Assembly (NCBI GenBank): GCA_029560585.1 | Contig: JAKQKQ010000296.1 | Location: 1-64,000 of the forward strand | Reading direction: 5' to 3' | DNA length: 64,000 nucleotides | Source of the DNA: Verrucomicrobiota bacterium | Lineage (GTDB): Bacteria; Verrucomicrobiota; Verrucomicrobiia; JADLBR01 | Part shown: piece after piece, positions 1-64,000 of the stretch | How positions within the stretch are numbered: position 1 is the first letter of the stretch | How the letters are laid out: each line of letters starts with the position of its first letter | Program-made: the position numbers and the translations under genes | The notes under the pieces: model-generated | Told to the model about the DNA's origin: nothing | Seen by the model: only the letters and a program-made list of their open reading frames with translations | Databases searched by the model: none

Positions 1-97
1 GGCCACCGATCCGCGAAACACACTCTGCAACCGCGAAAAGTCCCAGTCTTTGCCTGACCCCTCCCAATAAATGGCTTTCATGGCGCGGTTTTCCCAG

Positions 98-140
98 AGC
101 CCGGAATTTCACGGACTGACGGCCGTGAAATATCCGGGCT
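98..140. repeat. REP-like hairpin, family A copy 1
   Basis: The left arm AGCCCGGAATTTCACGG (98-114) pairs with CCGTGAAATATCCGGGCT (123-140) with a single indel, around an 8-nt loop, and CTAG overlaps the right end. Near-identical architecture recurs at 20562-20599, 46254-46293 and 54059-54101. All four copies are intergenic. Confidence 0.75.
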
Positions 141-171
141 AGAGCAGCGTCTCGTTTACATGCATCGGGAG

Positions 172-191
172 GGCCCGCGGCCTCGCGGGCC
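172..191 (+). terminator. possible GC-rich hairpin terminator
   Basis: GGCCCGCG (172-179) pairs perfectly with CGCGGGCC (184-191) around a 4-nt loop. Flanking GGGAGG and TCCCTCC may extend the stem, and a weak T tract (cgttttc) follows on the + strand. It could end a + strand gene lying before the window; the T tract is poor. Confidence 0.3.
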
Positions 192-325
192 GGGGTCCCT
201 CCTCGTTTTCAAGTCGGATTAGATGGATGTTCAGATTCATCTGAGACACGGCGCCTAGGTGCATGGCGCAGCCCACGAAAGGAAGCATGTGGCCATGCCA
301 CCATCGGCCCGGTCGTGGCCCCTGG

Positions 326-1411
326 CTATGCAGGGCCGTCGAGCAAGGACGGTTCCTTCATTCTGGCGGCGGCCTCATCGCGGGTGATGAGACCCTTTCG
401 GGCCAGCGTGACGAGGGAGGTGTCCATGGTTTGCATGCCCTCCCGCGCGCCGAGCTGGATGTGGCTGGCGATCTGGTGGGGCAGGTGGTCGCGGATGCAG
501 GTGCGGATCGCCGGGTTGGCGATCATGACCTCGCATGCGAGTGTCCGTCGTCCGCCCTGTTTCGAGGGGATGAGCTGCTGGCTGATGACGGCCTCGATGC
601 AGTAGGCGAGCTGGGTGAGGATCTCTGGTCGTTTTTCGGGCGGGAAGATCGAGACGATGCGATTCACCGTTTGCGCCGCGTCGGCGGTGTGCAGGGTGCT
701 GATGACGAGGTGTCCGGTCTCCGCCGCGCGTAAACCCCACGAGATACTGTCGAGGTCGCGCATCTCGCCGACGAAAATAACATCGGGGTCCTGGCGGAGA
801 ATGCGGGTGAGCCCAGAGGCGAAGGACGGGGTGTCGGAGCCTACCTCGCGCTGCTTGATGGCTGCGAGGCGGTTCGCGTGGACGAACTCGACGGGATCCT
901 CGATCGTGATGATGACGCAACGACGGCTGGCGTTGATGTGCTCGATCATCGCGGCGGCGGTCGTGCTCTTGCCGGAGCCGGCCGGGCCGGTGATGAGTAC
1001 CAGCCCATTTCGGAGGCGGCAGAGGCGCTCGGCGATCGGGGGCAGGCCGAGTTCGGCGAGGGAGGGGATGCAGTCCTCGATACGGCGGAAAGCGACCTCG
1101 ATGTGGCCGCGCTGCCAATGGGCGTTGCCCCGGAATCTGCCGGCGCCCGTCACGGAGATGGCAAAGTCCAGCTCGCGCTCGTTGAACAGCCGCTGGCGCT
1201 GTTGCTCGGCGAGGGCGGGGAGGAGGATGGCGGAGGGATCCGCGATTGGGCCGCCTTCGGCCAGCGCGACGAGTTCGCCCTGGATACGGAGGAGAGGCGC
1301 CGCGTCCGCCATGAGGTGGAGATCGGAGGCGCCGCGCTGACGGGCGATGCTGAGGAGTTCGCGGAGAATGGTTGTGCCCATGTCGGGAGGCACTGCGGGG
1401 TCTGCGGGCAT
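326..1411 (-). CDS. pilT: type IV pilus retraction ATPase PilT
   Basis: This is a 361-residue secretion ATPase of the PilT branch, the motor that depolymerises type IV pili and drives twitching. Visible motifs are Walker A GPAGSGKS (about 142-149), the Asp box TIEDP (about 169-173), Walker B DVIFVGEMRD (about 210-219) and the His box GHLVISTLHT (about 233-242). The length matches the family. I chose the ATG at 1411 because a GGGAG ribosome binding site sits about 8 nt before it; the longer open frame would run into pgsA. It lies 11 nt behind pgsA and is probably co-transcribed. No pilin or assembly gene is in the window. PilU is the alternative; the domain layout alone does not separate them. 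Confidence 0.93.
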   Translation of the reverse strand: MPADPAVPPDMGTTILRELLSIARQRGASDLHLMADAAPLLRIQGELVALAEGGPIADPSAILLPALAEQQRQRLFNERELDFAISVTGAGRFRGNAHWQRGHIEVAFRRIEDCIPSLAELGLPPIAERLCRLRNGLVLITGPAGSGKSTTAAAMIEHINASRRCVIITIEDPVEFVHANRLAAIKQREVGSDTPSFASGLTRILRQDPDVIFVGEMRDLDSISWGLRAAETGHLVISTLHTADAAQTVNRIVSIFPPEKRPEILTQLAYCIEAVISQQLIPSKQGGRRTLACEVMIANPAIRTCIRDHLPHQIASHIQLGAREGMQTMDTSLVTLARKGLITRDEAAARMKEPSLLDGPA

Positions 1412-1422
1412 GATGTTCTCCC

Positions 1423-2007
1423 TCAGGCGGAAGGCTCCTGGTCCGATGCGTCGAAGACAAAACGCCGATTCTTCCAGAAGTACCATGCGCCGGAAGCCAC
1501 CGTGATCAGGGTGGCCCACGCGAAGAGCCAGTCCGTGGCGAGCCGCATCACGTGCCACAGGCCACCGGCTTGGCCCAGCTCGGTCGCCGCGAGGCACGCG
1601 AGAGCGGTGAGGATCGCGACGAGCTGGGAAATAGTCTTGTGCTTGCCCGCCCTGTCGGCCGGTATGACGACACCCTTGCTGGCCGCGATGAGGCGGAGGC
1701 CGGTGATCAGAAACTCGCGCGCCACCATGACGACGGCCATCCAGAGCGGCACGGATTCAATCTGAACGAGATAGAAGAGCGCGGCGGTCACGAGGATCTT
1801 GTCGGCGAGCGGATCGAGGAGCTTCCCGAAATCCGTGATCAGATTCCACCGCCGGGCGAGCCAGCCGTCGAGCCAGTCGGTGACTCCGGCGACGGCGAAC
1901 AGCACGATGGCCATGGTTGCCTGATAGCGGCACGAGATGGAAGTGGCCGCGACAAACGCGGCCGTCAACCCGAGGCGGCCAAGGGTTAGCTGGTTGGGCA
2001 GATTCAT
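1423..2007 (-). CDS. pgsA: CDP-diacylglycerol-glycerol-3-phosphate 3-phosphatidyltransferase
   Basis: This 194-residue integral membrane enzyme should make phosphatidylglycerol phosphate from CDP-diacylglycerol and glycerol 3-phosphate, the first step to phosphatidylglycerol and cardiolipin. The CDP-alcohol phosphotransferase signature is complete: D44, D47-G48, A51-R52, G61, D65 and D69. Several hydrophobic helices surround it. The length is typical for PgsA. Other members of the family, such as phosphatidylserine or cardiolipin synthase, share the signature, but the opening MNLPNQLTLGRL is typical of PgsA. It leads a two-gene operon with pilT. plsY and gpsA, which feed the same pathway, lie 3 kb away. 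Confidence 0.93.
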   Translation of the reverse strand: MNLPNQLTLGRLGLTAAFVAATSISCRYQATMAIVLFAVAGVTDWLDGWLARRWNLITDFGKLLDPLADKILVTAALFYLVQIESVPLWMAVVMVAREFLITGLRLIAASKGVVIPADRAGKHKTISQLVAILTALACLAATELGQAGGLWHVMRLATDWLFAWATLITVASGAWYFWKNRRFVFDASDQEPSA

Positions 2008-2192
2008 AACGGGCGGCAGATTGCGGTCACCATGGACAGGGGAAACTTACGGCAAATGGCGCGCGCGCGCTAGATGGAAGATTTCAGTTTCCGGCGGGGA
2101 GGCACAATTTGGACGGCGCAAGTCGGACGGCCGAGGGTTGCAAGCGAGGCCGAGTGTTCCGATAGTAACGGGGTGGCGGTGGAAGGTTACAT

Positions 2193-2810
2193 ATGAGATC
2201 GTGCGGTGACCGGGCTGGGGATATTGCGCTGGAGTCTCCGGGCGCTGGGCTAAGGGCGTGGGAGTTGGCGCTGGTGAGGGGGTTGATCTTTCCGCTGTGG
2301 CATTGGACGACCTCTTGGGGCGAGGCGAGGGAGGTTTTTCAGCGCGAGGGGCAGATGATACTCGGGGAGTGTGGGCGTATGGATGCGGGGCGATTGTTTG
2401 AGAGGGTGCTGGTGCCGCGGCTGCTGGGGATCGAGGACAGTTCTCGGTATTGGTCGGCGGCGATGGTGTTGGAGCATCTGATGGTGACGGGGAAACGGAT
2501 GGGGGAGATCATCGTGGCGTTGACGAACGGTCGGCAGCCGAGGGAAGTGATCGACATCAAGGATCTGAAGCCGACGGGAGGGGCGGCCGAGGATGTGGTC
2601 GAACAGTTCGGGGTTTTCCTGAAGGTATTTGAGGAGACGCTGGAGGAGCGGATGGGGGATCCTGGATCGCGATTGGACGTCCCGCATCCGTGGATTGGGC
2701 CGTTGGATGGGCACGGGTGGGCATGTCTTGCGGCGCTGCATCAGCGTGTGCATCGGCGCCAGGTGCGGGCGATACGGCGGCGGATCTGCGCTTCGGGCGC
2801 CGAGGGCTAG
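2193..2810 (+). CDS. DinB-like four-helix protein
   Basis: This 205-residue cytosolic protein resembles DinB/YfiT-type metal-binding four-helix bundles. The pointers are H95 (MVLEHLMV) and the late signature PHPWIGPL...LHQRVHRRQ, with the H-x3-H-x2-Q spacing usual for the third helix. These residues would bind a divalent metal. Family members include thiol transferases and many proteins without known function, so no reaction is assigned. The start is supported by GGAAGG about 7 nt before ATG. The TAG stop overlaps the left arm of a strong hairpin (2809-2846). Confidence 0.7.
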   Translation: MRSCGDRAGDIALESPGAGLRAWELALVRGLIFPLWHWTTSWGEAREVFQREGQMILGECGRMDAGRLFERVLVPRLLGIEDSSRYWSAAMVLEHLMVTGKRMGEIIVALTNGRQPREVIDIKDLKPTGGAAEDVVEQFGVFLKVFEETLEERMGDPGSRLDVPHPWIGPLDGHGWACLAALHQRVHRRQVRAIRRRICASGAEG

Positions 2811-2846
2811 CAGCCTGCCGGACTTTGGAAAGTCCGCCAGGCTGCT
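2809..2846. repeat. near-perfect 18-bp hairpin at the gene end
   Basis: The arms AGCAGCCTGCCGGACTTT (2809-2826) and AAAGTCCGCCAGGCTGCT (2829-2846) pair with one mismatch around a GG loop. The left arm overlaps the stop codon of the DinB-like gene. No T tract follows, so it is either a mobile palindrome or an unusual transcript end. Confidence 0.7.
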
Positions 2847-3184
2847 GTGCCAGAAACTTCGGGCGCTATTCGCGGGCGCGGCTCGTGCGCCGACCCAAAA
2901 TCCGGGCCGGGAGGGTTTTGGACTGCGATGGCAGAGCCCTGAATCGGGGCGGCGCCAGCTCGAAAATGGGGCGTAACGACCGAGTAGCGAAGGGCTTGTG
3001 CCCTTCGGCGTGGGTCGGGCGTTCGCCGAAGCCAGAAGCTTCGCTACGATTTTCAGACAAACAGACGGTTTTGCCAGAGGAATCTGTCGGCCTAAGTCCG
3101 ACAGGTTCCTGGTCGTCGGAGGGCTTTTTGGGGGACGTGGTGGAGGGGTTGACCCAGCATAGGGTAACTGCTAATCAGGAGAAA
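2811..3184. other. repeat-filled intergenic stretch
   Basis: There is no gene here. An open frame reads through from 2690 into the PEP-CTERM gene but has no ribosome binding site until 3185. After the family B repeat come two palindromes: GTAGCGAAG (2984-2992) with CTTCGCTAC (3039-3047), and AGGAATCTGTCGG (3078-3090) with CCGACAGGTTCCT (3098-3110). The promoter of the next gene should lie in this stretch, but no clear box is visible. Confidence 0.6.
2850..2936 (+). repeat. dispersed repeat, family B copy 1
   Basis: About 85 bp, from gaaacttcgggcgc to ttttggactgcgatggcagag, match the reverse strand of 21036-21120 with scattered differences. Shared blocks include gcggctcgtgc, cgaccca and gggttttggactgcg. 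It has no coding signal of its own. Confidence 0.6.
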
Positions 3185-4762
3185 ATGAGGGCGCGGCGTT
3201 TTCGCATGAGGGTGGCGCACGTGGGATCGTTGTTCGCGTGCTGGTTTCTGGTGTCTGCCGCCGCGCGTGCCGACCTGGCGCTGCAGGATGACTTTTCGGG
3301 AAAGACTCCGGGGACGAATCGGTTTGACGATGCGGGCCTGATGGGTGCCTGGCCGACGACGGGGGCGCCGGGGACGACGGGGATCATCGATGATTCGGGG
3401 CCGGGTGGGATAGGTAGCACCGGCGCCCTGTACGTGGACACGTCGGGTTTTGGGGGCGTTGCGGGTGTGTTTGACATCGTGGGTCCGTCCTATGACCAGG
3501 TGGACATGCTCTTGCCGGGCGACGCGATGGAGCTGAGGTTCCTCTTCCGGGTGCCTTCCATCGCGAGCGGGACGAACAACTTGCGCTTTGGCATATTGAA
3601 CAACGGCGGGACGCAGAATACGGCGGACAACCAGGGGACGACGGCGACCGACACAATTGGTTTTGGCGCGCGCATTGACGTGGCGCCCGCGGCGGGAAGC
3701 GGGAGCATCGCGTTCCTGTATGACGAGAACGTGACCGGCGGCGGGAACATGCTTGGGGGCACGGGCCTGGGCATTTTCGGTGGCGCGGGCGGTCAACCTT
3801 TCATCGCGGATACCAATGCCCATGAGGCGGTGTTTCGGATGACGCGGACGGCGACTGGCTACAGCTTCAAGATGGAAATCGATGGCGGCGCGACCTTCTC
3901 CGCATCGACCAACAACTTCTTGCCGGTCACGGCATTCCACCAGTTTGGGATCATCAGCGCCAGTGCGGCCAACGACGTGATCCTGGATAATGTCGAGATC
4001 GACCGGAACACGCTCAGGAACGGGACGTTCGAGCGAGGCCAGTCACTGGCGACCGATGGCATGGCGGCGGACTTCGCCAGAAACTGGGCGACGAACAGGG
4101 CTGGGGTGAGCAGGGATGCAGGGCTGACTGACGGGTCGCACACGGCAGCCTATCTGGATTCGGATGTCGTGGCCGAGCGGGGGTACCTCCAGCAGAGCCC
4201 GGAAACGCTGGGTTCCGATTGGCGTTTCGACGTGGATTTCGCGGCCGAGGACGGTGGCGCCGATGGGTCCCGCAGCTTCAATCTTCTGCTGCAGCACGCG
4301 GGGAGCGGTCAGATCAACATGCGGCTCAATGGCAATGGCGCGATCGAAGTTTTTGATACAGCGTGGCGGGCCCTGACACCGACCAACTTCGTGTCATTCT
4401 CGCTGGACGCGAACAACAACAACAGCTTCGCGGACGTGGGCGACTCGAATCTCGTCTATCACCTGACGATCATCGGCGACGACTACGGGTTGCCGACTGC
4501 CAACTACGACGTCTTGCTCTACGCGCTGGCCGATCCGGGGAACATATGGACGACCAATGATCTGGCCCTGTGGCAGACATCGAGCGCGACGAATGCGGCG
4601 GTCACGGGCATCTCGCTGCTGCAGTTCACCACCGGAAACGGTTCGACCGGTGATTTCGCCGTGGACAATGTGAGCATGCTGATCATTCCCGAGCCGACGA
4701 CCGTGGCCCTGCTGGCCTTTGGCGCGGCGTGCATCGCCGGGGCGCTGCGCCGCCGCCGATGA
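3185..4762 (+). CDS. PEP-CTERM sorted secreted protein
   Basis: This 525-residue exported protein has an N-terminal signal peptide (basic MRARRFRMR, then a hydrophobic stretch ending near AAARA) and a C-terminal sorting tail: PEPTT, a hydrophobic helix and the basic end LRRRR. Tails of this type are cut by an exosortase/archaeosortase in EPS-producing bacteria. The body is Gly, Asn, Thr and Asp rich and looks like two beta-sandwich (LamG-like) regions, each beginning with a jellyroll-like FSG or FERG strand. The start at 3185 has AGGAG just upstream. No exosortase is in the window. The function of the mature part is unknown; attachment to the cell surface or matrix is inferred. Confidence 0.8.
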   Translation: MRARRFRMRVAHVGSLFACWFLVSAAARADLALQDDFSGKTPGTNRFDDAGLMGAWPTTGAPGTTGIIDDSGPGGIGSTGALYVDTSGFGGVAGVFDIVGPSYDQVDMLLPGDAMELRFLFRVPSIASGTNNLRFGILNNGGTQNTADNQGTTATDTIGFGARIDVAPAAGSGSIAFLYDENVTGGGNMLGGTGLGIFGGAGGQPFIADTNAHEAVFRMTRTATGYSFKMEIDGGATFSASTNNFLPVTAFHQFGIISASAANDVILDNVEIDRNTLRNGTFERGQSLATDGMAADFARNWATNRAGVSRDAGLTDGSHTAAYLDSDVVAERGYLQQSPETLGSDWRFDVDFAAEDGGADGSRSFNLLLQHAGSGQINMRLNGNGAIEVFDTAWRALTPTNFVSFSLDANNNNSFADVGDSNLVYHLTIIGDDYGLPTANYDVLLYALADPGNIWTTNDLALWQTSSATNAAVTGISLLQFTTGNGSTGDFAVDNVSMLIIPEPTTVALLAFGAACIAGALRRRR

Positions 4763-4808
4763 TGACGGTGGCTTGCGGGCGAGGCCACTGGCTGGCAGCA
4801 TCCGGGTG

Positions 4809-5471
4809 ATGTTGGAATCGGAATCGGTCATGTTGGTGGCGTGGTTGGCGGCAGGTGCCGCGCTCGCGTTTCTGGTGGGGTCGATCCCGTGGGGCTATGT
4901 GATCGGGCGGGCGAAGGGCATCGATGTCCGGGCACATGGCAGCGGTAACATCGGTGCGACGAACGTGGGGAGGCTTCTGGGGCGAGGCTGGGGGGTATTG
5001 GTTTTCCTTTTGGATGCGTTGAAGGGGGTGGCCGGAGTCGTGTGCGTGGACTGGCTGGTGGAGTGGCTTTCGGCGGGAGCGCTCCGTGGGGTGGACTGGC
5101 GGGGGATCGTTTTCGGGGTCGGGGCGGTGCTCGGGCACAACTTCTGTCCGTGGCTGGGGTGGAAGGGGGGCAAGGGCATCGCGACATCGGCGGGGGTGCT
5201 GCTGGCGGCGCTGCCGGGCGCTTTCCTGTGGGCGTTTGGGGCGTGGGCTGTGCTGTTTGCGCTGACGCGGATTGTATCGCTGGCATCGATTGGGGCGGCG
5301 GTGGTGCTGGCTGCGGCGGGAATGTGGCGGTATGGGCATGGGGTGCTGGGCTGGGCGTGCTTGGCGCTTGCGGTTCTGGCGGTGGTCAGGCATCGGGCGA
5401 ACATCGGGCGGCTGTTTCGGGGCGAGGAACCGAGGGCCTTTCAAAAGAAGAAGCAGGAGGAAGCGGCGTGA
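4809..5471 (+). CDS. plsY: acyl-phosphate:glycerol-3-phosphate acyltransferase
   Basis: PlsY transfers an acyl group from acyl phosphate to glycerol 3-phosphate, giving lysophosphatidic acid in the inner membrane. The protein has the expected multi-helix layout and the three family motifs: GSIPWGYVIGR, GSGNIGATNVGR, and GHNFCPWLGWKGGKGIATS. The start is uncertain between ATG 4809 (220 residues) and ATG 4830 (213 residues); neither has a good ribosome binding site, and the second would begin directly at the first helix. The stop overlaps the GTG start of gpsA, so the two enzymes acting on glycerol 3-phosphate are translationally coupled. Confidence 0.93.
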   Translation: MLESESVMLVAWLAAGAALAFLVGSIPWGYVIGRAKGIDVRAHGSGNIGATNVGRLLGRGWGVLVFLLDALKGVAGVVCVDWLVEWLSAGALRGVDWRGIVFGVGAVLGHNFCPWLGWKGGKGIATSAGVLLAALPGAFLWAFGAWAVLFALTRIVSLASIGAAVVLAAAGMWRYGHGVLGWACLALAVLAVVRHRANIGRLFRGEEPRAFQKKKQEEAA

Positions 5472-6355
5472 ACGTTCAGGTTCTGGGTGCGGGGTCGTGG
5501 GGGGGTGCGCTGGGAAGAATTCTGGGCGAGGCGGGGCATGCGGTCACCTGGTCGGACGTGGGAGATCCGACGGTGTGGCGCGGGGCGCTGGATTTCGCGG
5601 TGCTGGCGATCCCCTCGAAATTCCTGGCCGCGGCGCTGCCTCGGTGGGCGCCTGCGCCGTGCCCGGTGGTGAGCGTGGTGAAGGGCATCGAGCCAGAGGG
5701 TTTCCGGCGCGTGAGCGAGATAGTTGCCGATGCCTGGCCGGGTGCCCGTGTGGCGGCGCTCTCTGGGCCGAGTTTTGCGAAGGAGGTGGAGGCTGGTGTT
5801 CCGACCGCGGTGGTGGCGGCGAGCGGCGACGAGGGTCTGGCCAAGGGTGTGCAGGATCTGTTCCACCGGCGGAATTTTCGGGTGTACTGGTCCATGGATT
5901 TGACAGGCGTGGAGTTGGGCGGGGCGATGAAGAATGTCTACGCGATCGGAGCGGGCCTGTGCAGTGGGTTGGGGCTGGGGGACAACAGCCTGGCGGCGAT
6001 GGTGACGCGCGCGCTGGCCGAGATGCGGCGGGTGGGTACGGCGCTTGGCGGAAGACCGGAGACGTTCATGGGTCTCAGCGGGGCGGGGGACCTCATGCTG
6101 ACCTGCTACGGCGACCAGAGCAGGAATCGGCGCGTGGGCCTGGCGCTATCGCACGGCCAACCGCTTGCGGAGATCGAGCGGACCCTCGGAGGCGTGGCGG
6201 AGGGCGTCACCACGGCCCGGGCGCTCCGGGGGCTGGCGCGACGGCGCGGGCTGCGCGCGCCTCTGGTAGAGCAGGTCGCCGCGGTGCTGGGAGGCGAACG
6301 TTCTCCGGCGGATGCGCTGGAGGAATTGTTGGCCCGGCCGCCGGACGAGGAGTAG
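5468..6355 (+). CDS. gpsA: NAD(P)-dependent glycerol-3-phosphate dehydrogenase, compact form
   Basis: GpsA reduces dihydroxyacetone phosphate to sn-glycerol 3-phosphate for phospholipid synthesis. The GTG start overlaps the plsY stop and follows GGAGG by about 7 nt. Conserved parts are GAGSWG (7-12), VKGIE (71-75), SGPSFAKE (99-106), the catalytic lysine in GGAMKNVYAIGAG (K155), SGAGDLMLTC (204-213) and SRNR (218-221). At 295 residues it is about 35-40 shorter than usual. The missing piece lies between the first Rossmann strand and AIPS (about 28-48), where other GpsA carry an Arg/Asn/Leu-Pro-Gly loop. The catalytic C-terminal domain looks complete. Confidence 0.92.
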   Translation: MNVQVLGAGSWGGALGRILGEAGHAVTWSDVGDPTVWRGALDFAVLAIPSKFLAAALPRWAPAPCPVVSVVKGIEPEGFRRVSEIVADAWPGARVAALSGPSFAKEVEAGVPTAVVAASGDEGLAKGVQDLFHRRNFRVYWSMDLTGVELGGAMKNVYAIGAGLCSGLGLGDNSLAAMVTRALAEMRRVGTALGGRPETFMGLSGAGDLMLTCYGDQSRNRRVGLALSHGQPLAEIERTLGGVAEGVTTARALRGLARRRGLRAPLVEQVAAVLGGERSPADALEELLARPPDEE

Positions 6356-6554
6356 TGCGCCGATAACCATCCCGCCCCCGCACGGGTCCGCGACTGAACA
6401 ACCCCAGCCAGCCGATGCCCCGACTCAGGTTGTCCCGCGGAGGCTCCGCGGGGTCGAACACGGATCAGGCGCGCCATGCCAAGACGCCGCCCGAATGCGA
6501 AGTTGTCAAGAATCGAGAGTTGACCCCAGCGGCGGCGGCCCCAGCGGCGGCGGG

Positions 6555-9065
6555 CTAACCCGTGAAAAGATCCATCTGGCCGGCCTGCGTGGGGCGACGG
6601 GCGCCCTTCCGGCGTTTTTTTTCTGGGCCATTGGCGGGGGCCGGGTTTTCGGCGAGGGAATCGGCGGCGATCTGGCCTTCCTCGAGTTGTCGGAGGAGGC
6701 CCTTGGCGCGGTCGAGGACTTCCTTGGGCAGGCCGGCGAGGCGTGCGACCTGGATGCCGTAGCTCTTGTCGGTGGCGCCCTCGACGATCTTGCGGAGGAA
6801 GACGACCTGGTCATTCCATTCGCGGACGGCGACGTTCATCATCTTGGATGCCCTGAGTTCCTTCGCGAGGCGCGAGGTCTCGTGGTAGTGGGTGGCGAAG
6901 AGGGTGAGTGCGCCGATGCGGTCGTGGAGGTGTTCGGCGACGGCCCAGGCGATGGAGAGGCCGTCGAAGGTGCTGGTGCCGCGGCCGATTTCATCGAGCA
7001 CGACGAGGCTTCGGTCGGTGGCGTTGTGGAGGATGTTGGCGGTCTCGTTCATCTCGACCATGAAGGTGCTCTGGCCGCGGGACAGGTCGTCCGAGGCGCC
7101 GACGCGGGTGAAGATGCGATCGACGAGGCCGATGCGTGCCGAGCGGGCGGGGATGAAAGAGCCGACATGGGCCATGAGGGTGAGGAGTGCGACTTGGCGC
7201 AGGTAGGTGCTTTTCCCGGCCATATTTGGGCCGGTGAGTATGATCAACCTGCAGGATGGTCCGAGGGCCGTGTCGTTTGGAACGAAGCGCTCGTCGAGGT
7301 TGAGGTGCTCGAGAACGGGGTGGCGGCCATCGGCGATCTCGATGCAGGGTTCGGGCAGCATCTCGGGCCGGCGGTAATCGCGGGCACGGGCGACGTGCGC
7401 GAGGGAGGCGAGGGCATCGAGGGCGGCGATGCGGTCGGCATCCTGTTGGATGGAGGCCGTGTGCGAGAGCACCTCGTCGCGGACCTTGCGGAAAAGATCC
7501 TGCTCCAGGGCGCGGGCCTTGTCCTCGGCCCCGGTGATGCGGGCCTCCATCTCTTTGAGTTCGGGGGTGACGAACCGCTCGGTGTTGGCGGTGGTCTGCT
7601 TGCGATGGTAGTCGGGGGGGACGCCCGCGGCATTGGCGTGCGAGACCTCGATGAAATAGCCGAAGACCGAATTGAACCGGATCTTGAGGGATCTGATGCC
7701 GGTGCGCTCCTGTTCCTGCTGCTGGAGGCGCGCGATCCATTCCTTGCTATCGCGGGCCAAGGAGCGGAGTTCGTCGAGAGTGGGGTCGAAGCCGTCGGCG
7801 ATGACGCCACCTTCGCGCATGTGGGGTGGGCAGGCGGGGTCGATGGCGCGGGCGACGAGGGTCACGACGGGTTCCAGGGGATCGAGGTCATCGCGGATGG
7901 AGTCGATGAGTTTGGCACCCGGGGGACCGAGCATATCGCGGACCGCCGGGATCTGGCCGAGGCCGTGGGCGAGCGCCAGGAGGTCTCGGCCGCTGCCGGA
8001 GCCCTGGGAGAGGCGGCCGGTGCCCCGCTCGATGTCCGGGATTTCGGCGAGCCGGGCGCGGAGGGATTCGAGGGGGAACTCGTCTTCGGCGAGTCGGCCG
8101 ATGGCGAGCTGTCGGGCGACGATGTGGTCCTGCTGGAGGAGGGGGTGGAGAATCCAGTCGCGCAGACGGCGGGCACCCATGCCCGTGCAAGTGCGATCGA
8201 GGGTGCCTAGGAGGGTGATGTCGCGTGCGGCGCCGTGGCGGAGGGGTTCGACGAGTTCAAGCGCGCGGCGCGTCGTCTCGTCGAGGATCATGAAATGCGT
8301 GGGGTTATAGACCGAGAGGGCTTGGACGTGGGCGAGGGCGCGGCGGAGGGTGTTTCGGACATAGTGGAGGAGGCCGCCGGCCGCGCCGATGGCGAGGGGC
8401 ATCTCGGCGCATCCGAATCCATCGAGTGACTGGGTGTGGAAGTGTTCCCGAAGCGTGGCGAATGCGGAATCGAATTGGAAAGCCCAGCCATCGTGGCGCG
8501 AGAGTGCGGCGCGGCCCCCCGCGAGGGCGGCGGCGGGATCCCAGCCATCTGGGATGACGATTTCCGCGGGGGCAATCTTGGCGAGTTCGTCGGCGAGGTG
8601 TCGCTCGTCGGGCAATTCGGTGAGCCGGAAATCGCCGGTGGACGTATCGACGAAGGCAAAGCCGAAGCGGCCATCGGCGGGGCAGACGGCGGCGAGATAG
8701 TTGGCGCGGCGGGAGTCGAGGGATTCGAGTTCGACGACGCTGCCGGGGGAGATGATCTGCGTGATTTCGCGGCGGACCATCTGGCCGGGTTTCGGGGTTT
8801 CCATCTGGTCGCAGATTGCGACGCGGTGGCCGGCATTGATGAGGCGGGAGATATAGGGTGTGGCCGCGTGGAAGGGCAGGCCGCACATGGGGACGCCGTT
8901 GCGCTGGGTGAGCGTGAGGCCGAGGGCGCGGGCGCCGGTCTTGGCATCCTCGAAGAACATCTCGTAGAAGTCGCCGAGGCGAAAGAGCATGAGGGCGCCA
9001 TGCGGCACCTGGGCCTTGAGCCGCCTGTACTGCTGCATCATGGGGGTGGAGGCGTCGGCGGTCAT
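6555..9065 (-). CDS. mutS: DNA mismatch repair protein MutS
   Basis: This 836-residue protein should recognise mismatches and start repair. The mismatch-contacting F-x-E motif is in GDFYEMF near the N-terminus. The ABC-type ATPase domain has Walker A GPNMAGKST (about 608-616), the signature region DLSRGQSTFMVEM and Walker B LVVLDEIGRGTSTFDG, followed by the TLFATHYHE switch. The length is typical of bacterial MutS1. I chose the ATG at 9065; a TTG 15 nt upstream is also open, and neither has a clear ribosome binding site. It converges with gpsA. mutL is not in the window. Confidence 0.97.
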   Translation of the reverse strand: MTADASTPMMQQYRRLKAQVPHGALMLFRLGDFYEMFFEDAKTGARALGLTLTQRNGVPMCGLPFHAATPYISRLINAGHRVAICDQMETPKPGQMVRREITQIISPGSVVELESLDSRRANYLAAVCPADGRFGFAFVDTSTGDFRLTELPDERHLADELAKIAPAEIVIPDGWDPAAALAGGRAALSRHDGWAFQFDSAFATLREHFHTQSLDGFGCAEMPLAIGAAGGLLHYVRNTLRRALAHVQALSVYNPTHFMILDETTRRALELVEPLRHGAARDITLLGTLDRTCTGMGARRLRDWILHPLLQQDHIVARQLAIGRLAEDEFPLESLRARLAEIPDIERGTGRLSQGSGSGRDLLALAHGLGQIPAVRDMLGPPGAKLIDSIRDDLDPLEPVVTLVARAIDPACPPHMREGGVIADGFDPTLDELRSLARDSKEWIARLQQQEQERTGIRSLKIRFNSVFGYFIEVSHANAAGVPPDYHRKQTTANTERFVTPELKEMEARITGAEDKARALEQDLFRKVRDEVLSHTASIQQDADRIAALDALASLAHVARARDYRRPEMLPEPCIEIADGRHPVLEHLNLDERFVPNDTALGPSCRLIILTGPNMAGKSTYLRQVALLTLMAHVGSFIPARSARIGLVDRIFTRVGASDDLSRGQSTFMVEMNETANILHNATDRSLVVLDEIGRGTSTFDGLSIAWAVAEHLHDRIGALTLFATHYHETSRLAKELRASKMMNVAVREWNDQVVFLRKIVEGATDKSYGIQVARLAGLPKEVLDRAKGLLRQLEEGQIAADSLAENPAPANGPEKKRRKGARRPTQAGQMDLFTG

Positions 9066-9144
9066 GTGGGGATCGGTCAAAGGTCAAACGTCAGGAGTCA
9101 AAACCACGGGCGGGGGTTGCGAGGGTCGGGGCGTATACCATGGC

Positions 9145-9498
9145 TCAATCGAAGTAGGTGTCCTCGTGGGAGTAGGGCGGGGCGCAGCAGCAGAGGAATC
9201 GGAGCGGCGTGCGCGCGCGGATCGCGTGGCGCTGGCCCGGCGGGATGAGGATGGCGTCACCGGGGTGGACATCCCGGATTTCGGTGCCGAGGGTCATCTG
9301 GCCGTGGCCTTCGAGGATGAAATAGAACTCCTCGCTGGCGCGATGGAGGTGGGGTCGAGTGGCGGTTTCCGCTGGGAGGGAGGCCTCGGCGAGGCTCTGG
9401 TTCTGGACGGGGGCGTTGGAGCGGTCGAGGATGCTGCGGATGGCAGAGCCGTCTTTTGTTGTGAACGGGATCTGGGTGGCTACGTTGATGACGGTCAC
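9145..9498 (-). CDS. small cupin-domain protein
   Basis: This is a single-domain cupin of about 117 residues. Motif 1 is HLHRASEEFYFILEG, giving the H-x-H, E metal ligands, and motif 2 is PGDAILIPPGQRHAI with the last His. Small cupins of this shape include mannose-6-phosphate isomerase-like proteins and many of unknown activity, so no substrate is assigned. I used the GTG start at 9498, just before VTVINVATQIPF; an upstream GTG at 9516 is possible. Translation of the longer open frame would overlap the divergent gene at 9522. Transcription is in the same direction as mutS. Confidence 0.7.
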   Translation of the reverse strand: MTVINVATQIPFTTKDGSAIRSILDRSNAPVQNQSLAEASLPAETATRPHLHRASEEFYFILEGHGQMTLGTEIRDVHPGDAILIPPGQRHAIRARTPLRFLCCCAPPYSHEDTYFD

Positions 9499-9521
9499 GG
9501 ATTGGCAACATAGGACACGGC

Positions 9522-9881
9522 ATGGACGGGGCAAACGAAAAGGGAGTTTTGGCGGGGTTGCTTCGGGTGCCACTGCTGACGCGGCGGCGGATCGCGCTGG
9601 CGTTCGTGGTGGCGGCGGCGGCGGATGGGATAACGCTTGCCCTGGGACCGCTGGCCGCGGTGCCGGTGGAGGAAGTGGTGGATGTCGTGGCGATGGTGCT
9701 GCTCTGGCGGTTGCTCGGCTTCCATTTCTTGCTGCTCCCCGCGTTTGTTGCCGAGGCCGTTCCCGGCGTGGAAATGTTCCCGACGTGGCTAGCGGTCGTG
9801 GCCTATCTGGTGCGGTTGCGCTCGAAAGAGCAGCGTGTGGAAAGCGGCGGGGCGGCCGGTGAGCCGCCGGCCGAGGTGTGA
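9522..9881 (+). CDS. small integral membrane protein of unknown function
   Basis: This 119-residue protein has about three hydrophobic segments (near 25-45, 50-70 and 73-95), a basic N-terminus with LLTRRRIALAF and a hydrophilic, Glu-rich tail. An AGGA box lies about 8 nt before the ATG. I do not recognise the family. It stands between the divergent cupin gene and trpS, with 128 nt to the trpS start. Confidence 0.55.
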   Translation: MDGANEKGVLAGLLRVPLLTRRRIALAFVVAAAADGITLALGPLAAVPVEEVVDVVAMVLLWRLLGFHFLLLPAFVAEAVPGVEMFPTWLAVVAYLVRLRSKEQRVESGGAAGEPPAEV

Positions 9882-10009
9882 TCGATTTGGCCGAGGGGAG
9901 AGCGTGATGGGTGTTGGCGCTGGAGGCTTGCCGAGCGGGTCGCGGGTGCTATGCGTGAACATCCCATGTTTGAGCGAATTTCAGAGACGTGCGTGAGCGG
10001 GAGTGTGGC

Positions 10010-10972
10010 GTGAGGATCTTGTCTGGCATACAGCCGAGCGGAAGGCTGCATCTCGGGAATTATTTCGGGATGATGCGGCCGGCGATCGAGCTGCAGGAGA
10101 AGGGCGAGGCATTCTATTTCATTGCCGACTACCATGCCCTGACGAGCATCCAGAGTCCGGCTGACCTGCGGGTTTTCAGCCGGGAGGTGGCGCTGGATCT
10201 GCTGGCGTCGGGGCTGGATCCGGGCCGGGCGGTGCTGTTCCGTCAGAGCGACGTGCCGGAGGTGACTGAGCTATCGTGGATACTATCGACGGTGACGCCG
10301 ATGGGATTGCTGCAGCGCTGCCACTCGTACAAGGACAAGGTGGCGAGGGGGCTGGCGGCGAGCCACGGGCTGTTTGCGTATCCGGTGCTGATGGCGGCGG
10401 ACATCCTCATCTATGACTCGGATCTGGTGCCGGTGGGACGGGATCAGAAGCAGCACGTGGAGGTGGCGCGCGACATCGCGATCAAGTTCAACGAGATCTA
10501 CGGACAGGCGCTGAAGTTGCCGGAGGCCGAGATCCGGGATTCTGTGGCGGTGGTCCCCGGCCTCGACGGGCAGAAGATGTCCAAATCGTACGGCAATGGG
10601 ATTTTCCTGTCGGAGCCGGAGGGCTCTTTCAGGAAGAAGGTGATGGGCATCAAGACGGACTCCACGCCGGTGGAGGCACCGAAGTCCATCGAGGGTTCCC
10701 TGATCCTCCAGCTCTATCGACTGGTGGGCACTCCGGCAGAGTGCCGTGCGATGGAGGCATCGTTCCAGGCTGGCGGGACGGGCTACGGCGAATACAAGAA
10801 GGAGCTTTTCCGGGCGCTGTGGGGGCATTTTGCGAACTATCGGCGGCGGCGCGCGGAGCTGGAGGCGTCCCCGGGCCGTGTGGAGGCGGTGCTTGAGGAG
10901 GGTGCGATGAAGGCGCGGGCGGCGGCGCGGGTAGTCCTGGGGCGCGTTAGGAAGGCCGTGGGCCTATGTTGA
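10010..10972 (+). CDS. trpS: tryptophanyl-tRNA synthetase
   Basis: This class I aminoacyl-tRNA synthetase charges tRNA-Trp. The HIGH-type motif is HLGN in GIQPSGRLHLGNYFG near the N-terminus, and the KMSKS loop is QKMSKS (about 188-193). The tryptophan-pocket region AYPVLMAADIL and the GRDQKQHVE segment are typical of bacterial TrpS. The GTG start at 10010 has GGGAG 6 nt upstream and gives 320 residues; another GTG 21 nt earlier is open. Its last 7 nt overlap the scpA start, so trpS, scpA and scpB look like one operon. Confidence 0.96.
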   Translation: MRILSGIQPSGRLHLGNYFGMMRPAIELQEKGEAFYFIADYHALTSIQSPADLRVFSREVALDLLASGLDPGRAVLFRQSDVPEVTELSWILSTVTPMGLLQRCHSYKDKVARGLAASHGLFAYPVLMAADILIYDSDLVPVGRDQKQHVEVARDIAIKFNEIYGQALKLPEAEIRDSVAVVPGLDGQKMSKSYGNGIFLSEPEGSFRKKVMGIKTDSTPVEAPKSIEGSLILQLYRLVGTPAECRAMEASFQAGGTGYGEYKKELFRALWGHFANYRRRRAELEASPGRVEAVLEEGAMKARAAARVVLGRVRKAVGLC

Positions 10973-11715
10973 GCCTGGATACCGGGAAGGATCTTCAGGT
11001 GCGGTTGCCGGTCTTTGAGGGACCGCTGGATCTCCTGCTCTATCTCATACGGAAGGATGAGCTGGACATTTACGAAATCCCGATCGAGCAGGTCACGGCC
11101 CAGTACATCGAGTATCTGGACCTGATGCAGATGCTGAATCTGGAGTTGGCGGGGGAGTTTCTGGTGATGGCGGCCACCCTGTTGTACATCAAGAGCCGGA
11201 TGCTGTTGCCGGTGGACCAGCAGGCGATAGACGAGGAGGCCGAGGAGGAGGACGACCCGCGATGGGAGCTGATCCGGCAGCTTGTCGAGTACAAGAAATT
11301 CAAGGATGTGGCGTTCGATCTGAGGCTGAGGGAGGCGGAGCGCGAGCGGGTGTTTCCGCGGAAGCCCGCGAGGCCAGATTTCGCTCCGTTGCCGGCGTCG
11401 GCGGCGGGGGACGCGGGGATCTTCGACCTTATCACGGCGTTCAAGAAGATCTTGGACCGTGTGCAGAAGGCCGAGAATCTGAGGGATATTTTTGAGGATC
11501 GCTTCACGGTCGCGGATAAGATCGGGTTCGTGAGGGAGGTTTTCATGAGGGAGCGGCGGCGGATGTTCGTGGACCTCTTCGAGGGGTCGGTCTCGCGGAC
11601 GGAGGTCGTGGTCACGTTTCTGGCGATATTGGAGCTGATCCGATTGCGGTTTATCGCCGCGCGGCAAACCCGCCAATTTGGGGAGATCGAGATCGTCCGG
11701 GTGGAGGCGTCATGA
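10966..11715 (+). CDS. scpA: segregation and condensation protein A
   Basis: ScpA is the kleisin subunit that bridges the SMC ATPase heads and ScpB in the chromosome condensation complex. The N-terminal signature VFEGPLDLLLYLI and the helix KDELDIYEIPI are clear, followed by the acidic linker DEEAEEEDDPRW and a C-terminal winged-helix region (VVVTFLAILELIRL). The length of 249 is normal. It overlaps the trpS end by 7 nt and the scpB start by 4 nt. Confidence 0.95.
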   Translation: MLSLDTGKDLQVRLPVFEGPLDLLLYLIRKDELDIYEIPIEQVTAQYIEYLDLMQMLNLELAGEFLVMAATLLYIKSRMLLPVDQQAIDEEAEEEDDPRWELIRQLVEYKKFKDVAFDLRLREAERERVFPRKPARPDFAPLPASAAGDAGIFDLITAFKKILDRVQKAENLRDIFEDRFTVADKIGFVREVFMRERRRMFVDLFEGSVSRTEVVVTFLAILELIRLRFIAARQTRQFGEIEIVRVEAS

Positions 11716-12443
11716 CGCTCAAGCAGGTGATCGAGGCCTTGCTCTTCGCGGCCAACGGGCCGCTGTCGGCGAAGGACATCCGCAAGCTATTGACGGAGGC
11801 GGCGGAGGTGCAGCAGGACGATGACACCGTGGCGATGGCCGCGGTCAAGGAATCGGAGATCGCGAAGACGATTGAAGAGATCGGGTCGGAGATTGAGGCG
11901 GAGCGGCGGAGCTATGTGGTCGAGGAGGTGGCCGGTGGATTTCAGCTGGCGACACGGCCGGAGTATGTGGCGTGGGTCAGGCTGCTGTACGAGCGGTCGC
12001 GGGCGGCGCGGCTTAGCGGCCCGGCGCTGGAGACGCTGGCGATCATCGCATACAGGCAGCCGGTGTCGCGCGCGGAGATCGAGGCGGTTCGCGGTGTGTC
12101 TGTGGACGCCGTGCTGGCGACGATTCAGGAGCGGGGCCTGGTGACGGCGCGGGGCAGGACCGATCTGCCGGGCAGGCCGCTGGTCTACGAGACGACCGAG
12201 TTCTTTCTAGAGCATTTTGGGTTGAAGTCGCTGGACGAATTGCCTAATGCTGAAGAACTAAGGCGGGTGCCGCTGCCCAAGCCACCGGCGTCCACCGAAG
12301 GGGCGACGGGGGAGGCTGTACTGCCGTTGAGCGATGAAAATCGAAACCTTGAGACACAAGATCGACGCGCTGGACAGCCAGATTCTGCGGCTGTTGAACC
12401 AGCGGTTGAGCCTGGTTCAGGAGATCGGCCGGGAGAAGGCTGA
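11712..12443 (+). CDS. scpB: segregation and condensation protein B
   Basis: ScpB dimers bind ScpA in the SMC complex. Two winged-helix domains are seen: LKQVIEALLFAANGPLSAKDI at the start and LSGPALETLAIIAYRQPVSR further on, the latter being the most conserved ScpB segment, with GRTDLPGRPLVYETT close behind. ATGA overlap with scpA indicates coupling. The last 36 or so residues are a low-complexity tail whose DNA also encodes, in another frame, the start of the chorismate mutase gene (110 nt shared). Confidence 0.93.
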   Translation: MTLKQVIEALLFAANGPLSAKDIRKLLTEAAEVQQDDDTVAMAAVKESEIAKTIEEIGSEIEAERRSYVVEEVAGGFQLATRPEYVAWVRLLYERSRAARLSGPALETLAIIAYRQPVSRAEIEAVRGVSVDAVLATIQERGLVTARGRTDLPGRPLVYETTEFFLEHFGLKSLDELPNAEELRRVPLPKPPASTEGATGEAVLPLSDENRNLETQDRRAGQPDSAAVEPAVEPGSGDRPGEG

Positions 12444-12846
12444 CTCGGGCCGAGGCGTTTTCGACCCCGCGCGCGAGGCGAGGCTGCTGTCGCGACTGGG
12501 CAACGAGAACGGAGGGCCGCTGTCGGAGAAGGCCCTGCGCTCTATCTACCAGATCATATTTTCTTCGGCGCGTGCCATCCAGAAGCGTTTGAGCATCGCA
12601 TACGTGGGTTCCGAGTGGTCGGAGTGCCACCATGCGGCCATCGACATTTTCGGGCTGGAGGCCGATTACGGGCAATTCGCGGAGCGGGCGGACGCCGCCC
12701 GGGCAGTCCGTGCGGGTAAATGCGATTATTGGGTGACCTGCTGTGATCCTGGAAACGGCTTCCAAGAGGTGGCGGCGATGGTCCTTCCCCGCTTTGGCGG
12801 GAAGCGTTTTTTGGTGGTTGCAGCCCCCTCGGATAAGTTAACTTAA
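12334..12846 (+). CDS. chorismate mutase (AroQ) with truncated prephenate dehydratase-like domain
   Basis: Residues 1-85 form an AroQ-type chorismate mutase, converting chorismate to prephenate in the Phe/Tyr pathway. The family pattern is present: LRHKIDALD, LLNQRL, the Lys of GREKA, and the Arg-Glu pair in DPAREARLL. Residues about 87-170 resemble only the first lobe of prephenate dehydratase: IAYVGSE stands where IAYLGPxGTFS is usual, and WVTCC where the ENS segment would be. The second lobe and ACT domain are missing, so dehydratase activity is unlikely. The start lies inside scpB, but the mutase fold begins there, so the overlap looks real. Confidence 0.8.
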   Translation: MKIETLRHKIDALDSQILRLLNQRLSLVQEIGREKADSGRGVFDPAREARLLSRLGNENGGPLSEKALRSIYQIIFSSARAIQKRLSIAYVGSEWSECHHAAIDIFGLEADYGQFAERADAARAVRAGKCDYWVTCCDPGNGFQEVAAMVLPRFGGKRFLVVAAPSDKLT

Positions 12847-12850
12847 TCCA

Positions 12851-15511
12851 ATGGGCAGTTTTAGCTCCAGGCTGGCGGGTCTGTTTGGAAAGAAAAAGGG
12901 TCCGGGAGAACCTGAGGCCGTCAGGGTTCCGAGTCCCGGTAAGACTGAGCCGAGTCTGAGGGATCGCATGCTGGTGGGGCCACCGCCGGTGCCGCCCCCG
13001 GCGCCTGGGGTCGTGCCGGTCCCTCCTCCTCTACCGCAGGCGGCCGTGGCCAAGGTGGGCACAGAGAAGATCGATTATTCATCCGCCATAAGGCGCCAAG
13101 TTCGAGGGGCGGGCGTTGGCGATCCGAGTGGGCATGCCGTGGCCGTGCCGCCGGTGCCCCCGCTGATGCCGCCGCCGGTGCCCCCGCCGATGCCGCCGCC
13201 GATGCCATCCGCGGTACCGCCATTGCCGCCCGTGGCATTGGGGGTGGGATTCGTGCCGCCGGGACCAAGGGCAGCATTGAGGGTACCCGGTGGATTTTTG
13301 GAACCGCCCGTGGCCGTGCAACCGCCGGTGGTGCCGCAACCGATGGTTCCGCCGCCTCCGATCGGAATTGCGCGCGAGATACCTGGGATGTCCGGCCCGG
13401 GCAGGGGGCCGACCGGTCGTGGGATGGCGTTGATCGAGGAGACGCCTGGGGCGGAGAAAGTTCGTCCGCCGTGGATGTCGGGGGGGCGGAAGACGCAACA
13501 TTTGAAGCCGCTGCCGCCGCGGGAGGTGCCGTCGTCTCAGGATCCGACCAAGGGAATGGGGGCGCAGCCGCCGCCATGGGTCGCCGGTCCCGAGGTTTTG
13601 CCTAGGCCGGTGCCACCGATGCCTGAGCGCGCTCCCCAAATTCCGGTATCCGTGCCTCCCCTACCTGGGAAGGGAGAGGTGCGTTCGGTCGCACCGTCCG
13701 CGCCACGGCCCGTTGCATCGGCGGCGACAGGAGCGGCGCCAGCGGTGCCTTCTGCACCGCAACTCCCGGTTCAGCCAGTGGCGAAGGCTCCTCCAGATTT
13801 CCGATTCCACGAACTTCCGGTGTTGGATGCCGGAGCGCGACCGTCGGAAGTGGTGTCGTCGGCACCTGCTCCGCGACCGGTTCCGCCGCCCGTGCGGCAG
13901 CCTGCGCCCGTGCCCGTCTTGGAACCAGCGAAGATGCCGGAGGTGCGTGTGCCATCGCAGGCCGCTACCGGGCCGAAGATTGGTCCGCCGCCCGTGCGGC
14001 AACCTGCGCCCGTGCCCGTTTTGGAACCGGCGAAGAAGCCGGAGGTGCGTGTGCGATCGCAGGCTGCTGCCGGGCCCAAGATTGGGCCGCCGCCGACGGC
14101 CGGAGAGTCCGCGGGGAAGGACACCGCCACGCCGTTGGTTCCGATGGTGTTGGCCGAGGTTCCCAAAGCGACTCCGCCGATAGGCGGGGCACAGGTGAGA
14201 ATGGGGTCACCCGCGAAATCGGACGCGGGGGCTGCTGGCGCGGCGGGGCCTGGTCCGGTTCCGGCCGCACCGGCGCGGGGCGGCAGGGTCGGGGCGATCA
14301 GGGGGATTGGGCAACCGATAGGGACTGGCCAGATGCGCGGGATCGTCCCGCAGGGAGCCATCGAGGCACCCACGAGTCTGGCCGCGCGGAGGCGGGGCTC
14401 GCGGGTGTGGTCATCGCTGTTCTTGTTAGTGCTCTTGGGCGCGATCGGTGCGGCGGGGTACTTCTATTGGCGGCAGACGCGCGAGACGCGGTTGGTGTGC
14501 CAGCCGATGTTGGATGGATACAGGTTGGCGAAGACGGCCTATCTGATGAATCCGCTGGTGGCGGAGGTCGAGCGCCTGCACCAGCGCTATCTGGAACAAC
14601 TCGCGCCCCTGCAGCAGGAGCAGGCGCGGCGCGAGCAGGCGGTGGCGGCGGCGGACAAGATCGCGAAAGAGGCGGAGGCCCCTGTCGCGGCGGCCAAGCA
14701 GGCGCTGGCGGCACTGGAGATGAAGCACAAGCAGGAGGCGGTCGGCATAAATTCGCAGGGCCAGGAACAGTTCGAGGCACGTTTCAAGGTTCTGGAGGGC
14801 GAACTGGCCAGCACGCGGCAGAATTTTCAGCGGGCGATCGGCGAACGGGCGCGTCGCATCAAGATCGACTTTTCCGAAGATCCCGCCGAGACCGAACCGG
14901 ACATCGTGGTGAGCCGATTTAGGACGGGTCTCTATGGGGCCGGGGCCGGGGTAGATCGGAAGGCCGAGCAGGCATGGGCGGAGGAGCAACTCTCGCAATG
15001 GCGGACTTATTTTGACTATTGGAAGTCGCAGCGGGCGGCCCTGCAGGAGGAGTTCAAAGGATCGCAGGGGCAATTCGGGAATATTCTGGAACGTCAGAAG
15101 GCTGAAGCCGAGCAGGCGCGGGCGGCGATCGCGAAGGCGGAGCAGCAGTTGAGGGCGGCGCAGGATGCAGCCGAGGCGGCCCGCAAGGCGCAGGGCGCCG
15201 GCGGATTCGACCCGAAGAGCGTAGAGACCGAACTGTTTGCGCAGATGGATGCGTTGCCCGAAAAATTCAAACTGGCCGAGAGCGGGGAGCGCACGGAGGG
15301 CCGATTCGTATTTTCCAAATTGGAGGCCAATCCCAATACCCAGCCCGGAAAGTATGTGGTGTTTTTCCGGGCGTGGAAGGACGACAAGGAGTATTGGGCA
15401 TTCACCGAGGCGGAAGTGGTGCGCCTGCAGGAGACGACCGCGCGTGTTTTTCAGGAGAGCCTCTTGGACAAGCGGCGCATGTTGCTCGAGGGCAAGTTCG
15501 ACGCGCAGTAG
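12851..15511 (+). CDS. large proline-rich membrane protein with extracytoplasmic coiled coil
   Basis: This 886-residue protein has three parts. Residues 1 to about 515 are Pro, Val, Ala and Gly rich and probably disordered, with runs such as PPPVPPPMPPPMP and a 34-residue unit repeated twice. One membrane helix follows (about 519-540, SSLFLLVLLGAIGAAGYFYW). Residues about 560-800 are Ala, Glu, Gln and Lys rich and should form long coiled coils. There is no signal peptide, so the proline-rich half would be cytosolic and the coiled coil outside. It starts 4 nt after the chorismate mutase gene. I do not recognise the family; an envelope scaffold or organiser is only a guess. Confidence 0.7.
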   Translation: MGSFSSRLAGLFGKKKGPGEPEAVRVPSPGKTEPSLRDRMLVGPPPVPPPAPGVVPVPPPLPQAAVAKVGTEKIDYSSAIRRQVRGAGVGDPSGHAVAVPPVPPLMPPPVPPPMPPPMPSAVPPLPPVALGVGFVPPGPRAALRVPGGFLEPPVAVQPPVVPQPMVPPPPIGIAREIPGMSGPGRGPTGRGMALIEETPGAEKVRPPWMSGGRKTQHLKPLPPREVPSSQDPTKGMGAQPPPWVAGPEVLPRPVPPMPERAPQIPVSVPPLPGKGEVRSVAPSAPRPVASAATGAAPAVPSAPQLPVQPVAKAPPDFRFHELPVLDAGARPSEVVSSAPAPRPVPPPVRQPAPVPVLEPAKMPEVRVPSQAATGPKIGPPPVRQPAPVPVLEPAKKPEVRVRSQAAAGPKIGPPPTAGESAGKDTATPLVPMVLAEVPKATPPIGGAQVRMGSPAKSDAGAAGAAGPGPVPAAPARGGRVGAIRGIGQPIGTGQMRGIVPQGAIEAPTSLAARRRGSRVWSSLFLLVLLGAIGAAGYFYWRQTRETRLVCQPMLDGYRLAKTAYLMNPLVAEVERLHQRYLEQLAPLQQEQARREQAVAAADKIAKEAEAPVAAAKQALAALEMKHKQEAVGINSQGQEQFEARFKVLEGELASTRQNFQRAIGERARRIKIDFSEDPAETEPDIVVSRFRTGLYGAGAGVDRKAEQAWAEEQLSQWRTYFDYWKSQRAALQEEFKGSQGQFGNILERQKAEAEQARAAIAKAEQQLRAAQDAAEAARKAQGAGGFDPKSVETELFAQMDALPEKFKLAESGERTEGRFVFSKLEANPNTQPGKYVVFFRAWKDDKEYWAFTEAEVVRLQETTARVFQESLLDKRRMLLEGKFDAQ
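13883..14086 (+). repeat. two tandem 102-bp units inside the proline-rich gene
   Basis: The units 13883-13984 and 13985-14086 each encode 34 residues beginning PPPVRQPAPVPVLEPAK. They differ at a limited number of bases, and the reading frame is kept. This looks like a recent in-frame duplication in a disordered region. Confidence 0.9.
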
Positions 15512-15557
15512 GCGGGCGGTGGCCGAGGCGGCACCGCCACGGTTGTCGCCGGGCGCG
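15512..15557. terminator. possible hairpin between convergent genes
   Basis: GGCGGTG (15515-15521) pairs with CACCGCC (15532-15538) in the short gap between the proline-rich gene and the convergent hpt. No T tract follows in either direction, so termination is uncertain. Confidence 0.3.
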
Positions 15558-16106
15558 CTACTCCCTGGGGGAGGCGGGGGCTTTCAAAACGCGAATATCC
15601 GGGAGGCCCCGGTACATGCCGTCGTAATCCAGGCCGCAGCCGACGACGAACTCGTCCGGGATATCGAATCCTACCCAGTCGGCGCGGACCCGGTGCGGCC
15701 GCCGCTTGTGTTTCCTGACGAGGACACAGACGCGGACGGACCGCGAGCCCATTGCCACGAGGCGCGCGCGCGTGGCGGCGAGGGTGAGGCCCGTGTCGAG
15801 GATGTCGTCCACGATCAGGACGTTCGCCCCGCGAAAAGCCCCGGGGGTTTTGGTTATCCCGTGGACGGTGCCCGCGCTGCGGGTGGTTTTCCCGACGTAG
15901 CTGCGCAGCCTCCAGCACTCGACGCGGAAGGGGATGGTCAGTTGGCGCGCGAGGTCGGCTAGGAAGAAGATCGAACCATTAAGGATGCCGAGGAGAGTGA
16001 GATCCCGGTTTTGGTACAGGGCCGATATTTTACGGGCGAGGAGGGCGGTGCGTCGGCGGACCGCGGTAGCAGGGATCAGGATGGGGCCGGGCGCGGGTTC
16101 ACTCAT
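15558..16106 (-). CDS. hpt: hypoxanthine phosphoribosyltransferase
   Basis: This 182-residue type I phosphoribosyltransferase should salvage hypoxanthine or guanine to IMP or GMP using PRPP. The PRPP loop is VLIVDDILDTGLT, the flexible-loop region is RLRSYVGKTTRS, and the purine-binding Lys lies in VLVRKHKRRP with the following VGFDIPDEFVVGCGLDY segment typical of HPRT. It starts 8 nt after the dUTPase-like gene stop, so both nucleotide-metabolism genes are probably co-transcribed. Confidence 0.93.
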   Translation of the reverse strand: MSEPAPGPILIPATAVRRRTALLARKISALYQNRDLTLLGILNGSIFFLADLARQLTIPFRVECWRLRSYVGKTTRSAGTVHGITKTPGAFRGANVLIVDDILDTGLTLAATRARLVAMGSRSVRVCVLVRKHKRRPHRVRADWVGFDIPDEFVVGCGLDYDGMYRGLPDIRVLKAPASPRE

Positions 16107-16114
16107 GGGGCGTC

Positions 16115-16495
16115 TCAGATGTGTTTCGAGTCCGATTCGTCCTTGGTGGTGTAGCCGGAGTCCTGCCGCCTGAGGTTGACCTCGTTCTTCTTGACATAGG
16201 CCGCGTGGACGTCGGCGGCGCTCATGCCAAGGACTTGGGCGACGGAGATCAAAAAGTGGAAGAGGTCGACAATCTCGACGCGGGCATTTTGCTCATCGAA
16301 CTTCTGATACTTGGCCCACCATTTCCACGGGACGCTGTCGGTGAGTTCCGCGATCTCCTGGGACATGGCGCGGCAGTAGTTGAGGGCCCAGCGAATCTTT
16401 TCTTGCTGGTTCATTGTGGCGGTATCGACGCCGATCCGCAGGTTGAGCGCGCGCTGTAGTTCCCAGATTTCTTCGAGTCTATCGGGCTTTGTCAT
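16115..16495 (-). CDS. dimeric dUTPase-like nucleotide pyrophosphohydrolase
   Basis: This 126-residue all-alpha protein matches the dimeric dUTPase/MazG-like group, which hydrolyses dUTP or related nucleotides to the monophosphate and pyrophosphate. Metal-binding acids lie in QEIAELTDSVPWKWW and RVEIVDLFHFLISVAQ, the paired E-x3-E and E-x2-D helices of the family. I chose the ATG at 16495, where similarity begins; the upstream frame is Arg/His rich, as expected for non-coding sequence. The exact substrate cannot be read from sequence. It is adjacent to hpt. Confidence 0.8.
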   Translation of the reverse strand: MTKPDRLEEIWELQRALNLRIGVDTATMNQQEKIRWALNYCRAMSQEIAELTDSVPWKWWAKYQKFDEQNARVEIVDLFHFLISVAQVLGMSAADVHAAYVKKNEVNLRRQDSGYTTKDESDSKHI

Positions 16496-16591
16496 GGTGG
16501 TTTTGATAGACAAAGGAGGGCGCATCTGCAATGAAACCGTGGTCACGGTGCCCGGGGCAGTGCCCGGGAGGTGGCGCGATGGAGATCTGAC

Positions 16592-17527
16592 ATGGGCGAG
16601 GAGCGAGAGGTGGTAATACTGGGCAGCGGCTGCGCGGGGCTGACGGCGGCGATCTATGCGGCGCGGGCAAACCTGCGGCCACTGGTGTTGGCGGGCAAGA
16701 TGCCGGGTGGGCTGCTGACGACGACGACGGTGGTCGAGAACTACCCGGGGTTTCCGGAGGGGATGGATGGTTTTTCGCTGATGTCGGGCATGCAAAAGCA
16801 GGCGGAGCGTTTTGGGGCGGAGGTGCGCTTTGGGGAGGTGGAGTCGGTGGATCTATCCCGGAGGCCATTTGCGCTGGCGACGGACGATGGGGAGGTGGTC
16901 GCGCGGGCCCTGATCGTGGCGACCGGCGCGGGGCACCGGCATCTCGGTCTGGAGAGCGAGGGGCTTTTGGAGAACAAAGGGGTAACCTACTGCGCGACGT
17001 GCGACGGCGCGCTGCCGATGTTCCGCAACCAGCCTCTCGTGGTGGTTGGGGGGGGCGATTCCGCGATGGAGGAGGCGATGTACCTGACTCGGTTTGGTTC
17101 CCGCGTATTCGTGGTGCACCGTCGCGACCAACTGCGCGCGTCCAAGATCATGGCGGACCGTGCAAAGGCCAATCAGAAGATCGAGTTCGTTTGGAACGCC
17201 GTGGTATCCGAAGTGCTGGGTGTTGATGCGGGAAGGGTGACGGGCGTCAGGCTCCGCGACGTGGCGACAGGGGCTGGGCGGGAGTTGGCGTGCGCGGGGG
17301 TCTTCGTGGCCATCGGGCACGTCCCGAGCACGGCGTTTCTGAAGGGCCAGTTGGAGTTGGATGCGGAGGGGTTCATCGTCCTGAAGGGTGGGACCCGCAC
17401 GAGCATCGCGGGCGTCTTTGCGGCGGGCGACGTGGCGGATCGCACGTACAGGCAGGCGATCACGGCGGCCGGCACGGGTTGCGCTGCGGCGATCGAGGCG
17501 GAGCGGTATTTGGCGGCGCAAGCCTGA
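16592..17527 (+). CDS. trxB: thioredoxin reductase
   Basis: This 311-residue flavoprotein passes electrons from NADPH through FAD and a redox disulfide to thioredoxin. The FAD-binding GSGCAGLTAA is at the N-terminus, the active-site CATC at about 134-137, the NADPH-binding GGGDSAMEEA follows, and the second FAD motif GVFAAGDVADRTYRQ is near the end. Length and cysteine spacing match bacterial low-molecular-weight TrxB. GGAG lies about 8 nt before the ATG. It is divergent from the dUTPase-like gene, with 96 nt between the starts. Confidence 0.95.
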   Translation: MGEEREVVILGSGCAGLTAAIYAARANLRPLVLAGKMPGGLLTTTTVVENYPGFPEGMDGFSLMSGMQKQAERFGAEVRFGEVESVDLSRRPFALATDDGEVVARALIVATGAGHRHLGLESEGLLENKGVTYCATCDGALPMFRNQPLVVVGGGDSAMEEAMYLTRFGSRVFVVHRRDQLRASKIMADRAKANQKIEFVWNAVVSEVLGVDAGRVTGVRLRDVATGAGRELACAGVFVAIGHVPSTAFLKGQLELDAEGFIVLKGGTRTSIAGVFAAGDVADRTYRQAITAAGTGCAAAIEAERYLAAQA

Positions 17528-17567
17528 CAGCGACCGGGGCCGCCCGGTCTGAGAATGGAGGGCCGGT

Positions 17568-19898
17568 TTGGGCGAGGCGGGCCATTTTGGTGTTTTGCGA
17601 GACATCGCGGTCGTCATGACCGTGGCGGGTGCGGTGGCGATCGTCTTCCACCGCCTGAGATTCCCGTTCGTTCTGGGATATCTGGTGGCGGGGATTCTTC
17701 TAAGTCCGGGAGTGTATCCGGCGATGCTGGGCCAACCGATCCACGACATGCGGACGGTGAGCGGATTGGTGGACGTGGGGATCGTCTTTCTGGTTTTCAA
17801 CATCGGGATGGAATTCCGGCTCTATCGGCTGAAGCAATTGGGGGTCCGGGTTGTTCTCTGTGGGCTGATCGAAGCGGCGGTGATGTTTTTGGTGGGGACG
17901 TGGGTGGGGCGCACGATGGGATGGGGCACGGTTTCCTCATTATTCTTGGGGGCGATTCTGGTGCCGTGCTCGACGATCATCCTGTCGAAGAGCGTCGGCG
18001 AGGCGGGGCTGGTGGGGAGGCCGTTTGCGCGGATGGCGATGGGTCTCGCCATCCTCGAGGATCTGGTGGTGATCGTGCTGCTGATGGTTTTGACGGCGGT
18101 GGGTCAGGGGGCGTCTCCAGATCTGGAGAATCTCTGGGGCATTGCCTGGCGGATGATAGCGTTCTTGGCGGCAGCCATCGTCGGGGGGCTGTTGGTGGTG
18201 CCGAGGCTGATGAACCGTTTGCATCGGGCGCACCATCAGGAGGCGCTGGTGATCGTGACCTTTGGACTGTGCTTCGGGTTCCCGCTCGTGGCGACGAGGC
18301 TGGGATACTCGGGGGCGCTCGGGGCGTTCGTCATGGGACTGATCGCCGCGGAGAGCCTGGCGCGAGAATGGCTGTTGCGGCGACTGGAACCGATGCGGGA
18401 ATTCTTCGCGGCGCTGTTTTTCGTGTCGATCGGCGTCCTGTTTGACGCGCGTCTGTTCCTGGAGCACGCCGGCGAGGTTGCTGCGGTGGCGTGCGTTTTT
18501 GCGCTGGCCAAGGCGGGTGCGGTGTTCTCTGGAGGAGTGGTGACCGGATTTCACTGGAAGCGCAGCCTGAGGGCCGGCGCCGCGATGACGAACCTGGGGG
18601 AGTTCTCGTTCATTCTGGCATCGGCCGCGACGGCCCAGGGCCTCGCGCCGGCCACGCTGTATCCGATGATCGTGGGTGTCTGCGTGATCAGCGCGGCATG
18701 GTCGCCGCTGGTGATCCGGCGCATCGACCGTTTGGCGGACGGAGTGGACACGGCGATGCCCGGTCCGCTGCGGACATTCCTGGCGCTCTATGAATCGCGC
18801 ATCGCCCAGCCATGGGCCCCGCGCCAGCCCGGGCGTTGGTGGAAGGTCCTGCGACGGCCGATTCAGAGACTGGCCGTGGAGGTGGCGGCGATGAGCGCGG
18901 TGGTGGCGGCCGTGCCGGCGATCCGATCGGGCGTTTCCCATTTTTGGCGGGGCGGTGGCTATCTGTCGCCTGAGCTGGTCGCATGGGGGCTCGCGGTGGT
19001 GTTGTGCGTGCCAGCGGGGGTCGCCGCATGGCGCAATATCGGTGTGGTGGCGATGGTCGTGTCGGAGATGGCGGTGCCAAGGAGCGCGGCGGGGGCAGGT
19101 CGCGGCCTGTTCGAGAAGGCGGTGGGCGGAGCGGTGACGGGGTTCGCGGGCCTGCTGGTGGTGGGGTGGTTGGTCGTTTTGTCCCAGCCGTTCTTGCCCC
19201 CTTGGCCGGTGACCGCCGGGCTGATCCTGGCCGGGGTCGTTCTTTCGACGGTGCTGTGGCGCAAGATGGTCCAGGTGCATCACCGCATCGAGACGGCGAT
19301 CCAACTTTCGTTGGACCAGGCGACGGACTTGAGCAGCGTGGCCCGGCGCGAGGTGAGGCAATTGCTGGAAGATCGCTATCCGGTGCAGGCAGGCATCCGC
19401 GAACTGATCGTCCTGCCGGACTCGCAGGTGGTCGGGCAGAGCCTGCGGCAGCTGCGGCTGCGCGAGGAGACCGGGGCCACCGTTCTGAGCATAAGGAGAT
19501 CGGGGTTCGAGCTGGTGAATCCCGCGGCAGACTCGGTCCTGTTTCCCGAAGACCACCTGCTGGTGGTTGGGGGGGCGGATGATCTGGAGCGGGTCGACGC
19601 GTTCTTTCGGCGGTCGCGGCCCAGGGACGTGCTATCGGCGTCGGAGGTGTGGACCGTGAAGCTGACGGACTATTCGCCGGCCGTCGGCCGTTCGCTGGGC
19701 GAATTGAACCTGCGGTTTGCTACAGGAGTATCGGTGGTGGCTGTAATTCGCAACGGAGAGAATAGGCTGAACCCCGACCCTGGCACGGTGCTTGCCGTCG
19801 GCGACGCGCTAGTGCTTTTCGGGACGTTGGCACAGCTCAGCCAGGCGGGGGCTCTCTTGGGGGGCGAGATGATGGAGAGTCCCGGCGGGGTTTCTTGA
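17568..19898 (+). CDS. Kef-type cation:proton antiporter with two TrkA_C domains
   Basis: This 776-residue monovalent cation:proton antiporter-2 protein has about 12 helices in residues 1-390, including FPFVLGYLVAGILLSPGV and LVFNIGMEFRL. Four more hydrophobic segments follow (about 440-560). The C-terminus carries two TrkA_C-type regulatory domains (about 605-680 and 690-770), recognisable by QVVGQSLRQL and PAVGRSLGEL. No NAD-binding TrkA_N (RCK_N) domain is seen between them. The likely role is K+ or Na+ efflux in exchange for H+, gated by a small ligand. The TTG start has GGAGG 6 nt upstream and lies 40 nt after trxB. Confidence 0.88.
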   Translation: MGEAGHFGVLRDIAVVMTVAGAVAIVFHRLRFPFVLGYLVAGILLSPGVYPAMLGQPIHDMRTVSGLVDVGIVFLVFNIGMEFRLYRLKQLGVRVVLCGLIEAAVMFLVGTWVGRTMGWGTVSSLFLGAILVPCSTIILSKSVGEAGLVGRPFARMAMGLAILEDLVVIVLLMVLTAVGQGASPDLENLWGIAWRMIAFLAAAIVGGLLVVPRLMNRLHRAHHQEALVIVTFGLCFGFPLVATRLGYSGALGAFVMGLIAAESLAREWLLRRLEPMREFFAALFFVSIGVLFDARLFLEHAGEVAAVACVFALAKAGAVFSGGVVTGFHWKRSLRAGAAMTNLGEFSFILASAATAQGLAPATLYPMIVGVCVISAAWSPLVIRRIDRLADGVDTAMPGPLRTFLALYESRIAQPWAPRQPGRWWKVLRRPIQRLAVEVAAMSAVVAAVPAIRSGVSHFWRGGGYLSPELVAWGLAVVLCVPAGVAAWRNIGVVAMVVSEMAVPRSAAGAGRGLFEKAVGGAVTGFAGLLVVGWLVVLSQPFLPPWPVTAGLILAGVVLSTVLWRKMVQVHHRIETAIQLSLDQATDLSSVARREVRQLLEDRYPVQAGIRELIVLPDSQVVGQSLRQLRLREETGATVLSIRRSGFELVNPAADSVLFPEDHLLVVGGADDLERVDAFFRRSRPRDVLSASEVWTVKLTDYSPAVGRSLGELNLRFATGVSVVAVIRNGENRLNPDPGTVLAVGDALVLFGTLAQLSQAGALLGGEMMESPGGVS

Positions 19899-20079
19899 CG
19901 GTGGTCGGACCCGGTTCTAGCTTCTTAATACTTGAAGCGATGCGGACATCGTCATCCAACGCTCGACCGGCATTCGGCCGGGAGAGGGCGATTCGTTTTC
20001 CCCGAGGTGGCCGGAGGTCGGGCGTACCGTCGGGTCTTCATCAATCACTGACCTTAATTCAAATCAAACCAACAAGAGC

Positions 20080-20457
20080 ATGAAAATGAAATGTTTTGCT
20101 GGCGCCGCCATGGCTTTGGCTGCGCTGATACCCCTGTCCGCGTTCTCGCAGGACGCGACGGGGGCCGAGAAGAAGAAAAAGGGGCCCCCGGCGAATGCCG
20201 TGGTGGGTGTGGTGAAGTCCGTGGACGCGTCGGCGAAGACCGTGACGGTCGAGAACAAGAAGGCCGGTGAGACCAAGACCTTCACGGTCACGGACAAGAC
20301 CAAAATCAAGGTCGACGGGGCAGACAAGACCCTGGCCGATCTGACCGAGGGGCTGCGAGTCACCGTCGTGCCCAACAAGAAGGGCGATGCGGCGGCGAGC
20401 ATCAATGGCAAGACGGCTGCACCCAAAGGGGGCGGCAAGAAGAAGGGGACGCAGTAA
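20080..20457 (+). CDS. small secreted lysine-rich protein
   Basis: This 125-residue protein has a clear signal peptide (MKMKCFAGAAMALAALIPL, cut near AFSQ). The mature part is a single small beta-rich domain (VVGVVKSVDASAKTVTV ... LADLTEGLRVTVV) of the kind found in DUF5666-like periplasmic proteins, framed by Lys/Gly-rich ends. It is about 20% lysine and should be strongly basic. No ribosome binding site is evident before the ATG. It stands alone and ends at a strong terminator. The function is unknown. Confidence 0.7.
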   Translation: MKMKCFAGAAMALAALIPLSAFSQDATGAEKKKKGPPANAVVGVVKSVDASAKTVTVENKKAGETKTFTVTDKTKIKVDGADKTLADLTEGLRVTVVPNKKGDAAASINGKTAAPKGGGKKKGTQ

Positions 20458-20488
20458 GTCCTACCCCAGTTGACTGGCGATTGGTTGA

Positions 20489-20510
20489 GGCGCCCGCTTA
20501 GGCGGGCGCC
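20489..20510 (+). terminator. strong Rho-independent terminator
   Basis: The stem GGCGCCCGC (20489-20497) and GCGGGCGCC (20502-20510) is perfect, with a TTAG loop, and is followed directly by TTTTTTT. It ends the transcript of the small secreted protein gene. Confidence 0.95.
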
Positions 20511-20561
20511 TTTTTTTGTGCCGGGGTCGGCGGGTGCAACGGGAGGTGAGAATCGATCCTC

Positions 20562-20599
20562 GCCTGCATATTCCACGCGAAGGCGTGAAAGATGCAGGC
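20562..20599. repeat. REP-like hairpin, family A copy 2
   Basis: GCCTGCATATTCCACGC (20562-20578) pairs with GCGTGAAAGATGCAGGC (20583-20599) with two mismatches around a GAAG loop, followed by TAG. It is closest to the copy at 46254-46293. Confidence 0.8.
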
Positions 20600-21121
20600 T
20601 AGAGGGTGACCGGGTTAGGTTCGATACCGCGCGATGGGCGGCATCGGGGGCGGGGTCGACCCAGGCGTGGCGCGGGCAATCCTGCCCGCGGCGTCGGCCA
20701 AGGCGCGCGGCGGGGCATCACCGGGGCAGAAGATGGGAGGCAGGAGCGCGCTTGCGCGCGATTTGCGCATGGGATCGCCTGCAAGCAGGCTCCTACGATT
20801 CGGCGTCTGAATTTGCGAGTCAACGGCGCACCCGCGCGCGCGGGGGTGGCGCTAGCCAGATTCGTCCACGCGCCGGATTATTCAGGGTGGAACTTCTGGG
20901 GGTGGGGCCGTTTTGGACTGCGGTGGCAGAGCGAAGCGGCGACACCGCTTTTGCCTCCGGCGGAGCCGAGACCGATGGCCCCGACTCGCGCTTCGCGCGC
21001 TGCCAAAGCGGTGGCGCCGTCCGGCGGTTGCCGGACTCTGCCACCGCAGTCCAAAACCCTCGCCGCGCAGATCCTGGGTCGGGCACGAGCCGCGCACGCG
21101 ATCAGCGCCCGAAGTTTCAGG
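20600..21121. other. repeat mosaic without a gene
   Basis: No gene is supported. The open frames here have no ribosome binding site and run through repeats. In order the stretch holds a segment (about 20610-20830) shared with 45915-46245, including cgcctgcaagcaggctccta; a 146-bp element with 21-bp terminal inverted repeats (20911-21056); and a family B copy on the minus strand (21036-21120). Confidence 0.7.
20911..21056. repeat. 146-bp element with perfect 21-bp terminal inverted repeats
   Basis: The sequence from ttttggactgcg to ggcagag at 20911-20931 is repeated exactly, inverted, at 21036-21056. Inside, a second inverted pair is seen (cggcgacaccgctttt against aaagcggtggcgccg). Related internal sequence (gacaccgctttt, ctccg, cggagccga) occurs at 49788-49815. 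It is MITE-like in form, but no transposase is nearby. Confidence 0.8.
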
Positions 21122-22036
21122 TCAGGGGCTTGTAGGACCTTGATTGGCTGGCGGGTTTTCGGGCGAACCATCAAAAAGGCCGCAATAGGCCTTGGCAATC
21201 ATGAGGCCGCAGATGGGATAGGCGGCCAGCAGTCCCACGCCGCAGAGAAGTGCGCCGACGATCGCGAATGCGATCGCGATGAGGCAGAGCCCGAACATCG
21301 GGAACCAGTGTGGGGTGACCGTCTTGCGACTCGTTTCCATGGCATCCCAGAAACCCTGATTCTTTTCCATTACCAAGGGAATGGAGAACGCGTAGGCGAC
21401 GGCCAAGTATATGCCGGGCGCGACGCAAAGGAGGACGCCGATGGTGATGGCGATGCCCTGGACGATGCCCAGGACGCCGAGCGGCACGGGCTTTTCTCGG
21501 AAGCCCGCGAAGAGGTCGGCAAGATCGGGCTGGCCGCCGCGGACGACGCGGATGAGATAGCGGTATGCTCCGCCCCCGAGCATCGTGCCCAGGACGGTGC
21601 CAACGAAGCTGCCGACGAAGTAAAGAGGCATGCCGATGAGGGTGAGCGTGTGGCCGTCGCTTCCGCGATTCTTGCCAATCTCCATCATGATGTTGCCGGC
21701 GAGACCGATTATGTTGCAGGCAAGGCAGACGGCGGCGGCCACTAGGGTGGCGATGACGAGCGCCAGCCAATGCTCCTGGAACAGCCGGAAGGCCGTCGAA
21801 ATGCAAGCGCCGATGTCGATGCCATTCGAACCGGTCGCGGCTGGCGGGGGCGGGACCGGGGCGGCCAGTGCGCCGGAGAACTCGGGCATCGAGCCAACCG
21901 TGGACCAGTCCGCGGCGCCCTCGGCCTTGATCTTGGAATGGTTGTCGAGTCGGCCGTCGGCGATCCACTCGCGAATGGTGCCCTCGGGTACCGGTCCGTA
22001 TTCCTGGCCGTCGCCGCCGATGATGCGGTAGTTCAT
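21122..22036 (-). CDS. GYF_2-domain integral membrane protein
   Basis: This 304-residue protein begins with a GYF_2-type domain (about 1-55; MNYRIIGGDGQEYGPV, REWIADGRL, WSTV), a small fold thought to bind peptides. A Pro/Ala linker follows, then about six membrane helices resembling the DUF975/YciC-like group, with AFRLFQEHW, FVGTVLGTMLGGGAYRY and KNQGFWDAMETSRKTV. The ATG has GGGAGG 5-6 nt upstream. It is divergent from the oxidase operon with 185 nt between. The function is unknown; such proteins are common in PVC bacteria. Confidence 0.75.
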   Translation of the reverse strand: MNYRIIGGDGQEYGPVPEGTIREWIADGRLDNHSKIKAEGAADWSTVGSMPEFSGALAAPVPPPPAATGSNGIDIGACISTAFRLFQEHWLALVIATLVAAAVCLACNIIGLAGNIMMEIGKNRGSDGHTLTLIGMPLYFVGSFVGTVLGTMLGGGAYRYLIRVVRGGQPDLADLFAGFREKPVPLGVLGIVQGIAITIGVLLCVAPGIYLAVAYAFSIPLVMEKNQGFWDAMETSRKTVTPHWFPMFGLCLIAIAFAIVGALLCGVGLLAAYPICGLMIAKAYCGLFDGSPENPPANQGPTSP

Positions 22037-22221
22037 GAGATCCTCCCTGTTCCTTGTGGGGGCCGTGTGCCCTTCGCGGAGTTTGGCCGCGGGTGAGCGG
22101 CGCGCGAGCAAAAAATGCTGGCCGGGTGGGCCATTAATTAGAGTTGTAGAACAGCCACCTAAGAATTGCTAATTATTCATTTGCCGGGGACCAAGGCCGC
22201 GGCAACTTTGGCGTCTCAGGC
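22037..22221. promoter_or_regulatory. AT-rich divergent promoter region of the oxidase operon
   Basis: The 185-nt gap between the divergent GYF_2 gene and ctaD has a marked A+T patch (about 22132-22180, including ccattaatta and gctaattatt) unlike the surrounding GC-rich DNA. Promoters for both directions should lie here. No specific -35/-10 pair or operator can be named. Confidence 0.4.
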
Positions 22222-24069
22222 ATGTCTGGCACAGGATCGATTCCGGCGGGGCACGGCGGGGCGGACGGTGGGGGGCACCCGCACGCCCGTGGCTCCGTGT
22301 GGAGAACGTACGTCTTCTCGACCGACCACAAGATGATCGGCATCCAGTATGGGCTGACGTCGCTGGTTTTCATGCTGCTGGGTTTCTTTCTGATGCTGGC
22401 GATGCGCTGGCAGCTGGCGTATCCGGGGCAGCCGCTGCCGCTGATCGGGAAATTCTTTTCTCCGCAGAACCCGTTTCTGCCCGGTGGGGCGATGTCGCCG
22501 GACCTCTACAACAGCTTTGGTGCAATGCACGGGACGATCATGATTTTCCTGGGGGTGGTGCCGCTTGCATTTGGGGCGTTTGGCAACTACGTGGTGCCGC
22601 TGCAGATCGGGGCGCCGGACATGGCGTTTCCGAGGATCAACATGGCGAGCTACCACGCGTATCTCTGGGGCGGCGTGCTGATGCTGGCGAGCTTCCTTGT
22701 GCCCGGTGGGGCGGCCAAGTCGGGTTGGACGTCGTACGCGCCGCTGGCGAGCGTTGCGGACACGCGGGCGCTGGCCCCCTCGACAGTGTTCCACCCCGTG
22801 TTCAACGGGCAAACGATGTGGCTGATCGCGATGGTGCTGCTGATCACGTCTTCGTTGCTCGGGGCCGTGAATTTCATAACGACGATCATTCAGCTTCGGG
22901 CGAAGGGCATGTCGTGGATGCGGTTGCCGTTCTTCGTGTGGGCGCAGCTCGTGACGGCTTTCTTGCTGCTGCTGGCATTCCCTCCCCTGGAGGCGGCCGG
23001 CATCATGCAGCTGATGGACCGGCTGGCCGGGACGAGTTTTTTCGTGCTGTCGGGGCTATACGTGGGAGGGAAGCTACTGGAGGCGAGCGGGGGCGGGAGT
23101 CCGATCCTGTGGCAGCACCTCTTCTGGTTTCTCGGGCATCCGGAGGTGTACGTGCTGATACTTCCGGGGATGGGGATCGTGTGCGAGGTGATCGCGGTCA
23201 ACAGCCGGAAGCCGATCTGGGGTTATCGGCCGCTGGTGTTGGCGGCTATCGCGATAGGATTCCTGTCCTTCATGGTGTGGGCGCACCACATGTACCTCAC
23301 GGGGATGGGTTCCAAGGTAAGCACATTCTTCCAGACGACGACGGTGCTGATCTCTGTGCCGTCGGTGATCATCCTTACGGCGCTGCTGATATCGCTATGG
23401 GGTGGGGCGATCCGGTTCACCACGCCGATGCTGTTCGCGGCCGCGTTTATCCCGATGTTTGGGTTGGGGGGGCTGACGGGATTGCCGCTGGCGTTCAACG
23501 CGATCGATCTGGCGCTGCACGACACCTATTATGTCATAGGGCACTTTCACTACGTGGTGGCACCGGGAACGATCTTCGCGCTTTTCGCGGGGATCTACCA
23601 CTGGTACCCGAAGATCACCGGGCGGAGGATGAGCGAGTTTTTGGGGAGGGTGCATTTTTGGCCGTCGCTGGTCTGCATGAACGGGATCTTTCTTCCGATG
23701 TTCCTTCAGGGGATGGCGGGGGTGCACCGGCGCTGGTACGACGGCGGTGGGACGATCGCTAACCCGACGTACGAGTTGGTGAGAGGCGCGATCCACTGGA
23801 ACGAGTTCATGTCGATCTCCGCATTTCTTCTGGCGGCCGCGCAGGTGCCGTTCATCGTGAACCTGTTCGTCAGCCTCTGGAGAGGGGAGAGGGTGGGGGA
23901 TAATCCCTGGGAGGCGACGACGCTGGAGTGGGCGGCGCCGACGCCACCGCCCCATGGGAATTTTGCCATGCCGGTGGAGGCACATCGGGGACCGTACGAG
24001 TACAGCGTGCCGGGCCACGAGAGGGATTTCCTGCCGCAGTGGGAGGCGGTGAAAGGGAGCGGGACCTAG
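22222..24069 (+). CDS. ctaD: cytochrome c oxidase subunit I, variant without the K-channel lysine
   Basis: This 615-residue haem-copper oxidase catalytic subunit has about 12 helices. Haem and copper ligands are present: H103 (low-spin haem), H306 and Y310 in GHPEVY, H355-H356 in VWAHHMY, H441 and H443 in GHFHYV. The D-channel aspartate (D133, GAPDMAFP) and the glutamate E308 are kept. Aligned without gaps from VWAHHM to WGG, the lysine of the usual VPTGIK reads as isoleucine (VPSVII, I384), so the K-channel lysine is absent. The propionate-site MPRR also reads VHRR. O2 reduction is the likely reaction; another haem-copper activity cannot be excluded. Confidence 0.9.
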   Translation: MSGTGSIPAGHGGADGGGHPHARGSVWRTYVFSTDHKMIGIQYGLTSLVFMLLGFFLMLAMRWQLAYPGQPLPLIGKFFSPQNPFLPGGAMSPDLYNSFGAMHGTIMIFLGVVPLAFGAFGNYVVPLQIGAPDMAFPRINMASYHAYLWGGVLMLASFLVPGGAAKSGWTSYAPLASVADTRALAPSTVFHPVFNGQTMWLIAMVLLITSSLLGAVNFITTIIQLRAKGMSWMRLPFFVWAQLVTAFLLLLAFPPLEAAGIMQLMDRLAGTSFFVLSGLYVGGKLLEASGGGSPILWQHLFWFLGHPEVYVLILPGMGIVCEVIAVNSRKPIWGYRPLVLAAIAIGFLSFMVWAHHMYLTGMGSKVSTFFQTTTVLISVPSVIILTALLISLWGGAIRFTTPMLFAAAFIPMFGLGGLTGLPLAFNAIDLALHDTYYVIGHFHYVVAPGTIFALFAGIYHWYPKITGRRMSEFLGRVHFWPSLVCMNGIFLPMFLQGMAGVHRRWYDGGGTIANPTYELVRGAIHWNEFMSISAFLLAAAQVPFIVNLFVSLWRGERVGDNPWEATTLEWAAPTPPPHGNFAMPVEAHRGPYEYSVPGHERDFLPQWEAVKGSGT

Positions 24070-24078
24070 GGTCAGGCG

Positions 24079-24927
24079 ATGGAGATCCCCTACACCGTGC
24101 ACGAGCGGCCCGACACGGGCCTTTGGAACGCCAAGGTGGGCGTGTGGCTCTTCCTCGCCTCTGAGGTGATGCTCTTCGGCGGCCTATTCTCGGCATACAT
24201 TTTTCTGCGGATCGGGGCGGACTACTGGCCGCATCATGCGCTCAACGTGCCGCTGGGGCTGACGAACACCATCGTGCTGATCACCTCGAGCATCACGATG
24301 GTCTTGGCGTGGGTGTCCGTGAAGATGCGGGATTTCGGGCAATTCCGCTTCTGGATGTCCGCGACGCTGGGGTGCGGTTGCCTGTTCGTGGTGATCAAGT
24401 CGATCGAGTACCGCGACAAGTTCTCGCACTATGGGGTGGTGTTTCGCGACGAGGCGGCGTTCCGAAAATATGAGCCGGAGCTGAGTGCGCTGGGGGCGAA
24501 TATCAAGACCAACACCGAGGGGCACGGGGCGCGGTTGGACAGGACACCGCACTTTGAGATCGCGGGGCACCTGGCGAGCGGGGTGACGGCGGACGCGATC
24601 GAGTTGGCGCCCGACCGGCACGAGGGTGGCGCGAAGGGCGGTGCGCACGGCGGGGCGCTTCGGGTCGCGCTCGCGGACGTTGCCCGGTGGGGGGTGTTCG
24701 CCCCGAGATACAGCACCTATTACGCGATCTATTTCACGCTGACGGGGCTCCATGCCCTGCACGTGCTGGGCGGCATGGTGGTGCTGTTCTACTTCTTGGT
24801 GACTGGGGCAAAGATGTTTGCGGCGGATCCAGAGCACCTGGCGAACCGCGTGGAGGTCGGGGGCTTATTTTGGCACTTCGTGGATCTGGTGTGGATCTTT
24901 CTATTTCCGGTATTGTATCTGCTGTAG
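24079..24927 (+). CDS. ctaE: cytochrome c oxidase subunit III with a long insertion
   Basis: This 282-residue subunit III lies 9 nt after ctaD. The family ends are clear: GVWLFLASEVMLFGGLFSAY at the start, and YSTYYAIYFTLTGLHALHV with GLFWHFVDLVWIFLFPVLYL at the end. Between the fourth and fifth helices (about residues 120-210) there is a hydrophilic insertion of roughly 90 residues, His and Gly rich near HEGGAKGGAHGG. Subunit III is a structural subunit that stabilises the proton-pumping core. The insertion would lie at the membrane surface, perhaps contacting a partner. Confidence 0.9.
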   Translation: MEIPYTVHERPDTGLWNAKVGVWLFLASEVMLFGGLFSAYIFLRIGADYWPHHALNVPLGLTNTIVLITSSITMVLAWVSVKMRDFGQFRFWMSATLGCGCLFVVIKSIEYRDKFSHYGVVFRDEAAFRKYEPELSALGANIKTNTEGHGARLDRTPHFEIAGHLASGVTADAIELAPDRHEGGAKGGAHGGALRVALADVARWGVFAPRYSTYYAIYFTLTGLHALHVLGGMVVLFYFLVTGAKMFAADPEHLANRVEVGGLFWHFVDLVWIFLFPVLYLL

Positions 24928-24935
24928 GAGGCGCG

Positions 24936-25283
24936 ATGGCGGAAGATCGGGCGTCGAGTGAGAGGAGGGGTTTTGGGGAGCGCGCGCGCGATATATTCGC
25001 GCACGGCTGGTCGCGCCACTACATCCAGGTGTTCCTATATCTGCTGGCGCTCACGATCTTGACGGTCCTGGCGTCGTATCTCCCGATCGGGGTCGCGGGC
25101 CACGTGTTCATCGCGCTGTTGATCGCGGCGATCAAGGCGGGGTTGGTCGCGGCGATCTTCATGCATCTGCTGCACGAAAAGGTCGTGATCCACCGGTTCA
25201 TGGCATTCACCGTGTTGTTTTTCCTGGCGCTGGTGTTCCTGTCGGTTCTCGCGCTCAAAAACACGGTGGTGGGGGCCCAGTGA
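24936..25283 (+). CDS. cytochrome c oxidase subunit IV-like protein
   Basis: This 115-residue protein has three membrane helices and the prokaryotic COX4 signature IKAGLVAAIFMHLLHEK. AGGAGG precedes the ATG by about 5 nt, and the gap to ctaE is 8 nt. The N-terminal 35 residues are charged and cytosolic. Small subunits of this type assist assembly or stability of the oxidase. Confidence 0.85.
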   Translation: MAEDRASSERRGFGERARDIFAHGWSRHYIQVFLYLLALTILTVLASYLPIGVAGHVFIALLIAAIKAGLVAAIFMHLLHEKVVIHRFMAFTVLFFLALVFLSVLALKNTVVGAQ

Positions 25284-25284
25284 G

Positions 25285-25491
25285 ATGTCGCTGAAATACT
25301 TCCATCTCGTATTTGTAAATGCGGCGCTGCTGCTCGCGGGCTGGTTCTGCTGGTGGGCATGGGGCGAGTACGAATCTGGGGGTGCCGGGGTCAACCTGGG
25401 ATACGCGATCGGGGCCGGTGTCGTGGCATTTGCGTTGCTCGGCTATGAGGTATGGTATTTCCGAAAGGTGAGACGGCTGGATCTGGAGTGA
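25285..25491 (+). CDS. two-helix small membrane protein in the oxidase operon
   Basis: This 68-residue protein has two hydrophobic helices (about 5-26 and 37-57) with a Trp-rich first helix end (GWFCWWAWGEYE) and a basic tail. It begins 1 nt after the subunit IV stop. I do not recognise a named family. Its position points to a small oxidase subunit or assembly factor. Confidence 0.65.
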   Translation: MSLKYFHLVFVNAALLLAGWFCWWAWGEYESGGAGVNLGYAIGAGVVAFALLGYEVWYFRKVRRLDLE

Positions 25492-25496
25492 TCGCC

Positions 25497-25733
25497 ATGC
25501 TGTTGCGAGGGTTATCGGTGGTCGTGGCCATGGTTGCGCTGGCGCCGCAGGGCGCTGAAGCTTGCGCCGTCTGTTTTGGCGCCAAGGGGCAACCGGTGAC
25601 GGAGGCCGCGGGCGACGCGATCCTGTTTCTCCTGGGGCTGGTGGGTTGCGTGCTGGCGGCAATCGTAGCATTCATCGTGTGCCTGGTCCTGCGCGGCCGG
25701 CGCGTGGCCGGTGCGGCGGAGGGTGCGCGATGA
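25497..25733 (+). CDS. small exported CxxC membrane protein in the oxidase operon
   Basis: This 78-residue protein has a signal-like N-terminus, then the motif ACAVCFGAKG, then one membrane helix (about 41-65) and a short basic tail. The C-A-V-C pair would face the periplasm. GGAG lies 8 nt before the ATG, and its TGA overlaps the ctaC ATG. The cysteines could carry copper or act as a thiol pair for the CuA site made by the next gene; this is inference from position. Confidence 0.65.
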   Translation: MLLRGLSVVVAMVALAPQGAEACAVCFGAKGQPVTEAAGDAILFLLGLVGCVLAAIVAFIVCLVLRGRRVAGAAEGAR

Positions 25734-26527
25734 TCAATCAGCTCTTGGGCATGCCGGTGAATGCCTCGGAGCACGGGGCGCAGATCGACCATATGCTCGA
25801 GGTGGTGCACTGGTTCATGCTGGCGCTGTTCGTATTCTGGGGGGCGTTTTTCGCGTATTGCCTGATCCGGTTCAACGGCCGCGCGCACCCGAAGGCGGAC
25901 TATTACGGGATGCGATCCCGCTTTTCGACACATGCGGAGATTTCAGTGGTCCTGATCGAGGCGTTCCTGCTGATCGCCTTTGCTTTTCCGCTCTGGGCCG
26001 CGCGGGTCAACGAGATGCCATCGGATGCCGACGCGGTCGTCGTGCGGATCATCGCCCAGCAGTTCGGGTGGAATTTTCACTATCCGGGCAAGGACGGGAA
26101 GTTCGGCCGGCAGGACCCGAAGCTGATCGATGCGCAGAACCCGATCGGGCTCGACCGGTCGGATCCTGATGCCGGGGACGATCTGGTGACCATCAACGAT
26201 ATCCACCTGCCGGTGGGCCGGCAGGCCATCGCGCACATCACGTCACGGGACGTGATCCATAACTTCTGTTTGCCGAACATGCGCATTGCCCAGGATGCGA
26301 TTCCCGGGACGAGCGTTCCGGTGTGGTTCAAGCCGGTCCGGCAAGGGGAATACGAGGTCGTCTGCGGCCAGCTCTGTGGGGCGGGGCACTACAGTATGAA
26401 GGCGTGGCTCTACGTCGACGCGCCCGAGGACTACCAGGCGTGGCTTGATGGCATGGCCGCGAGGCAGCTGGGTCCTTCGGGTGCGGCGAAGCCGCCGCAG
26501 CCCGCGAATCCGGCAGCGGCACCGTAG
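25730..26527 (+). CDS. ctaC: cytochrome c oxidase subunit II with a CuA site
   Basis: This 265-residue subunit II has two N-terminal membrane helices (about 25-48 and 70-95) and a periplasmic cupredoxin domain. CuA ligands are all present: H177 (RDVIHNF), C212 and C216 (CGQLCGAGH), H220 and M223. The residue at the usual glutamate position is Gln214, as in some other families. No cytochrome c domain is fused; the tail is Pro/Ala rich. The gene overlaps the preceding small CxxC gene by ATGA. Placing subunit II last, after I, III and IV, is unlike the usual II-I-III order. Confidence 0.92.
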   Translation: MINQLLGMPVNASEHGAQIDHMLEVVHWFMLALFVFWGAFFAYCLIRFNGRAHPKADYYGMRSRFSTHAEISVVLIEAFLLIAFAFPLWAARVNEMPSDADAVVVRIIAQQFGWNFHYPGKDGKFGRQDPKLIDAQNPIGLDRSDPDAGDDLVTINDIHLPVGRQAIAHITSRDVIHNFCLPNMRIAQDAIPGTSVPVWFKPVRQGEYEVVCGQLCGAGHYSMKAWLYVDAPEDYQAWLDGMAARQLGPSGAAKPPQPANPAAAP

Positions 26528-26567
26528 GGGGTTGCACGATCTGGGGCCGGGGCCTAGCCTGTGTGCC

Positions 26568-27563
26568 ATGAGAGACGATGTGCTCGGTGGCGGGCGTCCG
26601 GTGACGCGGCGCTGTTTTTTCGTTGGGACGATGGCTGCGGCGGGTGCCTCGCTGGGGGCGAGCCTTGAGGAGCGGGCCCTGGCGGCGGGCGGGGGCGAGG
26701 GGGGCGCACCGGTGCCGAAGGGCGAGATGCCGACGGGCAAGATCGGCAACGTGACGGTGAGCCGATTGATCTGCGGGGGCAATCTGATCAGCGGCCACGC
26801 GCACAGCCGCGACCTCGTGTACGTGTCGCCATTGCTGAAGAACTATTTCACCGACGAGAAGGTCTGGGCGACGTGGCGGGCGTGCGAGGAGCATGGGATC
26901 AACACGATGATCTGCAATCCCCGGGACGAGCGCGCGGTGGGGTTGTTCCGGGAGTACCGGGAGAAGCGCGGCGGCAAGATCCAGTGGCTGGCGCAGATCG
27001 CGCCGGATCCCGATGATCTGAAAGGCGCGGTGACGCGGGCGATGGACTCGGGCGCGAGCGCCATCTTCCTTCTGGGCAACTTGGGCGACCGATGGGTTTT
27101 TGATGGGCGGGTGGACGTGATCGACCGGCTGATCAAGTTGATCAAAGAGCGCGGCGTCCCGGCGGGTGTGGCGGGGCATTCCATCGAGACCCCGCTCGCG
27201 TGCGAGGAGGCCGGGATCCCGGTGGATTTTTACATGAAGACATTTCATCGGACGGATTACTGGTCGACGCGACGTCCGGACCAGCACAAGGAGGTCATCG
27301 AGAACTATTCGGTGGATAACTACTGGGACATGGAGCCGGACAAGACCATCGCGGAGATGGGCAAGATCCAGAAGCCGTGGATCGCCTACAAGGTATTGGC
27401 GGCGGGGGCCATCCGTCCGGCGAAGGGCTTCGATCACGCCTTTGCCCACGGGGCGGATTTCGCGTGCGTGGGCATGTTTGATTTTCAGATCGCGGAGGAT
27501 GCGGCCATCGCGCGGGAAGCTGTTGCGAAGCACGCGAAGCGATCGCGGGCGTGGATGGCGTAG
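26568..27563 (+). CDS. Tat-exported aldo/keto reductase-like TIM-barrel protein
   Basis: This 331-residue protein begins with a Tat-type signal (VTRRCFFVGTMAAAGASLGAS). The rest reads as a TIM barrel of the aldo/keto reductase type, with SRLICGGNLISGHAHSRDL at the start and ACVGMFDFQIAEDA near the end. The usual Asp-Tyr-Lys-His catalytic set is not evident, so an oxidoreductase role is uncertain. The ATG lies 40 nt after the ctaC stop with no clear ribosome binding site. Proteins of this type are frequent in Verrucomicrobia and Planctomycetes as exported proteins of unknown role. Confidence 0.7.
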   Translation: MRDDVLGGGRPVTRRCFFVGTMAAAGASLGASLEERALAAGGGEGGAPVPKGEMPTGKIGNVTVSRLICGGNLISGHAHSRDLVYVSPLLKNYFTDEKVWATWRACEEHGINTMICNPRDERAVGLFREYREKRGGKIQWLAQIAPDPDDLKGAVTRAMDSGASAIFLLGNLGDRWVFDGRVDVIDRLIKLIKERGVPAGVAGHSIETPLACEEAGIPVDFYMKTFHRTDYWSTRRPDQHKEVIENYSVDNYWDMEPDKTIAEMGKIQKPWIAYKVLAAGAIRPAKGFDHAFAHGADFACVGMFDFQIAEDAAIAREAVAKHAKRSRAWMA

Positions 27564-27677
27564 CCGATCGGTTTTGAATACGGGGAGACTGAAAAAACGA
27601 ATAGTGTGGGATTGACCATCGGCCGGCCGGTTGCAAAATGCAGCTCAGTCGCGCCGAAGACGCGACGCCGGAAGAAC

Positions 27678-29834
27678 ATGATCCCGATGCACCACGTCCA
27701 AATGCCGTTGGCAATGCTTGGCGCCGCGTGCCTGTGCGCGTGGCTGAATCCCGGTACCGCATCGGGCCAGGCGATTGGCACACAGTATGTTTGGAACGGC
27801 AGCAGTTCCTCGGATTGGACGAATTCCGCCAACTGGACCGGGGGCAACGCGCCCCCTTTTGGTGGCGGCTTCAACGATCGCCTCCAGATCAACAACGCTG
27901 GCGGCAATCCGCTGGTCTATTCCGCGGACCTCGGCCACACGATATACGAAACCACCAACCTTGTAGGCGGCACCACCGCGCGCGCGCTGCTCATCGGCAA
28001 TACCACTCGTGGTTTCATGCAGATCACCGGCGGCACCTTCGAGTCTCGCGGTGACCAGCCAGATCTCATTGGCAACGCCATCGGCGTATCGACGCTATTG
28101 ATCAATGGCGGCAACTACATCAACACCAACCAGAATGCCCTTGGAAATGCCGACCGGACGCTCGAGATCCTTTTCCAGACCCGCAATGCCACCGCGATCG
28201 TGAACATCGCGAGCGGGATGATGGCGGTCAACACCATCCGGTTCGGCAATTCCGCCGGCGCCAGCAATTCTTTCGCCGCCATCAATCTGGGCGGCGGCGT
28301 CCTGGCCGCGCAGAGCATCACGCCGGTGGCCAGTCTTCCCGCGAGCACCACCACCGAGTTCAATTTCGACGGCGGCACGCTCCAGGTGCTCGGCAGCGCC
28401 CCGGCGCTTCTTCAGGGGCTCACCCGCGCAAACGTCAGCACCAACGGGGCCGTCATCGACACCGCCGGCTACTCTGCCACGGTCGGACAGTCCCTTATCC
28501 ACCATGCCTCGCTCGGCGCTTCCCCTGACGGCGGCCTGCGCAAGCTGGGCGGGAACCGCCTCACCCTCACCAACGCCAACACCTACACGGGCCAGACCAC
28601 GGTGGAGGCCGGACAGCTCCGGATCTCGGACCCGGCCGGATTGGGCACGGCTGACGGTGGCACGGTGGTATCCAACGGAGCCCGCGTCGAGCTTTCCGGC
28701 AATATCACTGTTTTGGGCGAAGCCATCACCATCAACGGCTCCGGCGGTGACAACACGGGCGCCCTCCAGGGCGTCGGCGGCACCAACACATGGGCTGGCC
28801 AGGTCATCCTCGGGTCGGGCACCGGCTTCAACGGGACTCGAGTCGGCGGCAGTGGCGTGCTCCGCCTCGCCGGCCAGGTCACCGACAACGGCGGCGGTTT
28901 CGACCTCGCCGTCCGCACGTCAGGGTCCTCCGATATCGTCGCCCTCTCCGCAACCAACAACTCGTATCGGGACACGTACGCTGTGATCGGCACGCTCCAG
29001 ATCGAGGGCGGCGACGACCGTCTCCCCACCTCCACCGCCCTCCACGTCGGCAACAACGTCAATGGGGGCTCCGCCACCTTCGACCTCAACGGGCTCAACC
29101 AGAGGGTCGCGGGCTTTTTCTCCGACGGGACCTTCATGCCGATGGCCGTCACCAACAGCCAGGCGGGACTCTCCATCCTCACGGTCGATAACGCCTCCCC
29201 CAACAGCTATGGAGGCATCAGCAACAATGCATCGATCGGAGGCAACCTGAAACTCGTCAAGACCGGCGCTGGCCTTCTCAACCTTTTCGGAAACGACACC
29301 TACACTGGCGAAACGATCGTCTCCAATGGCATCCTCGCCGTCAACGGCACCCACACGGGCGGCGGCCTCTACACCGTTAACAGCGGCGCCACCATCCGCG
29401 GCACCGGCCTTGTCGAGGCCGCCCTCCACACCCTTACCAACAGCACCGTTGCCCCTGGCAACTCGATCGGCACGCTCACCTTCAACGGTAACGCCGAGCT
29501 GGACGGGGTTCTCCAGATCGAACTCGACGGTACCGGCCCAGGGCTCAGCGATCTCCTCGTCGTCACCGGCCAGCTCGATATCTCTCAGACCTTGCTCGAT
29601 TTCAATGCCCTGACCGCCGTCGATGACACCGCGTACATCTTCGCCTCCTATGGCTCACTGGTCACAAACGTGAACGGCTTCTTCAACGTGGTAGACCTTC
29701 CCACGGGCTATAGCATCGACTACAGCTATCTCGGCAACCAGATCGCCCTCGTGATTCCCGAGCCCTCCACTTTCGCCCTCGTCGCCGCCGGCCTTGTCCT
29801 CCTCCTCGCCGCCCGGCACCGCAGGCGCCCGTAG
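27678..29834 (+). CDS. autotransporter-repeat PEP-CTERM surface protein
   Basis: This 718-residue secreted protein has a signal peptide (hydrophobic MPLAMLGAACLCAWL, cut near ASGQA), then Gly, Asn, Thr and Ser rich beta-helical sequence. Several repeats of the autotransporter-associated type are seen, such as LTLTNANTYTGQTTVEAGQL and NLFGNDTYTGETIVSNGIL. It ends in a PEP-CTERM tail: PEPSTF, a hydrophobic helix and RHRRRP. There is no beta-barrel domain, so it is not itself an autotransporter. Its coding strand is C-rich, opposite to the rest of the window. A surface or matrix adhesin is inferred. Confidence 0.85.
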   Translation: MIPMHHVQMPLAMLGAACLCAWLNPGTASGQAIGTQYVWNGSSSSDWTNSANWTGGNAPPFGGGFNDRLQINNAGGNPLVYSADLGHTIYETTNLVGGTTARALLIGNTTRGFMQITGGTFESRGDQPDLIGNAIGVSTLLINGGNYINTNQNALGNADRTLEILFQTRNATAIVNIASGMMAVNTIRFGNSAGASNSFAAINLGGGVLAAQSITPVASLPASTTTEFNFDGGTLQVLGSAPALLQGLTRANVSTNGAVIDTAGYSATVGQSLIHHASLGASPDGGLRKLGGNRLTLTNANTYTGQTTVEAGQLRISDPAGLGTADGGTVVSNGARVELSGNITVLGEAITINGSGGDNTGALQGVGGTNTWAGQVILGSGTGFNGTRVGGSGVLRLAGQVTDNGGGFDLAVRTSGSSDIVALSATNNSYRDTYAVIGTLQIEGGDDRLPTSTALHVGNNVNGGSATFDLNGLNQRVAGFFSDGTFMPMAVTNSQAGLSILTVDNASPNSYGGISNNASIGGNLKLVKTGAGLLNLFGNDTYTGETIVSNGILAVNGTHTGGGLYTVNSGATIRGTGLVEAALHTLTNSTVAPGNSIGTLTFNGNAELDGVLQIELDGTGPGLSDLLVVTGQLDISQTLLDFNALTAVDDTAYIFASYGSLVTNVNGFFNVVDLPTGYSIDYSYLGNQIALVIPEPSTFALVAAGLVLLLAARHRRRP

Positions 29835-29904
29835 CCCGGTCCGCCCGCGGTCTAGGGCGATCCTCTGGAGCAATGGATCGCGTGAGGCCGTCCCCGCCCG
29901 CCGC

Positions 29905-32046
29905 TCACACAAACCAATCCTGCCAGACGGCTTCTTCGGGGAGGATGGGGCAGTCGAGAGAACCTTCGGCCGGATGGCGTTCCAGGACGATGTCACCGCG
30001 CAGCAACCTGACGCAGAAGGGCGCGGAGTCACCCGGGCACAGGCCGAGGCTGGCGAGGGGGGTGGCGATTTCGAGGACATCGGCGATGGCGATGCGCGCG
30101 GGGATAGTCTCGGGCGAACCGTCGGGGTGGACGCGCACGACTGTCGTGGCCTTGAGGCCGGGCGCTACAGGGATTTGGATGGTGGCGGGGCGGGGATCGA
30201 CGAATTCGATTTCGAGGGTGACGTCGTTGATCTCGGAGAGGTCGATCCTGATGTAGAGCTGGGAGGCGTCGTTGCCAAACCAGATGCCCTGGGTGAGACG
30301 GTTCGCCTGATACATGGCGCCCGACTGGAGTGCCGTGTCGAAGTGGCCCGCGCCGAAGTATTCGAAGAAGCTGAGGACGTAGCCGTTGACGTTTGGGCTG
30401 ATCAGGGTGCTGGGGCGTGTGTACACGAGCGCCGGGCGTCCCTTTCGGACGGGTTGTCCCAGCTCGGCAGGGGGCGCGGCACCTAAAACGGCGTAGACGG
30501 CCGCGAGGTGTTTGCGGAACAGTTCATCGAACAGGAAATCGAGGCCCGTTTGGAAATCGGGCCCAAACCACCAGAACCAGTCGCTCCCTTCGGCGGCGAG
30601 GAGGGACTCTTTGGCGCGCGCTGCGACGTCGATCGGCGCGGCGGGCGCATGCGATTCAAAGAAAGCTCGGGCATTGCCGAGGAGTTCCCATGCGCGGTTT
30701 TCCTCCTCGTCGCCGATCCAGATATCGAAGTCGCTCTGGATCCAGGATCCGGTGTGGAGGCGGGTGATGCGACGGGAGGGCGGATGTGCGTCAAGGAAGC
30801 GCGTGGGGAGCTCGGGCGCGAGGATTTTGCTTTGCACGAGTCCCTCGTAGAAGACGCGGAGGAAGCGCCGGCCACCATCCGGAAAGCTTTCCCAGGCGTT
30901 TTCGCCATCCAGGACGAGTGTTGCGACGGCATCCTCGCCGCGCGTGGCTTCGGCGATCCGCTCGAGGTGGACGATGAGGTGTCGTGCGGCGGAATCGGGG
31001 GGGTTGCGGGCGGCGTTGAATCCGATGAAGTCGGAGAGCGAGCGTTCCCTGAACAGCGCGGCGGCCTCGGCGCCATCGTGTGAGCAGATCCACGGGTGAA
31101 AGAGCTCGTCTCGGTGGTGCGGCGGGCGGCCGTCGGCAGCCAGCGAACGAAAGAGGTTGCCCTCGTCGGTGAAGAAGAGGCGGATCCCGGCATCGCGCAG
31201 GATGGGAATGATCTCGGGCGAGACGGAGCCCTCGGCGGGCCACATGGCGGTGGGGCGGCGACCGAAGGTCTGCTCGTGCTGGCGGATGGCGAGGGCGACC
31301 TGCTCGCGGGCGTCGTCGGGGGCCTGGAAGCGCCGGGGAAGTGTGCGTGCGGGCATGCAGCGCCGGGCGAGATCGGTGTCGATGAGCAGCGGCAAAATGG
31401 GGTGGTAGTAGGGCGTGGTGGTGGTCTCGATGATGCCGGCGGCCTCGGCCTCGCGGTAGTCCTCGAGCACGCGCGCGAGGATGCGGTCGTGGGCATCGAG
31501 GACGGCGCACTTTTCGTCCTCCGTAAAACGGGCGCCCTTGAGCTTCAGTTCGCGGATCTCTGGAAACATCGATTCGGCGGTGAAGCCGCACCAGGCCAGG
31601 TTGAACCAGACCTGCAGGTCCAGGAGATCCTGTTTCGAGAAGCGGTGCCGGTCGCGCTCGATCTCACCGCGCGAGGCCCGAGGACCGCGGAGCTGAAGGA
31701 GTTGCCAGTAGCGCGGATGGGGGCGGATGAGATTGTCCCAGTTCGCATTGAAGAAATGCAGGAGGATGCTCGTCTGCTCGGATTCTGTGAGGTCGGCGGC
31801 GGGTTTGCGGCTCCAGTCGTACCAGACATCGCGCACCTCTCGCCGCGCGAGTCCCTGGATCTGCCGGATGAGGACGGGGGTGAAATTGAATGTTGCGCGC
31901 GCGCCCTCGACGGCGCGGAGCGCATGGATCATGTCGAAGTAACCTTTGGCGGCGTGGAGCCTCGCCCAGGGCATCAGTGCGGTGTTGGTGGAAGGATCCA
32001 CGTACAACGGCTGGTGCATGTGCCAGAGGATGACGACGTTTAGCAT
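29905..32046 (-). CDS. glycoside hydrolase family 57 protein
   Basis: This 713-residue cytosolic enzyme is of GH57, which includes alpha-amylases, amylopullulanases, 4-alpha-glucanotransferases and branching enzymes. Visible family regions are WHMHQPLY at the N-terminus, MWPAEGSVS with the putative nucleophile Glu, and TLVLDGENAWE with the putative acid/base Asp. A C-terminal region of about 200 residues is beta-rich. It is the last gene of a minus-strand set with galT and glgA, pointing to glycogen or maltodextrin turnover. The exact specificity is not readable. Confidence 0.85.
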   Translation of the reverse strand: MLNVVILWHMHQPLYVDPSTNTALMPWARLHAAKGYFDMIHALRAVEGARATFNFTPVLIRQIQGLARREVRDVWYDWSRKPAADLTESEQTSILLHFFNANWDNLIRPHPRYWQLLQLRGPRASRGEIERDRHRFSKQDLLDLQVWFNLAWCGFTAESMFPEIRELKLKGARFTEDEKCAVLDAHDRILARVLEDYREAEAAGIIETTTTPYYHPILPLLIDTDLARRCMPARTLPRRFQAPDDAREQVALAIRQHEQTFGRRPTAMWPAEGSVSPEIIPILRDAGIRLFFTDEGNLFRSLAADGRPPHHRDELFHPWICSHDGAEAAALFRERSLSDFIGFNAARNPPDSAARHLIVHLERIAEATRGEDAVATLVLDGENAWESFPDGGRRFLRVFYEGLVQSKILAPELPTRFLDAHPPSRRITRLHTGSWIQSDFDIWIGDEEENRAWELLGNARAFFESHAPAAPIDVAARAKESLLAAEGSDWFWWFGPDFQTGLDFLFDELFRKHLAAVYAVLGAAPPAELGQPVRKGRPALVYTRPSTLISPNVNGYVLSFFEYFGAGHFDTALQSGAMYQANRLTQGIWFGNDASQLYIRIDLSEINDVTLEIEFVDPRPATIQIPVAPGLKATTVVRVHPDGSPETIPARIAIADVLEIATPLASLGLCPGDSAPFCVRLLRGDIVLERHPAEGSLDCPILPEEAVWQDWFV

Positions 32047-32091
32047 TGGTGGGGAACTGGGCTAGGGGTGCTGGGTTCGACGTGCCGGCGG

Positions 32092-33111
32092 CTATTTTGG
32101 GAGTTGGACCTGACGCAGGTGGCGGGCGGCTTCCTCGGGGGTGACGGTATTGATGAAACAGCCGGTGGCCATCTCGAATCCGGCAAAGATCGAGAGGCGC
32201 GGAAGGATTTCGATGTGCCAGCGAAAGTCATCGCGAACGGTGGGCCACCGGAGTGCATCTTCTTGGATGGGGGCGGAGATCAGGAGCATGTTGAAGGGCG
32301 GATCGTCCAGGGACGCGTGGAGGCGGGCGAGGACCTCCCGGAGGATTTCGGCGAGCTGCCAGAAGTCATGGGTCTGGCAGCGGCCGAAGTCGTGCGATTG
32401 GAAGGAGGGATAGATCGCGATCTCGAAGGGCGTGCGGCTGGCGTAGGGGCAGAACGCCAAGAAATCATGATTCTGGCAGATCAGGCGCTCGCCCGCGTGG
32501 CGCTCGGCATCGAGGATATCCTGGAAGAGTGATCGGTCGGTGCGCTCGAAGTGCTCGCGCGCCGCGTCAAGGCGTGCGGCGGCGGCGGGTGGCACGAAAG
32601 GGGTGGCGACGATCTGGGAGTGGGGATGGCGGAGGGTTGCGCCGGCGAGGGCCCCGTGATTTTTGAATGCGACCAGATGCTTTAGGCGGATGTCACGGCG
32701 AAGGTCTTCCCAGCGGGCGCGGAGCGCCTCGAACACGCGCACGATCTGCTCGGCGGGCAGCTCGTGGAAGGGCCGATCGGGCACGTGGGTTTCTGCCACG
32801 ACCTCGTGCGCGCCGATCCCGGTCATGGCATCGTAGATCCCATCGGCGCGGCGGGTGAGTTCACCCTCCACGCGGAGCGCGGGATAGCGATTGGGGACGA
32901 CGCGGACCAGCCAATCTGGCGAATTGTGGGGTCCTCCGTTGGGGCGAATGGCGAAGACCTCTGGGGGGGTGAGGTGCTCGCGCCCGTGCGTGAAAGGGCT
33001 TTCTGCGGCGTGCGAGGTAAGGCCGACCTTGAAGTCGGTGGGGCGACGTCGGCGCTCGGTCGAGAAAACGACCCAACGGCCCGAGAGGGGATCTCGGCGG
33101 AGTTCAGGCAC
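32092..33111 (-). CDS. galT: galactose-1-phosphate uridylyltransferase
   Basis: This 339-residue HIT-superfamily nucleotidyltransferase exchanges UMP between UDP-glucose and galactose 1-phosphate. The N-terminus ELRRDPLSGRWVV and the active-site HPHSQIVATP, whose second His forms the UMP adduct, are clear. Zinc-site residues of the usual CxxC are not obvious in the N-terminal part. The GTG start overlaps the glgA end by 8 nt and has GAGGAGG 9 nt upstream. The operon context (glgA, GH57) also allows an ADP-glucose-linked phosphorylase role. Confidence 0.88.
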   Translation of the reverse strand: MPELRRDPLSGRWVVFSTERRRRPTDFKVGLTSHAAESPFTHGREHLTPPEVFAIRPNGGPHNSPDWLVRVVPNRYPALRVEGELTRRADGIYDAMTGIGAHEVVAETHVPDRPFHELPAEQIVRVFEALRARWEDLRRDIRLKHLVAFKNHGALAGATLRHPHSQIVATPFVPPAAAARLDAAREHFERTDRSLFQDILDAERHAGERLICQNHDFLAFCPYASRTPFEIAIYPSFQSHDFGRCQTHDFWQLAEILREVLARLHASLDDPPFNMLLISAPIQEDALRWPTVRDDFRWHIEILPRLSIFAGFEMATGCFINTVTPEEAARHLRQVQLPK

Positions 33112-34531
33112 GGGCGTAGACCTCCTCGGTTCTTTGCGCGGAAACATCCCAGGAGAAATCCTGGGCCATGGCCATCCGGGCGACGGAGTCCCAGGCGGCT
33201 CGGTCCTGGTAGAGTTCGATGGCGCGGCGGATGGCGCCGAGCATCGCGGTGCGGTTGCAGGGGCGAAAGACAAATCCGGTGCCCTGGCGCGCTTCGGCGT
33301 TCCAGTCGGTCACGGTATCCGCGAGCCCGCCGGTGCCGTGGACGATGGGGAGGGTGCCGTATCGTTGCGCGTAGAGCTGGCTGAGGCCGCAGGGCTCGTA
33401 GCGGGATGGCATGAGGATGGCGTCGCAGCCGGCCTGGAATCGGTGCGCGAGTTTCTCGGAGAATCCGATATCAACCGAGATTTTTTCGGGGTTTTCGTCC
33501 ATGGCGGATTTGAGCCATGATTCTAGATCGGGGGTGCCGGAGGCCAGGACGAAGAAGCGGACGGGCATTTTGAGGAGCTCTGGCCAAGAGTCGCGAAGGA
33601 GGTCGATGCCCTTCTGGGGGTCCAGTCGGCTGACGATGCCGACGAGGAGGTCGGCGGTGTCCTTGGGCCAGCCCGCACGCTTGAGCAGGTTGCGGCGGCA
33701 GGCGGCCTTGCCCTCGGCCAGCGTTTCCGCGGTATAGTTTTCTTTGATGTTGGGATCGGTGGCCGGGGACCAGAGGGCGCCGTCGATGCCGTTGAGGATG
33801 CCCGTGAGCTTGGCCGCGTTCGCGCGGAGCGTGGCATCGAGGCCGCGGCCGTACGCGGGTGTCTGGATCTCGTTGGCGTAGGTGGGCGAGACCGTCGTCA
33901 CCTGATCCGCGTGTGTGATGCCGGCTTTGAGGCAATTGAGGTGGCCGTAGTGCTCGAGTCCCGAGTCTGGCGCGAAGTAGCGCTCGGGGAGGTTGCAGAG
34001 TTTGAAATCGATGCCCCAGAAGCTGCCCTGATAGCCGAGGTTGTGAATGGTGAAAACGGACTTGAAACTGGCGCCCGCGGCCCGGGCGAATGCGGGGACG
34101 AGGCCGGTCTGCCAGTCGTGGGCGTGGATGATGTCGATGTCGGGCGAGATACTGCCGGCGAGTGCGACGACGGCCTTGCTGAAGAAGATGAATCTCTCGG
34201 CGGTGTCCTGATAGTCGCCGAGGTCGCTGCCGTAGAGCCCCGATCGGTCGAAGAATTCGTCGCGACGGACGAGGAAGACCGTGACCCCGCTTGGGGTAGT
34301 TGTCTGATAGATTCGCCCGGTGAGGATGCGGTCGCCCATGGGTATTTCAAGCGTGAGGCCGGGATCGAAAAGATCCGGGTTGCATTCCATGACGTGGCGA
34401 TAGAGGGGCAATGCGCAGGAGACGGAGTGTCCCCGCGCCTGGAGGGCGGAGGGGAGGGCACCGAGGACGTCGGCGAGCCCCCCTGTCTTGGCCAGGGGGT
34501 AGAGTTCGCTTGCGGCAAAGAGGATGTTCAT
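33104..34531 (-). CDS. glgA: glycogen synthase
   Basis: This 475-residue GT5 enzyme extends alpha-1,4-glucan from ADP-glucose. The N-terminal substrate loop KTGGLADV, the segment HAHDWQTGLVPAF and the C-terminal retaining-GT motif (PSRYEPCGLSQLYAQRYG) are present. The length is standard. It leads glgA-galT-GH57, so glucan synthesis and breakdown are grouped. The ATG at 34531 begins directly at MNILFAASELYP; no good ribosome binding site is visible. The TPR gene 69 nt upstream reads in the same direction. Confidence 0.95.
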   Translation of the reverse strand: MNILFAASELYPLAKTGGLADVLGALPSALQARGHSVSCALPLYRHVMECNPDLFDPGLTLEIPMGDRILTGRIYQTTTPSGVTVFLVRRDEFFDRSGLYGSDLGDYQDTAERFIFFSKAVVALAGSISPDIDIIHAHDWQTGLVPAFARAAGASFKSVFTIHNLGYQGSFWGIDFKLCNLPERYFAPDSGLEHYGHLNCLKAGITHADQVTTVSPTYANEIQTPAYGRGLDATLRANAAKLTGILNGIDGALWSPATDPNIKENYTAETLAEGKAACRRNLLKRAGWPKDTADLLVGIVSRLDPQKGIDLLRDSWPELLKMPVRFFVLASGTPDLESWLKSAMDENPEKISVDIGFSEKLAHRFQAGCDAILMPSRYEPCGLSQLYAQRYGTLPIVHGTGGLADTVTDWNAEARQGTGFVFRPCNRTAMLGAIRRAIELYQDRAAWDSVARMAMAQDFSWDVSAQRTEEVYARA

Positions 34532-34600
34532 AGATGCGCTCGGATGCGGCAATGGCAGGGGCCCGCGGGCGGGAAGTCAAGATGCGGTTTGGTGCGGCTA

Positions 34601-35539
34601 CTACTGCATGGCGCCGGTAACCTGGGCGGCGGTGCGGCCGGTGAGCTTGTCGCGGGCATCCTTGGCGGCGGTGAGGTCCGGCTGCAGCCGCAGCGCCTCC
34701 TCGTATGCGACCAGCGCCTCGGCGTCCTTTTGCTGGGCGGAGAGCAATTGGCCTTTTAGCAACCAGGCCCGAGGGGCCTGCGGGACCAGCCGCAGGCATG
34801 CCTCGATCTCGGCGGTGGCTTCTGGCAGGCGGCCGAGAACGGCGAGTGCACCGGAGCGGAGAAAACGGATCTGGCCGTCGTTGGGATCGCTGGCCAGCGC
34901 GCGGTCCAGGTCGGACAGTGCGTCCGTGCCACGTCCAAGTTGAAGGAGCATGGTGACTCGACCGAGCGTCGCAGTGGGATTCGTCGGCTCGATCGCCAGA
35001 ACGGCCGAGTAGGCGGCGAGGGCCTCACTGCTCTGGGCCTGGGCATCCAAGAGTTGGGCGCGCTGGAGCAACGCGGGTGTGAAGGCAGGGTGGTGGCTGA
35101 TGATCCGGTCGAGCTCTTTTTTGGCCTGATCCGTCATTCCCTGCGCCATAAGGGCGATGGTGCGAAGCCAGAGGTTTGTCACCGCATTGGGCTGGACGTC
35201 TAGCGCGGTGTTCAGGTCCTTGATGGCGGCCGAGGGGTTATTCTGGCGAAGGCGGACCTCCGCCCGGAGCGCCAGGGCCTCGGTTTGAAAGGGATCGGTC
35301 TGGAGGAGGTAGGAGAGGGCTCTTTCCGCCTGGTCGAATTCTCCCCGGGCGATCGCCTGCCGCGAGAATTTGATGGGAGCAAACGCGGATTGGACGGCGG
35401 CGGTGGAGGACTGCGTTTCGGCGGGCCTCCAGGGGTGTTGGAGTCGGTATGCACCGTAGCCTATTCCGCCCAAGAGGGCGGCCAAGGCTGCCAACGGCCA
35501 TGCGGTGTGCAGGGCAACGTCCCACGCGTATCGATCCAA
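34601..35539 (-). CDS. membrane-anchored TPR protein
   Basis: This 312-residue protein has one N-terminal membrane helix (about 12-32) and no cleaved signal, then about seven tetratricopeptide repeats (from about 58 to 300), for example AIARGEFDQAERALSYLLQ and SEALAAYSAVLAIEPTNP. TPR arrays act as protein-binding scaffolds. It is divergent from the winged-helix/ATPase operon and resembles in plan the TPR membrane protein at 42754-43908. The function is unknown. Confidence 0.75.
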   Translation of the reverse strand: MDRYAWDVALHTAWPLAALAALLGGIGYGAYRLQHPWRPAETQSSTAAVQSAFAPIKFSRQAIARGEFDQAERALSYLLQTDPFQTEALALRAEVRLRQNNPSAAIKDLNTALDVQPNAVTNLWLRTIALMAQGMTDQAKKELDRIISHHPAFTPALLQRAQLLDAQAQSSEALAAYSAVLAIEPTNPTATLGRVTMLLQLGRGTDALSDLDRALASDPNDGQIRFLRSGALAVLGRLPEATAEIEACLRLVPQAPRAWLLKGQLLSAQQKDAEALVAYEEALRLQPDLTAAKDARDKLTGRTAAQVTGAMQ

Positions 35540-35574
35540 GGTGCGAATATTGTATCGTGAAGCGCGGATGGGGC

Positions 35575-35592
35575 AATTCCATAATCGGAATT
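35575..35592. promoter_or_regulatory. inverted repeat in an AT-rich divergent promoter region
   Basis: AATTCC (35575-35580) and GGAATT (35587-35592) form a perfect 6-bp inverted repeat with a 6-nt spacer, within a broader imperfect dyad ending in ATTATTGG. It lies between the divergent TPR gene and the winged-helix gene in the most AT-rich DNA nearby. It could be an operator for the downstream operon, whose first gene encodes winged-helix folds. Confidence 0.35.
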
Positions 35593-35653
35593 ATTGGATT
35601 GGGGGCTTTTTCGTCATTTTCATTGCGGCAGATTTGGGTCAAAAGATTATCGA

Positions 35654-36430
35654 ATGGCGAGAATTAGGCAGGCGGGGGACAGGAAGAGGCCCAAGGCATC
35701 GACAGGTGCGATGGCCGGCGAAGCGGCGCGTGTTTCGGTGCTTGTTGGCCTGCGGCGTGCGGGGGGGCGTGGGGCGACTTTGGTCCAGCTGGGGTGTCGG
35801 AAAGTTGGGGATGCGAAGTATCGGGCCATTCGGGCTCTTGTGGGCGAGGGGGCGGTGGTTGTTTTCGGGGATGGGCGCAACGCCTTGGCCGTGCTGGCTG
35901 ATCGCGCGCCGACCGGGGAGGCGCTGGCGCGGAAGATCGATGCGCGCGCATCGATGAAGCGGGGTTGCGCCCTTGGGCGCGAGGACGTGGCCGCGTGGTG
36001 CAGCGCGGCAGAGGAGTTCCTGCTGGATGGGACGTTGCGATTACTGGTGAAGTCGGGGCGGCTGATAGCGTTGCGGCGCGGGGAGGCGACCTTCTATACG
36101 CACGCGGACAGTTTTGTTGCGGTCCAACCGGGGTCACGGCCCAAGGTTTCCGAGCCGGAGAAGCCGTCGGGACACGATGTGCGGTTTCGGGTTGTGGAGG
36201 CATATAGGCGCCTTGTGGAACGGGATGGATTCAGCAACGTGATTATCGCGGACCTCCGCCGGGAGGCTGACATTTCACAGGAGCAATTGGTGGCCCACCT
36301 GCTGGATCAGAGCCGTTGCGGGAGGGCGCATCTGGGGCGCGGAGATTGGTCGCTGGCCGATGAGGCGACGCGTCAGGCGGCGGTGATTGTCGGAGGCGAG
36401 CCGCACTTGAGAGTGCGGCTGGTGGTATAA
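35654..36430 (+). CDS. multi-winged-helix protein, first gene of an ATPase/nuclease operon
   Basis: This protein of about 258 residues seems to be built of tandem winged-helix domains. One lies near 28-70 (SVLVGLRRAGGRGATLVQLG), one near 100-155 (VAAWCSAAEEFLLDGTLRLL ... TFYTHADSF), and one at about 175-255 (VEAYRRLVERDGFSNVIIAD ... LRVRLVV). The last resembles the SelB-like wing modules that accompany some defence ATPases. The start is uncertain: ATG 35654 or ATG 35711 (AGGTG nearby). It ends 5 nt before the ATPase gene. Roles could be DNA binding, autoregulation or bridging between ATPase and DNA. No named family is recognised. Confidence 0.65.
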   Translation: MARIRQAGDRKRPKASTGAMAGEAARVSVLVGLRRAGGRGATLVQLGCRKVGDAKYRAIRALVGEGAVVVFGDGRNALAVLADRAPTGEALARKIDARASMKRGCALGREDVAAWCSAAEEFLLDGTLRLLVKSGRLIALRRGEATFYTHADSFVAVQPGSRPKVSEPEKPSGHDVRFRVVEAYRRLVERDGFSNVIIADLRREADISQEQLVAHLLDQSRCGRAHLGRGDWSLADEATRQAAVIVGGEPHLRVRLVV

Positions 36431-36435
36431 TCGAT

Positions 36436-38496
36436 ATGGCAAATGGACAGCCAGCCGGTGATCGACAGAACCCGTTCGAGGACAATATCGTATTTGAGCC
36501 GCGGCGAGTGGAGCGCCCTGTGACCGGGCTCAATGACGCGGCCTTGGACGCGCTGGCCGCGCGCGTCAGGCCGTTGCTTGGGGGACGGCGTCCGAGGGTG
36601 GATGCCCGGCTGCCCCACGCGGTTCTCGTGACGTCGGTGGAGCCCGGGTTTGGCAAGAGCCATCTGATCGGGCGGCTCTTGGTCAAGTTGGGGGGCGACG
36701 CCACGCTGGTGTACGTGAGGCCCTTTCAGAATCCCGCGACATGTTGGCGCTCGATCCTTCTTCGGGCGGTGCAGGAGTTGGATTATCCCGAGGGTGGGCC
36801 ATCCGGATCGACCCCTCTTGATGCGCTGGCGTGTCATGTCATAGCGGAACTGGTGGCGCGCGCGATACGGGCGGGGCTGGTGGAGGGCGTCGAGCGCGAG
36901 CAGGCGGCACTGCATGTGTGCTCCGATCCGGTGCGCGTTTTTGGTGGGCAGGACGAGGCATGGTCGGGCTGGTTGCGGCGGGAGTTTGGGAATCTGCTGC
37001 CTTTCATGGAAAGCGAACTGCGCAGGTCTGGCCTAGACCTGAAGGCGCTGTCCGGGTCATGGCTGCGCGCCTTTTTCCATTACATTTATTCGCGCGAGGA
37101 TTTTTTGCGGCGAACCATGTGTGTGGATTGGATGAAGGGGGAAGCCCTTGATCCGGGCGAGATCGGCGAGATGGGCATCAGGCCTTCGGATCTGCCCAGA
37201 CCCGATGACTCCGCTGCGGAGCTCAACGACGTGTGCAAGGGCAGGCTTTTCGACCTGTGCGCGCTGGCCGGCTTCCATCGGCCGTTCGTGTTCTGTTTTG
37301 ACCAGACGGAGCTGTACGGCGATGATGCGGAGCTGGCGGCCGTCTTCGGGACGGTGGTGGCCGAGATGGTGCAAAACGGCCTGAATCAGATGACGGTGGT
37401 GACGGCGAATCTGGACCCCTGGACGCGACTCATTCTGCCGCGGTTGCAGTTGGCCTACCGGGACCGATTCTGCAGTCCTGCGATCGAACTGGAGGGGCTG
37501 GATATAGGTCAGGCGCGCGAACTGGCGGGCAGGCGGCTCGAAGAACGCAGGGTCGATGAGGCGACGTCGAGGGTTTTTCTCTCGGCCGAATGGTTGGGCG
37601 GCGTGTTTTCCGAGAAGCAGAGGCATGGGGCGCGGCATTTTCTGCAGCTATGCCGCGCGCGCTGGGAGGTGCTGGCGGGCCGCGAGGCGACGGTTGCGCC
37701 GGAGGCGGGGCTGGCGGAGCTCTACGCGCGCTGCGCCGAAGGGTTCCTGCAGAAACCCAAGCGCCTGCAGTATGAGCCCGACATCTTGCAGTGGCTGGTT
37801 CAGGAGGTGGCGCGGGGCTGGCGTGGGGTGATGGTCTCCGCCCATAGGCACCCGAAGGGCTATTTCTCGGTGCAGTGGGATCTTCCGGGGCGGCGGGTGG
37901 TGTTCGGGTTTGAGAACGGGTCGAACTGGAAACGCTGGGAGGGCATAGCGCGAGACTCGGCGGCGTTGGCGGAAGGGGCGCGCGCGGTGGGCGTGGGCGC
38001 GAAGTCGGTGTTGCTGAGGGTGAGGCGGCATCCGCCGATTCCGGGGTCTTGGAGGATTGCTCCAGATATCGAGGCGGCGAAGCGGTCCCACCTGCACGTT
38101 TTTCGGCTGACGGACAGGCAGCTCGCCCATTTGTATGGTGCCCATGAGTTGTACGCGAACGCGGTGCAGGGGGACATCTCGGCGAGCGGTGTCGAGGTGA
38201 TGCAATTTGTCCGAGGGCGACTGGAATCCTTTTGGCGGCGGCTGTCGGAGCCGCCTGGCGCAGACATCGGGGGCGATGCGTCGGACATTTTTGCGCGTGA
38301 ACCGGAGGAGATTTTGCTCGATGAGGTGCACCGGGTCGTCGGGGAAGCACTCTTCATAGGACTGGAGCACCTTGCGGCTCGGATGTTGCGCCCCTGGGGC
38401 GATGCGGCGATTCTGGATGCGTGCCGACACGAACCGGCGATTGAAGTCGTCGGGGGTGACGGGGCTGTGGCATTGCGATGGCGAACCTACGATTGA
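36436..38496 (+). CDS. ORC/Cdc6-like AAA ATPase of an unassigned operon
   Basis: This 686-residue P-loop ATPase begins with NPFEDNIVF and a short linker. Walker A is SVEPGFGKSH (K74, S75; the usual first Gly is replaced). Walker B is FVFCFDQTEL (D289, Gln in place of Glu), followed by a sensor-like VVTANLD and an Arg-containing LQLAYRDRF. A helical lid follows (LEGLDIGQARELAGRRLEE, then ARHFLQLCRARWEVL), as in ORC/TniB/BrxC-like ATPases. The C-terminal 230 residues are unassigned (ANAVQGDISASGVEVMQF). There is no signal peptide or membrane segment. It is coupled on both sides: 5 nt after the winged-helix gene and 19 nt overlap with the next. Confidence 0.7.
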   Translation: MANGQPAGDRQNPFEDNIVFEPRRVERPVTGLNDAALDALAARVRPLLGGRRPRVDARLPHAVLVTSVEPGFGKSHLIGRLLVKLGGDATLVYVRPFQNPATCWRSILLRAVQELDYPEGGPSGSTPLDALACHVIAELVARAIRAGLVEGVEREQAALHVCSDPVRVFGGQDEAWSGWLRREFGNLLPFMESELRRSGLDLKALSGSWLRAFFHYIYSREDFLRRTMCVDWMKGEALDPGEIGEMGIRPSDLPRPDDSAAELNDVCKGRLFDLCALAGFHRPFVFCFDQTELYGDDAELAAVFGTVVAEMVQNGLNQMTVVTANLDPWTRLILPRLQLAYRDRFCSPAIELEGLDIGQARELAGRRLEERRVDEATSRVFLSAEWLGGVFSEKQRHGARHFLQLCRARWEVLAGREATVAPEAGLAELYARCAEGFLQKPKRLQYEPDILQWLVQEVARGWRGVMVSAHRHPKGYFSVQWDLPGRRVVFGFENGSNWKRWEGIARDSAALAEGARAVGVGAKSVLLRVRRHPPIPGSWRIAPDIEAAKRSHLHVFRLTDRQLAHLYGAHELYANAVQGDISASGVEVMQFVRGRLESFWRRLSEPPGADIGGDASDIFAREPEEILLDEVHRVVGEALFIGLEHLAARMLRPWGDAAILDACRHEPAIEVVGGDGAVALRWRTYD

Positions 38497-39245
38497 GTCT
38501 GGCGGAACTGAAGCGGGCATGCGCGGATCCGCGCTGGCGGTCGGAATTGGCCGAAGGCCGGCGACCGCCGGTGCGCGCGGGCGGCACATCGGCAGGGGGA
38601 CGAGGGGTGGGCGCCCTGTTTCGCGACGGGGTCATGGTGCTGGTGGATCGACTGTTGGATCCTGACGCGCCCCGGACGACACCGATGACCCAGTGGCCTT
38701 CGCTCTGGCGCGAGATGCATCGGCTGTGGGCGGGCCAGGTACTCGATGAGATGGTGGGGGCGGGGCGGGTGGCGGATGCGGCGCGTCTTGCGGAATCCTG
38801 GCGACGATGGTGCGCGGAGGCGGTCGGCTGGCGGGTGGGGCAGGGGCCGCGACTCGATTGGCGGAGAGTTTTTCCGAGGCAAGAGTTTGCCCTGGAGGGG
38901 GTCGTTTTGCCGGTGGGCGACCGGGCGGTATGTCTCGACGGTGCACTGGTGGGTGTGCGGAGGCCGGCGGGGCGAGGACTTGAACTGTCGGACTGCCGCG
39001 GGGAGAAGTCCGCCGACGCAAAGGATGACCTCCTGGATCTGGCCATTGAAAGGCGAGTCTTGGGCGCCGCTCGACCCGGGCTGAGTGCCGTCTTTGTCCT
39101 GGACTACTTCCTTCCGGATCGGGAGACGGTGGTCATGTCTGGAGACGAACTGGAAGCGGTTGCCGCGGAGCGACTCGATCCGGTTCTCGCGCAACTCGCT
39201 GCGCTGCCCGCACCGCCGTTGGAAACTGGGTCCGATGTGCGCTAG
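38478..39245 (+). CDS. probable PD-(D/E)XK (RecB/Cas4-like) nuclease
   Basis: This 255-residue protein has an N-terminal helical part (1-140) and a C-terminal part that follows the RecB/Cas4-type nuclease plan. A first acid lies in AVCLDGALVGVRR (D154). The core strand is LELSDCRGEKS (D172, R174, K177), where D-x-K or E-x-K is expected. A helix follows (DDLLDLAIERRVLG) in the place of the usual D-x-L-Q-L-x-x-Y helix, then a last strand (AVFVLDYFLPD). Because the metal motif is not textbook, activity is uncertain. It overlaps the ATPase gene by 19 nt. Confidence 0.5.
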   Translation: MANLRLSLAELKRACADPRWRSELAEGRRPPVRAGGTSAGGRGVGALFRDGVMVLVDRLLDPDAPRTTPMTQWPSLWREMHRLWAGQVLDEMVGAGRVADAARLAESWRRWCAEAVGWRVGQGPRLDWRRVFPRQEFALEGVVLPVGDRAVCLDGALVGVRRPAGRGLELSDCRGEKSADAKDDLLDLAIERRVLGAARPGLSAVFVLDYFLPDRETVVMSGDELEAVAAERLDPVLAQLAALPAPPLETGSDVR

Positions 39246-39259
39246 ATTTAGGGGTTAAC

Positions 39260-39532
39260 ATGACGAAATTTCTTGTTTTCATCGCGGTGATTGTCGGGCT
39301 GGTGATGTGGATTCGGCGGGGACTCAGGCGGCTGGTGCGAAGGTCGGCCAGTTTCCAGGGGAGGCCGGGGGAGAGGAGCGTGCGGCTGGTGCCCTTCTAC
39401 GATGCCGAGAACAAGAAAGTGATCATGATTCCCGAGGACGAACTGGAGCCCGGCATGCGCAAGGTTCGGATTCCCGGGCTCGATACCGAAGCATACGTCT
39501 CGCAGGATGATCGAGCCCGACGGAACACCTGA
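39260..39532 (+). CDS. small single-helix membrane protein
   Basis: This 90-residue protein has one N-terminal membrane helix (MTKFLVFIAVIVGLVMWI), a strongly basic stretch (RRGLRRLVRR) and a soluble tail ending in DTEAYVSQDDRARRNT. An AGGGG box lies just before the ATG, and it follows the nuclease-like gene by 14 nt, so it is probably the fourth gene of that operon. It could also be an unrelated gene read from the same promoter. The family is not recognised. Confidence 0.6.
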   Translation: MTKFLVFIAVIVGLVMWIRRGLRRLVRRSASFQGRPGERSVRLVPFYDAENKKVIMIPEDELEPGMRKVRIPGLDTEAYVSQDDRARRNT

Positions 39533-39539
39533 GGCCGGG

Positions 39540-40991
39540 TCAGGGTTTCGTGGCTTCGACTTTACCGCACGCGCGGATACCGGTGCCCCTGATTTTGAGG
39601 GCCTTGTCACCGAGGTCCTGGCGGATCTGCCCGGCGGAAGCCTCGAGGTGCCGGACGACATCGGGGTGCTGTGCGGCCACGTCGGTGGTTTCGCCGGGGT
39701 CTTTCGCGAGGTCGAAAAGAGACAGGCCGATCTGGGCGGTCGCATATTCGACGGGGATGCCGCCGGCACCACCGGGTTTTCCGCCGAGCGTTCGGTACTT
39801 GTGGGGGAAGTGGAGCTTCCAGTTGCCAGAGCGGACGGCCTCGAGGCTTTCGCCCCAGTAGAAACTCAGGAACTCATGCGGCGAACGAGCGTTTTCCCTG
39901 CCGCACATGAGGGGCCAGATATCGAGGCCGTCGATCTTGTGGTCGGGCAATTTGGCACCGATGAGGCCGGCGATGGTGGGCAGAATGTCGATGGTCATGG
40001 CGGGCTCGCGGCAAGTGGTGCCCGCGGGGATCTTGCCGGGCCACCACATGATGCAGGGCACGCGGCATCCGCCGTCGAACATGGTGCCCTTGCCTTCTCT
40101 GAGCGGCAGGGCAGAGCCGGCGTGATCCCCGTAACTGAGCCACGGGCCGTTGTCGGATGCGAATACCACGCACGTGTCGCGGTCAAGACCCGTTCGGCGC
40201 AGGGCCTCAACGATCTGGCCGACGGACCAATCGACCTCCATGACGACGTCGCCGAAAAGCCCGGCGCCGCTCTTGTCGCGAAACTTGTCGGAGACGTGGA
40301 GGGGCACGTGGACCATCGAATGCGGGACATAGAGCAGGAAGGGCCGACCCTTGTTCTTCTCGATGAATGCGACGGCGTGTTGGGTGTACCACGTGGTGAG
40401 CTGGTTCTGCTCGGCGTCTCCGACCTGCGGGATCTTGATATCGTTTCCCTCGATGAGAGGCAGGTGCGGCCATTTCTTGAGGCGCTCCTCCATCGGCAAT
40501 TGGCGCACGCCGGGGTGGTATGGCCACATGTCATTTGAGTAGGGGAGCCCGAAATACTCGTCGAAGCCGTGCTGCAAGGGAAGGAACTGCCGGAGGTGGC
40601 CGAGGTGCCATTTGCCGAAGCATGCCGTGGCGTATCCTTTCTGCTTGGCGATCTCGCCAAGGGTGATCTCTTCCTGGCCGATGCCGCTGCGGGACTGTGG
40701 GCCGAGTGCGCCGAGGATTCCGATGCGGACGCTGTGGCAACCGGTCATCAGCGCTGCGCGGGAGGCAGAGCAGACCGCCTGGCTCACGTAAAAATCGGTG
40801 AAGACTCGACCCTCCTTCGCGAGCCTATCCAGGTTGGGTGTCTTGTACGCCCTGGCCCCGAAGGGTCCGATGTCGGCGTAGCCCATGTCGTCGATGTAAA
40901 TGATGACAAAGTTCGGTGGCCGGTCGGTGGCCGGGGCGGGGGCAACGAATGACGAGAGCAGGAGTGCGAGGAGGGTCCATCGGACGTGCAT
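39540..40991 (-). CDS. secreted type I sulfatase
   Basis: This exported sulfatase (483 residues) has a signal peptide ([15 protein letters not shown]) and the formylglycine-type active site CSASR in [15 protein letters not shown]. Metal-binding acids are seen in IIYIDDMGY and [10 protein letters not shown]. The C-x-A-x-R signature marks the S1 family, whose members desulfate polysaccharides or glycosides. The cysteine must be oxidised by a maturase not seen here. A start at ATG 41006, 15 nt upstream, is also possible: GGAGG is there but only 2 nt away. It converges with the ATPase/nuclease operon. Confidence 0.9.
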
Positions 40992-41050
40992 GGCGGAAGA
41001 ATACATTTCCTCCGGGCGAGAGCCAATGGCCAATCGCGGGGCGAAGGGGG

Positions 41051-41581
41051 TCAAGGTGCGAGGCGGGCTTTGTGCGCGCGGGCGACGGCGATGTACTTTT
41101 CTGCCAGCCCGCGAATGAGTTCCCTCTCTTGCTCGGTCACGGCGCGGACGACCTTGGCGGGGGCTCCCAGTACGAGACTGCCGGGGGGGATGATCATGCG
41201 CCGGGTCACGAGCGCGCCGGCGCCAACGATGCTTCCTTTGCCGACCACCGCACCGTCCAGGATGGTCGAACTCATCCCGATAAGGCATTCGTCCTCGATC
41301 GTGCACGCGTGGATCATGGCCCGGTGACCGATGGTGACGCGGGCACCGACGATGCTGGGGAAATCGTCGGCGAGGTGGACGACCGAGCCATCCTGGATGT
41401 TCGAGGCTTCCCCGACTTCGATCCGGTTGATGTCGCCGCGCAGGACGGTCCCGTACCAGATGCTGGCGTCTGGTCCGATGGTGACGTCGCCGCAGATGTC
41501 GGCGGAAGGGGCTATGAAGGCGGAGGCATGAATTTTTGGCGCGGAGCCGAGATATCGGGCGAGCCGTTGGTCGAAGGTCAT
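41051..41581 (-). CDS. gamma-class carbonic anhydrase-like protein
   Basis: This 176-residue protein folds as a left-handed beta-helix of hexapeptide repeats ([19 protein letters not shown] and following). Metal-ligand histidines are in VVHLADD and [10 protein letters not shown], as in gamma-carbonic anhydrases, and [16 protein letters not shown] with the C-terminal helix completes the family plan (YrdA/CaiE/PaaY group). Hydration of CO2 is possible, but many members have no shown activity. It lies between the sulfatase gene and the divergent hemW. Confidence 0.87.
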
Positions 41582-41643
41582 GATGGAGTTCTCCCGCTGG
41601 CGCGGGGAGCGATCAAGCCCTAAGTTTGGTGCAACGAGGCGCG

Positions 41644-42738
41644 ATGAAAGTGATCGAACACCTGTACATTCACGTGCCGTTTTGCCCGCGGGTGTGTCCC
41701 TATTGTGCTTTCTACGTCGTGCCGGCGGATCGGCGAAAGAGCGGGCCACTGGTGGAGGCACTGCTGGCCGAACTGCGTTTCCGGGAGCGGGCGTCAGAGA
41801 TTCGACCGCGGACCATCTATCTGGGCGGTGGGACGCCGTCCGCACTCTCGACGGGGGATCTGGCTCGGCTGATCGGAGGGCTGGGCGATCGGGCCGGGGG
41901 CGCTGTTGAGTTCACGATCGAGGTGAATCCGACGACACTGTCGCCGGAGAAGGCGGGGCTACTTCGGTCCCTGGGCGTCAATCGCGCGAGCCTCGGGGCG
42001 CAGTCATTTGATGTGGGAGCCCTCGCCACCCTGGGTCGGCAGCATGGGCCCGAGAGGATCAGGCGAACGTTTGAGATCCTGAGGGGGGCGGGTTTCGGGA
42101 ACATCGGGGTGGACTTGATCCATGGGGTGCCTGGGCAGGCCGAGGATTCGTGGTGGGAGACGCTTGACGAGGCCCTGGGGCTTCACCCAGAACACCTGTC
42201 CGCGTACGGTTTGACCTACGAGGAGGATACGCCGTTCTTCGATAGACTCGCGGCGGGCGAATGGGTGCGGGATGAGGCATTAGAGATTCGGTTATTCCTG
42301 GGCACCCGACGAATTCTCGAGGGGGCGGGATACGTTCCCTACGAGGTCTCGAATTTTGCCCTGCCGGGATTCGAGTCAGAGCACAACCTGGCCTATTGGC
42401 GGGGGCGGGACTATCTGGGGCTGGGGCCGTCAGCGGTTTCGACAATCGGGGGCAGGCGCTGGCGCACGGCGGCGGATCTCGGACAATACTTGGCGGCGGC
42501 GGATTCGGGTGAATGGCCGGAGGAGGAGGTGGAGTATCTGGACGAGGATCTTCGGCGGCGCGAGCGAATGATGTTTGGGCTCAGGACTCGCGAGGGGGTG
42601 GACGGCGCAGGGTTCGAAGAGGAGTTGGCCGGTCTGCGGGAGGCGGGATACGCGGACCTTTCCGGGGGCCGATGGAGGTTGACCGCGGAGGGGTTGTTGC
42701 GCGCGGATGCGGTTGGCGCGCTATTCGCGCGGGGTTGA
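41644..42738 (+). CDS. hemW: HemW-type radical SAM protein
   Basis: This 364-residue radical SAM protein has the cluster motif CPRVCPYC (C-x3-C-x2-C) in YIHVPFCPRVCPYCAF, then YLGGGTPS and the HemN/HemW-typical IGVDLIHGVPGQ. The shorter length and lack of the HemN N-terminal region fit HemW, a haem-binding protein involved in haem delivery, rather than oxygen-independent coproporphyrinogen dehydrogenase. A haem chaperone would suit a cell with haem-copper oxidase genes, though they are 16 kb away. The GCGATG start lies 62 nt from the divergent carbonic anhydrase gene. Confidence 0.88.
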   Translation: MKVIEHLYIHVPFCPRVCPYCAFYVVPADRRKSGPLVEALLAELRFRERASEIRPRTIYLGGGTPSALSTGDLARLIGGLGDRAGGAVEFTIEVNPTTLSPEKAGLLRSLGVNRASLGAQSFDVGALATLGRQHGPERIRRTFEILRGAGFGNIGVDLIHGVPGQAEDSWWETLDEALGLHPEHLSAYGLTYEEDTPFFDRLAAGEWVRDEALEIRLFLGTRRILEGAGYVPYEVSNFALPGFESEHNLAYWRGRDYLGLGPSAVSTIGGRRWRTAADLGQYLAAADSGEWPEEEVEYLDEDLRRRERMMFGLRTREGVDGAGFEEELAGLREAGYADLSGGRWRLTAEGLLRADAVGALFARG

Positions 42739-42753
42739 CGCGCCGCCCCGAAC

Positions 42754-43908
42754 TCAGGGCTTGGGTTGGGGCCCGGGGGGAGTCTCTTCCGAGTCGGGCA
42801 CGAATCCGTCGTCCTTCTCGGGTCTGGAGGCAATCTCGAAATAGATGCGCTTCAAGAAATTCTCGTCTGGCTGGATGGATTGAAGGCTTGGCGCAACGGC
42901 GGGGCGGGAGACCGCGCTGTAGACATTCCAGGCGTTCAGGGCGGCATCGAGGCGCCCAAGTGCGCGCAGGGCGAGCGCCTGGCCCAGGATCGCCGCCGAC
43001 CGAACGTGGGATCCCGCCTGATGGATGCTCTGCGCATGTTCGAAGGCGGCCTGGGCCTCTCCGTTGGCCCCCATGCCCAACAGCGCGGCACCGGCGCCGA
43101 TCCAGAGCTTTGGTTGGGCTTTGGAGATCTTGGCCGAGTCGGTGAATGCCGAGGCCGCGGAAGGCCAGTCGGCGCGGCGGAGGTAAATTTCGGCGCGCAG
43201 CGATTTGGCGTCAATGTCATTGGGATCAACCGCGAGCAGCGCATCGATGTCGGCGAGGGCCTTGTCGAGCGAACCGCCGTTCGCGAGGAGGCCGGCCCGC
43301 ATTTTCCGGGCCTCGAGGGCACCGGGATCAGCGGCGATGATCCGATCGAGCTGGGCGATGGCATCATCGGCTTTTCCGATCAGCTCAGCCGCCCTAGCCC
43401 TCACCATCAGGACTCGGTCCTCAGGCAAGCCGCGGGCGATGGCGCCCGCCGCATCATCCAAGGCGCCTTGGGCATCCTTGAGCTGGAGTCGGCTCATGGC
43501 ACGGCCGAGCCAGAGATCGGCTTTGGAATTGTTGATCGTGATCGCCCGCGAGAAATGTTCGACGGCCATCCGGTGCTCTCCCACGGCAGCGGCCGCACGA
43601 GCCGCGTCGACGCTGGCCGAGAAATGGCTGTCGAGGGGCAGCACGTCGCGGCCAATGTGTTGCGCGATCTGCAGGATTCCGAACAGGGCGCCGGACAGGC
43701 ACGCGAGCCAGACGACGGTGCTGACGAGATGTCTCACCCAGTAATATGGAGATTCGATGTCTGGCAGCACGTGGCCTCCCGAGCAATAAGAATGGCACAT
43801 CGGCGGGCAGGATGCACGCGGATGCTGCCAGTTTTTTTCGCGGGTGGCCCACGGGAAGTCGTTTTGATCGGGGGTCGTTGATGGGGACAGCGGGTGGTTT
43901 TCAGCCAT
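42754..43908 (-). CDS. TPR membrane protein with Cys-rich N-terminus
   Basis: This protein of about 384 residues starts with a polar region containing a cysteine/histidine cluster (CPPMCHSYCSGGH), which may bind metal. One membrane helix follows (about 58-78; STVVWLACLSGALFGILQ), then about six TPR-like repeats, for example EHRMAVEHFSRAITINNSKA and SLDKALADIDALLAVDPN. The overall plan matches the TPR protein at 34601-35539, with added N-terminal cysteines. An ATG at 43950 would add 14 residues. It is divergent from the roadblock gene. The function is unknown. Confidence 0.72.
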   Translation of the reverse strand: MAENHPLSPSTTPDQNDFPWATREKNWQHPRASCPPMCHSYCSGGHVLPDIESPYYWVRHLVSTVVWLACLSGALFGILQIAQHIGRDVLPLDSHFSASVDAARAAAAVGEHRMAVEHFSRAITINNSKADLWLGRAMSRLQLKDAQGALDDAAGAIARGLPEDRVLMVRARAAELIGKADDAIAQLDRIIAADPGALEARKMRAGLLANGGSLDKALADIDALLAVDPNDIDAKSLRAEIYLRRADWPSAASAFTDSAKISKAQPKLWIGAGAALLGMGANGEAQAAFEHAQSIHQAGSHVRSAAILGQALALRALGRLDAALNAWNVYSAVSRPAVAPSLQSIQPDENFLKRIYFEIASRPEKDDGFVPDSEETPPGPQPKP

Positions 43909-44010
43909 CGGATTGTCCAAATGAGTGCTGGTATTTGTCCGAAAGCGCATTAGCCTATAACCGATGGAGTTGTATGTTTTGCCAAGGGTTTGAGGCAGGT
44001 GGCATAGTGC

Positions 44011-45828
44011 ATGGCTTCGTTCAGTTGGTTGGCTAGGGGTCTTGCGGCTCGCACGAGCCGCGAAGGGCCGGCGAAGGCGAGGATCGAGCCGCGTCGGCCC
44101 GAGGGGGGCGGAGTGTCGGGGGTGGCTGAAGCGATCCCGTCGCCGTTGGTTGGCAAGGGTCCGGTTCGACCTGCGGCGGGCGAGCGGCAGGGGGTGGTTC
44201 CAGGGGCGCCGCGGAAAGAACCGAGCGTGGGGGGCATACCGGACAATGAGACGATCGAATTATCGCTGAGGAGTGTGCTGGAGTGCATACCCCTGCTGTT
44301 TCTCGCGGGTGATGCAGAAAAGTTGGTGGCGTCACCAGAGGCGCAGACTCGCACCGTAAGATTGCCGCTCCAGCGATTGCTGGCGCAGTTGCCAGCGGGC
44401 CGAATCGAGTTTCGGTTTGCCGATCTGAAGCCACAGATACCCGACGAGTTTCTTGGGGAGGAAGCATCGGAGTGGGAACGCGGAGAAGTGCCGATCTTGC
44501 TGGATCTGGCCGAAATCGTGAAACGTCTTCCGTCGGCTACGCTCGCGCGGCGGGGCGACCAACTGGAGGTTCCGCGCGCGTTGGAGCAGGGCCTGCCAGA
44601 CCTTGTGGTGTGTCCCGAGAAGCGTCCCATGGAGGCACCGTTGCGCGAAACGGCGAGGTTAGCGATGGCGGCTTCGTCGATGCCGATCTTACCGGGGAGT
44701 CTGCTCGGGCCGGAGACGGCGAGTTCGGCACCGGCCGCACCGGCGGGCAATGTGCCGCAGGAGTCTGGGGAATCTCGCAAAGAGGTGATATTGCCCGGCG
44801 CGGTTCCCGAGGCAGGACCAGGGGCCGAACCCGTGAGCCCGGCGCAGCCACTGTTCGTGAGGAAGACGGCACCGAAGCCTCTTCTCAAGTTGCAAATTCG
44901 GGAGTCTGCCGGGCCGAAGGGTGATGAGGCAGGAAAGGCCCTTGCGCTGCGGCGGATGGGGTTGGCGCCTTCGGCGGAGCCTGCCAGTGCGTCGGCCCGG
45001 GAGGTGCCGGGGATCGAGAAGAGACCGCATGAGGCCGGGGGCCCATCGGAAGGCCAGCAGGATTTGCGGGCGCAATTCGGGCTCAAGGCCAAGGTGGAGC
45101 CGTTGTTTTCCGCGCCCGGAGAAAAGGGCAAGACCGCAGGTGCCAAACCCGTGTCCGAGGAAAAGGGCGAGGCCACAGGTGCCAAGCCAGGGTCCGAGGA
45201 AAAGGGCGAGGCCACAGGTGCCAAGCCAGGGTCCGTGGGATTGGGTGCCGTTGGCGTGTCGGCTCAAGGGGTTTTGGCGTCGCCCGGTCTGCCGGTGGCG
45301 ATGCGCCTGCGATCGGTGCCGCGGGCGCGGTCGGGACAGGTTCCGTCGCTGGTTGAGAGGGCGCCCGTCGCCGGGCCGGATCAGGCGCCGAAGGTCGCGA
45401 GCGAACGGACGCGGGCGGCCAAGGGGCTGGCGCGCTGGTTGGGGGTTGGACCCGGCCGCGACATTCTGATCCGAGAGATCCCGGCAATCCTCACGCGTCT
45501 GCCGGGTGTTTCCGGCGCAATCATCTCAGATAGCGAGGCGTTAACGGTGGCGAGACAGCTTCCGGCGGGGATTCCCGAGGAGGCCATCAGCAGCAGCGCG
45601 TCACTGCTCTACAAGAGGCTCAGGCATGCCGCGGGCGAACTCGGCGGAGGCTTTAAGAACCAGACTCTCGTGGGGCTGGGCCAGTGGACGCTGGTCATCA
45701 CCTGCGAGCCGCCATTTTTCCTCACGACGGTGCACACATCCCATGTTGTGTCGCCGCGGCTGGCTCGCCGGATGCGCAAGGTCGCTAGGGCTCTGGCACG
45801 GCTCGAGGCCGCCCGACCCGTGGGGTGA
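44011..45828 (+). CDS. large disordered protein with C-terminal roadblock/LC7 domain
   Basis: This 605-residue protein has a middle folded part (about 75-200; ETIELSLRSVLECIPLLFL) and a long Pro, Ala, Glu and Gly rich linker with a 13-residue tandem repeat. The C-terminal roadblock/LC7-type domain is about 485-600 (LIREIPAILTRLPGVSGAII ... SASLLYKRL ... LVITCEPPFFLTTVH). Roadblock proteins such as MglB act as GAPs or partners of MglA-like GTPases, and an mglA gene lies 5 kb downstream. The central part shows SRSVLxxIP-like features found in some roadblock-linked proteins. A polarity or motility role is inferred. Confidence 0.75.
   Translation: MASFSWLARGLAARTSREGPAKARIEPRRPEGGGVSGVAEAIPSPLVGKGPVRPAAGERQGVVPGAPRKEPSVGGIPDNETIELSLRSVLECIPLLFLAGDAEKLVASPEAQTRTVRLPLQRLLAQLPAGRIEFRFADLKPQIPDEFLGEEASEWERGEVPILLDLAEIVKRLPSATLARRGDQLEVPRALEQGLPDLVVCPEKRPMEAPLRETARLAMAASSMPILPGSLLGPETASSAPAAPAGNVPQESGESRKEVILPGAVPEAGPGAEPVSPAQPLFVRKTAPKPLLKLQIRESAGPKGDEAGKALALRRMGLAPSAEPASASAREVPGIEKRPHEAGGPSEGQQDLRAQFGLKAKVEPLFSAPGEKGKTAGAKPVSEEKGEATGAKPGSEEKGEATGAKPGSVGLGAVGVSAQGVLASPGLPVAMRLRSVPRARSGQVPSLVERAPVAGPDQAPKVASERTRAAKGLARWLGVGPGRDILIREIPAILTRLPGVSGAIISDSEALTVARQLPAGIPEEAISSSASLLYKRLRHAAGELGGGFKNQTLVGLGQWTLVITCEPPFFLTTVHTSHVVSPRLARRMRKVARALARLEAARPVG
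45118..45234 (+). repeat. three tandem 39-bp units in the roadblock gene
   Basis: The units 45118-45156, 45157-45195 and 45196-45234 encode 13-residue blocks of the form EEKGEATGAKPGS. The last two are identical and the first has diverged. The reading frame is kept, and the region is predicted to be disordered. Confidence 0.9.
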
Positions 45829-46366
45829 GCGTCCAGCCACATAATCTCGTCAGCGGTCGAGTTCGTGATCTCCCACCTCCCGACCACGGGACACCACCGG
45901 GGGTGAAAATCGATTCTGGAGGGCGGCCGGGTTTCGTTCGGTGCCGCGCGATAGGCGGCATCGGGGGTGGGGACGATCCCGACGTGGCGCGGGCATTCCT
46001 GCCCGCGACGGCGGCCAAGGCACGCGGCGGCAGGCAGGATTGCCTGCCCCACGGCTACGGGGATTTTCGATCTAGATCCCATGCCCCGGCCGCCCGCCCG
46101 ACGGCGGGCATCCGGGCAGTCGGGGGTTGAAAATGGGACGCGGGAACACGCTGGCGCGCGATTCGCGCGCGGGATAGCCTCGTAGGAGCGCGCTGGCGCG
46201 CGATTCGAATCGCCTGCAAGCAGGCTCCTACGATTCGGCTCTGAATCCTCTTGAGCCTGCATATTTCACGCGCTTGCGTGAAAAATGCAGGCTAGGCGGT
46301 CCGCGGGATCCAGGCGAGCCGGATGGGCGCTACGGTGATATCGGTTTTGCGGGGATGGGAGGAACA
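45829..46366. other. repeat mosaic without a gene
   Basis: No gene is supported. The part from about 45915 to 46060 matches 20610-20740 (ccgcgcgat, ggcggcatcggggg, gtggcgcgggca, cctgcccgcg). From 46160 to 46245 there are nested palindromes of ggagcgcgctggcgcgcgat type, ending with gcctgcaagcaggctcctac, which also occurs at 20777-20800 and, with one change, near 49857. A family A hairpin follows at 46254-46293. Confidence 0.7.
46254..46293. repeat. REP-like hairpin, family A copy 3
   Basis: AGCCTGCATATTTCACGC (46254-46271) pairs with GCGTGAAAAATGCAGGCT (46276-46293) with one mismatch around a 4-nt loop, and AG follows. This is the most regular copy in the window. Confidence 0.85.
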
Positions 46367-47107
46367 TCAGCAGAGCTGAATCGCATTGTAAACGAACCAC
46401 CCATCCAGTCCGAGGAACAACATGGGGGTTGCCGATCCAGAGTCTCGTTGCACTTCGATGGCGCTATCGAAAGGTTCCACAGTCGCCAGCCCAGTGATTG
46501 GGAGTTTTAGATGGCGGACCACTCCGTTGAAAAGAAGGTGCTTGTTTGTGATCGCGAACAGCCCTGAATCAGTCTGTTTGACTTCCTCCCGGACTCGCGG
46601 GACTGCCCGAAATCCCCCTATGCGCCAGTAGATTCCCTTCGCTAAGCGAATACTGAACCCGGACGAACCCCCAATAACGTCCCGCTTCTTAATCCGCTCA
46701 TTCAAAGCGACATGAGGGAAAGCCCAGAGCAACTCCTCTCCACGAATCAGTTTGAACGGAAGGGGCGCACTCATGCTGCAGCGGCATTTAACGACTCCTT
46801 TCTGGAGATCGCGCAACACAGCCGCTTTGACGAGCCGGGTGAGGTGGCCGTTCTTGTCGAGGAGCGCATCAGCAACCCCCAATGCGTTCTTGAGTGTTGC
46901 GAGGCGGGCTTCTTCTTCGTCGGTGAGGAGATGATCGTCAAGTGCCGTATCGACGGCCTGGCACCAGGCATTAGCGAGGACCGCAAATTTTTCCGTGGGA
47001 TCGAGGTTTGCCGTGGCGATCCGAAGTTGCTCGCGTAGCACGTCATCAGAAAAGCCCTGTCGCAGGGCTTCGGCCACCAATTGGATGGCCAAGTCAGAAG
47101 CTTCCAT
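46367..47107 (-). CDS. TerB-like/PH-like domain protein next to a HerA-type ATPase
   Basis: This 246-residue protein has an N-terminal helical half (1-115) with a TerB-like stretch (LDDHLLTDEEEARLATLKNA). The C-terminal half is beta-rich and resembles bacterial PH domains (SGLFAITNKHLLFNG, then VEPFDSAIEV and LDGWFVYNAIQ). There is no signal or membrane helix. It starts 22 nt after the ATPase gene end, so they form an operon. Base composition is visibly lower in GC than neighbouring genes, hinting at transfer. A partner or membrane-tethering role for the ATPase is inferred. Confidence 0.65.
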   Translation of the reverse strand: MEASDLAIQLVAEALRQGFSDDVLREQLRIATANLDPTEKFAVLANAWCQAVDTALDDHLLTDEEEARLATLKNALGVADALLDKNGHLTRLVKAAVLRDLQKGVVKCRCSMSAPLPFKLIRGEELLWAFPHVALNERIKKRDVIGGSSGFSIRLAKGIYWRIGGFRAVPRVREEVKQTDSGLFAITNKHLLFNGVVRHLKLPITGLATVEPFDSAIEVQRDSGSATPMLFLGLDGWFVYNAIQLC

Positions 47108-47129
47108 AAAGAAGAATTCTGAGGCGAAG

Positions 47130-49607
47130 TCATCGCGGGCGCCAGCACAAGTATACGTGGTTCACACTGATGTCACCCTCGCGTGGCGCAAGCTTGGCGG
47201 TTTCGATGGTCGCTTTTCCCACGTCATACCGAGCAGCGATTTCGGCTAGAGTCCGATCACATTCTTCCTTGCTGGACGCCAGCTGTCGTTGAATCTCGTC
47301 ACGTTTCTCCTCGGCCAGCTCAATGTCTTGGCCCTCCTTGTCCACTTTCGAGAGTTTGCGAGCCACCGTCGCTCCCCGGCGGAGATCCGTTGCAGAGAGG
47401 CCACCAGATCGGGAAGAAGGGGTAAGCACTTTCAAAATGCCTCGGAGAGCTGAATCCTTGGGTGCCACGGCATCAACCATTTTCGACAGGCCTTTGCGAA
47501 CAATTCCACTTCCGAGGACGGTCGTTGCCACTTCAACCCACGTTTGGGACTTCTCACGGGATTGATCGCCCATCTCCTTTTCGAGGCGCAGCTCCGCTTG
47601 CCGAAGCTTATTTTCGAGAGACACGCGGTTCTTTTCAAATCGATCCAAAGCTTCACTGACTTCTGGCGTTTTGCGCTGCTCAAGCGCGGCGGCCACTCGG
47701 GTCCTAAAATCGCCCTCGATTTCGCCGGGGCGGGAGGTGAGTTTGAGCGAGGGGCAGCGGAGGAGGGTGAATTTCTTTTGCTGGTAGAGGAATTGAGCGA
47801 GGGATTTTGCCCATGCGGCATAGTTCTTGGCCTGGAGGGCGCAGGCGGGGAGTTCTGCGAAGCGGGCGCCCGCGGGGGGCGCGGCGTTCCCCTGCGGGGC
47901 GGTGCCATCCCTGAGATCGGCCTGGTCCCAGTCGATGGCATCGGCCCGGTCAGGGACATCGAGCAGGGCATGGACGGTGGCCCATTCATCGATGCCAGCC
48001 GAGGCGCTGACGAAGTGCAACTTGGCCTCGGCGAGAAGGGCGGGTTGGAGTGTGATTTCTCCTCCGGCGGCAGCGCGTTCCGTCGGTGGGAGGAATGCCT
48101 GCCTGATATCCGCGGGGACGGGTGGAGCGGAGGTGGAAGCGCCGGGCAGGGGCGCTGCGGCCTTTGCAGGGGTCGATGGCTGTGGTGCCGCAGTTTTTCG
48201 GGCCGCCATGAGCTTCTCGATCTGCGCGCGGGTCATGGGGCCACCGAGGTAGGAGAGCGCCCAGCGCGTCTGGAAGAGGGCAGGGCCATCCTCGTGGACG
48301 TTGTTCATGAGGAAGACGCGCTTGCCGAGGCCGGAAATCATCTTGTCGATGGCGGCGCGGTCGAACGCGTGCCCGGCGCCCTGGGAGGCGCCCTCGAGGC
48401 CGTCGAGGATGCGGGCCTTATCGCGCTCGGTCTGGAGGCGTCCGATGAACCAGGTGCCGCAGTTGGCGAGGCCCTTGTAGTCGAGGTCCACGGGGTTTTG
48501 GGTGGCGAGGACGCAGCCGACGCCGAAGGCCCGGGCCTGTTTCAGCAGGGTGAGCATCGGGCCCTTGGACGGGGGCGCGGCCGAGGGCGGGAAGTAACCG
48601 AAGATCTCGTCCATGTAGAGGATGGCCCTGAGGCTGGATGTGCCTGGCTGACCGCGCATCCAGGAGATCGTCTCGTTGAGCAGGAGGGTGACGAAGAACA
48701 TTCGCTCGGCATCGGAGAGGTGCGCGATCGAGAAGATGGCCAGCCGGGGTTTTCCATCCGGCGTGTAGAGGATTCGCTGGATGTCGAGGGGCTCACCCTG
48801 GGTCCAGGCGGCGAATCCGGGAGAGGCCAAAAGGCCATTGAGGCGCATGGCGAGCGCGGAACGATCCTTGGACGGGTAGAAAGATTCCAGGTCGAGGACC
48901 CCGAGTCGATCGAAAGGTGGGGACTGGATGGAGCGGATCAGGTCGGCGATGGCTACGTCGCGGCCTTCGCGCCAAGCGGCCTCGAGGATATTGGCAATGA
49001 GGATGTGCTCGCGGCTCTGGAGAGGATCGGCATCGATCCCGAGGAGGGCCAAGAGGCCGGACGTGGCGCCGACGATTCGATCGCGGAGAAGGTCGGCATC
49101 ATCGAGGAGAGAAGGCGGTGGTGCCGCGAAGGAGCGGAGCGCCGAGACAGGAAGCCCGGCGGTGCTGCCGGGGGTGTAGACGACGGCGTCGGCGGCCTCC
49201 GCGAATCGGCGGATGCGGTCGGGGGACTGTCCCCAGGCCGCGAGGCCCTCGCGCCATGCCTTGGCGGTGTTGGCGGCGAGTTCGGCGGTGCCGATGCCCT
49301 GTCGGGAGGCCTCGGCGGGATCGATCCAGGGGGCGAAGTCGTCGGGGCGCAGATCGGGGAAGGTGAGGAGGAGGTTGGCGAGATCGCCTTTGGGGTCGAT
49401 GACGATGGCTGGGATGCCATCGATCGCGGCCTCCTCGAGGAGCGACACGCAGAGGCCGGTCTTGCCGCTGCCGGTCATGCCGACGCACAGCGCATGGGTC
49501 GTGAGATCCTTCGCGTCGTAGAGCAGCGGTGTGTTCGTGGCCTTGCCGGTGGCGGGATCGAACTCCTTACCGAGATAGAAGACTCCCAATTTTTCAAAAT
49601 CGGTCAT
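47130..49607 (-). CDS. HerA/FtsK-type ATPase with coiled-coil C-terminus
   Basis: This 825-residue P-loop ATPase is of the HerA/DUF87 group. Walker A is GMTGSGKT (43-50), the next strand PAIVIDPKGDLANLL is typical, and Walker B lies in ILYMDEIFGYFPP (about 325-337), followed by QARAFGVGCVLATQNP and an Arg-rich FIGRLQTERDKARI. After a Pro/Ala linker (about 490-530) come a mixed domain and a long coiled coil (about 680-800). HerA-type motors translocate DNA or protein and are common in defence and secretion modules. Base composition changes within the gene: the last 600 nt or so are lower in GC. The start at 49607 begins at MTDFEKLGVFYLG. Confidence 0.78.
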   Translation of the reverse strand: MTDFEKLGVFYLGKEFDPATGKATNTPLLYDAKDLTTHALCVGMTGSGKTGLCVSLLEEAAIDGIPAIVIDPKGDLANLLLTFPDLRPDDFAPWIDPAEASRQGIGTAELAANTAKAWREGLAAWGQSPDRIRRFAEAADAVVYTPGSTAGLPVSALRSFAAPPPSLLDDADLLRDRIVGATSGLLALLGIDADPLQSREHILIANILEAAWREGRDVAIADLIRSIQSPPFDRLGVLDLESFYPSKDRSALAMRLNGLLASPGFAAWTQGEPLDIQRILYTPDGKPRLAIFSIAHLSDAERMFFVTLLLNETISWMRGQPGTSSLRAILYMDEIFGYFPPSAAPPSKGPMLTLLKQARAFGVGCVLATQNPVDLDYKGLANCGTWFIGRLQTERDKARILDGLEGASQGAGHAFDRAAIDKMISGLGKRVFLMNNVHEDGPALFQTRWALSYLGGPMTRAQIEKLMAARKTAAPQPSTPAKAAAPLPGASTSAPPVPADIRQAFLPPTERAAAGGEITLQPALLAEAKLHFVSASAGIDEWATVHALLDVPDRADAIDWDQADLRDGTAPQGNAAPPAGARFAELPACALQAKNYAAWAKSLAQFLYQQKKFTLLRCPSLKLTSRPGEIEGDFRTRVAAALEQRKTPEVSEALDRFEKNRVSLENKLRQAELRLEKEMGDQSREKSQTWVEVATTVLGSGIVRKGLSKMVDAVAPKDSALRGILKVLTPSSRSGGLSATDLRRGATVARKLSKVDKEGQDIELAEEKRDEIQRQLASSKEECDRTLAEIAARYDVGKATIETAKLAPREGDISVNHVYLCWRPR

Positions 49608-49901
49608 GGGCCCAATCATCCGCGCTTCGCCAGCGCCCCGCAAATCCAAAAGAAGAGCGGATGACGTGCCGGGGACGTGGGGGGCCGATGGCGGTCGCAG
49701 CAGAACAACCATCTCCTCGGTCGCTGTAGGAATGAAGCAGAGTCTGGGGGCGCGACCGTTGTGTATGCGGTGGCAAAGGGAAGGGGGGACACCGCTTTTG
49801 TCTCCGCCGGAGCCGATGGTCCCGGCTCGCGCTTGCGCGCGATTCGCGCGTGGAATCGCCTGCAAGCAGGCTCCTGCGATTTGGTGTCGGAATTCTCGAG
49901 C
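49608..49901. other. gap with dispersed repeat sequence
   Basis: This 294-nt stretch contains, from about 49755, sequence related to the 146-bp element at 20911 (gcggtggca, gacaccgcttttg, ggagccgatgg), then gcgcgcgattcgcgcgtgga and gcctgcaagcaggctcctgc at 49859-49878. I see no gene; the upstream extension of the ATPase frame here is repeat-derived. Confidence 0.6.
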
Positions 49902-50426
49902 TCAGCGGTTTCGTCCGCGGAAGAGGTCCGCGAGCCGGGTCATCTGGGAGGGGCGTTCGCCCTGCTTGAGATGCTCGTACTTGATCGGTCGGGATTTGCC
50001 ATCGCGGACGCCCATCAGGCGCGTGGTGACGGTGTCGACCGGTGGGGTTGCGACTGGGGGCTTAGAGGGATTGAGTTCCGCGAGGGATTTGATTTCGATG
50101 ACGAAGTTGACCTCCCCGATGCGGAGCACATCGCCCTGGTGGAGCCACGATTCCATTCCCATGGTGCCATTGACCCAGGTGCCGTTGACGGAGCCGAGGT
50201 CTTTGACCCGCGCGCCCTCGGGACTCACGTCGATGCGGCAGTGATAGCGGGAGATGGTGGGGTGATTCAGCAGGATGTTGCAGTCCGGCATGCGACCGAT
50301 CTGGGCGCCTTCTCGTGGGACGACGAAGAGTTTGCCGTGGAAGCCCTGGCCGGTCCCCCGCAGGCAGACCACGACCTTGCTGGGATCCAGAGTCGCGGCA
50401 TCCATCCTCGAGGTTTTGCCGACCAT
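49902..50426 (-). CDS. FHA-domain protein
   Basis: This protein of about 174 residues has one forkhead-associated domain (about 10-110), the phosphothreonine-binding fold. Key residues are seen in IGRMPDCNILLNHPTISRYH (Gly-Arg, Ser, His) and DLGSVNGTWVNG (Asn-Gly). The C-terminal 60 residues are polar and end basic (LADLFRGRNR). FHA proteins read Ser/Thr kinase signals, but no kinase is in the window. The start is uncertain between ATG 50426 and ATG 50405. It is divergent from mglA. Confidence 0.88.
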   Translation of the reverse strand: MVGKTSRMDAATLDPSKVVVCLRGTGQGFHGKLFVVPREGAQIGRMPDCNILLNHPTISRYHCRIDVSPEGARVKDLGSVNGTWVNGTMGMESWLHQGDVLRIGEVNFVIEIKSLAELNPSKPPVATPPVDTVTTRLMGVRDGKSRPIKYEHLKQGERPSQMTRLADLFRGRNR

Positions 50427-50740
50427 GAGTGGAGGGGAGGGTAGGACATTTCTGGCCGGGTGCAAGGCCAGAAGCAGGGGATTCCTCGTCTTGGGCTCGG
50501 TTGGGAGGCGGGAACCCGGCAGGGCTTTTGGTTCGATCGACCGAAGCCGTTGGAGTCCAAGCTTTAGCCTGTTTCGTGTCCGATTCAGTCTAGAGGCTGA
50601 ACTCCAACAGGTTGCTGTCGAATAACCAAAAGCCCTGGGGACCCCGTGGCGGGCGTCGCTTTTTTATTGCAACTCGGTGTGGGCATGAGAGTTTTACAAA
50701 CTTCCGTGGGCGGCGCCGGTCGTCCGGGATGGTATCGGTT
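50427..50740. promoter_or_regulatory. divergent gap between the FHA gene and mglA
   Basis: The 314-nt gap should hold promoters for both directions. A small hairpin, CCCGTGGCGGG, near 50645-50656 is followed closely by a six-T run (about 50662-50667). This could be a weak terminator or leader structure on the + strand. No named riboswitch pattern is recognised. Confidence 0.3.
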
Positions 50741-51343
50741 ATGGCTTACATTAACTACGCGCATCGGTTGGTGCAGCTTAAGATCGTGTACTGCGGGTGC
50801 GGTCTCTGCGGCAAGACCACGAATCTCCAGGTGGTGCACGCCTCGCTGCGGAACACGCAGAAGAGCGAGCTGGTGTCGCTTGCGACGCGCGAGGATCGGA
50901 CCCTGCTGTTTGATTTCATGTCGCTGGAGACGAAACTCTTGAACGGTTTTTCGGTTCGTTTTCAGCTGTATACGGTGCCGGGGCAATCCATCTATACGAG
51001 CACGAGACGACTGGTGCTCAACGGTGCCGACGGGGTGGTCTTCGTGGCCGATTCACAGCCGGGGCGATTCCAGGAAAACGTGAGCGCGTTTCGCGACATG
51101 GAGACGAATCTGGTCGAGAATCGGCTCTCTCTCGAACAGGTGCCCCACGTGCTTCAATATAACAAGCGGGACATGCCGAACGCGGTGTCGCTGGAATACC
51201 TTGAGGACGCGTTGAACAATCGCTATCCCCGGGTGCCGGCGTACCAGTCGGTTGCGACGACCGGTTTCGGTGTTATGGAGACCCTCAACAGTATCGCCGG
51301 GCTGGTTGTGCAGCGGTTCAGTACGGCGGCGGCGTCGCGTTAG
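50741..51343 (+). CDS. mglA: MglA-like small GTPase
   Basis: This 200-residue Ras-like GTPase is of the MglA group, which sets cell polarity and motility direction in Myxococcus and occurs widely with roadblock partners. G1 is GCGLCGKTTN (MglA usually has GPGLCGKTTN, so Pro reads Cys here). G3 is YTVPGQ, and G4 is QYNKRD. The start at MAYINYAHRLVQLKIVY matches the family. A roadblock-domain protein (44011-45828), an FHA protein and pilT in this window could belong to the same signalling and motility network. Confidence 0.9.
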   Translation: MAYINYAHRLVQLKIVYCGCGLCGKTTNLQVVHASLRNTQKSELVSLATREDRTLLFDFMSLETKLLNGFSVRFQLYTVPGQSIYTSTRRLVLNGADGVVFVADSQPGRFQENVSAFRDMETNLVENRLSLEQVPHVLQYNKRDMPNAVSLEYLEDALNNRYPRVPAYQSVATTGFGVMETLNSIAGLVVQRFSTAAASR

Positions 51344-51360
51344 GCAAGGGCGGGCACCGG

Positions 51361-51389
51361 GCGAAAAAATCACTGGCGAAAAAATCACT
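51361..51389 (+). promoter_or_regulatory. short tandem repeat before the PagL-like gene
   Basis: gcgaaaaaatcact occurs at 51361-51374 and again at 51376-51389, a 15-nt period. It lies between the mglA stop and the next ribosome binding site. It may be a regulator site or a slipped-strand duplication. Confidence 0.35.
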
Positions 51390-51440
51390 TGCGCTGGGCG
51401 AGAGTCTTCGCTACTCGTCCCGAAAAGGAAGGAAAAAGGA

Positions 51441-52094
51441 ATGAGGAAGGCGTTGGCTCTAGGCATTTTGGGATTGGCCATCGGTGGATGGTCGGGCGCG
51501 GATCTTTCGGCTGGAGAGTATGGCCTCAACAGCCCGATGGTTGAGCAGGATATCCCGCACGGTCCTTGGGACGAGGAGGGTTTCGAGTTCACGTTTATCA
51601 CGGGGCCGTTCTTCGGTCCGGCTTTCGGGGTCGAGGGCGGTCGTGAGACGCTCGATTATTTTAGCAATAGCTTCCGGCTGGGACTCAACCTGACCGGGAT
51701 CATTGGCGACAGCTGGTATCGGGGCTGCTTCCAATTCGTGGGCGAGATCTTCGTGGCGGAGATTTTCAAATCGGGCGGCGACGGCGGTGGCTCGATCGTG
51801 GTGGGGCCGAATGCGCTGTTCCGCTACAACTTCGTGCAGGAGAACTGGCCGGTGGTGCCTTACATCCAGCTTGGCCCTGGGCTGGTGTACACGGACACGA
51901 AGAACAATGCGATCGGTTCGGCTTTCGGATTCCAGCTGAACATCGGCGTGGGCCTGCGGTTCATGATCAACGACAAGTGGGCGGTTTCGGGTGAGTTTGA
52001 TTGGCACCACATGTCGAACGCGGGTTTTGCGGAACACAACGCGGGCAGCAACGAGGCGGGTGGACAGCTCGGCATCTCGTATTTCTTCTTCTGA
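51441..52094 (+). CDS. PagL-like lipid A deacylase (outer-membrane barrel)
   Basis: This 217-residue protein has a signal peptide (MRKALALGILGLAIGG, cut near GADLSAG) and alternating beta-strand sequence ending in an aromatic strand (GGQLGISYFFF), typical of an outer-membrane beta-barrel. Near the end, FDWHHMSNAGFAEHNAGSNE carries the H-x-S-N-A pattern of acyloxyacyl hydrolase/PagL enzymes, which remove the 3-O acyl chain of lipid A using a His-Ser pair. GGAAGG lies upstream of the ATG. If active, it would remodel lipopolysaccharide. Confidence 0.8.
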   Translation: MRKALALGILGLAIGGWSGADLSAGEYGLNSPMVEQDIPHGPWDEEGFEFTFITGPFFGPAFGVEGGRETLDYFSNSFRLGLNLTGIIGDSWYRGCFQFVGEIFVAEIFKSGGDGGGSIVVGPNALFRYNFVQENWPVVPYIQLGPGLVYTDTKNNAIGSAFGFQLNIGVGLRFMINDKWAVSGEFDWHHMSNAGFAEHNAGSNEAGGQLGISYFFF

Positions 52095-52848
52095 GCCGGG
52101 GCGTCGAAACTGGCGAATACAGGTCGCCTACGACGGTCGCGGATTTGTTGGATGGCAACGCCAGACAAATGGCGTTGCCATTCAGTTTTTAGTGGAGGGG
52201 GCGGCGCGGTCGGTATTTGGCAAGCCGGTTGCGGTGAATGGGGCGAGCCGCACGGATTCCGGGGTACACGCGCTGGGACAGGTCGCGAGTTTTCTTCAAC
52301 CAGAGAGCAGCAGAGAATTCTCCGCGCAAGAGCTGCGCAATGCCCTGAACGCGCATCTGCCTCCGGAGGTGAGGGTGATGAGGGCCACGCGGGCGCCGGG
52401 CCCTTTCCACGCCCGGTTTTCCGCCAGGTGGAAAAGGTACCGGTATCGGATAATCAATGCGCAGGTGATGCCACCACACGAACTGGGGAGGGCGTGGCAG
52501 GTGCCCTTGCAGCTGAACATCGCCGCGATGCGGGCTGGGGGCAAACGGTTGGAGGGGAGGCATGATTTTGCCCCTTACAGCGTGAATTCGAAGACGGTGC
52601 GGGAGGACACGGTGCGGCGGGTGCGGCGGATATCGGTCTCGTCGTGCGGGAGCGAGGTGGATGTGACGGTGGACGGGGACGGTTTTCTGTATCGGATGGT
52701 GAGGAGCATCGTCGGGGCGATGGTGCACGTGGGGTTGGGGAGGCGCGCGCCCGAGTGGATGGAGGAGCGCCTGTGGGCGGGTCGGCGCGAGCCGGGAGTG
52801 GTGACCGCCCCACCCCAGGGGCTCTATCTGGTGAGGGTCGTCTATTGA
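52060..52848 (+). CDS. truA: tRNA pseudouridine synthase A
   Basis: TruA makes pseudouridine at positions 38-40 of tRNA anticodon arms. The catalytic aspartate is in GASRTDSGVHALGQ; NWRIQVAYDGRGFVGWQRQ at the start and FLYRMVRSIVGAMVHVG near the end are typical. No ATG is available: the GTG at 52060 inside the PagL-like gene end (35 nt overlap, GAGG just before it) gives 262 residues, the usual length. TTG 52027 and GTG 51991 are also open. It is coupled to trmL downstream. Confidence 0.92.
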   Translation: MDSSASRISSSEPGRRNWRIQVAYDGRGFVGWQRQTNGVAIQFLVEGAARSVFGKPVAVNGASRTDSGVHALGQVASFLQPESSREFSAQELRNALNAHLPPEVRVMRATRAPGPFHARFSARWKRYRYRIINAQVMPPHELGRAWQVPLQLNIAAMRAGGKRLEGRHDFAPYSVNSKTVREDTVRRVRRISVSSCGSEVDVTVDGDGFLYRMVRSIVGAMVHVGLGRRAPEWMEERLWAGRREPGVVTAPPQGLYLVRVVY

Positions 52849-53348
52849 ACACTGGCGGGGGAGGCGGATTTGGCGAACCGCACTTTCACGTGGTGCTCGT
52901 GGAGCCGGAGATTCCACCGAACACTGGGAATGTCGCGCGCCTGTGTGCGGCGGCGCGGTGTCGCTTGCACCTGGTGGGACCGCTGGGTTTCAAGATGGAC
53001 GACTCGAGCCTGCGCAGGGCGGGCATGGACTACTGGGAGCTGGTGGATTGGCGCTATCATGATTCCTTTGACGGGGTCATGATGGAGAGCGGGCTTGGTT
53101 CCACCGTATATTGCGTGGAGACGACGGGGGAGCAGAGCTATGCGGAGGCCCGATATCGGCCGGGGGACTTTCTCGTTTTTGGCAGGGAGACGCGGGGACT
53201 GCGGCGGGCGACGATCGAGAGGGCGGGGGGCAGGTGCGTTCGCATTCCGATTGCCGAGCCCAGGGCTCGAAGTCTCAATTTGTCCAACGCGGTGGCCATC
53301 GTCCTCTATGAGGCCCTGAGGCAAAACGGATTCGGGGACGCGGGCTGA
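52845..53348 (+). CDS. trmL: tRNA (cytidine/uridine-34 2'-O)-methyltransferase
   Basis: This 167-residue SPOUT-class enzyme should methylate the wobble ribose of some leucine tRNAs using SAM. The start pattern VVLVEPEIPPNTGNVARLC and the knot motifs VFGRETRGL and IPIAEPRARSLNLSNAVAI are complete. The TTG start overlaps the truA stop and has GAGGG about 8 nt upstream; a GTG at 52890 would cut the first strand. Two tRNA-modification genes are thus coupled. Confidence 0.92.
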   Translation: MNTGGGGGFGEPHFHVVLVEPEIPPNTGNVARLCAAARCRLHLVGPLGFKMDDSSLRRAGMDYWELVDWRYHDSFDGVMMESGLGSTVYCVETTGEQSYAEARYRPGDFLVFGRETRGLRRATIERAGGRCVRIPIAEPRARSLNLSNAVAIVLYEALRQNGFGDAG

Positions 53349-53363
53349 GGGTGGGATGCCGGT

Positions 53364-54044
53364 TCAGTCTGGCGGGGGGGGAAGCTCGGCGACCGGGGGC
53401 TGGCCGGGCGCGGTGGGTTGATCCAGGAACCCGTAGAGGAGCCTGGCCCCTGCAGGGGGGAGGCGTTTGCGCGATTCGGCGGCGAGATCGCCCATGCCCA
53501 TGAACGTGGTGTCATGGGGATGCTGCCGCTGCACGGTTTCGAGGGCGTCGAGTGCGGCGGGCGTATTGCAGAGGGAGGCGAACTTATAGATCTTGGCAGG
53601 AATGCGGTGCATCGCGGCGATCCTCTCCTCAAGTTCCTCAGCCGAGAGTTCCTGATCGAAGCAATGCGCGGACAGTATGAGCACGGCCCCGCGGGCGATG
53701 GGTTCTGGGGCCTGGTTTTGGATCTGTGGGAGCAGCGCGTATTCAAAGTCGATGGCCGTGCCCGCGCGACAGAGGTGGGCGAGGACCCTCAGCCGCAGGC
53801 GGTCGTCCGCCGGAATGGCGCCTCCTTCTGAAGGGGCACGGAATGTCAGCAGCAGTGGGGGGATGGCACCCCTGACGGTTGTTTCAAGGTCGCCGGCGGT
53901 TGCGCCGCAGGAGATGAGCATGTCGATGCGGAGTTCCACCAGATCGCATCCCGCGGGGTTTGTGGCAAGGAGACCGAGACCGGCCGGCGTGCTGACCACG
54001 CCGACGCGCAACCATCGATTTCCCCATGGGATGCGGGCTGCCAT
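53364..54044 (-). CDS. aroD: type I 3-dehydroquinate dehydratase
   Basis: This 226-residue enzyme dehydrates 3-dehydroquinate in the shikimate pathway. Type I features are visible: DLVELRID and LLLTFRAPSEGG with substrate-binding Glu and Arg, the catalytic His in LILSAHCFDQ (about 125), the Schiff-base Lys in AKIYKFASLC (about 153), and the late Gln in DQPTAPGQPP. Use of type I rather than the small type II enzyme is notable in this phylum but not unique. A family A palindrome lies directly upstream. Confidence 0.88.
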   Translation of the reverse strand: MAARIPWGNRWLRVGVVSTPAGLGLLATNPAGCDLVELRIDMLISCGATAGDLETTVRGAIPPLLLTFRAPSEGGAIPADDRLRLRVLAHLCRAGTAIDFEYALLPQIQNQAPEPIARGAVLILSAHCFDQELSAEELEERIAAMHRIPAKIYKFASLCNTPAALDALETVQRQHPHDTTFMGMGDLAAESRKRLPPAGARLLYGFLDQPTAPGQPPVAELPPPPD

Positions 54045-54058
54045 CAGTTTATTCCCGG

Positions 54059-54101
54059 AGCCCGGAATTTCACAGCCGGCAGGTTGTGCAATATCCGGGT
54101 T
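54059..54101. repeat. REP-like hairpin, family A copy 4
   Basis: AGCCCGGAATTTCAC at the left (from 54059) pairs imperfectly with the right arm ending ATATCCGGGTT (to 54101), followed by AG. It is closest to the copy at 98-140 and is more diverged. It lies between divergent genes. Confidence 0.7.
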
Positions 54102-54301
54102 AGGGTATTCGAGAATACAGATGCCATGGTCGGCCCGCGGATGCCATCCGATTCGTGCGGGCTTTTGAAACAGCGGGCCAAGTTCGGGCGAAAACACCTT
54201 TGACGGGCACGGGTGCTCTGCCAAGCTTGCAGCGGTTTCGCGCCCCCCGAGCCTGTTGCGCATCGACCGGCAGGTTTCGTTGGGGCGCCTCGCCATTCCG
54301 G

Positions 54302-55600
54302 ATGAAGATCGTCGTGCTTTCCGCGGGCACCGGCAGTTACTACTGCGGGTCGTGCCTGAGAGACAACGCGCTCGTCAAAGAGTTGCGTGCGCTGGGGCAC
54401 GACGCCGTGATGGTGCCGCTGTATCTTCCCCCGAAGCTTGATGAGGCCGACATGTCGCGGGGGCGGCCGGTGTTTTTTGGGGGCATCAACGTCGCCCTGC
54501 AGCACGTGATTCCATTTCTTAGGAAAGTTCCGCGCTGGTTGGATGCGCCGCTGAGTTGGCGATGGGTGCTGAGCATTGCCTCGGTGATGGCGGGCATGAC
54601 GCGCGCCAGCGGGCACGGGTCGATGGCGGTATCGATGCTCAAGGGGGAGGAGGGGCGGCAGGCCAAGGAGTTTGACAGATTGGTGGACTGGCTGGGCCGG
54701 AAGGAACGGCCGGAGATCGTGCTTTTGTCGAACGCCTTGCTCGTCGGGGCGGCGCGGCCCCTGCGGGAGCGGTTGAAGGTACCGGTCGTCTGCAACATGC
54801 AGGGTGAGGATGGTTTCATCGATGGCTTGGACGAGGCGAGCGCGAAGGAGGCATGGGCCCTGATAGGGCAACAGGCCGCGCACGTGGAGAAATTCGTGGC
54901 GGTGAGCCAATTCTGCGCCGCGGTGATGCGCAGGCGCGCGGGCCTGCCCGCCTCCAAAGTGACCGTGGTGCGCAACGGGATCAACCTCGAGGGATACGAC
55001 CGCATACGGCCGCCGGTGGCGGATGCTTCGGTGGGGTATTTGGCCAGGATGTGTCCGGACAAGGGCCTAGAGATTTTGGTCGATGCGTTCATCGAGGTGA
55101 AGCGCACCGATCGGATACCGGGCCTGAGGCTGAAAGTGGCCGGTGCGATGACGCCTGCCGACCGGCCTTTTGTGGGCAGGATGAAGCGGCGTCTGGCGTC
55201 GCGGGGGCTGATGCGGTCGGTGGACTTTCTGCCGAATCCCGACCGGCGGCAGAAGCAGGAATTCTTGAGGTCGCTGAGGGTATTCTCTGTGCCGGTGATC
55301 TCTGGCGAGGCGTTTGGCCTCTACGTGCTGGAGGCGCTGGCGACGGGCGTGCCGGTGGTCCAGCCGCGCGAGGGGCCATTTCCCGAGATCATCGAGGCGA
55401 CGGGCGGGGGCATTCTGGTGGAACCTGGAAACTCGAAGGCGCTGGCGCAGGGGCTGGAGGAGGTGCTGATCGATCCACGAAAGGGTCGAATCCTGGGGCA
55501 GCGGGGTCGGGAGGCCGTATTTCGCGAGTTTTCTTCGAGGCGGATGGCGGAGGGGATGCTGGAAGTATTCCGGGAGGCGTTGGCCGTGGCGCGCAAGTGA
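54302..55600 (+). CDS. GT4 family glycosyltransferase
   Basis: This 432-residue protein has two Rossmann domains of the GT-B fold. The N-terminal part has GTGSYYCGSCLRDNALVKEL, and the C-terminal donor-binding part carries the GT4 pattern with YLARMCPDKGLEILVDAF and SGEAFGLYVLEALATGVPVV, including the E-x7-E acids. It should transfer a sugar from a nucleotide donor with retention. Donor and acceptor are not readable. It stands before large exported carbohydrate-active proteins but is itself cytosolic. Confidence 0.88.
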   Translation: MKIVVLSAGTGSYYCGSCLRDNALVKELRALGHDAVMVPLYLPPKLDEADMSRGRPVFFGGINVALQHVIPFLRKVPRWLDAPLSWRWVLSIASVMAGMTRASGHGSMAVSMLKGEEGRQAKEFDRLVDWLGRKERPEIVLLSNALLVGAARPLRERLKVPVVCNMQGEDGFIDGLDEASAKEAWALIGQQAAHVEKFVAVSQFCAAVMRRRAGLPASKVTVVRNGINLEGYDRIRPPVADASVGYLARMCPDKGLEILVDAFIEVKRTDRIPGLRLKVAGAMTPADRPFVGRMKRRLASRGLMRSVDFLPNPDRRQKQEFLRSLRVFSVPVISGEAFGLYVLEALATGVPVVQPREGPFPEIIEATGGGILVEPGNSKALAQGLEEVLIDPRKGRILGQRGREAVFREFSSRRMAEGMLEVFREALAVARK

Positions 55601-55646
55601 GGGGACGGTCGATGGCCGGCGGGTTTGGGAACCGGGAGAGGTGAGA

Positions 55647-58600
55647 ATGGGAAGCGGCTTTGAGCGTGGGCGGGTGTTGCGTTGGCTCACGGCGGGTTTG
55701 CTCGCGCTGGTGTTGGCCGGGCGCATGTTTGCGAGTGGCGCAGGTCCGGCGGGGTGCGCACCAATGCTGTTCGAGGTCGAAGAATTCCCCGCACAGGGTC
55801 AATGGACTGGGGAGAATGATCGCGAGTGCCTGGGCCGCGGATGTCTGCGCGGGGGCACAGAACGGACAGGGTTGGCGGGCGAGGCACTCACGATTTTTTC
55901 GCTCGGCGCGCCGGGGAGGTACGACGCCTGGGTGCGTTCGAAGAACTACCTTCAGAACCTCTCTGGCCGAAGGCGTTTTGCGATCGCCATTGATGGGCGA
56001 CGTGGCGAGAAGGAGGCCGGGCAACACGGGCGCGAGGGTTGGGCATGGGAGAGGGTGGCTTCGTTCGATCTCGGGGCGGGGCCGCACGTCCTTTCGTTGA
56101 TCGACACGTCGAAGGCGTACGGGCGGTGCGATGCCATCCTGCTTGGCCCGGTGGGTTTCGACCCGTCGAAGTTGAACAAGGGGGGACTGTCCAAGTTTCA
56201 CGTCCGTCTGGATGCTCGGCTTACGGTGAGACCGGAGTTGCGGTCGGCGGTGGCCTTGGCGCCGGGCGAGTTCAAGCCCGCCGCGGAGATCCGGGGCGAT
56301 CGGTTGCGTGTCGGATTCGCGGTGTTGGATGGCGACGGCGGAGGCAGGGTCTTGGCGCGGCGCGTGGAACTGGCCGCGGGCGGGGCGTGGTCGAGTCTGC
56401 CGACTTTCGTGCGCGAGGCGCTCTTTGTGGTCAGTTCGCCCACGGGTGGAGTGGATCCGAAGGGACTGGCCCGGCCCGATCATCCGACATGGCCCGTCCG
56501 GGGGGAACTGTCATTGCCAGATGGGAGATCGGTGCGACTGACTGGTTTGACCGAGAATCCTTTCCTGACGGGGGAGATCGCTCGTTTGGATCCCGTGACG
56601 GTGAAGCAAGCTGGACCGGGGAGGGTCTTCGTATCCTATGCTGGGAAGGGGATTAGCGCCGAGGGCAGATGGTCTGCGGAAAGTGGGGGCGACTTGCGGC
56701 TGGAGGTGGAATTCTCGGCGCCGTCGGACGGCTTGTATTCGGTGGGATTGTGCGCGTTCGATCCTCTGGGCAGGGAGGGCATCGAGGCGGTCCAATTGCC
56801 GCCCCTGTATCAGTATCAGCGGGTGCCTGAGGCGCCCTGTGCGGTGACAAGTTCCATCACACCCAATCCGCTGGCGCTGGTACAGCACAAGATTGCAGGG
56901 GCGGGGGTGGTGACATGGGGCGTGGGCGCGGATCCGGCGGATCTGGCATTTCGTTGGTCAAGCCGGACGAATGCGGTCTACGCGTTCAGCCTGCTCAATG
57001 CCGGCGGCGAAGTTCAACCCACGGTGTTCGAGCCCGTGCTCGGTTTCGAGGGTTCGTCGCGGAAGGCGGGTGAGATGGTGCGCTCCAGGTTTCGTCTGCT
57101 GGCGGTTGCCGGCGACTGGAAGGTGGGACTGGATTCGGCCTGCCGGGGCATCTTCGGGGTCCGTGATTATCGGGCGCCTGTCAGGGTCTCGTTGACGGCT
57201 GCCGTGCGGAACATGAAGCGGCTCATGGAGGATGATGCGGCGTCTGGTTGGGATGCGGCCAAGCTGGGTTTCTATGACATCGAGACGGCGGCGATGAGCA
57301 AACAGGCGGCGCCGTTGGTGATGCTCTCGTTCGCAAGGCTGTTCGGGGATGAGGATTTCTGGAAGAGGCGCGCGCTGCCGACGATTGAATTCACGCTGAG
57401 CCGGCGCACCTCCCACTGCATCCACGCCGACAAAGACAGGAACGGGAATCCGGTGCGCGACCAGCTCAAGGTGCCGACGGATTTCTATGGCACGGCCTAC
57501 TGGCAGGGGGTTGATTGGTTGACCGGGGGCCTGAATCCTTGGCTGAAAGAGTTCATCCTTCCCGGAGGGGCACCGAAGGTGTGCCGCGGCTACAATTCGG
57601 CACCGGCCTGGACCGAGGAGTTGGCGGCGTGGCGGTACACCCGTGACGCGGAGTGGCTCCAGAAGGCGCGCGACGGGGCCGACAAGTTCATATCGGAGGT
57701 GATCCATGGCCCAAGCACCGCGCCGGTGTCTTTCGACGCTTTCTACAACATACATTTTTATCCGTACTGGTGGGAACTTGTGGACCTGTTCGAGGCCACT
57801 GGCGAGCAGCGGTATTTGGATGCGGCGAACGAGGGGGCGTACCAGACGCTGGCGGGGCTTTGGTCGCATCCTCCGATCCCCCCGGGCGAACTGACGGTGC
57901 ACGCGGGTGGGCAGCAGGGCACCCCGCAGCGGGTGTGGTGGCGCGATGGGAAACCATTCCGACTGGGCTGGCCAAGGCAGCCGAATGACACGCCCGAGCA
58001 TGCCGTGCCCGCGTGGCAGGTCGCGCAGGTGGGCCTGGGCCTCGAGCAGCCGTCCACGCTGACGGCATTCCCCGGCGAGATGATGAACATCATGATGAGC
58101 TGCTGGGCGCCTCACCTGCTGCGTGTGCACCAGCACGCGGGCGGAGAATTGCTGTTGGCGCAGGCGCGCAACGGAGTGATCGGGCGGTTCGCGAATTATC
58201 CCGGCTATTATCTGACAGCGTTCACGGATCTGGTGCATGGTCCGCAGTACCCCTATCGCGGTCCTGACGTCACGAGCATCTACTACCACCACATCCCGGT
58301 GCAGGCGGGGTGGGCATTGGATTTTCTTGTGGCGCAGTTGGCGCAGAGATCATGTGGGAGGGTGAACTTCCCGTACGCCGTGCAGAAGAACTATGCGTGG
58401 TTCACCTTTCGGGTCTATGGCGGGGGCGCCGGCCGCGCCTTTGAGGATGGGACCGCGAGAATGGTCTTTGATCCTGAGGGCATCGCGCGCGTCGACAATC
58501 CGATGATCGATTGGCTGTGCGCGCGGGGGGAGGACCGGTACTGGGTCTTTCTCATGAACCAATCCGATCGCGAGGTGGAAGCGCGGGTGGTATTGGATCT

Positions 58601-59075
58601 GGACAAACTCGCGGTCAAGGCGGTGGCGGCGTGGAGGATCCGGGATGAGGCCGGGGGTGCGCGCGAGATGGCCGGTGAGCACGAGACGGGGCTGGCGGTG
58701 CCGGCGAAGGGATTTCGAGCGATCGAGGTGCCGTGCCGATCCGCTCCGGTGGCAGCGGCCGTGTCGCCACTGGCGGCGGGCCATGTGCGCGCCTCGCTTG
58801 GTGGTGCGTGGGGCGATGTCCATGCCTTTCGAATTCGTTCTCCGTTCGGCAGCGACTGCGCCTATGCGGTGGTGCTGGCCGGTGACCAGGCGCATGGGGC
58901 GGTCGAATTCGAGTTCGGAGGAAAGGGTGGTCGGCGAGAGCGGGACGTGGAGGCCCCGTATGAGTTCTCGATCTATCCGGTGGATGCCGGGCTCGATATG
59001 CCGATCAAGGTGCGCGCGATGGACGCATCGGGGAAGTTGGTCGGGACGGCGGAGATGGTCTTGGGTCGAAACTGA
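55647..59075 (+). CDS. large exported (alpha/alpha) toroid protein
   Basis: This protein of about 1142 residues has a signal peptide (WLTAGLLALVLAGRMFASG). An N-terminal beta-sandwich with a carbohydrate-binding look follows (about 35-180; LFEVEEFPAQGQW, YDAWVRSKNY), then more beta-rich sequence. A long helical region (about 510-900) resembles six-hairpin glycosidase or polysaccharide-lyase toroids (EELAAWRYTRDAEWLQKARD, YWWELVDLFEATGEQRYLDA). A C-terminal beta domain follows. A role in polysaccharide breakdown is inferred from the fold. The ATG at 55647 has GGGAG upstream; a GTG 6 nt earlier is also open. Confidence 0.7.
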   Translation: MGSGFERGRVLRWLTAGLLALVLAGRMFASGAGPAGCAPMLFEVEEFPAQGQWTGENDRECLGRGCLRGGTERTGLAGEALTIFSLGAPGRYDAWVRSKNYLQNLSGRRRFAIAIDGRRGEKEAGQHGREGWAWERVASFDLGAGPHVLSLIDTSKAYGRCDAILLGPVGFDPSKLNKGGLSKFHVRLDARLTVRPELRSAVALAPGEFKPAAEIRGDRLRVGFAVLDGDGGGRVLARRVELAAGGAWSSLPTFVREALFVVSSPTGGVDPKGLARPDHPTWPVRGELSLPDGRSVRLTGLTENPFLTGEIARLDPVTVKQAGPGRVFVSYAGKGISAEGRWSAESGGDLRLEVEFSAPSDGLYSVGLCAFDPLGREGIEAVQLPPLYQYQRVPEAPCAVTSSITPNPLALVQHKIAGAGVVTWGVGADPADLAFRWSSRTNAVYAFSLLNAGGEVQPTVFEPVLGFEGSSRKAGEMVRSRFRLLAVAGDWKVGLDSACRGIFGVRDYRAPVRVSLTAAVRNMKRLMEDDAASGWDAAKLGFYDIETAAMSKQAAPLVMLSFARLFGDEDFWKRRALPTIEFTLSRRTSHCIHADKDRNGNPVRDQLKVPTDFYGTAYWQGVDWLTGGLNPWLKEFILPGGAPKVCRGYNSAPAWTEELAAWRYTRDAEWLQKARDGADKFISEVIHGPSTAPVSFDAFYNIHFYPYWWELVDLFEATGEQRYLDAANEGAYQTLAGLWSHPPIPPGELTVHAGGQQGTPQRVWWRDGKPFRLGWPRQPNDTPEHAVPAWQVAQVGLGLEQPSTLTAFPGEMMNIMMSCWAPHLLRVHQHAGGELLLAQARNGVIGRFANYPGYYLTAFTDLVHGPQYPYRGPDVTSIYYHHIPVQAGWALDFLVAQLAQRSCGRVNFPYAVQKNYAWFTFRVYGGGAGRAFEDGTARMVFDPEGIARVDNPMIDWLCARGEDRYWVFLMNQSDREVEARVVLDLDKLAVKAVAAWRIRDEAGGAREMAGEHETGLAVPAKGFRAIEVPCRSAPVAAAVSPLAAGHVRASLGGAWGDVHAFRIRSPFGSDCAYAVVLAGDQAHGAVEFEFGGKGGRRERDVEAPYEFSIYPVDAGLDMPIKVRAMDASGKLVGTAEMVLGRN

Positions 59076-59157
59076 GACCGGAATCTAGCGCGCGCTGCAG
59101 CCGGGCCGATAGCGGCCTTTGACATGGCTCAGGACGAAGGTCGAGATCCGCGCGCGG

Positions 59158-62100
59158 CTATGGTCTTGCGCTTGGTTCTGCCATGAGCAGCGTGACTGGC
59201 CCGAGGAGACCAGATTCCACGAGCGGTGTTTCGGGCGTGAGCTTCCGGATATTCGTCGTGGTGAGGCGCCGGGGTTCTGGGAGGGATGCATCGCCGATCA
59301 CTCGATTGGGCCAGAAGTTCACGACATCGATCTCGAGGTCATTGCGCCCCTCGCGCAGTGCGCCCGTGACGTCGGCGCGGAAGGGGATGGACCAGAGGAT
59401 GCCGAGGGACTTTTTGTTGAGACGGATCTCTGCGAGTTCATGCACGTTGCCCAGATCGATGCAGACTCTAGATCGTTCACTCTTCGCTGTCAGTGTGCCT
59501 TCCCGTGTTCCGCGGTCGGGAACGAACGAGAAAATCGTCCGGTAGGTTGCGGTACCGGAATAGAATCGGATGCCTTCCTCGGGTCGTGAGGTCCAGCTGA
59601 CGAGATTTGGAAACTCGACTTCGCCTGGGCCGCGCAGCGCCGGGTCGAATGTTACGCGCCAGGGGCCGGATATTTCCTGGGATGTTCTCCAGGTTGGGAA
59701 GTTCTGGGTATCCGATGGTGGTGGGGGCGGAACTGTGGGTTTTCGGAAGACGATGAACATGGCGCCGTATGGTTCGAATCGGATTGGGACCTCGGTTCTG
59801 CCGTCCAGGGCCGACCAGCAGGGCAGATCGCGGATCGTGCCGTGGACCGGGTCCCAGAGTTCGGGTGCCTTGCCTGTTACGCGGAAGAGGCAGTTTGCAT
59901 CGACAATCACCTCGGAAGGGCTGGAGACGAAATAGATGTCGGTTTCCCCCTCGCGGCGATGGATGTAGTCGATGGCGGGTGCGTCCTTCGCCTCGAAGTC
60001 AGGGGGGACACCATCGGAAGCGAAGACCTCACGGGCCGTCTTTCGCGAGATGAGCCGACCATGGCCGTTGCGTGGGTCCTTGGTTCCCCAAAGTTCCGAT
60101 GCGATGCGGGCGACTTCCGCATCGGCCTCCGCGCCAAACGAGAGGCTATTTGCGCGCTGGGGTCTCGGGCCAATGACGGTGGCGCCGGCCGCGATCAGCT
60201 CCTCTACTTTGCGGAGGACGGGGAGGGAGATGGCGGGTAGATCGGGGAGGACCAGGGCGCGGTAGCGCATTCCATCGGGGAGGATGATTTGCCCATCTCG
60301 GACACTCATGCGCGTGAGGACGACTTCTTCGGTCGCGACGTCGTAGTCGTGACCGGGGCGCACGCCCGCTGGGTCGGAGGCCTTCAACTGGGTGAAGTTG
60401 GGAACGTGGTCGCCGTAGTAGTAACAGGCGTCGGCGACGAAAAGGCCGCGCTGGAGGATCGCCTGACAGCGGTTGAGATATGCGATGAAGGGCGCGCACT
60501 TGGGCCACCACGTGGCATTGGGATTGAAATGCGTTCCGGCGAAGTACTCTTGGCCGGGGAGGCCCATCTCTTTGGGCGAGCAGGTGAACTGGTGCCAGAC
60601 GAGGAGGTTGAGGCCCTCGCAGAGCGCGCGGTCAAACGATGGCTTCAGATTGTTCGATGGCACCTCCTGCCAATGTGGGCCTATGGTAGTGAAGCCTTCG
60701 GCGGCGACGATGCGGTGTCCGTAGGTGTGCGCGGCCGACGCGGGTTGTTTGACGAAAAAGCGGTCCTGATCGGTGGTGCGGTGGCGCCATGATTTGGCCC
60801 AGAATTCGGACATGGGCACGTCATTGACCCCGAGACAGCGGAGGGAATCGATGGGCACGGCATGGGGCCCCCCGGACTCGGGGTGGATCGAGATGCCGCG
60901 GGCCTTGGCCCATTCGGAGAAGGGGCGGAAGTGATTGTCGACGATGAGGTCGCCAAGGGTTTTCCTGAAATCGTTGAGGAAACGATTGCTGGCGTCGCGC
61001 GAATCGAGGATGCGACCGGCGAGCACGGGGAAGTAAGGCAGCATGGCGTAGCCGCGGCGTTTCTGAAATTCTGCGGGGAGGGAAGGGGTCCAGTTGAATG
61101 GTTCGATCTCCCAACTGTCGGTGTGGAGGTACTTCAGGACTTTTCCCGCCAGCGGGCCGGCGTCGTCGATGAGGGGCGTGACGATGGCGTCCCAGTAGCC
61201 ACGGAAGATGTCGCGGTCCAGAGGATCGATCGCGTATCCGGACCAGGTGTCGCTGGAGGTGGAGACGTGGCAGTGGTCGCTGAGCGTGCAACCGAACCGG
61301 AGGATTTCCCATTCGCCCGCGGGGACGTTCCAGGTGAGGCGGCCGTCGCGAGAGAATCTCGTGGTGAGGTCGATGATGTCTTTGGTGCAGGCGGCCTCCT
61401 CGCCCGGCTCGGACGGCAGGTCCTGCATGAGGGGGAGGCAGTTGGGGGCGGACCATCCCGCGCTCTTGTGTTGGGCCTTTTGCGGAAACAGCTGGAGAGA
61501 GCCGCGCGCCGAGAAAATGGGTCTTCCATCCTTATCGAGGAGTTCGATTTCTGCGATCTGGACATTGCGCGGGGCTTCTGGGAATCGCGGATCGAACGCG
61601 CGGAACACGAGGATGCGGAAGTGGCTGGCGGGCGTGCCTTGGAGCGGGATGCGGATATCGGACTTCTCGCTCTGGGACTTGAAAGGGGCACGGATCCGCC
61701 AGTCCCTGCCATCGGTGGAGGCGCGGAGTTCGCCCTCGCGAGGGCCGTAGCCCGGGCGCGGGCGAATGATGGCGGAGGCGGGTGCGACGGGGCGATCGAA
61801 CTCGAGTTGGAGCCACTGGGGCTTTTCGCGAGTTGGGCCGTCGCCCGATTGGCCTCCTGCCGACACCCAGAACGTGTCCGGGTTGCCGTCGATGACGTCC
61901 TTGGACGTGTGCCCGCTTTGCTCGGAGCTGTATCGGAGGTTGGGCGGCAAGGAGAGAGACGCATTGGCGCGCAGCGGATATGCGACGACGGCGATGTCAT
62001 GATAGAACTCGGGCGCGTGCTTTGGATCGGGAAGTGGCGCATCGAATTCGGCGGGGCCCGTTGCGCGCGCCTCGGACCAGACCAGTTTCTTGGGTGCCTG

Positions 62101-62526
62101 ATCGGGCCGAATCATGGGGCCGCCGAGGTTCCATCCGCTCTGGATGTTGAGGGAAATCTCCAGGCCGAGGCGGTCGGCTTCGCGGAGCGCGTGTCTGTAA
62201 AGCTCGCGCCATTCCGCGCTGAAGAACGGGGGGCCCGCGGGCACGGGGTCATTGCCATCCTGTGCGTAACCTCCGGCGTCGCAGATGAGCGCGCCACCGA
62301 AGCCCTTCGACGCCATCTGTTCGAGGTCTCGGGTGATGGCGGCCTTCGTGACGTTGCCGTTGAGCCACCACCAATAGGCGCGGGTGCGCGCGTCCCGGGG
62401 CGGGTTGGCGAAATCTTCCTCGAGCGTGGTTGAGTGGAGAACTGATGCGAGGGTCACCGCTGTGGCCAGGAGCAAGGCACAGTGGGAACCCAGGGTGTGG
62501 TGTGATCGACGCCGTGGCTGGAACAT
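59158..62526 (-). CDS. exported GH106-like alpha-L-rhamnosidase
   Basis: This exported protein (about 1122 residues; signal peptide LLLATAVTLASVLHS) opens with the GH106 pattern FANPPRDARTRAYWWWLNG, then DLEQMASKGFGGALI and LGLEISLNIQSGWNLGGP. A discoidin-like (F5/8 type C) region interrupts it (about 185-290; SKDVIDGNPDTFWV, WLQLEFDRPV). Later parts include a beta-galactosidase-like sandwich near the end (IDLGNVHELAEIRLNKKSLG). GH106 enzymes release L-rhamnose from pectins, gums and bacterial polysaccharides. Candidate catalytic acids cannot be fixed by eye. Confidence 0.85.
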   Translation of the reverse strand: MFQPRRRSHHTLGSHCALLLATAVTLASVLHSTTLEEDFANPPRDARTRAYWWWLNGNVTKAAITRDLEQMASKGFGGALICDAGGYAQDGNDPVPAGPPFFSAEWRELYRHALREADRLGLEISLNIQSGWNLGGPMIRPDQAPKKLVWSEARATGPAEFDAPLPDPKHAPEFYHDIAVVAYPLRANASLSLPPNLRYSSEQSGHTSKDVIDGNPDTFWVSAGGQSGDGPTREKPQWLQLEFDRPVAPASAIIRPRPGYGPREGELRASTDGRDWRIRAPFKSQSEKSDIRIPLQGTPASHFRILVFRAFDPRFPEAPRNVQIAEIELLDKDGRPIFSARGSLQLFPQKAQHKSAGWSAPNCLPLMQDLPSEPGEEAACTKDIIDLTTRFSRDGRLTWNVPAGEWEILRFGCTLSDHCHVSTSSDTWSGYAIDPLDRDIFRGYWDAIVTPLIDDAGPLAGKVLKYLHTDSWEIEPFNWTPSLPAEFQKRRGYAMLPYFPVLAGRILDSRDASNRFLNDFRKTLGDLIVDNHFRPFSEWAKARGISIHPESGGPHAVPIDSLRCLGVNDVPMSEFWAKSWRHRTTDQDRFFVKQPASAAHTYGHRIVAAEGFTTIGPHWQEVPSNNLKPSFDRALCEGLNLLVWHQFTCSPKEMGLPGQEYFAGTHFNPNATWWPKCAPFIAYLNRCQAILQRGLFVADACYYYGDHVPNFTQLKASDPAGVRPGHDYDVATEEVVLTRMSVRDGQIILPDGMRYRALVLPDLPAISLPVLRKVEELIAAGATVIGPRPQRANSLSFGAEADAEVARIASELWGTKDPRNGHGRLISRKTAREVFASDGVPPDFEAKDAPAIDYIHRREGETDIYFVSSPSEVIVDANCLFRVTGKAPELWDPVHGTIRDLPCWSALDGRTEVPIRFEPYGAMFIVFRKPTVPPPPPSDTQNFPTWRTSQEISGPWRVTFDPALRGPGEVEFPNLVSWTSRPEEGIRFYSGTATYRTIFSFVPDRGTREGTLTAKSERSRVCIDLGNVHELAEIRLNKKSLGILWSIPFRADVTGALREGRNDLEIDVVNFWPNRVIGDASLPEPRRLTTTNIRKLTPETPLVESGLLGPVTLLMAEPSARP

Positions 62527-62673
62527 GGCAGGAGGGTAGCTGGTTCTTGGGATGACTGCCAGCATGGTGGCATGGGAGCTAGGTGCCGGAGGACGGGCTG
62601 GCGCGGCGGAATTGGACCACGTGCGCTATCAGGGGGAATCTATGACGTCTTTCAACGGGCTGCTAGGGCCGGT

Positions 62674-64000
62674 TCACGGTATCGTTGCCGCGGTGGGCCC
62701 TGGCAGTTCCTCGTGTTCGGTGCTGACGGTGCATTCGCGATCGTCGAAAAGGTTCACGTAGTAGACGGTTGCAGTTTCCGGAAGCGTGGAGGACACCTTG
62801 CCCGCAGGATCCAGCTGGGCGGGGAGTATTTCCCATGGGCGGTCCTGCCAGCGACCGGTGGTGCGGGTGACCATCAGTTCGGCCTTCGTGATAGGCCTCG
62901 CACTTTCAAACATGACCGTGACATGTCGCCCGTCGCGATTCTGCCCAGTGATTTTCGCCAAGGGTTCTCCATTCTTCAGGATGCTGTCGGCGAAGGTGAA
63001 GATCTCCTTGGGGGCCTCGCCGGCGTCACCGTGGCCGTGGCGCATGCGGAGGCGGACGCATAGGATGCGAGGCCCCTTGGGCAGGCGATAGGATTTTTGG
63101 AGCGCGTTGAGTGTATAGGCGAAGTCGTTGGTGCCGGTCACCCAGAGCATGGGCATGGCTGCGTCCTTTAGGTAGGACGAGGGATCCCACCAGCGCATCC
63201 AGCGCGCCGCGCGTTCGGGTCCGAGCGCATTGACGCTGCCCGCGAAACCGTGCTCAGAGGTGAAGCCGCAGCCGTAGACGGGAACGGCGAGTTTGAACCG
63301 GTGATCCACGCTGGCGATAAGGCATGTCAGGTAGCCGCCCCATGAGATACCGGTGAGGCCGGTGCGTTGGGCATCGACCTCGGGCAACGAGCGGAGAAGG
63401 GAATGCGCGAGGATGGCATCGGCCACGGCGTGGAAGGCCCATTGGTCTTCGCGCGGATCGTCGATCTGGTTGTAGCCGCCCCAGCCCGGAGGGCCGCCGG
63501 CGGGGTGGATTTCCCAATGGCCGTAGGTGCCCTTGGGGACGCAACCGCAAGTGTCCATGGCTATGGCGGCATAGCCGCGGCTGGTCCAACGCCGGACCCA
63601 TGAGTCGAATGCGGTGCCGCCGCCGCCATGCACCAGCACCATACCTGGCACCTTTTGCCCCGGTTCAATCTTGGGCAATCCTATCCATGCAAACACGCGG
63701 GTCGGTTGTCCCTCATAGAGGGGACCCTCAAAGAAGACGGCACGGACACCTTCGCCATGAAAGCCTTCGGCGGGCCACGTCCTGGGCGGTTTTGAGAATC
63801 GCGCCATGTCCCACATGGGGCCGACTGGATCAGCGGGTGGTGCCGGTGGCGGGGAATTGGCCGTGTGGCTGGCTTTCGCGATCTGTTCTTCGGTGGCGAC
63901 GCCGGGAGCGAATGAGACGATGGCGCATTGACCTGGGGCGACGTCGGCCTGCCAGACTTGGTGATTCCCGGACCACGGTCCCCAGATGCGCAGTCCACCG
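62674..64000 (-). CDS. alpha/beta-hydrolase (acetyl xylan esterase-like), 5' end outside window
   Basis: The frame stays open to the window end, so the start is missing; at least 441 residues are coded. The visible N-terminal part is a beta-type region (LRIWGPWSGNHQVWQADVAP) and a Pro/Ala linker. The hydrolase domain follows with GMVLVHGGGGTAFDSWV, the nucleophile elbow GISWGGY, the acid in WVTGTNDFAY and the His near RMRHGHGD. A C-terminal beta domain ends the protein. Acetyl esterases of this type de-esterify polysaccharides and often stand beside glycosidases, as here with GH106. Confidence 0.82.
   Translation of the reverse strand, partial: GGLRIWGPWSGNHQVWQADVAPGQCAIVSFAPGVATEEQIAKASHTANSPPPAPPADPVGPMWDMARFSKPPRTWPAEGFHGEGVRAVFFEGPLYEGQPTRVFAWIGLPKIEPGQKVPGMVLVHGGGGTAFDSWVRRWTSRGYAAIAMDTCGCVPKGTYGHWEIHPAGGPPGWGGYNQIDDPREDQWAFHAVADAILAHSLLRSLPEVDAQRTGLTGISWGGYLTCLIASVDHRFKLAVPVYGCGFTSEHGFAGSVNALGPERAARWMRWWDPSSYLKDAAMPMLWVTGTNDFAYTLNALQKSYRLPKGPRILCVRLRMRHGHGDAGEAPKEIFTFADSILKNGEPLAKITGQNRDGRHVTVMFESARPITKAELMVTRTTGRWQDRPWEILPAQLDPAGKVSSTLPETATVYYVNLFDDRECTVSTEHEELPGPTAATIP

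Follow-up and report, generated by a model that had tools for sequence, protein, structure and literature searches.

A mobile four-gene cassette in Verrucomicrobiota that may derive from Orc/Cdc6 HerA/FtsK capture systems and carries a degenerate nuclease domain

What is the function of a compact operon that reads as a DNA-binding protein, an ORC-like ATPase, a nuclease-fold protein and a small membrane protein, and that lies among metabolic genes? The question is raised by a 64,000-nt stretch of a Verrucomicrobiota genome (positions 1 to 64,000 of contig JAKQKQ010000296.1, from a 7.06-Mb assembly of 336 contigs; hereafter, the window), in which four genes follow one another on the plus strand: gene 1 (35654–36430; a 258-aa DNA-binding protein), gene 2 (36436–38496; a 686-aa ORC/Cdc6-like AAA+ ATPase), gene 3 (38478–39245; a 255-aa RecB/Cas4-family PD-(D/E)XK domain whose active site appears dead) and gene 4 (39260–39532; a 90-aa single-pass membrane protein). 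On recheck, the initial annotation was exact in these coordinates and in the couplings between the genes (a 5-nt gap, a 19-nt overlap and a 14-nt gap). All four genes recur, in the same order, in one congeneric genome (contig JADLBR010000226.1, 'Verrucomicrobiia bacterium isolate SJ186'; hereafter, the sister), with window–sister identities of 82, 73 and 76% for genes 2, 3 and 4; the arrangement is therefore not a product of chance, and the four-gene operon is real. Searches of Pfam, NCBIfam and PADLOC with the four proteins gave no match above threshold, which is why the genes could not initially be placed.

Upstream of gene 1, a divergent TPR-protein gene starts at 35539 on the minus strand, and the intergenic stretch has a GC content of 43%, compared with 64% for the window. 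Of the AT-rich divergent promoter with a palindrome that had been proposed here, the divergent gene and the AT-richer stretch were recovered, as was the palindrome itself (AATTCC-N6-GGAATT, 35575–35592), but not its significance: 18% of shuffles of the stretch held one as good, and it was rejected as an operator. In the sister, a different, 17-nt palindrome (CGGCATTTTAAATGCCG; L015:11854–11870) lies just upstream of gene 1 and is a possible autoregulation site. Elsewhere in the window, a Roadblock/LC7-domain protein and a small Ras/Arf-like GTPase are encoded a few kilobases apart (44011–45828 and 50612–51343), possibly as a bacterial GTPase-regulator pair.

The operon could be placed through its relatives. 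When the ATPase was searched for in 57 related genomes and then in 384 genomes of the class, full-length homologues were recovered from five other genomes, all of one family, among the 57, and more among the 384. In these relatives, which are spread across Verrucomicrobiota, a gene 1 homologue lies immediately upstream of the ATPase gene (a winged-helix (wH) gene is upstream in 13 of the 15 full-length cases), and a PDDEXK_1 nuclease plus a DNA motor either forms part of the ATPase protein or is encoded by the next gene. The nuclease domain matches PDDEXK_1 (Pfam E values of 1 × 10−9 to 1 × 10−15) and resembles UvrD/REP-type DNA helicase-nuclease and ExoV structures; the motor is mostly FtsK_SpoIIIE with FtsK-alpha, and otherwise HerA (DUF87, HerA_C) in G135 or a RuvB-like AAA in G004, with the motor half closest in PADLOC to SspH (DptH/DndH; E = 1 × 10−61). 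The order extends beyond the class, to G386 (L114; a 302-aa wH-reading open reading frame (ORF), a 703-aa AAA protein and a 707-aa nuclease-FtsK protein). The three-gene order, whose conservation had been put forward as a check, recurs in other families, and the reading that a DNA-binding wH protein is encoded together with an ORC-like AAA ATPase and a protein of PD-(D/E)XK fold in a conserved operon of anti-invader type was upheld. The statement that it matches no known system was not: seen through its relatives, the operon fits a described kind, the Orc/Cdc6 'HerA/FtsK capture' anti-invader systems that Rakesh, Aravind and Krishnan predicted in 2024 (PMC10853773, cited throughout for the sections considered here), and no match had been found because the window copy is a stripped-down variant.

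Across the family, the output parts vary on a constant wH and AAA core, as judged from an AAA-domain tree on which at least three changes of motor state, at least three of fusion state and at least four of nuclease state were counted, several of its deep branches being unresolved and some long. The nuclease is dead in L062 (the second G137 locus) and absent from L019 and L065. The ATPase homologues that stand alone, which would have spoken against a system, are divergent paralogues (L021, L023–L026 and L067–L072) and a broken copy in G174, and not the full-length relatives. As for defence islands, in which enrichment would have supported a system, several relatives adjoin defence genes (for example, a PDC-S15 gene in G034 and a mad2-like gene in G067, in addition to G135, below), but the window copy is not in a defence island, its surroundings being made up of metabolic genes (glycogen synthase, GalT-like, GH57, sulfatase, radical SAM and TPR).

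Several individual loci deserve description in their own right. In G135 (L063:7981–17929), the wH, AAA and nuclease-HerA genes are followed within ~100 nt by type I-G cas3g, cas8g and cas7g, and the HerA of this system is akin to the solitary HerA family found in these genomes. The fusion of G004, from the same order (L022:4510–7926), carries a RuvB-like AAA with RuvB_C (E = 1 × 10−13) behind the AAA and a live PDDEXK_1 domain, in place of FtsK; our literature search found no paper on such a RuvB-bearing version of a capture system. The AAA-nuclease-FtsK fusion of G050 (L018:6172–9805) is split by a frame change, and in its close relative G018 (L019) the nuclease part has disappeared through an in-frame loss. 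There is also a second paralogue, AAA-only and 648–689 aa long, with an altered DQ motif (L021, L023–L026 and L071), which in L021 and L024–L026 occupies a fixed chromosomal place between citrate synthase-reading and uvrA-reading genes, with neither wH nor nuclease, and is there probably an exapted single-gene form. Other families hold more distant AAA relatives that are solitary (L067–L070 and L072); in some of these, the C-terminal domain is preceded by a long, Pro-rich linker and the DQ motif is changed (VDHLD, LDHLD). Searches of viral contigs and phage records recovered no relatives, and those of plasmids a single C-terminal AAA-family fragment (L113:12001–12768), IS-flanked and adjoining an IS6 transposase gene on plasmid pOB3b1 of Methylosinus trichosporium OB3b, by which the AAA family reaches plasmids of Alphaproteobacteria.

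Gene 2 bears the Orc/Cdc6-type AAA+ ATPase signature of capture systems. Across 16 homologues, G71, G73 and K74 of its Walker A motif (GFGKS) and F288-D289-Q290-x-E292 are invariant, in agreement with the earlier emphasis on K74 and D289-Q290, and its relatives exceed the Pfam cut-offs for AAA_16/AAA_22. Residues ~445–600 (37768–38235, plus strand) form a conserved alpha+beta domain (DYxSVxW...FGxExSxNWKRW...R...PIPGxxW), modelled as helix-strand-strand-strand-helix at a confidence (pLDDT 34) too low to serve as proof. Capture systems are described as always having an inactive REase (iREase) that separates the AAA core from the C-terminal wHTH (PMC10853773), and by its position the domain may be this iREase. 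Residues ~622–686 (38299–38493, plus strand) are predicted, from their sequence pattern, to fold as a wHTH-like domain; this end aligns only in the split-type L061, L063 and L064 and the sister, and is missing from the fused relatives. AlphaFold2 models of genes 2 and 3, with the window sequence and one orthologue as input, were too poor to use (pLDDT 34 and 49), and a search of the PDB with the AAA profile returned nothing useful.

For gene 1, the window–sister pair aligned with the upstream genes of 11 relatives (hhalign, 99.9%, E = 6 × 10−34). In the PDB, every match of the family profile was weak (E = 0.015–1.1) and to an HTH or wH protein, and because these matches fall on three separate stretches (9–57, 76–139 and 152–197), gene 1 is best read as probably comprising three successive (winged-)helix-turn-helix units. 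This reading resembles the triple wHTH described for DndG and SspB (PMC10853773).

Gene 3 is homologous to RecB/Cas4-type PD-(D/E)XK domains: it aligns end to end with 11 active domains of relatives (hhalign, 99.4%, E = 7 × 10−22) and stops before the motor. It occupies the place of the nuclease-motor gene and, in both window and sister, corresponds to the nuclease half alone. The 11 live relatives show no variation in the columns G, F-H, E, G-x-x-D, K, Q and Y, and in the window and sister five active-site residues are replaced (H>R, D>V/A, K>R, Q>D and Y>E); the catalytic set H..GxxD..(D/E)xK..QxxxY is absent from gene 3, the corresponding residues in the window being R49, V158, D172-C-R174, D187 and E191, with D172 (of the D-Y-K triplet) the sole motif residue retained. 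Of the PD-(D/E)XK plan initially assigned through D154, D172 and K177, the fold is supported by the alignment and D172 does sit at a motif position, but D154 falls on a column without a catalytic role, and the motif lysine position is R174, not K177. Judged by these replacements, the nuclease is almost certainly dead in the window, and the working nuclease part that had been assumed is not supported. The window's reading frames yielded no motor signature, and the one FtsK domain in each of the two genomes (G000 and G001) lies in a frame of 815 or 813 aa, consistent with chromosomal FtsK.

The protein encoded by gene 4 begins with a hydrophobic helix, continues with an Arg-rich stretch and ends in a soluble tail, and a search of 39 relatives and 365 class genomes found no homologue outside the cassette. 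The best evidence that it belongs to the unit is that the sequence shared with the sister, a single blastn block at 75% identity (35719–39498), begins a short way into gene 1 and stops just short of the end of gene 4. Nothing else is common to the window and the sister contig by blastn, the flanks are unrelated on both sides and a counterpart of the window's flanking TPR gene lies on another contig of the sister genome (G001); such a precise block between unrelated flanks suggests that the cassette, including gene 4, moves as one unit. Window–sister comparisons (Nei–Gojobori) gave dN/dS values of 0.26, 0.11, 0.15 and 0.11 for genes 1 to 4, which are approximate because dS (1.0–1.5) is near saturation, although all four are well below 1, and the genes look preserved by selection. 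Among the genomes searched, only the window genome and the sister carry this motorless form.

Together, these results lead us to favour, with about even confidence, a mobile four-gene cassette derived from Orc/Cdc6–REase–HerA/FtsK capture systems, in which the nuclease-plus-pump output has been lost and perhaps replaced. In complete systems, the ORC ATPase is proposed to place the apparatus on DNA, the motor to pump the invader DNA and the nuclease to cut it (PMC10853773). In the cassette, gene 1 would read DNA features of the invader; gene 2 would bind ATP, assemble on that invader DNA and switch state; and gene 3, keeping the shape of a nuclease domain, could serve as a scaffold or DNA-binding part. 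Because the cassette has no live nuclease or pump of its own, the response would have to be produced otherwise: most simply via the membrane protein of gene 4, acting as an anchor or toxic effector, or, less simply, by recruiting host enzymes, and we infer that gene 4 or host proteins carry the output. The more specific version, in which recognition of invader DNA by the wH, ORC-AAA and pseudo-nuclease proteins triggers a membrane response through gene 4 and not DNA cleavage, is a tentative one that we consider possible.

The absence of a motor could also mean that the cassette is still a capture system and works with a motor in trans, either a solitary HerA-like ATPase or the chromosomal FtsK, together with an unlinked nuclease. 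A solitary 911-aa HerA-like ATPase (DUF87, HerA_C; 47130–49865, minus strand) does lie ~8 kb from the cassette, and the motor captured in G135 shares 30% identity with it over 385 aa (E = 2 × 10−28). However, this HerA is conserved at 52–54% identity in unrelated families and is present at that level in G137 and G070, whose systems carry their own FtsK, and in the sister the cassette is not beside HerA, of which only a contig-edge fragment was seen. With no linkage in relatives, the window HerA was dismissed as the cassette's missing motor, and supply in trans was kept as a rival that we judge unlikely. Somewhat less likely, and disfavoured, is a decaying remnant, that is, a nuclease-motor system that has lost its function and is eroding. 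The missing motor, the disappearance of every nuclease motif tested, one aspartate excepted, and the recurrence of nuclease loss in the family (L019, L062 and L065) are as expected of such a remnant, but four ORFs have stayed intact in two genomes at dS ~1, the low dN/dS extends to every gene, including the dead nuclease, and the cassette has relocated as an intact unit.

That relocation, which leaves the cassette at sites that differ between two closely related genomes, together with the pairing of an ORC-like ATPase with an HTH protein, might suggest mobile-element machinery, namely a TniB/Mu-B-like ATPase set serving its own transposition and not defence. Yet the cassette contains no transposase or recombinase, the wH, AAA and gene 3 proteins have no transposition family matches and in the relatives the set includes a live RecB-type nuclease and a DNA pump, and we consider this reading quite improbable. 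Least probable is the module originally envisaged, an active DNA-cleaving defence or DNA-processing system of BREX- or Wadjet-like type with a working PD-(D/E)XK nuclease: the fold relationship of gene 3 to nucleases speaks for it, but neither genome retains the H, D, K, Q or Y of the motif, and genes 1–4, which have no BREX or Wadjet match in PADLOC, are not a system of either type.

If the favoured derivation from capture systems is correct, the cassette is a natural version, with neither motor nor live nuclease and apparently under selection in two genomes, that separates the recognition and ATPase core from its output, and it allows one to ask whether the core alone is protective and whether the membrane protein does the damage. 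The family as a whole exemplifies repeated exchange of the DNA motor (FtsK, HerA, RuvB-like or none) on a constant wH-AAA core.

Finally, we compared the cassette with known systems. With BREX (BrxC) and the BREX-related capture systems (PMC12839542, in the sections considered here) it shares an ORC/Cdc6-type ATPase with wHTH and the HerA/FtsK capture theme, but there is no PglZ, methyltransferase or BrxA/BrxB among the four genes, BrxC is ~1200 aa and no profile matched; likewise, the SMC-like JetC of Wadjet and its partners had no PADLOC match to genes 1–4. The resemblance to DndFGH/SspFGH (DptFGH) lies in the relatives' motor half, near SspH/DndH, and in the multi-wHTH partner, similar to DndG in role; in contrast, the window has no P-loop kinase DndF, large DndH or motor, its AAA is of ORC type and genes 1–4 gave no PADLOC match to DndF, DndG or DndH. 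RecB/Cas4-type nucleases (PDDEXK_1; AdnAB/RecB-like and exonuclease V) are related through the PDDEXK_1 domain of the relatives, whereas gene 3 has lost five residues of the catalytic set and is not fused to a helicase. Closest are the capture systems themselves, a subset of which includes a gene for a protein with 2–4 wHTH (PMC10853773); the considered literature on them yielded no experiment on any member. Shared with these are the Orc/Cdc6 AAA with an extra alpha+beta domain and a C-terminal wHTH-like end, a probable multi-wHTH protein and the PD-(D/E)XK domain. In the window's relatives, the nuclease is live and FtsK comes with FtsK-alpha, which agrees with PMC10853773. The considered sections of PMC10853773 and PMC12839542 make no mention of a motorless form with dead nuclease and membrane protein, or of a RuvB-like motor. 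The window copy differs from them by its small membrane protein, and because it has neither the HerA/FtsK motor nor the active REase of capture systems, we do not file it as a member; its classification as a reduced derivative of the capture systems is well supported.
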